From: Polynucleobacter meluiroseus
Lineage (GTDB): Bacteria > Pseudomonadota > Gammaproteobacteria > Burkholderiales > Burkholderiaceae
Length of the DNA: 40,037 nt
NCBI GenBank assembly: GCA_945901245.1
Contig: CAMDKY010000014.1
Location: 1 to 40,037, forward strand
Direction of reading: 5' to 3'
Numbering within the stretch: position 1 is the first letter of the stretch; every line of letters begins with the position of its first letter. Positions 1-40,037 of this stretch are shown here, piece after piece. Position numbers and translations under genes: made by a program. The notes under the pieces are model-generated. The model did not search any database, was not told the DNA's origin, and saw only the letters and a list, made by a program, of their open reading frames with translations.

Positions 1-41
1 CCGTCCTTTTGTTTGTTGTAAAAATGGTTGTTTCAAATTAA
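1..41 (+). CDS. C-terminal end of a small membrane protein, probably DUF2970 family (partial)
   Basis: Only the last 12 codons lie in the window. Read from base 3, the frame gives VLLFVVKMVVSN followed by TAA at 39-41. A hydrophobic stretch ending in a lysine and a short polar tail matches the end of the DUF2970 membrane proteins that sit just before cytochrome oxidase subunit III in many betaproteobacteria. The identification rests on this tail and the position, so it is tentative. Thirty bases separate it from ctaE. Confidence 0.45.
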   Translation, partial: VLLFVVKMVVSN

Positions 42-71
42 CACGTATTTTGAGTAAATAGAGAGAGCACG

Positions 72-926
72 ATGTCGTCAAATTCAGCCCCATACTATTA
101 CGTTCCTGGACTATCACGGCATCCGGCCATGGCCAGCCTTGGCTTATTGGGTTTTGCTAGCGGCATGTCTGGCTGGGTTAACGGCTATTCATGGGGCGCC
201 CCCTTAACCATTGCCAGCGTGGTTTATGTTCTGTTCTTGCTTTACAAGTGGTTTGGTGAGGCGATCTCTGAATCCAATAGCGGAAAAAATAGCATCAACG
301 TGGATGTGTCGTATCGCTGGTCGATGAGCTGGTTTATTTTCTCGGAGATTATGTTTTTTGCGGCCTTCTTCTCGGCACTTTTTTATGCCCGCAGTATCTC
401 AATGCCGTGGCTAGGTGATGTTGAAAGTAAGCTGCTTTGGCCGACGTTTACCGCGGTCTGGCCCAATGACGGCCCTGCCGGCTTAGTAGAGCAGTTTTCA
501 ACCATTGGTCCATGGCCGATCCCAACCATCAACACCTTGCTTTTATTGAGTTCAGGCGTCACCGTTACCTGGGCGCACCATGCGATTCGTGAGAATAACC
601 AAAAGCATGCGGTCTATGGCCTTGCAGCAACGGTTTTCTTGGGAGTTATTTTTTTAGGTTTCCAGGTGTATGAATACGTCCATGCTTACCAGGATTTAAA
701 TCTAAAACTCACTTCCGGAGTTTATGGGTCGACCTTCTTTATGTTGACAGGTTTCCATGGATTTCACGTCTTCTTAGGTGCACTGATGTTGGCCGTAGTT
801 TTGCGCAGAGCCATTCGCGGGGACTTTACAGCAGACAATCACTTTGCCTTTGAGGGCGCTTCCTGGTACTGGCACTTTGTTGATGTGGTCTGGCTCGGCC
901 TCTACGTCGTTATTTATTGGATGTAA
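72..926 (+). CDS. ctaE: Cytochrome c oxidase subunit III
   Basis: This 284-residue inner-membrane protein is subunit III of an aa3-type cytochrome c oxidase, which stabilises the catalytic subunit I. It has the expected seven hydrophobic segments and family landmarks such as FSEIMFFAAFFSALFYAR near residue 90, TVTWAHHAIR near 165 and the C-terminal GASWYWHFVDVVWLGLYVVIYW. The GFHGFHV motif near residue 230 is also typical. A purine-rich GAGAGAG lies about 6 bases before the ATG. Subunits I and II are not in the window and presumably lie to the left. The genes to the right are oxidase assembly factors. Confidence 0.97.
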   Translation: MSSNSAPYYYVPGLSRHPAMASLGLLGFASGMSGWVNGYSWGAPLTIASVVYVLFLLYKWFGEAISESNSGKNSINVDVSYRWSMSWFIFSEIMFFAAFFSALFYARSISMPWLGDVESKLLWPTFTAVWPNDGPAGLVEQFSTIGPWPIPTINTLLLLSSGVTVTWAHHAIRENNQKHAVYGLAATVFLGVIFLGFQVYEYVHAYQDLNLKLTSGVYGSTFFMLTGFHGFHVFLGALMLAVVLRRAIRGDFTADNHFAFEGASWYWHFVDVVWLGLYVVIYWM

Positions 927-970
927 CAGCAGGGAGAGTCAGCCAGCAATGGCGGGTTCAATCGACCATG

Positions 971-998
971 AAATCGGCCAAGTTTATTGGCCGATTTT
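971..998. terminator. Bidirectional hairpin terminator between ctaE and the DUF2909 gene
   Basis: An 11-base-pair perfect stem (971-981 with 987-997) closes a 5-base loop and ends in TTTT on the plus strand. It lies 45 bases past the ctaE stop and also covers the last codons of the convergent DUF2909 gene, whose stop is at 984-986. It can therefore serve ctaE and probably the opposite gene. The T-tract is short in both directions. Confidence 0.7.
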
Positions 999-1193
999 GA
1001 TTCCGGTAGGCTGAATGTAGCCTAAAGAGTAAGCAATCCAGATACCCAAAAAAAGAGCAATGGATAAGCCGATGCGTAGCATGAGTGAATGGACCATCTT
1101 CGAACTGTTGCCCTTGTCTTTCATCATGTAATACAAAGCCGAGCCAAGGCTCGCAATAATCAGCAATAGGGCAGCAGGCATAATCCATTTCAT
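984..1193 (-). CDS. Small twin-transmembrane protein (DUF2909 family)
   Basis: This 69-residue protein has two hydrophobic helices, at about residues 3-22 and 38-60, joined by a short charged linker (MMKDKGNSSK). Size, topology and position fit the DUF2909 'twin transmembrane' proteins that lie in reverse orientation between coxC/ctaE and SURF1 in betaproteobacteria. Its function is unknown; a role in oxidase assembly is suggested only by context. The ATG at 1193 is preceded by AGGA at a suitable distance. Its 3' end lies inside the terminator hairpin at 971-998. Another minus-strand frame across the same region shows no family features. Confidence 0.75.
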   Translation of the reverse strand: MKWIMPAALLLIIASLGSALYYMMKDKGNSSKMVHSLMLRIGLSIALFLGIWIAYSLGYIQPTGIKIGQ

Positions 1194-1208
1194 AACCGAA
1201 TCCTACCA

Positions 1209-1985
1209 TTGAATATTTTTTCTAGCTTGCTCCACAAACGGTTGATTCCGACCATTGCCATGCTGGTGGTGATGTCGATTGGTATTGCCGCAGGCCTCTG
1301 GCAAATGAGCCGCGCCGCCGGAAAACTAAATAAAGCCGCAACACTCGAGTCGCAGATTGCACTCCCACCACTCGACCTCAATGCAAAACCGCAGTGGACG
1401 TTAGCAGAGGCCGATAGCCGCCGAATCGCTGCAAAAGGTATATTTTTACCCAATGAGCTTATTTGGTTGGATAACCGTCCAAAACCAAATTCAGAAGCAT
1501 CGAAAGCGGGATCGGGTCAGTCCGGTTTTTATGTGCTGATGCCGCTGCAGATTACCGAAATGGATAATGTGGTGGTCTGGGTGCAACGCGGCTGGGCACC
1601 CCGCAATCGGGAAGACCGGTTAGCACTACCACCCATTACCACCCCAGTGGGTGAAGTGATGGTCGAAGGAATAGCCGTTGCACAGCCTGACCGTGTGTTT
1701 GAGCTGGGTGATGGTGGAGAGGGTGCGAGTGGTATTGCACGGGTTCAGCAGAACCTGGATTTAAATAAGGAACAGGCGCGGCATCAGTGGCAACAAATCC
1801 CCTTTGTTATTAAGCAAATTGGCGGCCCTGAAAATGAGGGCCTAAATCGAAATTGGGCCTTGGCAGCAAGCGGAGTCGATCGCCATTATGCTTATGCATT
1901 CCAGTGGTTTGCACTCGCGCTGAGTGCCTTCTTATTTTGGTTGATTCATGGCTTGCTACGAATCCGTCAGACAACAAAAAGGTAG
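1209..1985 (+). CDS. SURF1 family cytochrome oxidase assembly protein
   Basis: SURF1 proteins help insert heme a into subunit I of cytochrome c oxidase. The 258-residue product has the family plan: an N-terminal membrane helix (about residues 13-30, followed by GLWQMSRA), a periplasmic domain with the conserved LDNRP near residue 90 and VWVQRGWAPR near 125, and a C-terminal helix starting HYAYAFQWFALAL. The only start that includes the whole N-terminal helix is a TTG at 1209, with no clear ribosome binding site. An ATG at 1260 would cut into the helix. The divergent DUF2909 start is only 15 bases away. The end overlaps or abuts the next gene. Confidence 0.92.
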   Translation: MNIFSSLLHKRLIPTIAMLVVMSIGIAAGLWQMSRAAGKLNKAATLESQIALPPLDLNAKPQWTLAEADSRRIAAKGIFLPNELIWLDNRPKPNSEASKAGSGQSGFYVLMPLQITEMDNVVVWVQRGWAPRNREDRLALPPITTPVGEVMVEGIAVAQPDRVFELGDGGEGASGIARVQQNLDLNKEQARHQWQQIPFVIKQIGGPENEGLNRNWALAASGVDRHYAYAFQWFALALSAFLFWLIHGLLRIRQTTKR

Positions 1986-1992
1986 AACGATA

Positions 1993-2652
1993 GTGGAAGA
2001 TAAGGAGTTATTGATACCGGCTGTGCAGCACGAGGCACCGATACCCAACGCGCAAACACGCCGTGGCCGTATTCAAATGCTATTGCTCTTGTTTGCCTGC
2101 GGCTTGCCTGTGATTGCCTCGTACTTTACGTTTTATATCTTGAAGCCTGAGGGCGGTAAAACTAATTACGGTCGATTGGTCACGCCCCCAGAGCAAGCGC
2201 AGTCAGCTTGGTTTAATGTACCCCTTGAGGGCAAGTGGACCATGCTGGTAGCCCGTCCTGCAGCCGAGTGCGTCAGCAAAAACGAAGCGTGTTTGCAGGC
2301 TTTATTTTTAATGCGCCAAGTCCGCGTTGCCTTGGGTAAGCAAAGCCCACGCACCCAATTGATTTGGGTGGTTACGGATGGGATGCCAGTAGACCCGGAG
2401 GTGCGCCTCGCCTACGATGAAAATACGGCGGGATTTTTTATTGTGAACGCCCCCAACACGCCTGCCGAAAAAGCGCAATTCAATGCTTGGCTTAACGCAA
2501 ACAAAGCGCCGAATGACATCCAGTTATTAAACCCCTTTGGTGACAAGATGATGCAATTTGCAGTTACCAGTGATCCAAAAGAGTTTGCTGGGATGCGTAA
2601 AGACCTTGAAAAGTTATTAAAAGTAAACCGCGCGGGTGAAAAGGCTCAATGA
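1993..2652 (+). CDS. Uncharacterised membrane-anchored thioredoxin-like protein of the oxidase cluster
   Basis: I do not know a named function for this protein. From the GTG at 1993 it has 219 residues: a cytoplasmic N-terminus, one membrane helix (LLLLFACGLPVIASYF) and a periplasmic domain. AAGGTAG lies about 9 bases before the GTG, whereas an ATG at 1948 would overlap SURF1 by 38 bases, so I prefer GTG. The domain runs like the Sco proteins: GKWTMLVA, a cysteine pair, a helix, then TQLIWVVTD, compared with [13 protein letters not shown] and VQVLFVTVD in the Sco protein at 4662. Its cysteines are spaced C-x6-C rather than C-x3-C. A role in copper delivery or thiol handling during oxidase assembly is an inference. 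Confidence 0.8.
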   Translation: MEDKELLIPAVQHEAPIPNAQTRRGRIQMLLLLFACGLPVIASYFTFYILKPEGGKTNYGRLVTPPEQAQSAWFNVPLEGKWTMLVARPAAECVSKNEACLQALFLMRQVRVALGKQSPRTQLIWVVTDGMPVDPEVRLAYDENTAGFFIVNAPNTPAEKAQFNAWLNANKAPNDIQLLNPFGDKMMQFAVTSDPKEFAGMRKDLEKLLKVNRAGEKAQ

Positions 2653-3773
2653 GCGATAGCACAGTCCTTTTTCTGGAGTTAGCTGCAATCGCAATCGTGT
2701 TTGCGGGCATTCCACTGGCGTATCTATTTTCACGTCCAAGCCTGAATCTGTTTCAGCGCCTCAATTGGACGATTGTTTTTTTAACCTTTGATTTAATTGT
2801 TTTTGGTGCCTTTACGCGCCTCAGTGACTCTGGTTTAGGTTGCCCAGACTGGCCGGGCTGCTACGGAACATCAAATCCATTTCGCGCCATGGAGCAGATT
2901 CGCTTAGCAGAAGCAGCAATGCCGGATGGTCCAGTGACCGAAGTCAAGGCCTGGATCGAAATGCTGCATCGTTATTTGGCAATGACGGTCGGTGCACTGA
3001 TTGTGCTGCAAGTGGGTTTAGCGATAGCGAAGGTGAAGGAGTTGGGTATAAAAGCCATCGTCGGCAGCGTTATCTTATTAATATTGGTTTGCTTGCAGGG
3101 TGCGTTTGGTGCTTGGACGGTTACCTTGAAGCTGCAACCCATTATTGTATCAATTCATTTAATCCTTGCCTTGATTTTATTGGCCCTGCTTACTTGGTAT
3201 GCACAGCAGCCATGGCAAAACAACAGCAGTCGATCGTATGTGCCGCTGCTCTCAGGCAAGCTGCTTGCAGTCAGCTTCGGCATCTTATTTTGGCAAGTCT
3301 TTTTGGGGGCGTGGGTGAGTACCAATTACGCGGTATTGGCATGCCCTGATTTTCCAACCTGCATGGGTACATTTAGTCCAGATACCGACTGGCGAAATGC
3401 ATTTACCCTGTGGCGTGAGTTAGGTCGTGATGCACAAGGCGGAACGATCTCCACGGTAGCTTTGCAAACGATTCATTGGGTACACCGTGTCTTTGCCATT
3501 TTAGTGATGCTTGTATTAGGTTATTTTGCGTGGCATGCCTGGCGCAATGCCGCTCAGCATAACTCTCCTGCATTGGGCCGCTGGGCTTTGGCAGTACTTG
3601 CGCTCCTCGTATTGCAAGTCATTACCGGCATATCGAATGTGGTCTTTCAGTGGCCGCTATTAGCAGCGCTACTCCATACTGCTGGTGCAGCAGCCTTGGT
3701 GTTGTGCTTAGTTCGAATGGGTGCCTGGGCCTCCTGGAGTAGGCCATTGCTAAGCGCGAGGCGCATTGCATGA
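2649..3773 (+). CDS. ctaA: Heme A synthase (COX15/CtaA)
   Basis: This enzyme oxidises the methyl group of heme O to the formyl group of heme A in the inner membrane. The 374-residue protein has about eight hydrophobic helices. It carries two equivalent cysteine-pair loops, GCPDWPGC near residue 64 and ACPDFPTC near 233, and heme-ligand histidine candidates in [24 protein letters not shown] and LLHTAGA. The start overlaps the previous stop as ATGA and the stop overlaps the ctaB start the same way, so translation of the three genes is probably coupled. Assignment is firm. Confidence 0.95.
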
Positions 3774-4669
3774 GTACCCAAGCCAAAGCGACTGGATCTG
3801 CAGTGAAGGCCTTACCCAAGTGGCGCCAATACCTTGTTCTAACTAAGCCTCGGGTAACGATGCTAGCTGTGTTTTGTGCCATCATCGGCATGTTCTTAGC
3901 GACCCCTGGCATGGTGCCCTACCCCGTTTTGATTGGCGGTACCGTCGGCATATGGCTACTGGCTAGCGCTGCCTTTGCAGTCAATTGCTTAATCGAGCAG
4001 GTCGTCGATGCCAAGATGCGTCGCACGGCGTGGCGCCCATCGGCCACAGGTGAGATTTCATCCTCGCACATTATTGTTTTCTCCATCATTATTGGTGGCG
4101 TTGGTATGGTGATGCTATGGAATTTCACAAACCCATTAACCATGTGGCTCACCTTCGCAACCTTTGTCGGGTATGCGGTCATCTATACCTGGCTCTTGAA
4201 ACCAGCGACTCCGCAAAATATTGTGATTGGCGGCCTCTCTGGAGCAATGCCCCCTGCCCTAGGTTGGGTGGCAGTGACCAATTCCTTATCGGCAGAAGCA
4301 TGGCTACTGGTTTTAATCATTTTTGCTTGGACGCCTCCCCACTTTTGGGCGCTTGCCTTATATCGTCGCGAGGATTATGAAAAGTCAGGCTTGCCGATGT
4401 TGCCGGTGACGCATGGCGAGCGGTTTACCCTGCTCAATATTTTGCTCTACACCTTAATCTTGATTGCAGCGACCTTGCTTCCGTACATTTATGGCATGAG
4501 TGGCTTACTTTATCTGATTGGTGCGCTTATTTTAGGCTTCGTATTTTTGGCCTACGCTATTGCTTTGTATATTTCGTATAGCGATCAATTGGCAAAGAAG
4601 ACGTTTCGCTATTCGATTACCTACTTATCTTTGTTGTTTGCAATTCTATTAATAGACCATTATGTTTAA
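3770..4669 (+). CDS. ctaB: Protoheme IX farnesyltransferase (heme O synthase)
   Basis: CtaB attaches a farnesyl group to heme B to give heme O, the substrate of CtaA encoded just upstream. The 299-residue membrane protein has the UbiA-superfamily layout of about nine helices. The first prenyl-binding loop reads [19 protein letters not shown], that is N-x3-E-x3-D instead of the textbook N-x3-D-x3-D. The second region reads [19 protein letters not shown], with the expected [13 protein letters not shown] before it. The gene overlaps ctaA by 4 bases and the next gene by 8. Confidence 0.96.
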
Positions 4670-5288
4670 TACGGCTATACGCCCCTGTATGAATGCTTCT
4701 CCTACAACATTATTGCGAATAACTTTAATGTCTTTTTTAATAGTGGGCATTCTTGCTTGTAGCCCAAAGCCAAGCTTTAAGAATGTTGACATCACTGGTA
4801 GCCCTGCCTTTGGTAATAACTTTAGCTTGCTTGATACCAATGGCAATACAAAAACCTTAGCTGATTACAAAGGTAAAGTGGTGGTGATGTTTTTTGGTTT
4901 TACGCAGTGTCCTGACGTATGTCCAACGACCTTAACGGAGATGGACGACGCCTTAAAATTACTCGGTCCTAAAGCAGATAAAGTACAGGTTCTTTTTGTG
5001 ACGGTTGATCCAGAGCGCGATACCGCCGGCCTATTGTCACAATACGTACCGGCTTTTAATCCTCGCTTTGCCGGACTGATTCCTGCAGATCAAGCGGCGC
5101 TGGAGAAGGTAACGAAAGACTTTATGGTTTACTATAAAAAAGTACCTGGCACAACGCCAGGCTCCTACACCATAGATCACACCGCCGGTAGTTATGTATT
5201 TGATGCAAATGGTCAATTGCGACTGTACATTAGGCATGCTCAAGGCTCAGAGGCTTTAGCGCACGACTTAAAAAACATTCTGCAGTAG
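4662..5288 (+). CDS. SCO1/SenC family copper chaperone, probable lipoprotein
   Basis: Sco proteins deliver copper to the CuA site of cytochrome oxidase subunit II. This 208-residue product has a hydrophobic signal ending in a lipobox (IVGILAC), the copper-binding CPDVC in [17 protein letters not shown], the downstream [10 protein letters not shown], and the third ligand histidine in [11 protein letters not shown]. It is therefore expected to be lipid-anchored and face the periplasm. The ATG at 4662 overlaps the ctaB stop as ATGTTTAA. An in-frame ATG at 4689 would give a shorter signal and is also possible. It ends the oxidase cluster and converges with rpoH after 15 bases, with no obvious hairpin. 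Confidence 0.93.
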
Positions 5289-5303
5289 AACAGGGCTGTA
5301 GTT

Positions 5304-6239
5304 TTAGGCTGGCGCTGCCTCGAGCAAGCCACGCATTTTTTTGAGGGCAGCTGCTTCAATCTGACGAACTCGTTCTGCTGAAATGCCGTACTCTGCCGCC
5401 AATTCATGGAGTGTTTTAGTGCCATTGCCCTCGGCATCCATCGACAACCAGCGAGATTGCACAATGTCGCGACTGCGTTCATCTAGGCCATTTAGGGCCT
5501 GCTCCAATAAGGGGCCTTGCAAGCGAGTTGTAGCGCTTGCAGCCATTACCTGGGTCGGTTCTTGACTTTCATCCGCTAACCATTGAATCGGTGCGTAAGC
5601 ATCCTCATCGGAGTCGTCGCCTTCTAGGGCAACATCGCCTCCAGCAAGGCGCATTTCCATCTCACGTACTTCCGTACCCTTGACGTCGAGTGCTTTTGCT
5701 AGAGCCTCTACTTCACTCGAGCTGAGTGCATTCAGAGTTGGCTTATTGCTGCGCAGATTAAAAAACAATTTACGCTGTGCTTTGGTGGTAGCTAACTTCA
5801 CCAGGCGCCAATTTTTTAAGATGTACTCATGAATCTCGGCTTTGATCCAATGGATTGCATACGAGACTAAGCGGGCTCCTTGTGTTGGGTCGTAGCGTTT
5901 AACCGCTTTCATGAGACCAAGATTGCCTTCCTGAATTAAGTCTGCATGCGGAATACCATAGCCTAAATACTGGCGCGCAACCGAGACCACCAGACGTAAG
6001 TGGGACAAAACAAGTCCCTTAGCAGCATCGACACTTTCAGTGCGACGAAACTCCTGCGCTAAGTGCAACTCTTCGGCAGCACTGAGCATGGGTAAGCGAT
6101 TTACGTACGCAATATATGAGTCAAGCGTACCGACGCCCAATGAAGGCAGCATCGATGTACTTAGGCTAGCGCTCATGCTTCCTTGGTATGAAAACGGTGC
6201 AGCAGCAATTGATGATTTAAATATGTTCTTTTGGACCAT
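5304..6239 (-). CDS. rpoH: RNA polymerase heat-shock sigma factor sigma-32
   Basis: RpoH directs RNA polymerase to heat-shock promoters. The 311-residue protein has region 2 (DLIQEGNLGLMKAVKRYDP, then YAIHWIKAEIHEYILKNWR), directly followed by the RpoH-specific box QRKLFFNLR that marks this subfamily. A C-terminal region 4 helix-turn-helix follows (LHELAAEYGISAERVRQIE). The N-terminus is about 25 residues longer than in E. coli, and a start at Met22 or later cannot be excluded. A perfect CIRCE operator lies 40-66 bases upstream, so HrcA repression is expected. The gene follows ftsY on the same strand. Confidence 0.97.
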   Translation of the reverse strand: MVQKNIFKSSIAAAPFSYQGSMSASLSTSMLPSLGVGTLDSYIAYVNRLPMLSAAEELHLAQEFRRTESVDAAKGLVLSHLRLVVSVARQYLGYGIPHADLIQEGNLGLMKAVKRYDPTQGARLVSYAIHWIKAEIHEYILKNWRLVKLATTKAQRKLFFNLRSNKPTLNALSSSEVEALAKALDVKGTEVREMEMRLAGGDVALEGDDSDEDAYAPIQWLADESQEPTQVMAASATTRLQGPLLEQALNGLDERSRDIVQSRWLSMDAEGNGTKTLHELAAEYGISAERVRQIEAAALKKMRGLLEAAPA

Positions 6240-6278
6240 TGTTAACTTGTGATTATCAGTAGTAAGAATAAATTCATT

Positions 6279-6305
6279 TTAGCACTCTATTTGATAGAGT
6301 GCTAA
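6279..6305 (-). promoter_or_regulatory. CIRCE operator (HrcA binding site) of rpoH
   Basis: The sequence TTAGCACTC (6279-6287), nine bases, then GAGTGCTAA (6297-6305) is a perfect match to the CIRCE consensus bound by the heat-shock repressor HrcA. It lies 40 to 66 bases upstream of the rpoH start. In the direction of rpoH its 3' edge merges with TGCTAAAAT, which resembles an extended -10 element, so bound HrcA would block the promoter directly. The operator is seen in the sequence; the promoter reading is inference. Confidence 0.9.
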
Positions 6306-6333
6306 TTTCAGTGTAATTTAGTAAGTAATTGAT

Positions 6334-7221
6334 TTAATTGAATAATTCAGATGCATACTGGTGTGCATTGAAGGCAACCAGATCCCCAATACCCTCGCCT
6401 TTACCCAGCGCGAAGATCAGGGGTTTACTATCCCCCTGCAGAGTTTGGGCTAATGCGCAAATCACGCCACCTTTAGCCGTGCCATCCAATTTGGTTACGA
6501 TCAAGCCAGTCAGGCCAAGTGCCTCATGAAATGCCTTGACTTGGCTAATGCCGTTTTGACCCGTGTTGCCATCCAAGACTAAGGCAATTTGGTGTGGCGC
6601 CCCCGGTAGGGCCTTTCCAATCACCCGTTTGACCTTCTTAAGCTCCTCCATCAGATTGTCTTGCGTAGCAAGGCGACCCGCTGTATCGATAATTAACACA
6701 TCGCTTTTGCGTGCCATCGCAGCATGTATGGCATCGTGCGCTACCGCAGCAGCATCGCCGCCTTCTTGGCTAACAACTTCAACGCCATTCCGCGTGGCCC
6801 ACTCTTTCAGTTGATTGCGAGCAGCAGCCCGAAAGGTGTCGCCAGCAGCCAATAAGACCGTGCGCTCTTGCGACTGAAAGTGATGGCAGAGTTTGCCGAT
6901 CGAAGTAGTTTTGCCAGCACCATTGACGCCAACCACAAGCCATACTTCGGGCTGATGCGCTGACTGCATGAATAGGGGGTTTGGATTAGCCTCTAAGCTC
7001 GATAAGAGGGTACTAACGGCACTAATCAGTAATGCCTGCAGTGCCTCCGGTGATGCAGCTTTCTCTGATTTAGCGGCAGCGCGTAAGGTACTCATTAAGC
7101 GCTCAGTCGTTGGCACGCCAACATCGCTTTGCAAGAGTGATTCTTCTAGGGTATCAAACCAGGCCTCATCCGTTCGGCTTGATTTAAACAATGACCCTAG
7201 GGTTTTACGTAATCCAAACAT
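6334..7221 (-). CDS. ftsY: Signal recognition particle receptor FtsY
   Basis: FtsY is the SRP-receptor GTPase that targets nascent membrane proteins to the Sec translocon. The 295-residue protein consists of an N domain (about residues 1-85) and a GTPase G domain: Walker A GVNGAGKTTSIGKL near residue 98, DTAGRLATQDNLMEELKK near 180, and TKLDGTAKGG near 242. The long acidic A domain of E. coli FtsY is absent, so this is the compact NG form. The ftsE and ftsX genes that separate ftsY from rpoH in E. coli are not present. Confidence 0.97.
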   Translation of the reverse strand: MFGLRKTLGSLFKSSRTDEAWFDTLEESLLQSDVGVPTTERLMSTLRAAAKSEKAASPEALQALLISAVSTLLSSLEANPNPLFMQSAHQPEVWLVVGVNGAGKTTSIGKLCHHFQSQERTVLLAAGDTFRAAARNQLKEWATRNGVEVVSQEGGDAAAVAHDAIHAAMARKSDVLIIDTAGRLATQDNLMEELKKVKRVIGKALPGAPHQIALVLDGNTGQNGISQVKAFHEALGLTGLIVTKLDGTAKGGVICALAQTLQGDSKPLIFALGKGEGIGDLVAFNAHQYASELFN

Positions 7222-7245
7222 AGTCGATACAATCCAAATAAGGGC

Positions 7246-7274
7246 ATTAAGGTATTACCTATACATCTTATCAA
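7246..7274 (-). promoter_or_regulatory. Candidate sigma-70 promoter of ftsY
   Basis: On the minus strand TTGATA (7269-7274) is followed after 17 bases by CTTAAT (7246-7251), about 25 bases before the ftsY start. The -35 matches five of six consensus bases and the -10 four of six, with ideal spacing. The call rests on sequence match only. Confidence 0.4.
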
Positions 7275-7303
7275 CTAAACCTAACATGATGGCGGTCTTG
7301 TAA

Positions 7304-8695
7304 ATGCAATCTTCCTATTTGCGCAATGGCGTTGTAGTGTTGTTGTGTCAATTGGCGCTAGCTGGGCTCCACTTGGCGCACGCACAAGCAAAAACCGATG
7401 CCGTGGCAACCCACGAATACCGGCTTGCCAATGGCTTGAAATTAATCGTACGCCAAGATAATCGTGCGCCCACGGTAGCCCATATGGTTTGGTATAAAGC
7501 CGGATCAATGGACGAGACCAATGGCCGTACCGGCGTTGCCCATGTGTTAGAGCACATGATGTTTAAAGGTACTAAAACCGTTAAATCCGGTGACTTTTCA
7601 AAGCGGGTAGCGGCTATGGGTGGACGAGAAAACGCCTTCACCTCGATGGACTATACCGCTTACTTTCAGCAGATTGAACGAAGTAAGTTAGCAGAGGTGA
7701 TGGGTCTTGAGGCAGACCGCATGAATAACCTCAATTTTGATGACGCAGAATTTGCCAAAGAAATTCAGGTGGTCATGGAAGAGCGCAGGTTGCGTACTGA
7801 AGATAAGGCATCGGGCTTACTCTATGAAAACTTAATGGCAAGCGCGTACAAGGCAACGCCTTACCGACATCCGATTATTGGCTGGATGAATGATCTAGAA
7901 AATATGATTCCAAATGATGCACGCCAGTGGTATCGGGACTGGTATGCACCAAATAATGCTACGGTAGTGATTGTCGGCGACGTTGATCCAGAACAAGTAC
8001 GGGTCATCGCCGAAGCAACGTATGGAAAATTAAGTTCGCGCGAGCTACCCATACGAAAACCACAAATCGAGCCACCCCAACGCGGCACCAAGCAGGTCAT
8101 TGTAAAAGCACCAGCCGATACTCCACAATTGGCGATGGCCTGGAAAGTGCCGCACATTGATCCTGCAAAAATAGAAGAGTACGAGCCCTATGCACTCGCT
8201 TTATTAGCTGCAGTGCTGGACGGCTATGATAATGCCAGACTAAATCGCGCTTTAGTTAAACAGGACCGCATTGCTAATAACATTGATGCGGGTTACGACA
8301 TGGTCTCCCGCGGCCCGCAGCTCTTTTTTATCTTGGGTACTGTGGCTCAAGGTAAGACAGTGGCGCAATTACAAAATGGCATTCGCTCGGTTTTATTGGA
8401 TCTGAAAACAAAAGGCATTACTGCGGCCGAGCTCAAGCGTATTCAGGTACGAATATTGGCTGACAAAATCTACAAACGCGATTCGATCTTTGGCCAGGCG
8501 ATGGAGATTGGTAGTTCTGAAATAGCGGGTATTTCATGGAAACAGCTTGACCCCATCTTAGATCGCATGCAAACCATCACCCCAGCTCAGGTGCAAGCAG
8601 TAGCGCAAAAGTACTTAATCGACGATACGCTGACGATCGCCATTTTGGAGCCACAAGCCAGAAGGGCATCTAAATTGCCATTCAAGGCATTTTGA
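7304..8695 (+). CDS. M16 family zinc metallopeptidase, catalytic subunit
   Basis: This 463-residue protein has an N-terminal signal peptide (cleavage probably after AHA near residue 27) and an M16 peptidase domain. The inverted zinc motif HVLEH is at residues 80-84, with a glutamate pair at 159-160 as the expected third ligand. The second half lacks the tyrosine of the family's Arg/Tyr pair (DRIANNI where partners have KRGLAYS). The following gene supplies that pair and lacks the zinc site, so the two products probably form a periplasmic heterodimer. Substrate unknown. It resembles the processing-peptidase/PqqL-like branch. Confidence 0.9.
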   Translation: MQSSYLRNGVVVLLCQLALAGLHLAHAQAKTDAVATHEYRLANGLKLIVRQDNRAPTVAHMVWYKAGSMDETNGRTGVAHVLEHMMFKGTKTVKSGDFSKRVAAMGGRENAFTSMDYTAYFQQIERSKLAEVMGLEADRMNNLNFDDAEFAKEIQVVMEERRLRTEDKASGLLYENLMASAYKATPYRHPIIGWMNDLENMIPNDARQWYRDWYAPNNATVVIVGDVDPEQVRVIAEATYGKLSSRELPIRKPQIEPPQRGTKQVIVKAPADTPQLAMAWKVPHIDPAKIEEYEPYALALLAAVLDGYDNARLNRALVKQDRIANNIDAGYDMVSRGPQLFFILGTVAQGKTVAQLQNGIRSVLLDLKTKGITAAELKRIQVRILADKIYKRDSIFGQAMEIGSSEIAGISWKQLDPILDRMQTITPAQVQAVAQKYLIDDTLTIAILEPQARRASKLPFKAF

Positions 8696-8706
8696 ACGAG
8701 AAAAAC

Positions 8707-10056
8707 ATGAGTCTAATTCCCCGCATTCAGTCGACCTTACTTCAGCTTATTGGTGTGATGTGCATGATCTTTGCTGGCAGCGTACATGCCATTTTGCCGA
8801 TCGAAATCCTAGATACTGCCAAGGGCGCAAAAGCCTACTTTATTCACACCAAATCACTGCCCATTATTGATGTTGAAGTCTCCATTGACGCCGGTAGTCG
8901 ATATGATCCCAATAATAAAAGTGGTGTAGCTGCTTTAACAGCGCAGCTCATGACTTTAGGGAGCGGTGCTGGCAAGTCGAGCCTCAGCGAAGCGCAAATT
9001 GCCGATGAAATCGCTGATCTTGGTGCGAGCATTAGCGTAGCGGCTAGCGGTGAGCGGACTGTATTACGGATACGCAGCTTAAGCCGCTCTGATTTACGGG
9101 AACGCGTTGTGCAATTAGCATCCATGATCCTAGCAAAACCAAGTTACGAGGTCGCCGTAGTTGATCGTGAAAAGCAACGCCTGATTACCGCGCTACTCGA
9201 AGCGCAAACCAAGCCGGAAACCATTCTGCAGCAAAATTTACGGAAAGCCGTGTATGGAACATATCCCTTGGCCAACTTCCCAACGCCCAAAACAGTAGCA
9301 GCCATTACTGCAGCTGATTTGCGGAACTTTCATGCTGGTTTTTACCGCGGCGACCGCATTAGTGTGAATATTGTTGGCGATCTCGATCGAATGCAAGCAA
9401 ATGCGATTGTTAAGGAGTTGCTGGCGGGTTTGCCGCAATCGGGCCCTCCCATTGCAGCCTTGCCAGTAATGCAGCAAACTCCCCAGGGGCCCCTTAGCCA
9501 ACGTGAGCAACGGATTCCATTTGATACTCAACAAGCCCATATCGCAATGGGCATGACAGCAATTACACGCAATAACCCTGATTTTTTCCCACTCCTCATC
9601 GGTAATTATGTTCTGGGCGGTGGCGGATTTGTATCTCGCTTGATGGCGGAGGTGCGAGAAAAGCGGGGCCTTGCCTACAGCATCAATAGTTACTTTGCCC
9701 CTGGTAAAGATGCCGGCTTTTTTGAAGCCGGTATGCAGACAAAAAAAGACCAAGCTAGTTTAGGTTTAGAGGTGATGCAAAAAACCATCAGCCAATTTAT
9801 TGCGGATGGTCCAACCGAGGCAGAGCTGCTTGCTGCGAAATCAAATTTAGTCAATGGTTACCCACTGCGTCTGGATAGCAATCGCAAGCTATTGGATAAT
9901 TTATCGGGCATTACTTGGAATGACTTGCCCCTTGATACGATGGAAACCTGGACCAAGCAGGTGGAGGCAGTCACGCTCTCCCAAATACGTGCTGCGTTTC
10001 AGAGGCATTTGGATATGAACCGTATGCAAATTGTGGTGGTTGGAATTAATAAGTAA
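8707..10056 (+). CDS. M16 family peptidase-like protein, non-zinc partner subunit
   Basis: The 449-residue product has a signal peptide (ending near VHA) and two M16 domains but no HxxEH: the equivalent stretch reads VAALTAQLMTLGSG. It keeps the Arg/Tyr motif EVREKRGLAYSINSYF in the second domain, preceded by a glycine-rich GGGGFVSRL. This is the pattern of the partner subunit in two-gene M16 peptidases. A TTG at 8692 overlapping the upstream stop would add five residues. I prefer the ATG at 8707 because it starts a normal signal peptide. Co-transcribed with the catalytic subunit. Confidence 0.88.
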   Translation: MSLIPRIQSTLLQLIGVMCMIFAGSVHAILPIEILDTAKGAKAYFIHTKSLPIIDVEVSIDAGSRYDPNNKSGVAALTAQLMTLGSGAGKSSLSEAQIADEIADLGASISVAASGERTVLRIRSLSRSDLRERVVQLASMILAKPSYEVAVVDREKQRLITALLEAQTKPETILQQNLRKAVYGTYPLANFPTPKTVAAITAADLRNFHAGFYRGDRISVNIVGDLDRMQANAIVKELLAGLPQSGPPIAALPVMQQTPQGPLSQREQRIPFDTQQAHIAMGMTAITRNNPDFFPLLIGNYVLGGGGFVSRLMAEVREKRGLAYSINSYFAPGKDAGFFEAGMQTKKDQASLGLEVMQKTISQFIADGPTEAELLAAKSNLVNGYPLRLDSNRKLLDNLSGITWNDLPLDTMETWTKQVEAVTLSQIRAAFQRHLDMNRMQIVVVGINK

Positions 10057-10059
10057 GGT

Positions 10060-10659
10060 ATGCCGCAGTTGATGCAGCCAAAAAAAGTCCGCATCATCGG
10101 TGGCATCTGGCGCAGTCGCTTGATCAAAGTGCTGGATGCCCCAGGATTGCGCCCGACTACCGACCGTATTCGAGAAACCCTCTTTAATTGGCTGGGTCAA
10201 AACCTAGATGGTTTGCGTTGTCTGGATGTATTTGCAGGGGCGGGAGCCCTTGGTTTTGAATCTGCATCTAGGCGAGCCAGTGCAGTCACCTTAGTTGAGC
10301 GTGATAAAAAAGTATTTGCCAATCTGCAGGCCAATCTGCGGGATTTGCAATCAAGCCCAGTTGGCACCCCCATTGAGTTAGTGCAGGGCGACGGCCTTGC
10401 CTTTTTAAAAAGGCAGGTAAGCGCCTCCTGGGACCTTATTTTTCTGGATCCCCCGTTTGATGATGAAACGGCTCTAGGGTCTGCGGTTCTCGAGGCAGGG
10501 CGGGTCTGCAATGGATTAAATGGCGGACGAATTTACATCGAAGCCCCAGCGGGTTTGGAGTTGTCGACAATAATTGGTTTATTACCCCAATGGGAGTGCA
10601 GTAAAGAAATGACGGCAGGCCAAGTAAAAGCACGCCTATTTCACCTCAGAAGGGACTAA
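10060..10659 (+). CDS. rsmD: 16S rRNA (guanine-966-N2)-methyltransferase
   Basis: RsmD methylates G966 of 16S rRNA with S-adenosylmethionine. The 199-residue protein opens with IIGGIWRSR, carries the family signature [16 protein letters not shown] near residue 30, the SAM-binding [14 protein letters not shown] near 52, and the catalytic DPPF ([11 protein letters not shown]) near 128. The start lies 3 bases after the M16 partner gene. An ATG four codons in is an alternative. It is followed by coaD, a common arrangement. Confidence 0.95.
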
Positions 10660-10696
10660 ACTTTGGCTATCTGCAGTTAGAGCGAAAGAACCACGT

Positions 10697-12058
<1,362 letters not shown>

Positions 12059-12104
12059 GGTGCAAAGTGTATTAGAGGCGGGAGGGTAAATACAGCATTA
12101 CTTA

Positions 12105-12131
12105 CAAAAAAGAAAACCCGCAGAAGCGGGC
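12105..12131 (-). terminator. Intrinsic terminator after rplY
   Basis: On the minus strand GCCCGC, TTCT, GCGGGT forms a GC-rich hairpin followed by TTTCTTTTTT, 27 bases past the rplY stop. It lies between rplY and pth and could end most rplY transcripts or lower the amount reaching pth. Confidence 0.75.
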
Positions 12132-12157
12132 TTTCCGGAGAGAAGGCATTCGCTAAA

Positions 12158-12802
12158 TTACGCTTTTGCATCCTTTTCTTTTGCAGCATCTACAGCAGCA
12201 GGAGCAGCAGCAGCAACGGTCTCGCTTGGCTCGGCCTTAACGGTCGGTACGCGGGCGTTAACTAATACTGGATTCTCTTGCTCGACGTGCAAGACCAAAG
12301 TAACTCCTTTTGGCAGGCTAACGTCTTTGGCATGAATCGAATGGCCTACTTCAATGTTGCTCAGATTCACCTCAATGAATTCTGGCAAATCGGCTGGCAA
12401 GCAGGTTACCTCAATGTCATTTGCAATGTGACTAATGATGGCGCCGCCCAGCTTCACTGCAGCGGATTCTTCTGCGTGAGTAAAGTGCAAGGGAATGCGC
12501 ATATGGATCTTTTCAGTCGCCGAAACACGCTGAAAATCGATGTGCAAGACCAGTGGTTTAAAGGGATGCATTTGATAGTCACGTAATAAAACCTTTTGTG
12601 ACTTGCCGCCCACTTCAATATCCAAAATGGACGAATGGAATGATTCTTTACGTAGAGCATGGAACAGGGCGTTGTGGTCCAGTTCAATGACCTCAGGCTT
12701 GTTTTTGCTGCCATAAATAATGCCCGGAGTTTTACCGGAGTTGCGCAGGCGGCGGCTCGCACCCGTTCCCTGTACGCTTCTTTCAAAAGCTACGATTTTC
12801 AT
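12158..12802 (-). CDS. rplY: 50S ribosomal protein L25/general stress protein Ctc
   Basis: L25 binds 5S rRNA. This is the long two-domain (TL5/Ctc) form of 214 residues: the N-terminal 5S-binding domain ([20 protein letters not shown] through about residue 95), then a beta-rich C-terminal domain ([20 protein letters not shown]) and an alanine-rich tail. The ATG at 12802 is chosen because GGGAG lies 6 bases upstream. A TTG four codons earlier would contain that ribosome binding site. It lies downstream of prs, as in many betaproteobacteria. Confidence 0.95.
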
Positions 12803-12857
12803 GATGACTCCCAAATTGAGGTTAATTTCCGTTCGCGACCAAACAGAAAAGCCTTCA

Positions 12858-12863
12858 ATTATA
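12858..12863 (-). promoter_or_regulatory. Candidate -10 element of the rplY promoter
   Basis: A perfect TATAAT lies on the minus strand 55 bases before the rplY start, in the 124-base gap after prs. The -35 candidate upstream (AGGTCA) is weak. This would give rplY its own transcript in addition to read-through from prs. Confidence 0.5.
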
Positions 12864-12926
12864 GCGTGAACTTGGTATTTTTGACCTATTTTGGCGATAA
12901 ACCGACAGAAAATGCCGCTTTTTGGC

Positions 12927-13880
12927 TTATTCCGCGAACATCGACATCACCGAATCGCCTTTGGTAATGCGGGAAAGGGTTTCCGCCAAGATAGGGGCTA
13001 CGCTGAGTTGACGGATCTTTTTGACTTGCCTAGCTTCGTCGGTGAGGGGAATAGTGTCAGTAACAACGATTTCATCGAGCTGCGAGGCAGCAATTCGGGC
13101 TACAGCGCCACCAGACAGCACGGCATGGGTACAGTAGGCCATAACACCCTTAGCGCCGCGTTCTTTAAGGGCTTCTGCAGCCTTACAGAGGGTTCCACCG
13201 GTATCGATGATGTCATCCATGATGACGCAGTGACGACCCTCTACTTCGCCAATGAGGTGCATTACTTCCGATACATTGGCTTTGGGGCGACGTTTATCAA
13301 TAATCGCCAAATCACAACCCAATTGCTTGGCCATGGCGCGAGCGCGCACAACGCCGCCGATATCAGGAGAGACAATAATCAGATCTTTACTTTTTTGCTT
13401 TTGCAGGTCGGCGAGCAATACGGGCGAGGCATAAATATTGTCAACCGGGATGTCAAAAAAGCCTTGAATTTGGTCAGCATGCAGGTCCATGGTTAAGACA
13501 CGCTCAATACCCGCAACCGATTGCAGCATATTGGCCACAATCCGTGCTGAAATAGCAACCCGTGCAGAGCGTGGGCGACGGTCTTGGCGGGCGTAACCGA
13601 AGTAAGGGATCACTGCCGTTATACGGCTTACAGATGCTCGCTTAAGAGCATCAATCATGATCATGAGCTCCATCAAATTATCATTGGTGGGCGCGCAAGT
13701 GGATTGAATCACGACGACGTTTTTGCCACGGACATTTTCTTGAATCTCGACCTGGATCTCGCCGTCGGAAAACCGACCTACAAACGCTTTACCAATCGGC
13801 AGATTCAATTCTTTAGCAACTGCACTGGCTAATACGGGGTTTGCATTGCCAGTAAATAGAGTCAGAAATTCAGAATTCAT
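12927..13880 (-). CDS. prs: Ribose-phosphate pyrophosphokinase
   Basis: Prs makes PRPP from ribose 5-phosphate and ATP for nucleotide, histidine and tryptophan synthesis. The 317-residue protein has [10 protein letters not shown] near residue 38, the metal and ATP region [11 protein letters not shown] near 96, [12 protein letters not shown] near 132, and the PRPP loop [12 protein letters not shown] near 220. Length and motifs are normal. No ribosome binding site is evident before the ATG, which is preceded by CTGCCCCC. It follows tRNA-Gln on the same strand. Confidence 0.97.
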
Positions 13881-13953
13881 GGGGGCAGTTTGGCTTAGGA
13901 GTTTAGACGGGTTCTAGACAGATATCGCATGGCATATTCATTCAGAAAGAGGT

Positions 13954-14030
13954 TGGCAGGGGAAGAAGGATTCGAACCTTCGCATGCTGGAATCAAAATC
14001 CAGTGCCTTAACCAGCTTGGCGATTCCCCT
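13954..14030 (-). tRNA. tRNA-Gln (anticodon TTG)
   Basis: Read on the minus strand, the 77 bases fold as a full cloverleaf. The 7-bp acceptor stem is AGGGGAA with TTCCCCT, the anticodon arm is CTGGA-TTTTGAT-TCCAG with anticodon TTG, and the T arm is GAAGG-TTCGAAT-CCTTC. The discriminator is G, and CCA is encoded. The tRNA lies 6 bases past the ispE stop and about 73 bases before prs, so it is probably cut out of a longer ispE-prs transcript. Confidence 0.97.
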
Positions 14031-14036
14031 ACAGTG

Positions 14037-14915
14037 TCAATCTGAAGATATCAAATTGTAAGCGGGATTTTTATTTATCCCTCGAACAATCCGGCCCGTC
14101 CACTCCCGAGGTAGATTTTGCAGTAGGGAATCGAGATTTACAGTGTCAGCCTGCCACGGAATGGCGGCAAAGACGCTGCTACCAGAACCGGACATTTGGG
14201 GCTTTGCGCCAGGCAAAGCTTCTGTAATCCAATCTATTGCATGTTTCACTTCGGGGCAAATCTGCGCCGCCACTGCCTGACAGTCATTGATAAAGGCCGG
14301 ATCAGGTAGTGGTGACGCTAAAAAGCCGTTTATTGTAATCGGGGCATGATCGCGGGTCAATTCGGGGTGTGCAAAAAGGGCCTTTGTGGCAATGCTGCGA
14401 TTCGGATAGAGGACGATAAAAAGGCGTTCTGGCAAAGCAACTTCCTGAATGACTTCGCCGATTCCCTCAACAAAAGCGTTGCTTCCATGGATAAAAAAAG
14501 GTACGTCGGCCCCCAATTCCAGACCCAGCTCCATGAGTTGCGCGCGTGAAAGTTGAAGATCCCAAAGGGCATTGAGGCCAATTAATGTGCTTGCTGCATC
14601 GGATGAGCCTCCGCCAAGGCCGGCTCCAACAGGTAATTCCTTTTGGAGCTTGATTTCTGCGCCGATTGGTACCTGGCATTTACGTTGCAGCAGGGTTGCG
14701 GCGCGAACCACGAGATCCTCTTCTTCGGCAATTCCCGCTACTGGATTGGTGCGGCTGATGCGATTGTTCGTGGTACTGGTAAGTGTGACGGTATCGCACC
14801 AATCAATCAGTTGAAAAACCGACTGCAAGAGGTGGTAACCATCGCTTCTTCGGCCAATGATATGCAGAAATAAATTCAGTTTGGCGGGCGCAAATAGCGT
14901 CAGCGTATTAGTCAT
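14037..14915 (-). CDS. ispE: 4-diphosphocytidyl-2-C-methyl-D-erythritol kinase
   Basis: IspE phosphorylates CDP-methylerythritol in the non-mevalonate isoprenoid pathway. The protein opens TLFAPAKLNLFLHIIGRRSD and carries the GHMP-kinase ATP loop PVGAGLGGGSSDAA near residue 92 and a C-terminal KPQMSGSGSSVFA. I start it at the ATG at 14915, which overlaps the stop of the upstream gene as ATGACTAA and gives 292 residues. An upstream start at 14945 would add ten residues with no family support. Confidence 0.95.
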   Translation of the reverse strand: MTNTLTLFAPAKLNLFLHIIGRRSDGYHLLQSVFQLIDWCDTVTLTSTTNNRISRTNPVAGIAEEEDLVVRAATLLQRKCQVPIGAEIKLQKELPVGAGLGGGSSDAASTLIGLNALWDLQLSRAQLMELGLELGADVPFFIHGSNAFVEGIGEVIQEVALPERLFIVLYPNRSIATKALFAHPELTRDHAPITINGFLASPLPDPAFINDCQAVAAQICPEVKHAIDWITEALPGAKPQMSGSGSSVFAAIPWQADTVNLDSLLQNLPREWTGRIVRGINKNPAYNLISSD

Positions 14916-16419
14916 CAATTTGATCAAAAACGAGGCGGATATCAATTGGCCCCGTTTTGGTATTGCGGGTCAGATTAAGCTTTTCTAGCTTACGCGCACC
15001 GTCAGTCCAGACATAAGATAGATTCCATCCATCTTGACTGATTTTCGAGACAATGCCATTCGCACTGCGCTCTAGGCTGGCAGGACTGCCTGGCCTGACT
15101 TGACCGCGTAGCCAGTCAGAGAGGCCGCGCGCCGGGAGGGGAAGTCCAAGGGCTGACTGAACTAAGGAATCAGCATCGATGGCTTTGCTGATCTTGCCAC
15201 CTTGTTCCAGTACTGCTTCGCCCGGCGTTATGGTGATTTTTGCAATCGAGCCACCTACTGGATTTCGAATCTCCAGCGTATCGTTGAGAGCATCTTGGCT
15301 CAAGGTGAAGCCACCAGAACCACCCTCTGCTGGCCTATCTGCTCCGGCATTCATACGAATCGAGAAACGACCATCCCACACAATCTTAGTTGATTGGTTT
15401 GGCATAACCCAATTGGGTTTAAAGCGTTTTAAGGTCTCTCGTAAGGTCGTATTGTTGGCGTCCATCTTTTCAGCATCCCGCCAGGCGCTTTCGGCATCAT
15501 TGAGATTGCCCATTGCCCAATACACCTCACCCAAGTGAGCTGATATTTCTGCTTCCGGTTTCATCTTGGCAGCCTGACTCAGCTGGTCGCGTGCTAATGC
15601 CAGTTTGCCCATGCGAAAGTTGACCCAACCCAAGCTATCCAAAATAAACGCATCTTGTGGCGCTAGATTGTGTGCTTTTGTAATGAGTGCAAAAGCTTCG
15701 GGTAGGTTTTGTTTGCGGTCGGCGAGTGAGTACCCTAAGGCATTGAGGGCGTTCGCATCATTGGGTGTTTTTTTCAGAATCTGCCGTAAGGTATCTTCCA
15801 TGACCTCATAGCGCCCCACTTTTTCTGCCGCCATGGCGTAGGTGTACATGATTCCTGGGTCGCTGGGCAGGGGTTTGAGCGCTGAAATAATCTCAAAATA
15901 CGCACGCATCGCTGCAGCCTCATCCACCGCGCGACCTAATATGGGCTGCAGCTGCTTCAGGGTTCGCTCTTGAGTCGCAGCATTTTGTCTCAGCAATAAA
16001 GAGACCGCTGGCTTTACAGCATCAGACCAACGCTGATTCAACATTAATAAGGTGACTAATACTTCCTTGGGTTTTGTATCACCAGCTGGAGATAGGCTAT
16101 CCCATGCACTTGCCGCATCGAGGGCAAGCTCGGGAGCATTGGCTGCAATGGCAATTTCCATCGCGCGCTGCGCAAGTTGAGGATCGCCGGTTTGCCGAGC
16201 AAGACTCAGGTAGGTTTGGTAGGCTAATGCTGGCTCGCCCCGCTGGAGGGCAATTTCAGAGGCCAGGATCTCAAAAACCTGTTCGCCAGTAGCGCCTTGG
16301 TTACTCTGAGCCAATGAAGCCCAGCTGAGGCAGGTGCTTGCTAGCAAGAGAGCAATAATCTTGCGAACAGGCAACAGGGCCTTGGTGAGGTGCAAATGGA
16401 TTAAACGGAACATAAGCAC
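14908..16419 (-). CDS. TPR protein fused to an outer-membrane lipoprotein receptor LolB domain
   Basis: This 503-residue protein joins two genes that are separate neighbours in related bacteria. Residues 18-38 form a signal peptide. About 188-322 hold at least four TPR units (for example ANALNALGYSLADRKQNLPE and DSLGWVNFRMGKLALARDQL). Residues 346-503 match LolB: WDGRFSIRM, LEIRNPVGGSIAKITITPG, the LGLPLPARGLSDWLRGQ region and GWNLSYVWTDGARKLEKLNL. LolB accepts lipoproteins from LolA and inserts them in the outer membrane. The usual lipid-attachment cysteine is missing: the only nearby cysteine, at residue 30, follows AST. GGAG lies 8 bases before the GTG start. The ispE gene follows with an 8-base overlap. 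Confidence 0.88.
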   Translation of the reverse strand: MLMFRLIHLHLTKALLPVRKIIALLLASTCLSWASLAQSNQGATGEQVFEILASEIALQRGEPALAYQTYLSLARQTGDPQLAQRAMEIAIAANAPELALDAASAWDSLSPAGDTKPKEVLVTLLMLNQRWSDAVKPAVSLLLRQNAATQERTLKQLQPILGRAVDEAAAMRAYFEIISALKPLPSDPGIMYTYAMAAEKVGRYEVMEDTLRQILKKTPNDANALNALGYSLADRKQNLPEAFALITKAHNLAPQDAFILDSLGWVNFRMGKLALARDQLSQAAKMKPEAEISAHLGEVYWAMGNLNDAESAWRDAEKMDANNTTLRETLKRFKPNWVMPNQSTKIVWDGRFSIRMNAGADRPAEGGSGGFTLSQDALNDTLEIRNPVGGSIAKITITPGEAVLEQGGKISKAIDADSLVQSALGLPLPARGLSDWLRGQVRPGSPASLERSANGIVSKISQDGWNLSYVWTDGARKLEKLNLTRNTKTGPIDIRLVFDQIDD

Positions 16420-16448
16420 ATTCTAATCTCCGAATCTACAATTCACCT

Positions 16449-17285
16449 ATGCCAGAACTCCCTGAAGTCGAAGTCACCCGCCTTGGTATCCAGCCACACC
16501 TTGAAGGCCAGCAGGTTACCGATGCCCACATTATTGATGGTCGATTGCGCTGGCCAGTACCCAGCAATCTCCGGACTATTCTGGCGGGCCAAACCCTACA
16601 CCGCATTGAGCGCCGCGGAAAGTATTTGCTATTCCAAATGGATACGGGCCATTTACTCATCCATTTAGGCATGACTGGGGTGCTACGGGTATTACCAGTT
16701 CAAGAACCTCTGAAGCCCCATGATCGGGTTGTGGTGGTGTTTGGCAAACGCAGTTTACGTTTACATGATCCGCGTAAATTTGGTGCGGTACTGTGGCACG
16801 CCAGCAAGCGGGGTTCAATTGAGGACCATCCGCTATTGCTCAAACTAGGTACAGAACCTTTCTCAACCGATTTTGCGGGCGATCTTGGCGCTGCTGTACT
16901 TTACCGCTGCTCACGTGGTCGCAGTGTTGCTGTGAAATCATTCTTATTAGCAGGGCAGGCTGTTGTTGGAGTTGGCAATATTTACTGTTCGGAGAGTTTG
17001 TTTGAGGCCGGAATTCATCCTGCGAAACCAGCGGGTAAGCTGACTAAGCCCCAATGCGCACGTTTGGCCACCGCAGTGCGAATGGTGCTGAAAAAAGCAA
17101 TTGCAGCTGGCGGTAGTACCTTACGGGACTTTGTGGATAGCGAAGGCAAGCAGGGCTACTTTACGATGCAAAGCAAAGTCTACGACCGCCGCGGTGAGCC
17201 TTGCCGGGTGTGCAAGACGCCGATTCGGCAAATTGTTCAAGGTCAGCGCTCCACGTATTTTTGCCCAGCATGCCAAAAGCGGTAA
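16449..17285 (+). CDS. mutM: Formamidopyrimidine-DNA glycosylase (Fpg/MutM)
   Basis: Fpg removes 8-oxoguanine paired with cytosine and cuts the strand. The 278-residue protein starts MPELPEVEV, giving the catalytic proline and glutamate, has RRGKYLLF with its conserved lysine near residue 58, the helix-two-turn-helix GVGNIYCSESLFEAGIHP near 177, and the C-terminal zinc finger CRVCKTPIRQ with CPACQ. It starts 29 bases from the divergent TPR-LolB gene and overlaps mutY by 16 bases. The pair covers both arms of 8-oxoguanine repair. Confidence 0.97.
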   Translation: MPELPEVEVTRLGIQPHLEGQQVTDAHIIDGRLRWPVPSNLRTILAGQTLHRIERRGKYLLFQMDTGHLLIHLGMTGVLRVLPVQEPLKPHDRVVVVFGKRSLRLHDPRKFGAVLWHASKRGSIEDHPLLLKLGTEPFSTDFAGDLGAAVLYRCSRGRSVAVKSFLLAGQAVVGVGNIYCSESLFEAGIHPAKPAGKLTKPQCARLATAVRMVLKKAIAAGGSTLRDFVDSEGKQGYFTMQSKVYDRRGEPCRVCKTPIRQIVQGQRSTYFCPACQKR

Positions 17286-18523
17286 TCCAGCAGGTCCCGC
17301 AAAATCCTGTTTTGATGAGATCGTTTTCAAAGCAGCTGATTCGGTGGCATACGAAACACGGACGACACGGTATGCCATGGCAAAGTATCACGGACCCCTA
17401 TGCGATATGGGTCTCCGAGATCATGTTGCAACAAACCCAAGTAGCTACCGTATTGGAGCGCTACCCCAAAATGATGAAACGCTTTCCCTCGGTAGCGCAT
17501 TTGGCCGGAGCCGATATCGATGAGGTGCTCGCGGAATGGAGTGGGTTGGGTTATTACTCGCGGGCGCGCAATTTACATGCCTGTGCAAAACAAGTCGTGA
17601 CGCAATATCAGGGCGAGTTTCCGGCAGACCCCATTAAGCTAGAAAAGCTCAGTGGTATTGGGCGATCGACAGCGGGGGCGATTGCTGCATTTGCTTTTCG
17701 GATAAGAACGCCTATTTTGGATGCCAATGTGAAGCGTGTCTTGGCTCGGCTTTTTGGTATTACTGGCGTGCTGCAAGAAAAAAAAGTGAGTGATTCACTT
17801 TGGCAACTAGCAGCCGAACTACTTCCACGATCACCCACGCAAATGTCGGTATATACCCAAGCCTTAATGGATTTTGGCGCCACTTGGTGCACAGCAAAGC
17901 AACCGGTTTGTGTGACGCAAAAAGCACAGTGCCCATTTGAAGGTGCATGCCAGGCGAATGCAAGGGATCAAGTACTCGCTATTCCAAAGAAGATACCCAA
18001 AAAGAAATCACCACAATTTCAGTGTACGGTTGGCATTCTGACGTATGGCAATGCAGTGTTATTGCAAAAGCGACCCGCTAAGGCAATTTGGGGTGGCCTT
18101 TGGTCCCTGCCAGAGAGTCCGTGGCAAGAGCAAGCAGACGCTGATTCAAAAGCGCCAGCAAATGAATTAACGGGTATGCAATTGATAAATACGGTTCTCG
18201 CTAATGGAGCTGTAAAAGACACCCCTACTTTATTTGCTAGCCCAGTAACCATTGGCGCTCGCATCAAACATGTATTTAGCCACCGCATTTTGCAGATTCA
18301 GGCCTATGAAATGCCGCTCAATGCCAATGCTAAAAAAGAGTTGGAAAATGCTATTCAGCATGGTGAGATCCCATTTATTTGGGCTGAGCTTGGCGGGCTC
18401 GAGCAGTATGGACTTGCTCAGCCAATCAGGCAGCTTTTGGAAGGGTGGAATCGAGTTCGCGATGCCGCTGAATCAGATCAATGCGGCCATGCAGTTCCGA
18501 TCGATTTGAAAAATAAGCCATGA
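17270..18523 (+). CDS. mutY: A/G-specific adenine glycosylase MutY
   Basis: MutY removes adenine paired with 8-oxoguanine. From the ATG at 17270 it has 417 residues (an ATG at 17315 is also possible). The catalytic glutamate is in WVSEIMLQQTQV, the helix-hairpin-helix reads LSGIGRSTAGAIAAF, and the catalytic aspartate is in PILDANVKRVLAR. The Fe-S loop reads C207-x6-C214-x6-C221-x5-C227, four residues longer than the usual x6-x2-x5. A NUDIX-like C-terminal domain (TVGILTYGNAVLLQKRP, GGLWSLPE) recognises 8-oxoguanine. The last 32 codons run antisense into rapZ, and the tail after LLEGW looks unlike the family. Confidence 0.95.
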   Translation: MPKAVIQQVPQNPVLMRSFSKQLIRWHTKHGRHGMPWQSITDPYAIWVSEIMLQQTQVATVLERYPKMMKRFPSVAHLAGADIDEVLAEWSGLGYYSRARNLHACAKQVVTQYQGEFPADPIKLEKLSGIGRSTAGAIAAFAFRIRTPILDANVKRVLARLFGITGVLQEKKVSDSLWQLAAELLPRSPTQMSVYTQALMDFGATWCTAKQPVCVTQKAQCPFEGACQANARDQVLAIPKKIPKKKSPQFQCTVGILTYGNAVLLQKRPAKAIWGGLWSLPESPWQEQADADSKAPANELTGMQLINTVLANGAVKDTPTLFASPVTIGARIKHVFSHRILQIQAYEMPLNANAKKELENAIQHGEIPFIWAELGGLEQYGLAQPIRQLLEGWNRVRDAAESDQCGHAVPIDLKNKP

Positions 18524-19319
18524 GTTGGTCAACCAAGAAAACGGAGCGGTGTTGCCCTCCGGTGCAGCCAATGGCTACCGTTAAATAGCTGCGGCCGTCG
18601 GCAATGTAGCTCGGAAGCCACTTCTCAATAAAATCAATAATGTCCTGTTCCATGCTCTTTACTACAGGAAGGTCTCGTAAAAAGGCTTTCACGGGTTCAT
18701 CGTGTCCTGTTAGTGGACGTAATACTTTGTCGTAATGGGGGTTGGGAAGGCAACGCACATCAAAAACCAAATCCGCCTCACTGGGCACTCCCTTTTTAAA
18801 ACCAAAGGATTCCAAAATTAAAGTGAGTCCATTGGGCTTTTCTTTAAGCAGATCATGAATCCAGGTGCGTAGGGTATGCGATGGAAGATTGCTGGTGTCG
18901 ATGCTATGCGCCTGCTCTCGAAGCGGATCGAGCAAGCTGCGTTCTCGCTCGATGGCCTCGATGATAGTGGCAGATTGATTCTGCTGCGCGCAAACGGCAG
19001 CAGACAAGGGATGGCGACGACGCGTCTCTGAAAACCGCTGCACCAAGGTATTGGTATCGGCATTCAGAAATAAAACTCGAACTTGGTGCTTTGTGCGAAT
19101 TGCTTCTAAAAGAGTCGGCAGCTCTGAAATCGATTGGCCGCGGCGCGCGTCAATTGCAACGGCAATGAACTCACGCCCTTCCTTTTCCATCGCAGTGATG
19201 AGGTTTTCCAAAAGCGGTACCGGCAGGTTATCGACACAATCGTAACCACTGTCTTCAAACGCCTTGAGAGCAACCGATTTACCTGAACCAGAGATGCCGG
19301 TGATCAGATGAATTTGCAT
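18426..19319 (-). CDS. rapZ: RNase adapter/nucleotide-binding protein RapZ (YvcJ family)
   Basis: RapZ family proteins bind nucleotides; in E. coli RapZ guides RNase E to the small RNA GlmZ. The 297-residue product has a Walker A motif (ITGISGSGKSVALKAFED) at the N-terminus, YDCVDNLPV next, SFGFKKGVPSEADLVFDVR near residue 168, and the conserved IGCTGGQHRSVFLVDQL near 245. It lies 1 base after hprK in the hpf-ptsN-hprK-rapZ run. Its last 98 bases overlap mutY in the opposite direction. Whether GlmZ-type regulation exists here is unknown. Confidence 0.95.
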   Translation of the reverse strand: MQIHLITGISGSGKSVALKAFEDSGYDCVDNLPVPLLENLITAMEKEGREFIAVAIDARRGQSISELPTLLEAIRTKHQVRVLFLNADTNTLVQRFSETRRRHPLSAAVCAQQNQSATIIEAIERERSLLDPLREQAHSIDTSNLPSHTLRTWIHDLLKEKPNGLTLILESFGFKKGVPSEADLVFDVRCLPNPHYDKVLRPLTGHDEPVKAFLRDLPVVKSMEQDIIDFIEKWLPSYIADGRSYLTVAIGCTGGQHRSVFLVDQLMAYFSNRSELHGRIDLIQRHRELDSTLPKAA

Positions 19320-19320
19320 A

Positions 19321-20307
19321 CTAGATCAAACGCCCTTGAATCTTCGGCTCTTCTGCCTCAGTAATCATTTGTACCCGCTGCCGTTCAATAAATTCTTTGA
19401 GCGTGTCGATGCCCCGCAACTGCAAAATAGTATTGCGGACTGCTGCCTCGACAAGCACAGCTAAATTTCGTCCGGCCGCCACTTGAATCTTCACGGTGCG
19501 GATGGGCGTTCCCAATACGTCAATAAATTGGGCATCAATCGGCAGGCGCTCAAACTCACCATCATTACGGCGAACCAATTGAACAATTAGTCGAAGCTTT
19601 AACTTGCGGCGTACGGCTGTTTCGCCAAAAATAGTCCGAATATCCAAAAGACCAAGTCCACGCACCTCCAGTAGGTCCCGCAGAATCACGGGGCAACGCC
19701 CCTCAATGTAGTCAGGACCTAAGCGCGCAAAATCCACTGCATCATCGGCGACAAGACCATGACCGCGGGATATCAGCTCCAAACCTAATTCACTTTTGCC
19801 TAGGCCTGACTCACCCATGATGAGAACCCCTAAACCCAAAATGTCCATAAAAACGCCGTGCATCGTGACTTGCGGAGCACCAATTTTTGTTAGGTAGGTT
19901 CGTAGGTGGTCAATAACCTCAGCGGCAGATACGGGGGTGGTGAACAAGGGGGTTGAAGAGCGCTGACAAAAGAGCTCTAAATCTGTATCGACTGCGCGAC
20001 CATCAGCCACAATCACGCATGGTGGGGTTTTGGACAGCAAATTGGCAATTTGTGCGTGCCGTTGCTCAGCAGTTAAGTCAGCGTGGTAATCCACTTCTTG
20101 CTCGCCAAAAATTTGGATGCGGCTGGGGTGAATTAAATTGAGGTGGCCAACTAGGTCAGAGGAGGCTGCCGCTGCACGTACTGCTTCTGTTGGGAATTTA
20201 CGATCCGAGCCTTCTAGACCACGAATCCAAGACAGCTTGAGGGCAGAAACATTGTCATCAAAAATCTGAAGCGCGGTGAGGCCCTCAAGCAGCAGATGTT
20301 GTGACAT
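19321..20307 (-). CDS. hprK: HPr kinase/phosphorylase
   Basis: HprK phosphorylates or dephosphorylates the PTS protein HPr on a serine. The 328-residue protein has an N-terminal domain of about 130 residues, then [20 protein letters not shown] with the P-loop GESGLGKS near residue 160, [10 protein letters not shown], and the C-terminal signature [16 protein letters not shown] near 218. It sits 3 bases after ptsN. In proteobacteria this enzyme accompanies incomplete PTS systems that regulate rather than import sugars. HPr and enzyme I are not in the window. Confidence 0.96.
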
Positions 20308-20310
20308 AAA

Positions 20311-20766
20311 TCAAGCACTCCATTCCTGAAGAAGCTGACATACCTTTTCAGGATCATCTTCGCTACTTATTCTGTCGCGGGTATTGGGATCCGAAAGAAG
20401 TTGTGCAATCGAAGAGAGAATTTCGAGATGCTGTTGCGTTGCTTTTTCTGGTACGAGTAAAAAAATAAGTATCGAAACAGGGAGACCATCGTGGGCAGAA
20501 AATTCAATTGGCTCACTGAGTCGAATTAAAGCGGCCACCGGCTCTTTTAATCCCTTAACTCTGCCATGCGGTATAGCAACTCCTGCACCTAAGGCAGTCG
20601 AGCCTAGGTCCTCTCGCGCATCTAAAAATGAAATAATCAGATCGGAATCAAGATCAAGCCGCTTACTGAAAAGGGAGCCTGCAGTTGCAAAGGCTTCAGA
20701 CCTGTTTTTGGCAGGACTATGAAGCGCAATGCAGTCTGTGGTGAAAAGATCAAGTAGGTCATTCAT
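20311..20766 (-). CDS. ptsN: PTS IIA-like nitrogen regulatory protein (EIIA-Ntr)
   Basis: PtsN is the terminal phosphoacceptor of the nitrogen PTS and regulates potassium uptake and other processes by protein contacts. The 151-residue protein has the EIIA fold with the phosphorylated histidine in GVAIPHGRVKGL near residue 70, preceded by LDAREDLGSTALG and followed by ILIFLLVPEKATQQHLEIL. Normal length. It lies between hpf and hprK, the conserved arrangement. Confidence 0.96.
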   Translation of the reverse strand: MNDLLDLFTTDCIALHSPAKNRSEAFATAGSLFSKRLDLDSDLIISFLDAREDLGSTALGAGVAIPHGRVKGLKEPVAALIRLSEPIEFSAHDGLPVSILIFLLVPEKATQQHLEILSSIAQLLSDPNTRDRISSEDDPEKVCQLLQEWSA

Positions 20767-20802
20767 ATGAAATTCATTATATGACTAGCCTGGTTAATCT
20801 GC

Positions 20803-21126
20803 TTATTCCGGGTGTTTTTCGTGGTGGTGGTCCTGCACCTTTTCTTTGTGCTTTACCACTTGCCGCTCTAGCTTACTAACAGAAGCATCAATCGCATGAT
20901 ACAGATCCGCGTTATGCGCTTCGGCATACAAATCCTTGCCTTTGAGGTGAATGGTGATTTCAGCGGTTTGCCGCAAGTCTTTCTCTTTGGCATTGTCAAT
21001 CATCAAAAAGATAGTCGCATCAATGACGTGATCAAAGTGCTTGCGTATCTTTGTCATACCGACTTCAATGTGAGTTCGCATTGCTGGTGTAACTTCAAAA
21101 TGACGGCTGTTGATTTTTAAGTTCAT
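20803..21126 (-). CDS. hpf: Ribosome hibernation-promoting factor, short form
   Basis: HPF binds the 30S subunit and holds ribosomes in an inactive state in starved cells. The 107-residue protein begins MNLKINSRHFEVTPAMRTHI and contains AEITIHLKGKDLYAEAHNADLYHAIDASVSKLERQV (shown in part by AHNADLYHAID), followed by a histidine-rich tail. It lacks the C-terminal dimerisation domain of long HPF. The ATG at 21126 is chosen because GGAGG lies 8 bases upstream; a TTG two codons earlier is rejected. The rpoN gene, usually just upstream, is absent. Confidence 0.95.
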   Translation of the reverse strand: MNLKINSRHFEVTPAMRTHIEVGMTKIRKHFDHVIDATIFLMIDNAKEKDLRQTAEITIHLKGKDLYAEAHNADLYHAIDASVSKLERQVVKHKEKVQDHHHEKHPE

Positions 21127-21180
21127 AAGCAATACCTCCAGAGTAGATGCGAAGCTCTAGTAAATCACATTTACCGCAAA

Positions 21181-21948
21181 TTACATACGGAAATTTTCAC
21201 CCAGGTAGACACGCCTAACCGCATCATTCTCGATGATTTCATCCGGTTTGCCTGCAGCAAGGACGCTACCCTCGCTAATAATGTAAGCGTGGTCACATAT
21301 ACCCAAGGTTTCCCGCACATTGTGGTCTGTGATCAAGACCCCAATTTGCCGGTCGCGCAAAAAACGAACGATGCGCTGAATTTCCCCAACAGCTATGGGG
21401 TCAACGCCTGCAAATGGTTCATCCAGTAAGATAAATTTAGGTTGCAGGGCGAGTGCCCGAGCAATTTCAACGCGACGTCGCTCACCACCCGATAGTGACA
21501 GTGCTGGATTGTTGCGTAAATGGGTAATTTGTAACTCCCCTAAGAGTTCATCCAAACGCGCTCGAATTTCTTTTTTCGAAAGCGCCTTGCCGCCCTGAAC
21601 TTGCAACTCCAATACGGCTTGAATATTCTCAGCCACATTCAGTTTACGAAAGACCGATGCTTCTTGTGGCAAATACGATAAGCCCATTCGTGCGCGTTCA
21701 TGAATTGGTAAGTGGCTAATTTCTTTTCCGTCCAAATTAATATTGCCGCCATCCAGGGGAACAAGACCAACAATCATGTAAAACGACGTTGTCTTACCGG
21801 CGCCGTTTGGGCCAAGCAAACCAACTACCTCACCGCATTTCACTTCAATGGAGACATCCCGTACGACGGTTCTCGAGCCATAGCGCTTTTGCAGGTTGCT
21901 TGCGATCAGTGTTGGGGTGATGGGGGTGGCTACAGACGCGGTGTTCAT
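21181..21948 (-). CDS. lptB: LPS export ABC transporter ATP-binding protein
   Basis: LptB is the ATPase that drives LPS extraction from the inner membrane through LptFG and LptC. The 255-residue protein has Walker A GLLGPNGAGKTTSFYMIVGL near residue 44, the LptB-typical Q-loop region GLSYLPQEASVFRKL near 93, the signature LSGGERRRVEIARAL near 152, Walker B FILLDEPFAGVDP, and the switch histidine in VLITDHNVRETL. It overlaps lptA by the 4 bases ATGA. The permease genes are not in the window. Confidence 0.97.
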   Translation of the reverse strand: MNTASVATPITPTLIASNLQKRYGSRTVVRDVSIEVKCGEVVGLLGPNGAGKTTSFYMIVGLVPLDGGNINLDGKEISHLPIHERARMGLSYLPQEASVFRKLNVAENIQAVLELQVQGGKALSKKEIRARLDELLGELQITHLRNNPALSLSGGERRRVEIARALALQPKFILLDEPFAGVDPIAVGEIQRIVRFLRDRQIGVLITDHNVRETLGICDHAYIISEGSVLAAGKPDEIIENDAVRRVYLGENFRM

Positions 21949-22505
21949 TGAATTAATACTTTACTACGGGGCGCCAAAATAGCCCGAGAAGATGGGGGCG
22001 CGCTTTTGGGGTGATTGGCGGGCGGACTCACGCGGTATTCTTGGGTATCGTCACGGTATTCTATTTTGCCGCCGCGTAAATGGTCTCGCATTTGCATATT
22101 CAGTAAACGCTTCATGCTGGCATCGCCAAGCAAAATCAGTACTTCCTGTTTGCCGTTGTAATTGACGTTTTTACCAAAGCCTTGCATAAATTCATTCGCA
22201 AGCCCTTCGCGACGTTGCCTAAACGTAGCAAGCGTTTTCGCATCCCCTTTGACTTCAATAAATTGATAGCCTTCCGGGTCAACCAGAATGTCGCCCTTAT
22301 CCCCGGTCACCACAATACTGCCCTTAATTAAGAGAATATCGCCTTGCAGTTTGTATTTTTGCTCGACTTCATTAATCGACACCGACTCTGCATTCAGAAT
22401 TAATGGCTTATCCTGATCTGCCTTTTCTGCTTGCGCAAGACCGGTTACTAAATTGAGCCCAAAAAATACAAAAGGCATGATGAGGGAGGCCGATCGCATA
22501 TTCAT
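21945..22505 (-). CDS. lptA: LPS transport periplasmic protein LptA
   Basis: LptA forms the periplasmic bridge that carries LPS to the outer membrane. The 186-residue protein has a signal peptide ending near GLAQA (residue 26) and an OstA/LptA beta-jellyroll domain: LNAESVSINEVEQKYKLQG, IVVTGDKGDI, and FQVKG-like IEVKGDAKTLATF. A basic tail with RAILAPRSK follows. Two ATGs, at 22505 and 22499, could start it. It sits between lptC and lptB. Confidence 0.9.
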   Translation of the reverse strand: MNMRSASLIMPFVFFGLNLVTGLAQAEKADQDKPLILNAESVSINEVEQKYKLQGDILLIKGSIVVTGDKGDILVDPEGYQFIEVKGDAKTLATFRQRREGLANEFMQGFGKNVNYNGKQEVLILLGDASMKRLLNMQMRDHLRGGKIEYRDDTQEYRVSPPANHPKSAPPSSRAILAPRSKVLIQ

Positions 22506-22510
22506 CCGTC

Positions 22511-23152
22511 TTATCGGGTTCCTTGCTGTGCAGGTTCGATGCGTCCTTTGACGGTGCCAAGTAATTGCATGCTTTGCTGCACATTATCAAATACACCACC
22601 TTCATTGGATTGCATAATAGATAGACCTTGCTCGAGCTCTACTGGCTTATCCGTTGTGATGATGTCGTCATTAATTAAGACTTGAAAGTAGCTCGACTTT
22701 GCCAACATATAAGGGCTGGCCTTTTGGGTTTCGCTTCCACTTTGCGGTGGCCGGTAAATTTCGACATTGTCGTAAAGATCAAGAATACTTAAGTCACCAT
22801 CGATGTGTCCGCGTTTAGCACGCACTGTGACAGGTGCTTTATCGGGACTAAACAAGCGCATTCGGGGTTGCATGAGATCAATCGATGCATCATCATCGTA
22901 ATGAATCAACTCTTTAGCCAAAATACGGTATTTGGTTTGTCCTTGCTCATTTAAATAAGAGAGCGTGCCATTTTTGATGCTGTAATCCGGCTCATGTAAG
23001 CGCGGACGCTCAATGACGTTTGCTGCTGGCGGCGTATTTTTTTGTACGAGCCAGAACGTAGCTAAGGTCAAGCCACCCATTAAAAGTAATGGCATCAGGC
23101 GCAGTATGGTGCGCACAATACCAAGCTTGACTTGGGCTACGCTTATCTGCAT
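22511..23152 (-). CDS. lptC: LPS export protein LptC
   Basis: LptC is a single-pass inner-membrane protein that passes LPS from LptBFG to LptA. The 213-residue product has one N-terminal helix (LRLMPLLLMGGLTLATFWLV) and a periplasmic jellyroll: PDYSIKNGTLSYLNEQGQTKY, LMQPRMRLFSPDKAPVTVRA, and GHIDGDLSILDLYDNVEIYR. The start directly follows the kdsC stop with no spacer. Homology is weaker than for LptA/B, but the order kdsC-lptC-lptA-lptB leaves little doubt. Confidence 0.92.
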   Translation of the reverse strand: MQISVAQVKLGIVRTILRLMPLLLMGGLTLATFWLVQKNTPPAANVIERPRLHEPDYSIKNGTLSYLNEQGQTKYRILAKELIHYDDDASIDLMQPRMRLFSPDKAPVTVRAKRGHIDGDLSILDLYDNVEIYRPPQSGSETQKASPYMLAKSSYFQVLINDDIITTDKPVELEQGLSIMQSNEGGVFDNVQQSMQLLGTVKGRIEPAQQGTR

Positions 23153-23725
23153 TTAGTTGCGCGCCTGACTGAGGAGTTCCTCGTAGCGATTTTGCGCTTT
23201 GAGAATCAGGTCGCATAGTTCGCGAACAGCGCCGGCGCCACCCATATTTGTGGTAACAAAGTGAGCAAAGTCACGGACGGCTTGGTGCCCCTGTGCTGGG
23301 CAAACGCGCAGTCCAGCATGTTTCATCATCGGCAAATCAGGCCAATCATCGCCCATAACGGCACAATCCGCAGCTGTAAGCGCTGTATGTTTCAATAGCT
23401 CATTGAGAGCGATTGCTTTGTTCTCTACCCCCATAAATACATGCTTAATCCCTAGCTCCTCGCAGCGAGCGAGCACCATTTTGGAGTTTCTGCCGGTAAT
23501 GATGGCCGTTTCGATACCGCATTGTTGCAATAGCTTTATCCCAAGTCCATCTTGTATATCAAAGGCTTTAAGGAATTCATTGCCATCCTGCCCAAAAAAT
23601 ACTTGGCCATTGGTGAGAACACCATCGACATCTAAAACCAGTAACTTGACGTTTGCCGCCCGCTCCCATGCCTGCGGAAATTGCACAGAAGGGTTAGTTT
23701 GGTGTGGATTAAATGCAATCGGCAT
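23153..23725 (-). CDS. kdsC: 3-deoxy-D-manno-octulosonate 8-phosphate phosphatase
   Basis: KdsC removes phosphate from Kdo-8-phosphate to give Kdo for LPS core synthesis. It is a HAD-superfamily protein of 190 residues without a cap domain: catalytic DVDGVLTNGQVFFG near residue 32, DIQDGLGIKLLQQCGIETAI, the second motif ITGRNSKMV, and CAVMGDDWPDLPMMKHAGL with the metal-binding aspartates near 130. It lies between kdsD and lptC. Confidence 0.96.
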   Translation of the reverse strand: MPIAFNPHQTNPSVQFPQAWERAANVKLLVLDVDGVLTNGQVFFGQDGNEFLKAFDIQDGLGIKLLQQCGIETAIITGRNSKMVLARCEELGIKHVFMGVENKAIALNELLKHTALTAADCAVMGDDWPDLPMMKHAGLRVCPAQGHQAVRDFAHFVTTNMGGAGAVRELCDLILKAQNRYEELLSQARN

Positions 23726-23742
23726 GAGATGAACAAGGCTTC

Positions 23743-24735
23743 TTAGAGTACTTTGGCAGCAAACAAATCATGCAGATTAAGCGCGCCTAATAGGTGGCCG
23801 CGTGGATCGGTGACAAGCAAATGATTAATGCGATGCTTTTCCATCATCTCAATCGCTTCTTCAGCCAGCAGTTCAGGCGGAATGGTGTGGGGTTTGCTGG
23901 TAACTGCATCCTTTAGCGTGACCCCAGTCAGGTCAGTTGATTTTTCAAGCAAGCGGCGCAGATCCCCATCGGTAAAAATACCGGCGACTGTCGAGTCCGA
24001 AGCCAGCATAACAACCATCCCCATTTTCTTAGCCGTCATTTCTAAAAGGGCAGCTGGTAGGTTTGCGTCAATCGAAATACTCGGGGTTTCTGCAAGGCTG
24101 CGCATTACATCGCTGACATACATCAACTGCTTGCGTCCAAGACGTCCTCCGGGGTGCGAGCGAATAAAGTCTTCTGCCTGAAAGCCGCGGGCATCGAGCA
24201 AGGCCACTGCCAATGCATCACCCATTGCAAGGGCGGCTGTTGTGCTGCTCGTGGGGGCGAGGTTAAGGGGGCAGGCTTCTTTTTCCACGCCGGTATCCAG
24301 ATGCGCATCTGCCAATTTCGCTAGCGATGATTCGGGCTTGCCGGTGAGGGCAATTAGTTTGGCGCCGGTGCGCTTGATGATCGGGATGATGGTCAGTAAT
24401 TCATCGGTTTCGCCCGAGTTCGAGAGGGCAACAAATACATCGTCGCGCGTCACCATGCCAAGGTCACCATGACTTGCTTCGGCCGGATGCACAAAAAAGG
24501 CGGGGGATCCGGTAGAGGCAAATGTCGCTGCAATTTTGCGGGCGATGTGGCCTGATTTACCAATACCGGAAACGACAATACGGCCACTGCAATGCTGCAA
24601 TAAATCAATCGCCAAAGTAAAGGCATTTGCGCCTGCGCCCTCAAGGCGGTTGCGCATGGTAATTAGCGCCTCTGCCTCAATCGTGAGGGTATCGCGCGCG
24701 AGCTTTAAGGTTTGTTCTTGCGTCTTCGCTATCAT
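23743..24735 (-). CDS. kdsD: Arabinose-5-phosphate isomerase
   Basis: KdsD converts ribulose 5-phosphate to arabinose 5-phosphate, the first committed precursor of Kdo. The 330-residue protein has an N-terminal SIS sugar-isomerase domain (VVSGIGKSGHIARKIAATFA, then HPAEASHGDLGM near residue 87, and SNSGETDELL) and two C-terminal CBS domains (about 205-330, ending NHLLVTDPRGHLLGALNLHD). The start codon is only 11 bases from the divergent antiporter gene. It heads the kdsD-kdsC-lptCAB run. Confidence 0.96.
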   Translation of the reverse strand: MIAKTQEQTLKLARDTLTIEAEALITMRNRLEGAGANAFTLAIDLLQHCSGRIVVSGIGKSGHIARKIAATFASTGSPAFFVHPAEASHGDLGMVTRDDVFVALSNSGETDELLTIIPIIKRTGAKLIALTGKPESSLAKLADAHLDTGVEKEACPLNLAPTSSTTAALAMGDALAVALLDARGFQAEDFIRSHPGGRLGRKQLMYVSDVMRSLAETPSISIDANLPAALLEMTAKKMGMVVMLASDSTVAGIFTDGDLRRLLEKSTDLTGVTLKDAVTSKPHTIPPELLAEEAIEMMEKHRINHLLVTDPRGHLLGALNLHDLFAAKVL

Positions 24736-24746
24736 GGGATGAGTAT

Positions 24747-26741
24747 ATGCCGTCAGTCCTTCAATTAACCCTCATTTTGCTGGCCTCCGGTGTCGCCGGA
24801 GTCCTTATTTTCCGCTATTTTGGCTTACCGCCAATTTTGGGCTATTTGGCTATTGGGGTTTTGATCGGTCCCAAAGCCTTTGGAATTGCCAGCGACTCCG
24901 AAACCGTTAAGTATTTAGCCGAGTTTGGGGTGGTTTTTTTGATGTTTTCGATTGGCCTGGAATTTAACCTGCAAAAGCTGCGGGCAATGCGCTCCATCGT
25001 TTTTGGTTTGGGGGCTAGCCAGGTAGCCCTAACCATGGGCCTGACCGTGCTGACTGGCTTTTTGCTCAGCTGGGTTTATCCGATCAGTTGGCAGGCTGCA
25101 TTGGCTTTGGGCGGTGCGCTTTCGATGTCCTCTACTGCAATAGTGACCAAACTGTTGTCCGATCGGGGTGAGCTAGAGACCGAGCATGGCCGCAATGTCA
25201 TTGGCGTTCTTCTCTTTCAGGATTTGGCGGTGGTTTTTCTGTTGATCTTATTGCCTGCCTTGGGAAAGGATCCCAAGGACCTGTTTGTCGCATTGGGTAT
25301 TGCCTTAGTAAAGGTATCTATCGCTTTATTTTTAATCTTCTTTGTTGGTCGCAGAATTATGAGTCGGTGGTTTAGGCTGGTTGCGCAATTCCGTTCCCAA
25401 GAATTATTCATGCTCAATTTACTGTTGATTGTGTTGGGCTTGTCAGCCATCACCGAGCATTTAGGCTTATCACTGGCTTTGGGGGCCTTCTTGGCTGGTA
25501 TGTTGATTTCTGAAACACCGTTTCGCCATCAGGTAGAAGAGGACGTTAAACCCTTCCGAGATGTCCTCTTAGGTCTGTTTTTCATCACGGTAGGCATGCT
25601 GTTAGATCTCCACGTGATTTTGGATCAATGGGTCTTGGTACTTACTTTATTGGCAGCAATAGTTGTGATCAAGTTCGCCATGATCGCCGCTTTAGCAAGA
25701 GCCTTTGGTGCCAGCGCGGGCGTGGCGATTCGAACCGGTTTGTGTTTATGCCAGGCCGGTGAGTTCGGTTTTGTACTACTCAATCAAATTGATGGCCTCA
25801 GGATGATTGATCCAGCCTTAAGTCAGGCATTACTTGCGGCGATGTTGATATCGATGTTTGGTGCACCATTCTTAATTCAATACAGCGATCGGATTGCATT
25901 GCGGTTTGCACGCAGCGAGTGGCTATTGCAGTCTTTAGCCTTGACGCGTGTGGCTGCTAAAAGTGTGCGCAATGAAAACCACATCATTATTTGTGGTTTT
26001 GGTCGTGCGGGTCAAAGCTTGGCGCGCATGCTTGAACAAGAAAAGATTCCCTATATTGCTTTGGATTTAGATCCCGATCGGGTCGCCGAGGCCAGCATGG
26101 CAGGGGATCAGGTGGTCTATGGTGACTCGAGTCGCGAGAATTACTTAGTGTCTGCGGGAATAGCTCGAGCCAAAGCCGTTGTAGTCACTTTTGCGGATAC
26201 AGCGGCAAGCTTAAAGGTGCTGCACCAGGTCGAGCGCTTGCGCCCTGGTATGACCATACTGGTTCGAACTAAAGATGATGCTGATCTAAAAAAACTCGAA
26301 GCTGCTGGAGCAACCGAAGTCGTACCTGAGTTAATTGAAGGCTCCCTCATGTTGGCATCCCATGTATTGCTCATTATGGGTATACCCATGCGTAAAGTAG
26401 TGCGCCGCTTAGCCGAAGCCCGGGAGGCGAGGTATGGCTTGCTACGTGGCTATTTTCGGGGGTCTGAGGGGGATGATTTCGATGTCAATGAATCATGGAG
26501 ACTACACACCGTAACACTTGTTCCTGGATCGCAAGTCATTGGCCAAACTCTGGAAGAAGTTAATTTAGAGATGGAAGGTGTCGCTATTCAAGCGGTACGG
26601 CGAAAAGTAGTTGGGGAGGATTACATTAAGCTAGACCTCGATCCAGATTTACGTTTAGCTGAAAACGATATTCTCGTACTATCAGGCAGCTCGGAGTCGA
26701 TCGATATTGCTGAAACGCAACTGCTCGATCGACCGTCGTAA
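24747..26741 (+). CDS. KefB/KefC-type monovalent cation:proton antiporter (CPA2)
   Basis: This 664-residue protein has a CPA2 sodium/proton-exchanger membrane domain of about 12-13 helices (residues 1-385; ALSMSSTAIVTKLLSDRGE near 130 and ALGAFLAGMLISETPFRHQV near 245 are family landmarks). An RCK_N/TrkA-N nucleotide-binding domain begins HIIICGFGRAGQSLARML near 412, and an RCK_C/TrkA-C domain lies at about 580-660. It probably exports potassium or sodium against protons. Whether glutathione adducts gate it as in Kef cannot be judged. GGGATGAG lies just before the ATG. The stop abuts uvrA. Confidence 0.92.
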   Translation: MPSVLQLTLILLASGVAGVLIFRYFGLPPILGYLAIGVLIGPKAFGIASDSETVKYLAEFGVVFLMFSIGLEFNLQKLRAMRSIVFGLGASQVALTMGLTVLTGFLLSWVYPISWQAALALGGALSMSSTAIVTKLLSDRGELETEHGRNVIGVLLFQDLAVVFLLILLPALGKDPKDLFVALGIALVKVSIALFLIFFVGRRIMSRWFRLVAQFRSQELFMLNLLLIVLGLSAITEHLGLSLALGAFLAGMLISETPFRHQVEEDVKPFRDVLLGLFFITVGMLLDLHVILDQWVLVLTLLAAIVVIKFAMIAALARAFGASAGVAIRTGLCLCQAGEFGFVLLNQIDGLRMIDPALSQALLAAMLISMFGAPFLIQYSDRIALRFARSEWLLQSLALTRVAAKSVRNENHIIICGFGRAGQSLARMLEQEKIPYIALDLDPDRVAEASMAGDQVVYGDSSRENYLVSAGIARAKAVVVTFADTAASLKVLHQVERLRPGMTILVRTKDDADLKKLEAAGATEVVPELIEGSLMLASHVLLIMGIPMRKVVRRLAEAREARYGLLRGYFRGSEGDDFDVNESWRLHTVTLVPGSQVIGQTLEEVNLEMEGVAIQAVRRKVVGEDYIKLDLDPDLRLAENDILVLSGSSESIDIAETQLLDRPS

Positions 26742-29639
26742 CTAAGCTGCCACTTTCTTTGCTTTGACTTTGGCGGGCCTTGTTTTTAGCAGTGGGGCAA
26801 GATAATGCCCCGTAAAACTACCTGGATTTTTGGCGACATCTTCAGGGGTGCCGGTTGCAATAATCAAGCCGCCGCCAGCACCGCCCTTCGGCCCTAAATC
26901 AATAATCCAGTCTGCGGTTTTAATTACATCCAAATTGTGCTCAATGATGACAATCGTATTGCCCTGTTTTTTGAGCGTATGAATCACGGTCAACAAGAGT
27001 TGAATGTCGTGGAAATGCAACCCTGTCGTTGGCTCGTCCAAAATGTAGAGGGTTCTGCCGGTATCGCGTTTCGAGAGTTCAAGCGATAGTTTCACGCGCT
27101 GGGCTTCACCACCTGAGAGTGTCGTCGCGCTTTGGCCGAGCTTGACGTAGCCCAAACCAACATCCAGCAAGGTTTTGAGTTTGCGTTTGACTACGGGCAC
27201 TGCTTCAAAAAATTCATGTGCCTGCTCGATCGTCATAGCCAAGACTTCGTGAATGTTCTTTCCTTTATAACGAATGTCTAAGGTTTCGCGGTTGTAGCGC
27301 TTACCGTGGCAAACATCGCAGGGGACGTATACATCCGGTAAAAAGTGCATTTCTACCTTGAGAACACCGTCGCCCTCGCAGGTCTCACAGCGACCCCCTT
27401 TTACGTTAAAAGAGAAACGACCGGCCTCATAGCCACGCTCGCGTGAGGCGGGTACGCCAGCAAAGAGCTCACGAATGGGTGTGAACAAGCCCGTATAGGT
27501 TGCTGGATTGGACCGTGGTGTTCGGCCAATCGGGGACTGATCAACGCTAATGACCTTATCAAAATGCTCAAGTCCCTCAATCGCTTTATGCGCTGCCGGC
27601 TCCGCATTCGACTTGTAGATGTGGTGTGCAACCGCATGATGCAAGGTGTCATTGATCAGGGTTGACTTGCCAGAACCCGATACGCCCGTCACACAGGTGA
27701 GCAACCCCACTGGGATTTCAGCAGTAACGGATTGCAAATTATTGCCCGTTGCACCAATGATCTTTAAAAATCGATCGCCAACCGGGATGCGTTTTTCAGG
27801 TACTTCGATACGCTCGCGTCCAGCTAAATAGGCGCCCGTGAGCGAATTGGGGTTCGCTTCCACTTCGGCAGGTGTGCCTTGTGCCACCACTCGGCCGCCG
27901 TGAACGCCCGCACCCGGACCAATATCAATCACGTGGTCGGAAGCACGAATCATGTCTTCGTCGTGCTCAACCACGAGCACACTGTTGCCTAAATCACGCA
28001 GGTGTTTGAGGGTACGAATTAAGCGGTCGTTGTCGCGTTGATGCAGTCCAATCGAGGGCTCGTCCAGCACATACATCACGCCAGTTAGACCGGAGCCAAT
28101 TTGCGAGGCCAGGCGAATACGCTGGGCTTCACCACCCGAAAGGGTGTCGGCACTGCGTTCGAGTGAGAGGTAATCGAGGCCAACGTCGTTTAAGAAGGTT
28201 AAGCGGGAGCTAATCTCCTTCACAATTTTGTCGGCGATTTCCCGTTTTGCTCCTTTGAGCTGAAGGGCTTCGAAATACTCTTTGGCTTCTTTGAGGGGAA
28301 GTGCGCTGATTTCAAAAATACCGCGCGACTGCTTGCCGTCACCTACTTTGACAAAGCGCGCTTCACGGCGCAGGCGTGTGCCATTGCAGTCGGGGCATGA
28401 GCGAACATTTTGATAGCGCGATAGCTCTTCGCGTACCGCCATCGATTCGGTTTCGCGGTAACGGCGTTCAAAGTTCGCCACAATGCCTTCGAAGGGGTGT
28501 TGCCGCACGCTTAACTTGCCACGCTCATTCAAATACTCAAAAGCAATATTGGTGTCGCCGGATCCCATTAACACCAGGTCTTGTGCCTTTTTGGTCAGGT
28601 TCTCAAACGGTTTCTCAATATCAAAGCCAGCATGCTTTGCTAGAGTCTGTAGCAGCTTGAAGTAAAACTGATTGCGGCGATCCCAGCCCTTAATTGCGCC
28701 GGAGGCCAGCGATAAATCCGGGTGCGCCACAATGCGCTTGGGATCAAAAAAGGAAATGTGACCTAAGCCATCACACGAGGGGCAGGCACCCATCGGGTTA
28801 TTAAATGAGAAAAGCCGGGGCTCGAGCTCTTGCAGTGAGTAAGAGCAAATCGGGCATGCAAACTTACTGGAAAAAATCGTATCAACGCCGGTATCCATAT
28901 CGACAATCATGGCCTTGCCATCTGCTAAGCGCAGGGCGGTTTCGAAGGACTCAGCTAAGCGCTGTTGAATATCGGGACGAACCTTAATGCGATCCACCAC
29001 AACCTCAATCGAGTGCTTGTCGGTTTTTTTCAGTTTGGGCAGCTGATCTACTTCAAAGATCTCGGCTTTTGCCGTGTTGGTAGTGCCGCCACCCGAGCGC
29101 ACCCGAAAGCGCACAAAGCCCTGAGCCTGCAGGTCCTGAAACAGGTCTACAAACTCACCCTTACGTTCACTAACGACGGGCGCCAAAATCATGAGCTTGG
29201 TTTCAGGCGGTAGTGCCATGACCGTATCGACCATTTGCGAAACGCTTTGCGCTGCCAAGGCCAGATTGTGTTCTGGGCAATGCGGTGTGCCGGCTCTGGC
29301 AAATAAGAGTCGCAAATAGTCATGGATTTCCGTGACCGTACCTACAGTAGAGCGGGGGTTATGACTGGTTGCTTTTTGCTCGATCGAAATCGCGGGGGAT
29401 AGGCCTTCGATGACATCCACATCCGGCTTTTCCATCAGTTGTAGAAATTGACGGGCATAAGCAGACAGCGACTCGACGTAGCGACGCTGTCCCTCGGCAT
29501 AGAGGGTATCAAATGCCAGCGAGCTTTTACCGGAGCCCGAGAGGCCGGTTAGGACGACTAATTTCTCCCTAGGAATATCTAAATTGATATTTTTCAGGTT
29601 GTGCGTACGGGCACCGCGGATCTTGATTTCGTTATTCAT
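26742..29639 (-). CDS. uvrA: Excinuclease ABC subunit A
   Basis: UvrA recognises bulky DNA lesions and loads UvrB in nucleotide excision repair. The 965-residue protein has two ABC ATPase modules: Walker [16 protein letters not shown] near residue 32 and [13 protein letters not shown] near 650, with signatures [12 protein letters not shown] and [12 protein letters not shown]. Its zinc modules are CPICSYS with CPSCDGLGH, and CETCEGDGV with [11 protein letters not shown] start it at the ATG at 29639 ([15 protein letters not shown]). An in-frame extension to 29837 would add 66 basic residues antisense to the MFS gene and is rejected. No LexA-like box was seen upstream. Confidence 0.98.
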
Positions 29640-29676
29640 GGTTTTTAGGCGTAACTTGTTAATATAGCCTTTTCCC

Positions 29677-30855
29677 ATGAATTCTTCTGAACTTCGATCC
29701 ACTCTAGCCTTGGCGGGCATATTTGGCCTGCGGATGCTCGGCCTTTTTCTGCTATTGCCGGTATTTAGCTTGCATGCAGAGGGCTTGCCTGGTGGCGACC
29801 GTGCCTTTTTGGTGGGTTTGTCCCTGGGCATGTTCAATATTGTTCAGGCCTTCTTTCATATTCCGCTGGGCGCACTGTCTGATCGGATTGGCCGGCGGCC
29901 AGTTGTGGTGGGGGGTCTGATTTGCTTTGTGCTGGGCGCCCTGATTGCGGCTAGCCACGATGATTTGCTGTGGATTGGTATTGGACGCGGGCTAATGGGC
30001 GCGGGCGCGATTTCAGCAGCGATTTCAGCCTGGGTTGCTGATCTAGTAAGTGAAAAGGTACGAACCATGGCCATGGCGATTGTGGGTGGCAGCATTGCCA
30101 TTTCATTTGCGCTTTCCTTGGTCTTAGCCGCCCCAATTTATCGCTGGATTAACTTAGACGGGATGTTTTTGCTCTTGGCCGCAATGGGCTTTGTGGCGAT
30201 TTTGGTTGCCCTTTGGTATGTGCCGACCCCAGAGAAAAAAACCATTCCGCAGCACACGCCCTTTTTTGACATTTTGCGACGCCCAGAACTGATGCGTTTG
30301 AACGTAGGTGTTTTTGTTCTCAACGCAACACAAGTAGCCATGTTTTTAGTCGTGCCGCGTTTATTGGTCCAAATGGGCTTTCCACTCGCGCGCCATTGGG
30401 AAATCTACCTTCCGGTGTTACTTATCTCGTTTGCGTTGATGGCACCCATTTTGATTCTGGGTGAAAAAAAGCAACGCCTTCGCGTTGCCGTATTGGTCGC
30501 CATTGGCCTCTTATTCATTTCGCAAGCGGTCTTTATCGAAGCCACTACCATTTTGTTAATTTCGGTAGCCTTGTTGATTTACTTTGTCGGATTTAATTTA
30601 CTCGAGGCATTGCAGCCATCGCTCGTATCGCGCTGGGCGCAAGACTCTAAAGGTACGGCGCTTGGCATTTACAACACCACCCAGTCCCTAGGGCTCTTTT
30701 TTGGTGCTGCGGTTGGTGGTTTGGTAACCCAATACTTTGGTGAGTTATCAGTGTTTATGCTGGGAATGGCACTCATTTTTGCCTGGCTTATAATTGCTTG
30801 GTCGATGCGCGAGCTACCCGCAAAGGGCCTTCCTAAGGAAGCTCCAGCCGCATAA
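29677..30855 (+). CDS. Major facilitator superfamily transporter
   Basis: This 392-residue inner-membrane protein has about 12 helices and the MFS motif between helices 2 and 3 ([14 protein letters not shown] near residue 64), followed by [20 protein letters not shown] near 107. The general form resembles YajR-type drug-efflux carriers, though it ends without an extra cytoplasmic domain. Substrate unknown. It is divergent from uvrA with a 37-base gap and precedes ssb by 95 bases. The uvrA/MFS/ssb order is common in betaproteobacteria, as far as I recall. Confidence 0.92.
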
Positions 30856-30950
30856 ACAGACAAGTTGACTACTTACCCGTTGTACAAGCCTCATCAATAT
30901 TAGTGCATTGATTTACATTTTTTTCACATACATTTTCTTCGGGAGACACC

Positions 30951-31406
30951 ATGGCTTCGGTAAATAAAGTCATCATCGTGGGTAACATTGGACGGGACCC
31001 AGAAACACGTTATATGCCTAGCGGCGACGCAGTAACCAATATTTCAGTAGCCACATCGGATCGCTACAAAGACAAGCAAACCGGTGAGATGAAAGAAACC
31101 ACAGAGTGGCATCGCGTTGCATTTTTTGGCAAGCTTGCTGAGATAGCGGGGCAGTACCTCAAAAAGGGATCGCAGGTGTACGTCGAAGGCCGTTTGCGTA
31201 CACGCAAGTGGGCTGATGCCAGCGGTCAAGAAAAATACTCCACCGAGATTGTCGCGGACTCGATGCAGATGTTGGGCTCGAAGATGTCTGGTGGCGGCGA
31301 GGGTGGCGAAAGCTACTCGCGTCCTAAGTCGTCTGAGTCATCGAACTCGGCACCAGCGCCTACAGCAGCATCGCTCGGCGCAATGGACGACGATATTCCG
31401 TTTTAA
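30951..31406 (+). CDS. ssb: Single-stranded DNA-binding protein
   Basis: SSB coats single-stranded DNA in replication and repair and recruits partners by its C-terminal tip. The 151-residue protein has the OB-fold domain ([20 protein letters not shown] to about residue 110; [19 protein letters not shown] near 50), a glycine- and serine-rich linker, and the acidic tail MDDDIPF. GGGAG lies 6 bases before the ATG. The upstream gap of 95 bases is AT-rich and probably holds its promoter, but no clear -35/-10 pair can be named. Confidence 0.98.
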
Positions 31407-31413
31407 ATAAGCA

Positions 31414-32256
31414 CTACTGTCTGGCGTGGCGTATGTTGTCAGGCCAGACAGCGTTGTAATCCGTTCGGAAGGGATTGATATCGAGGCCACCCCGCCGGGT
31501 ATAGCGCGCAAAGACCGATAACTTTTCTGGTTTGCACTGTCGCTTGATATCGCAAAAAATGGTTTCTGCACAGTGCTCATGAAATTCCCCGAGCTCTCGA
31601 AACCCAATTAAATAACGCAGTAAACCCTCTTCTTCAATCGGCCTGCCTTGGTAGCGAATTTGAATGCTGGCCCAGTCGGGCTGTCCAGTAACCGGGCAAT
31701 TGGATTTAAGTAAATGCGACACCACGCATTGCTCTATAGGGGAGCTAGTGTGATCCGCTTTCAATAAGAATGGACCTGCTGTTACCTTGGGATCAATTTG
31801 AATATCAAGTCGATCGAGCAAAGCCCCATCCATTTCCCGCATACCCCGTTTTGAAACGTGCTCCGCAGTAAACATCCGCATCCGAATCGGAGCTCCTGCA
31901 ACCGCCGACAAATCAGCCACGACGCGTTCGCGCAGCACCGTTTCATCTGCAATGCGTTCATTGTTGAGGCTATTCAAAAAGAGTTTGAAGGATTTGGACT
32001 CGATCATGCAAGGTGAGTCTGCGGGGATTTCAAACTCAGCTAAAGCAATTTGTGGCTTGCCTTTTAAATTGAGCCAGCTGAGCTCAAAGGCATTCCACAG
32101 ATCAACGCCAAAAAATGGGAGCGCGCTAGGTGTGCTCAGGCCGAGCTTTGCCCGGTTTTCTGCGCGCGGAATCGGAAACAGCACACTGGGATCGTAGTGC
32201 TGGGGGTATGCAATTTCTTTGCCAAGTGGCAAGCGGGAGGAGTCGGAATAGCTCAT
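31414..32256 (-). CDS. queF: NADPH-dependent 7-cyano-7-deazaguanine reductase (long QueF)
   Basis: QueF reduces preQ0 to preQ1 in queuosine synthesis for tRNA modification. This is the 280-residue bimodular form. The NADPH/substrate motif ESKSFKLFLNSLN is near residue 87, and the catalytic cysteine is in LLKSNCPVTGQPDWASIQIRY near 190. The conserved FHEHCAETIFCDI is near 232. It follows a 5'-nucleotidase after 21 bases, so the two are probably co-transcribed. No riboswitch-like leader fits in that gap. Confidence 0.97.
   Translation of the reverse strand: MSYSDSSRLPLGKEIAYPQHYDPSVLFPIPRAENRAKLGLSTPSALPFFGVDLWNAFELSWLNLKGKPQIALAEFEIPADSPCMIESKSFKLFLNSLNNERIADETVLRERVVADLSAVAGAPIRMRMFTAEHVSKRGMREMDGALLDRLDIQIDPKVTAGPFLLKADHTSSPIEQCVVSHLLKSNCPVTGQPDWASIQIRYQGRPIEEEGLLRYLIGFRELGEFHEHCAETIFCDIKRQCKPEKLSVFARYTRRGGLDINPFRTDYNAVWPDNIRHARQ
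31417..31451. repeat. Inverted repeat at the ssb/queF junction
   Basis: CTGTCTGGC (31417-31425) and GCCAGACAG (31443-31451) form a perfect 9-bp stem with a 17-base loop, located 10 bases after the ssb stop and within the last codons of queF. It could end transcription from either side, but there is no run of T on either strand, so the role is uncertain. Confidence 0.45.
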
Positions 32257-32277
32257 GGAGAAAGTGGGTAAATCGAA

Positions 32278-33201
32278 TTAACTACTGGATTTTGGGCGGT
32301 TCGCAACCCCCGAAACCACGTGCCCAGTGGGCGCAACCGAAGCGGCCGAGTTGCAATGCCCTGTTTGATCGTCAAAGAAAAAATCGGGCTCGAATTCGCG
32401 CAGGAACTCACTTTTGGAAAGGCCGCCTAAGAACATCGCTTCATCGACATCGATGCCCCAATTCATGAGGGTGCGAATCGCTCGTTCATGCGCAGGAGCA
32501 GAGCGCGCAGTCACTAATGCAGTACGAATGCGCATGCCATGTGCGGCTTGTGTACCAGACTGACTTTGCAGGCGGTGTAGGGCTTCCAGCAAGGGCTTGA
32601 AAGGGCCCGGCGGTAATGGAATCGCTACCTTTTTGCTTTCGTGATCAACAAATGCTTCTAGCCCGCTACTCTGAAATACTTGCTCTGCTTCGTCTGAAAA
32701 CAAAACGGCATCACCGTCAAAGGCAATGCGGATTTCATTGGGATGCGATTCGGCGGTTTTGCTGGACTCGGGGTAGACACGCGCAGCCGGAAAGCCAGCG
32801 TCAATCGTCGCCCGCACATCATCTTCATTGGCCGATAAAAATAAATTTGCCTGTAATGAGCGCAGGTAATGGTAGGGCGGTCTGCCGCGGGTAAATACGC
32901 CACGCTCCAAGCGAAGCTGGTGATGCTCGGCAGAGCGGAATACGCGCAAGCCGCTGACTGGATCATTACGTGACAAGATCACTACCTCGACGCGTTGCTC
33001 ATCACCTTGATTAAATGCCAGTAGTTTTTGCACCAGCGGAAAGGCAACGCCCGTTTGCGCTGGCATGGCCAATCGATCCAGTTGCAGCTTCATATAGGCG
33101 CTGTCATCGCTGGTTTCAAACAGGCGATTCTCTTCTTCAAAGTCAAAGAGCGCGCGCGATGAAATCGCAACAACGAGTTTTCCGGTCAGGCTATATGACA
33201 T
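32278..33201 (-). CDS. 5'-nucleotidase (PF06189-type)
   Basis: This 307-residue protein fits the bacterial 5'-nucleotidase family related to cytosolic nucleotidase I. Landmarks are LVVAISSRALFDFEEENRLF at the N-terminus, VEVVILSRNDPVSGLRVF near residue 72, FTRGRPPYHYLRSLQANLFL near 102, and the acidic catalytic motif RIAFDGDAVLFSDEAE near 172. The C-terminal DEAMFLGGLSKSEFL is also typical. It should dephosphorylate nucleoside monophosphates; specificity is unknown. It lies between ilvA (9 bases upstream) and queF. Confidence 0.88.
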   Translation of the reverse strand: MSYSLTGKLVVAISSRALFDFEEENRLFETSDDSAYMKLQLDRLAMPAQTGVAFPLVQKLLAFNQGDEQRVEVVILSRNDPVSGLRVFRSAEHHQLRLERGVFTRGRPPYHYLRSLQANLFLSANEDDVRATIDAGFPAARVYPESSKTAESHPNEIRIAFDGDAVLFSDEAEQVFQSSGLEAFVDHESKKVAIPLPPGPFKPLLEALHRLQSQSGTQAAHGMRIRTALVTARSAPAHERAIRTLMNWGIDVDEAMFLGGLSKSEFLREFEPDFFFDDQTGHCNSAASVAPTGHVVSGVANRPKSSS

Positions 33202-33210
33202 TCCGTTCCG

Positions 33211-34731
33211 TTACTTTAAGAACAGCTGGTAAGCGGGGTTCGCACTTTCATTCCAGTGCGGATAGCCGAGGGAGGCTAAGAAGGCTTGAAATTGCTTCTG
33301 CTCATTTTTGGGCACTTGAATGCCAACCAGAATACGGCCGTAGTCCGCGCCATGGTTTCGGTAATGAAACAGGCTGATATTCCAATTGGGCGCCATGCTA
33401 GTTAAAAAGCGCATTAAGGCACCAGGACGCTCAGGGAACTCAAATCGATACAGCAATTCATCGTGCGCTAAGGGAGAGTGACCGCCGACCATGTGCCGCA
33501 GATGCGATTTAGCAAGTTCGTCGTGGGTTAAATCAATCGTCGCAAATCCTGCTTTAGCAAAGTGCTTAGCGATCTCGATGCTGTCGCCTGACTTTTGCGT
33601 ACCAATGCCAACAAAAATATGGGCTTTGGCTTGATCAGCAATGCGGTAATTAAACTCCGTTACATTGCGTTTGCCGAGTAATTGACAGAAGCGCTTAAAG
33701 GACCCTCGCTCTTCTGGAATGGTGACGGCAAATACAGCCTCCCGGAACTCACCCACATCGGCGCGCTCGGCCACGAAACGCAGGCGACTGAAATTCATAT
33801 TGGCGCCGCATGCAATCGCAACCAAGGTTTTGTCTTTTACTTTTTTCGTTTCAACGTATTTCTTGAGGCCAGCAATCGCGAGTGCGCCTGCAGGCTCCAA
33901 AATGCTGCGCGTATCAGTAAACACATCGTTAATGGCGGCACAAATTTCATCGGTGTCGACGGTAATGATGTCATCGACCACGCGTTTGCAGATGCGGAAG
34001 GTTTCTTTGCCGACTACCTTGACAGCGGTGCCGTCCGAAAACAAACCAACCTCTTTTAATTCGACACGACGGCCGGCCTTGAGTGACTGACGCATGGCAT
34101 CGGAATCGGCCGCTTGTACGCCAATGATTTTGGTTTCGGGGCGAACGGCTTTGACGTATTCGCCGATGCCGGCAATCAGGCCACCACCACCGATGGCCAC
34201 AAAAATGGCATCAATTGGCGCCTGGTGCTGTTGCAAAATTTCTTGGGCGATGGTTCCTTGGCCAGCGATGACATCTGGATCATCAAAGGGGTGAACAAAA
34301 CTTAATCCCCGTTTTTTCTCTAATCCCTTGGCATGATCAAAGGCATCGCTATACGATTCGCCAAACAAGACAAGCTCCGTCCAAGAGCCGCCGCGTGCCT
34401 TGACTGCATCGATTTTGACTGCAGGGGTCGTTACTGGCATTACGATCACTGCCTTGCATTTCATTTTGGCGGCGGCGAGGGCTACGCCCTGGGCATGGTT
34501 TCCGGCCGAGGCGGCGATAACGCCGTGCTTGAGGGCCGCAGGGCTCAGTTGCGCCATTTTGTTGTATGCGCCGCGCAGCTTAAACGAGAAGACAGGTTGG
34601 TTGTCCTCTCGTTTCAGGAGAATTTGATTGCCCAGGCGTTGCGTTAGAGCCGGCGCCAGCTCCAATTCAGTCTCACGGGCGACGTCGTAAACACGAGCCG
34701 TTAATATTTTCTTTAAATAGTTGATTGCCAT
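33211..34731 (-). CDS. ilvA: Threonine ammonia-lyase, biosynthetic
   Basis: IlvA deaminates threonine to 2-oxobutanoate, the first step of isoleucine synthesis. The 506-residue protein has a PLP domain with the cofactor lysine in QPVFSFKLRGAYNKM near residue 50, SAGNHAQGVALAA near 77, the glycine loop AIGGGGLIAGIG near 180, and two C-terminal ACT-like regulatory domains (about 330-506, ending PHWNESANPAYQLFL). The two regulatory domains indicate the isoleucine-inhibited biosynthetic enzyme rather than the short catabolic one. Confidence 0.97.
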   Translation of the reverse strand: MAINYLKKILTARVYDVARETELELAPALTQRLGNQILLKREDNQPVFSFKLRGAYNKMAQLSPAALKHGVIAASAGNHAQGVALAAAKMKCKAVIVMPVTTPAVKIDAVKARGGSWTELVLFGESYSDAFDHAKGLEKKRGLSFVHPFDDPDVIAGQGTIAQEILQQHQAPIDAIFVAIGGGGLIAGIGEYVKAVRPETKIIGVQAADSDAMRQSLKAGRRVELKEVGLFSDGTAVKVVGKETFRICKRVVDDIITVDTDEICAAINDVFTDTRSILEPAGALAIAGLKKYVETKKVKDKTLVAIACGANMNFSRLRFVAERADVGEFREAVFAVTIPEERGSFKRFCQLLGKRNVTEFNYRIADQAKAHIFVGIGTQKSGDSIEIAKHFAKAGFATIDLTHDELAKSHLRHMVGGHSPLAHDELLYRFEFPERPGALMRFLTSMAPNWNISLFHYRNHGADYGRILVGIQVPKNEQKQFQAFLASLGYPHWNESANPAYQLFLK

Positions 34732-34812
34732 GCAATGAGCGTACCACGGATAGCTCCTAAGCCCTTAGTTTTGCAAGGTTTTATTGGTGTCTTCAGCCGA
34801 ATTGGGGAATTC

Positions 34813-34841
34813 CTGTCAGTATCGGATTACTCCTTTAAAAT
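34813..34841 (+). promoter_or_regulatory. Candidate sigma-70 promoter of the FAD/Fe-S oxidoreductase gene
   Basis: CTGTCA (34813-34818) and TAAAAT (34836-34841) are separated by exactly 17 bases, 23 bases before the chosen ATG at 34865. Four and five of six positions match the consensus. The expected transcript starts near 34848, leaving a very short leader with no strong ribosome binding site. Confidence 0.5.
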
Positions 34842-34864
34842 GCCTATTTAACGAACCCTACTTC

Positions 34865-37800
34865 ATGAACGCCCCACTCGGATTAAATCAATTGCTCACT
34901 GCTGAGGCTGGGGAGCCCCGTTTACGGGAAATTCCGTACAACTACACCTCATTCTCAGACCGTGAAATCGTCATTCGCCTGTTAGGGCCGGAGTCCTGGC
35001 GCGTGCTGGATTCGCTTCGCGGCGTTCGTAAAACAGGCCGTTCAGCTCGCATGCTATTTGAGGTATTGGGCGACATTTGGGTCGTGCAGCGCAATCCCTA
35101 TTTGCAAGACGATTTATTGGACAACGCCAAGCGCCGCCGGATGCTGATCGATGCGCTTTGGCATCGCCTGGGCGAAGTCGAAAAAAGAATGACTGGCGAT
35201 TCGGCCGAGCAAGTTGAAATTTTGGTGAAAGCAGCGCGATCTGCGGTTGAGTCGTTTGAGCAGAATTTTGAAACAGTCGCCCAGTTACGCAAACGCGCAA
35301 TCAAAGTATTGGGTCACCATACCGCGCTCGACAACGTCGCCTTTGACGGCATGTCGCGGGTTGCGCATGTGACGGATGCAACCGATTGGCGAGTTGAGTA
35401 TCCCTTCGTGGTTTTGAAGCCAGATACCGAAGCGGAAATACCAGGCTTAGTTAAAGCCTGTATTGAGCTGGGACTCACGATCATCCCACGCGGGGGTGGC
35501 ACTGGCTACACCGGCGGCGCCATTCCCTTGTTCGCCATGTCAGCAGTCATTAATACTGAAAAGCTCGAACAAATTGACCCGGTAGTGAAAGTAACGCTGC
35601 CTGGTTTAAGTGAGGCTGTACCAACGATTTTCACAGGCGCCGGCGTGGTAACGCGCCGCGTTGCCGAGGCGGCAGAGCGAGCCGGCTTGGTATTTGCGGT
35701 AGACCCTACTTCTGCTGATGCGAGTTGCATTGGCGGTAACGTCGCCATGAATGCAGGTGGCAAGAAAGCCGTTTTATGGGGCACCGCTTTAGATAACTTG
35801 GCCAGCTGGCGCATGGTCGATCCTGAGGGAAATTGGCTCCATGTGATTCGTGTCAACCATAACTTAGGCAAAATTCATGAGGCCGATTCGGCGCAGTTTG
35901 ATTTGATCTGGTCTGATGGTTTGCAGGCCCCGGGCACAAAGGTATTGCGTCGTGAGACTCTGAATATTGAAGGCCGACGCTTTCGGAAAGCGGGTTTGGG
36001 TAAAGACGTCACCGATAAATTTTTATCGGGACTGCCGGGCGTTCAAAAAGAGGGCTGTGATGGCCTAATTACCAGCGCCACCTGGATTTTGCACCGCATG
36101 CCGCAATACATGCGCACCGTTTGCCTGGAATTCTTTGGGCAAGCGCGTGAAGCCATCCCGAGTATTGTGGAGATCAAAGCCTACCTTGATGGTTTGAGTC
36201 GAGACGGTGGCCCTATCTTGGCTGGTCTTGAGCATTTAGATGACCGTTATTTAAAAGCAGTGGGCTACGCCACGAAGTCCAAGCGTAACACTTTGCCTAA
36301 GATGGTATTGATTGGCGATATCGCTGGTGATGATGAGTCTGCTGTGGCAGCCGCAACCAGTGAAGTGGTACGCATGGCCAATTTGCGTGTTGGCGAAGGC
36401 TTTGTTGCCGTTAGCCCTGAAGCGCGCAAGAAGTTTTGGTTAGACCGGGCGCGTACCGCCGCAATTGCGCGCCACACCAATGCCTTCAAGATCAACGAAG
36501 ACGTAGTGATTCCACTCGATCGTATGGGCGAATACACCGACGGCATTGAGCGCATCAATATTGAACTCTCCCTAAAAAACAAACTGCAGTTATTAGATGC
36601 GCTGGAAGCCTTCTTGCGCAAAGGCAATTTACCGCTGGGTAAGGCTGATGAAGACGATGACATCTCCTCCGCAGAAATTTTGGGTGATCGCGTAGAGGGT
36701 GCGCTGGATTTAATTCAGCAAGTGCGGGCGCGCTGGTCTAGTTGGTTGAATGACCTCGATCGTTTCTTTGCTGAGTTACAAAATTACACTTTACGTGCAT
36801 CGTGGAAGACGGATGTGCGTGCGGAGCTCCGCATCATTTTTGGCGGTGCTGCCTTTGAACAGATTTTGGCGGAGCTAGAAAAGACCCACCAGGCTATTTT
36901 GCGGAAGCGTGTATTTGTAGCGCTACATATGCATGCTGGTGATGGTAATGTGCACACGAATATTCCAGTGAACTCCGATGACTACGGCATGTTGCAAGAC
37001 GCGCATCGCTCGGTTGATCAAATTATGGCCTTGGCACGCTCGCTTGATGGTGTGATCTCAGGTGAGCACGGTATTGGGATTACGAAGCTCGAATACCTCA
37101 CCGATGAAGAGTTAAAAGATTTCAGGGCCTATAAAAATCGGGTTGATCCGGAAGGCAGATTCAACAAGGGCAAGTTAATGCCCCATGCCGACTTGAGCAT
37201 GGCCTATACGCCTAGCTTTGGCTTGATGGGTCACGAGTCCTTGATCATGCAGCAAAGTGATATTGGTGCGATTGCGGATAGCGTGAAAGATTGCTTGCGC
37301 TGTGGCAAATGCAAGCCCGTTTGCGCAACCCACGTACCCCGGGCCAATTTGCTGTACAGCCCACGCGATAAGATCTTAGCGACATCCCTGCTGATCGAAG
37401 CATTCTTGTACGAGGAGCAAACCCGAAGGGGGATTTCAATTCGCCATTGGGAAATGTTTGATGATGTAGCGGCGCACTGCACGGTCTGCCATAAGTGCGC
37501 CACGCCTTGCCCAGTCAAGATCGACTTTGGTGATGTGACCATGAATATGCGCAACCTACTGCGCAAGATGGGTCAACAGCGTTTTAATATCGGCACTGCC
37601 ACATCCATGTTCTTTTTGAATGCCAGCAACCCCGATACGATTCGTTTGACACGCAAATTAGTGATTGAATGGGGTTATAAAGCCCAGCGCATCGCGAATA
37701 ATTTGTTGCGCAGTTTCGCCAAAAAACAAACGGCTACGCCACCTGCAACAGTAGGTAAGCCGCCGATCAAAGAACAGGTAATCCACTTCATTAACAAGAA

Positions 37801-38701
37801 GATGCCGGGGAACTTGCCCAAGAAAACGGCTCGCGCCCTCTTGGATATTGAAGATGCCAATTACGTCCCAATTATTCGTGATCCAAAAATTACGACTGCA
37901 GATACCGAGGCGGTATTTTATTTCCCAGGTTGTGGCTCCGAGCGTTTGTTCTCGCAGGTAGGTTTAGCTACCCAAGCCATGCTTTGGAATGTAGGCGTAC
38001 AAACCGTGTTGCCACCAGGCTATCTCTGCTGTGGTTATCCGCAGCGGGGTAACGGTGATTTTGATAAAGCCGAGAAGATGATTACAGACAATCGTGTACT
38101 GTTTCATCGGGTGGCCAATACGCTGAACTACTTGGATATTAAAACGGTGGTGGTGTCCTGTGGCACCTGCTACGACCAATTGGCGGGTTATCAGTTTGAG
38201 CAGATTTTCCCTGGATGCCGAATCATTGATATTCATGAATACTTACTGGAGAAGGGCGTCAAATTAGAGGGCGTGACGGGCGTGCGTTACATGTATCACG
38301 ATCCCTGCCATTCGCCGATGAAGTTGCAAGATCCACTGAAGACCGTGAATGAGCTGATTCAGACGGAAGACAAGCAAGCCATTTTGAAGAATGAGCGTTG
38401 CTGCGGTGAGTCGGGTACCTTAGCGGTGACGCGTCCAGATATTTCCACGCAGATCCGCTTTCGTAAGCAGATTGAAATGGAAAAGGCGGCCTCCAACTTA
38501 AAAGCGGATTTCACTGGCGAGGTCAAAGTGTTAACCAGCTGCCCATCTTGTTTGCAAGGTTTGTCACGCTTTGATGCGGACAGTGCAACCACTGCCGATT
38601 ACATCGTGGTTGAAATGGCGCAGCGCATCTTAGGCGACAATTGGATGCAAGATTACGTCGCCCAAGCAAACCAGGGCGGCATTGAGAGGGTATTGGTTTA
38701 A
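34865..38701 (+). CDS. Giant FAD-binding and iron-sulfur oxidoreductase (DUF3683/GlcD-GlcF-like)
   Basis: This 1278-residue protein joins an N-terminal DUF3683-like region ([21 protein letters not shown]), an FAD_binding_4 domain from about residue 180 ([38 protein letters not shown]), an FAD-oxidase C-terminal domain ([14 protein letters not shown] near 690), two 4Fe-4S motifs ([11 protein letters not shown] near 808, [12 protein letters not shown] near 872) and two cysteine-rich CCG domains ([10 protein letters not shown] near 1020, YHDPCHSP near 1140). It thus resembles a D-2-hydroxyacid dehydrogenase with its GlcF-like electron-transfer subunit in one chain. Substrate unknown. A GTG at 34784 would lie upstream of the promoter candidate and is not used. 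Confidence 0.9.
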
Positions 38702-39096
38702 TGATTCCAACAAATGTAGTGATGCACCAGCAATCCAAGGTTTTGGAGCTGAGTTATGAAAACGGTAGCGCCTATCGCCTCCCATTTGAGTTTCTTCGTG
38801 TTCTGTCCCCCTCAGCCGAAGTTCGGGGTCATGGCCCCGGTCAAGAGACTCTGCAAACCGGTAAGCGCGATGTCGGTATTAATGAACTCGAGCCTGTCGG
38901 CCACTATGCCATTCGTCCAATGTTCTCCGATGGGCATGATTCCGGATTGTTTTCATGGGAGTACTTGTATTTCCTCTGCGAAAACCAAGATGCACTCTGG
39001 AACGAGTACCTCGATAAGCTAAAGCAAGCGGGCGCAAGTCGCGATATTGCAACGGCAAAGGCAGGTCATGAAGGCCATTCCTGCGGAAGTAAATAA
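38701..39096 (+). CDS. DUF971 family protein (gamma-butyrobetaine hydroxylase N-terminal-like)
   Basis: The 131-residue protein is a single DUF971 domain: [34 protein letters not shown] at the N-terminus (in part [20 protein letters not shown]) and [20 protein letters not shown] near residue 65. Such stand-alone domains resemble the N-terminal region of gamma-butyrobetaine hydroxylase. Their role is not settled, and links to Fe-S or quinone metabolism come from context. The start shares one base with the stop of the large oxidoreductase (TAATG), so translation is probably coupled, and ubiE follows after 19 bases. Confidence 0.9.
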
Positions 39097-39115
39097 ACAC
39101 CTCAGATACGGCAAT

Positions 39116-39859
39116 ATGAATAAAACCCATTTTGGTTACCAAACGGTAGACGAGGTAGATAAGGCCGGCAAGGTCGCCGACGTCTTTCACTCCGTAGCCA
39201 ATAAATACGATGTGATGAATGACCTGATGTCATTCGGTTTGCACCGCATTTGGAAAAAACTCACGATCGCCAGGGCGCAGGTTCGCCCAGGTCAAAAAGT
39301 GCTTGATATTGCAGGCGGCACTGGTGATCTAGCTTGTGCATTTGCAAAAGCTGCATGGTGGGCCAAGCACCCTGATGCCGAGGTTTGGCTCAGCGACATC
39401 AATGCCTCGATGTTGGGGGTCGGGCGCGATCGATTGCTAGACCAAGGTATGTCCTTGCCCTGCGTGCAGTTTGATGCCGAGTCCATTCCATTTCCGGCAA
39501 ATCACTTTGATGTGGTGACGGTTGCCTTTGGGCTTCGCAATATGACCCACAAAGAGCGCGCTTTAAGTGAAATGCTGCGCGTGATCAAACCAGGTGGGCG
39601 GGTTTTGGTGTTGGAATTTTCAAAGCCGGATGCCATGCTGCAGCCTGTTTACGATCTGTACTCCTTTAAGGTGCTGCCCTGGTTGGGTAAAAAAATCGCC
39701 CAAGACTCCGAAAGTTACCGGTATTTAGCCGAATCGATCCGAATGCACCCCGACGCCCAAACCTTGAAAAACATGATGTTAGAGGTCGGTTTTGATGCCG
39801 TTGATACCCATAGGTTAACTGGGGGTATCGTAGCGCTCCATATTGGTATTAAATACTAA
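39116..39859 (+). CDS. ubiE: Demethylmenaquinone/2-methoxy-6-polyprenyl-1,4-benzoquinol methyltransferase
   Basis: UbiE carries out the C-methylation step of ubiquinone (and menaquinone) synthesis. From the ATG at 39116 it has 247 residues: [20 protein letters not shown] at the N-terminus, [24 protein letters not shown]-binding [16 protein letters not shown] near residue 63, and the family motif [20 protein letters not shown] near 137. The C-terminal [14 protein letters not shown] is exactly as expected. An upstream in-frame start would overlap the DUF971 gene and is not supported. Confidence 0.97.
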
Positions 39860-39900
39860 CTGTAACTTTTGTAGTGGTGCATTACTGGAGATATAAAAAA

Positions 39901-40037
39901 TGAACAAAAATGTAATTAAGGCTGTGGTCCTGACGGTCGCCTTGACCTTCTCTTCGATTGGTTATGTAGATGCCAAGCGCATGGGCAGCGGAAAAAATAT
40001 GGGCCAATCCGCTCCGGTACAAAAGCAAGCGCAGCCA
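39901..40037 (+). CDS. Start of a Tim44-like domain protein (partial)
   Basis: The first 45 codons are present: a signal peptide or membrane anchor (VIKAVVLTVALTFSSIGYVD) followed by AKRMGSGKNMGQSAP and a glutamine-rich stretch. The DAKR-x-G-x-GK-x-G start after the signal is typical of the Tim44/TimA-like proteins found just after ubiE in betaproteobacteria. Domain evidence itself lies beyond the window. TGGAG lies about 10 bases before the ATG, and the gap to ubiE is 41 bases. Confidence 0.7.

Follow-up and report, generated by a model that had tools for sequence, protein, structure and literature searches.

A genus-wide fusion of LolB to an LbcA-like TPR protein, without a strict lipobox, in Polynucleobacter

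The described systems closest to the locus analysed here are the outer membrane lipoprotein LolB and the LbcA-CtpA system of Pseudomonas aeruginosa. LbcA of P. aeruginosa is reported to be lipidated at Cys-17 and to contain 11 TPRs (PMC11021448, PMC8764530, PMC6050968), and its N-terminal helix (H1) is described as required for the binding and activation of CtpA (PMC11021448, PMC8764530). In the same organism lbcA, lolB and ipk are reported to form an operon, and three CtpA substrates are given as predicted outer membrane lipoproteins (PMC6050968). For LolB of E. coli, the exchange W52P is reported to be harmful and Trp52 to be tied to lipoprotein binding (PMC10368991), and polar residues at Leu68 are reported to damage the protein (PMC11885536, PMC10368991). 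Published accounts of lipid-free LolB are not in full agreement. According to a review, the outer membrane anchor of LolB guarantees delivery to the correct membrane (PMC11784454), and soluble E. coli LolB (mLolB) was described to accept cargo and to misplace lipoproteins into the inner membrane (PMC10368991); on the other hand, the soluble LolB1 C17G of F. johnsoniae was reported to complement fully, and E. coli LolB is cited in the same paper as not needing its anchor (PMC11885536). Moreover, a bifunctional LolA of Caulobacter is described as able to finish delivery itself (PMC11784454). In the available parts of the literature on LolB, LbcA-CtpA and Polynucleobacter, no description of a TPR-LolB fusion was found.

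In the window, by which the whole analysed stretch of 40,037 nucleotides from Polynucleobacter meluiroseus is meant, an earlier note made from the sequence alone had pointed to a LolB domain joined to a TPR protein. This fusion is real, genus-wide and unusual.

The fusion gene and its occurrence in Polynucleobacter

In a single open frame at 14908-16419 of the minus strand (503 aa), a signal peptide is followed by a TPR array and then by a LolB domain. Six TPR models exceeded their Pfam cut-offs ahead of LolB (PF03550), which scored 82.7 bits at residues 351-500 against a gathering cut-off of 23.7, so that the one continuous frame described in the earlier note is borne out. Residues are numbered throughout by the 503-aa form, i.e. 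from GTG 16419 (Table 1).

To analyse its occurrence, 101 genomes of the genus were taken from a larger group; those with a completeness of 90% or more and a contamination of no more than 5% were regarded as good. The LolB profile matched in 97 of the 101 genomes, one match per genome, and once each in 79/79 good ones; the four genomes without a match are only 78-85% complete. At 97/97 loci the LolB match and TPR sequence lie in one frame. Contig ends cut two of these frames at the 5′ side and one at the 3′ side, so that the 5′ end is intact in 95 and both ends are intact in 94, and the fused proteins measure 484-543 aa from the conserved Met (median 495, n = 94). The fusion is genus-wide in Polynucleobacter and no local accident.

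Translation probably starts at the ATG at 16413, which would give a protein of 501 aa, since each of the 95 homologues whose 5′ end is intact has Met at this position, and the residue on the GTG side, two codons before, is variable (Val in 84, another residue in 11). The downstream neighbour, which we take to be ispE, has its ATG within the end of the fusion gene, the stop of the one and the start of the other sharing 8 bases (14908-14915), and this overlap suggests translational coupling. The divergent neighbour, presumably mutM, lies 35 bases from the fusion gene start.

Table 1. Features of the fusion locus, with positions in the window and residues of the 503-aa form
Feature	Position	Strand	Remarks
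Fusion gene TPR-LolB	14908..16413	-	501 aa from conserved ATG; 503 aa from GTG 16419
Signal peptide	16309..16413	-	SLA|Q between residues 37 and 38 as probable signal peptidase I site, by eye
Cys30	16330..16332	-	preceded by A-S-T; fails both lipobox patterns
N-terminal LbcA-like helices	16081..16287	-	residues 45-113, near LbcA chain start; weak match, 19.7 bits, i-E 0.0038
C-terminal TPR block	15421..15897	-	residues 175-333, aligned to last LbcA TPRs, 132.3 bits; helices in the model
TPR/LolB linker	15385..15420	-	residues 334-345; in the place of lolB signal peptide and lipid tether
LolB domain	14911..15384	-	residues 346-503, by Pfam, model and fold match
Leu373	15301..15303	-	at the E. 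coli LolB Trp52 place; Leu in 94/94 fused, Trp in 58/59 separate
Val388	15256..15258	-	at the E. coli LolB Leu68 place, the tip of the protruding, membrane-inserting loop; V/M/I/L/F in 94/94
Trp436	15112..15114	-	at the E. coli LolB Trp117 place; Trp in 94/94
Trp471	15007..15009	-	Trp in 94/94 fused, 0/59 separate; specific to the fused form within this comparison
ispE (name presumed)	14037..14915	-	ATG overlaps the fusion gene end by 8 bases

A second lolB, for which the earlier note had left room, was not found: at E <= 10, Pfam LolB gave one match in the P. meluiroseus genome, the fusion itself. This genome is a draft in 79 contigs, 93.75% complete, of which about 6% may be missing. A very divergent second LolB could have escaped Pfam there, because Pfam puts 0/11 of the frames in the lolB place of family f17 described below over its cut-off. 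The genome additionally holds one LolA match and one match to the LolC/E family above cut-off, with two weaker ones below it, and cargo should therefore reach the periplasm as usual.

The two halves of the protein

Two lipobox patterns were used, L[ASTVIG][GAS]C as the strict one and the core of the PROSITE motif as the lax one. The strict pattern occurs in 0/95 complete fused N-termini and the lax one in 7/95. Cys30 is the sole Cys of the N-terminus in P. meluiroseus, and any Cys within the first 50 frame residues is found in 28/95 homologues, none in 67/95. Many homologue signal peptides end in AHAQ or the like, and AxA occurs within frame residues 19-50 in 63/95; BamD of the same genome, used as positive control, has the lipobox LLISGC. 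The earlier statement that signal peptide and lipobox of lolB are gone agrees with these counts. By its motifs the fusion protein would carry no lipid, which is inferred, and export probably proceeds via the ordinary signal peptide of the TPR gene.

Among PDB sequences the TPR half matches LbcA of P. aeruginosa (PA4667) best, with E 1.3e-42, and the first chain other than LbcA has 2.3e-8. By this similarity the TPR half is related to LbcA, a kinship newly recognised here. The identification rests on sequence and not on fold, because many unrelated TPR chains score alike (Z 15-17). Fold alone was rejected as identifier of LbcA: LbcA is the first Foldseek match (E 3.2e-12), but at an rmsd of 10. 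Residues 45-113 map, in a weak match of 19.7 bits, to the LbcA region whose N-terminal helix activates CtpA. In the structural model TPR helices extend only from 45 to 319, compared with 11 TPRs in LbcA, and the N- and C-terminal blocks are 178-259 residues further apart in 16/19 relatives than in the fusion (e.g. at 108-234 and 479-636 in L119). By these alignments, the array of the fusion is shortened relative to most relatives, with most of its middle absent. In three unfused TPR genes from genera g21 and g22 (L109, L110, L111) the blocks are merely 29-67 residues further apart than in the fusion, and because of these short unfused arrays shortening may have happened more than once in the family.

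As regards CtpA, the P. meluiroseus genome contains one S41 protease match, which gives E 6.5e-111 against the CtpA hexamer of P. aeruginosa (7rqh), and the CtpA family is present in 98/101 genus genomes, among them 79/79 good ones. The CtpA-family gene lies 24.4-24.9 kb from the fusion in the 32 single-contig genomes compared, a distance from which nothing is drawn, as gene order may be conserved generally.

On the LolB side, the NCBIfam equivalog TIGR00548 stays below its cut-off (36.8 vs 59.6 bits). The predicted barrel begins at residue 346 and matches solved LolB structures with Z 17.5-19.6 and rmsd 2.1-2.4 over 149-154 residues (8cm1, Z 19.6; 8orn_B, Z 19.4; 1iwm_A, Z 18.3; best rmsd 2.1 over 151 residues). 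The place of Trp52 was equated through Xcc Trp61. The changes at Leu373 and Trp471 may, as a guess, compensate each other in the lipid cavity.

The structural model, predicted from 8 sequences, has a mean pLDDT of 79.4 and a pTM of 0.57, with pLDDT under 50 at 323-326 and 332-343. A fixed interface between TPR and LolB is not apparent in it, although such a model, which comes with no pairwise error values, could hardly reveal one. Mean majority identity is 0.559 in the linker (334-347), 0.541 in the signal and 0.74-0.80 in the other parts, and the N-terminal TPR block, at 0.804, does not fall below the remainder (0.787-0.794).

Selection was estimated by Nei-Gojobori counts with our own script. 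Against the near relatives L150, L169 and L181, dN/dS amounts to 0.030, 0.036 and 0.050 for LolB and to 0.028, 0.039 and 0.029 for the TPR part, at dS values of 1.4-1.9 that are near saturation; the TPR value against L031 is saturated. Six other pairs within the genus gave 0.016-0.071 for LolB and 0.012-0.063 for TPR, the pair L036/L068 being left out because of its absence from the alignment. These ratios indicate that both halves are under purifying selection and that neither is decaying.

Gene structure in relatives and origin of the fusion

For gene structure, 20 stretches were compared, which come from 16 further genera within the same family. A TPR gene with its own stop is followed by a separate lolB with a lax lipobox in 19/20, a few of the 19 lolB genes being part of a more extended open frame. 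The profiles detected neither a TPR gene nor lolB in the remaining stretch (L108). A lax lipobox is absent from the TPR frame of 17/19 relatives, and in L103 and L112 it stands, by eye, ahead of the hydrophobic core or of the likely start. Separate lolB was further examined at 60 loci, of which the 30 best-scoring came mostly from two large genera and the other 30 from hand-picked genomes; the gene was found by profile at 59, with a lax lipobox shortly before the domain in 58/59; the one exception, L052, reads PQAC. In the family as a whole, LolB matched in 241/249 genomes. Several family genomes show long open frames around lolB. The eight genomes without a LolB match (G107 and G162 of genus g8, G128 of g9, G103, G105, G113, G126 and G133) are 93-99% complete, three of them having 1.1-1.7 Mb and five at most 0.5 Mb.

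In a second family, f17 (L196-L206), a short unfused TPR gene, a separate lipobox-bearing frame and ispE follow each other in 11/11 genomes, the middle frame being named lolB by place and lipobox only and ispE assigned by eye. Pfam LolB exceeded its cut-off in 0/11 of these genomes, and LolB may for this reason be more widespread than the profile shows. The adjacency of the TPR gene, lolB and ispE in relatives, which the earlier note had mentioned, thus holds for TPR gene and lolB in 19/20 family relatives and for all three genes in f17.

An HMM built from 8 fusions matched 391 of 399 genomes in the order and, at 1e-30, 261 of 370 in the class. Among the matches listed for the order, position 503 is reached only in the 9 genomes of the genus, and the others end by 366; among those listed for the class, only the P. 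meluiroseus genome reaches 503 and the others end by 354. The fusion was found in no genus besides Polynucleobacter among the matches listed from these 399 and 370 genomes; weaker matches beyond those listed could include a further one.

In a tree of the TPR parts the Polynucleobacter rows (19/49) form one clade with support 99/98 and the f17 rows a separate one with 100/100, the deep forks being open and subject to a long-branch warning. The tree fits a single fusion event before the genus radiated. A shared ancestry of the short TPR genes of Polynucleobacter and f17 was considered as well; with separate clades and open deep forks, no sisterhood is claimed.

The earlier note had explained the gene by a deletion joining neighbours and had proposed a comparison across Polynucleobacter and its relatives. 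That comparison sets the fusion in 97/101 genus genomes beside separate genes in 19/20 relatives. The joining of neighbours is in keeping with the adjacent genes of the relatives, but the join is genus-wide and not local, and stop loss cannot be the whole story, because the LbcA-like TPR partner is itself shortened relative to most relatives.

Function of the fusion and comparison with known systems

The fusion is, with a probability of about 0.6, a working lipid-free end point of the Lol pathway that is positioned by its TPR half. In a Polynucleobacter ancestor, a shortened TPR gene of the LbcA type and the lolB behind it would have become one frame, the product of which would be exported by the ordinary signal peptide of the TPR gene and carry no lipid. 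As the sole LolB of the genome it would take lipoproteins from LolA, and its hydrophobic loop would release them into the outer membrane. The TPR half, as a putative remnant of a CtpA adaptor, would position the insertase via partners in the periplasm or on the outer membrane side, with CtpA as first candidate. Insertase activity, location and CtpA binding of the fusion are what we infer in this proposal. It is favoured by the presence of the fusion in 97/101 genomes with one LolB each, by the fold, by the loop residue and Trp436, by the low dN/dS, by the strict lipobox count of 0/95 beside a BamD with lipobox, and by the presence of LolA and the LolC/E family. For the TPR half, the kinship to LbcA and the CtpA family in 79/79 good genomes speak in its favour, as do the reported function of engineered lipid-free LolB (PMC11885536) and the P. 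aeruginosa operon (PMC6050968). Counting against it are Leu at the Trp52 place in 94/94, the missed TIGR00548 cut-off, the 7/95 N-termini that pass the lax lipobox, and the reported misplacing of lipoproteins by lipid-free E. coli LolB (PMC10368991).

CtpA binding may itself have been lost, as the middle of the array is mostly absent and the N-terminal LbcA match is weak (19.7 bits). A dual role, in which one molecule puts lipoproteins into the outer membrane and also hands part of them, or other cell-wall hydrolases, over to CtpA for degradation, is rather doubtful; it would couple the delivery of lipoproteins to their turnover, and the insertase would recognise the membrane before it by the protease complex instead of by a lipid.

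Another, though unlikely, explanation is a plain fusion of two periplasmic neighbours in which the TPR half has lost its CtpA function and LolB is a freely diffusing soluble protein with no new coupling. The low-confidence linker of the model, the array shortened relative to most relatives and the full complementation by soluble LolB1 C17G in F. johnsoniae (PMC11885536) would suit it, but the TPR half is constrained about as strongly as LolB, conservation in its N-terminal block is no lower than elsewhere (0.804 vs 0.787-0.794), and CtpA accompanies the fusion in 79/79 good genomes.

We regard it as quite unlikely that the LolB domain is no longer an insertase, with LolA or another factor finishing delivery and the barrel holding acylated substrates for the CtpA adaptor. 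The strong constraint on the LolB domain and the kept loop residue and Trp117 position argue against such a role, despite the loss of the Trp52 position together with a fixed Trp471 in 94/94, the existence of a bifunctional LolA (PMC11784454) and the reported prediction of three CtpA substrates as outer membrane lipoproteins (PMC6050968).

That the protein is a lipoprotein through Cys30 is highly improbable: L150, L169 and L181 read LLASAC and pass the lax pattern, but the sequence of P. meluiroseus itself is AST-C, the strict pattern stands at 0/95 and the lax one at 7/95, and 67/95 N-termini are free of Cys in the first 50 residues. An artefact of sequencing or assembly, conceivable for a draft in 79 contigs, is refuted by the homologues: 94 with both ends intact have the same frame, and many of these come from genomes assembled into a single contig (e.g. 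G026).

Polynucleobacter are free-living, culturable bacteria. A putative lipid-free end point of natural origin makes it testable whether LolB needs its lipid and what takes the place of the lipid. A genus whose only recognisable LolB is without a strict lipobox would be a natural counter-example to the anchor requirement put forward in a review (PMC11784454). The fusion further suggests that lipoprotein delivery and the LbcA-CtpA system are physically connected, because lbcA and lolB are reported to share an operon in P. aeruginosa (PMC6050968).

With the LolB proteins of E. coli, V. cholerae and X. campestris the fusion shares the fold, the Pfam profile, the hydrophobic loop residue, the Trp117 position and the place between a TPR gene and ispE; it differs in having neither a strict lipobox nor a signal peptide of its own for LolB, in its C-terminal position on a TPR protein, in Leu at the Trp52 position and in the gain of Trp471. 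With LbcA it shares sequence kinship, both aligned terminal blocks, the gene order lbcA-lolB-ipk and the presence of CtpA in the genome, whereas it has no strict lipobox, a shorter TPR array and a joined LolB. It is accordingly treated as a protein whose LolB domain has no lipobox and sits on an LbcA-like scaffold, and as a plain member of neither family, since the lipoprotein feature of LolB and the lipid and 11-TPR features of LbcA are not found by motif. The bifunctional Caulobacter LolA and an engineered LolA-LolB chimera likewise represent an insertion step without acylated LolB (PMC11784454), but in Caulobacter LolA is the insertase, whereas in the present case LolA is a protein distinct from LolB, and LolB sits on a TPR scaffold. 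Finally, mLolB and F. johnsoniae LolB1 C17G resemble the fusion as LolB exported without lipid; those are laboratory constructs, whereas the fusion is the only form of LolB in the genus sample.
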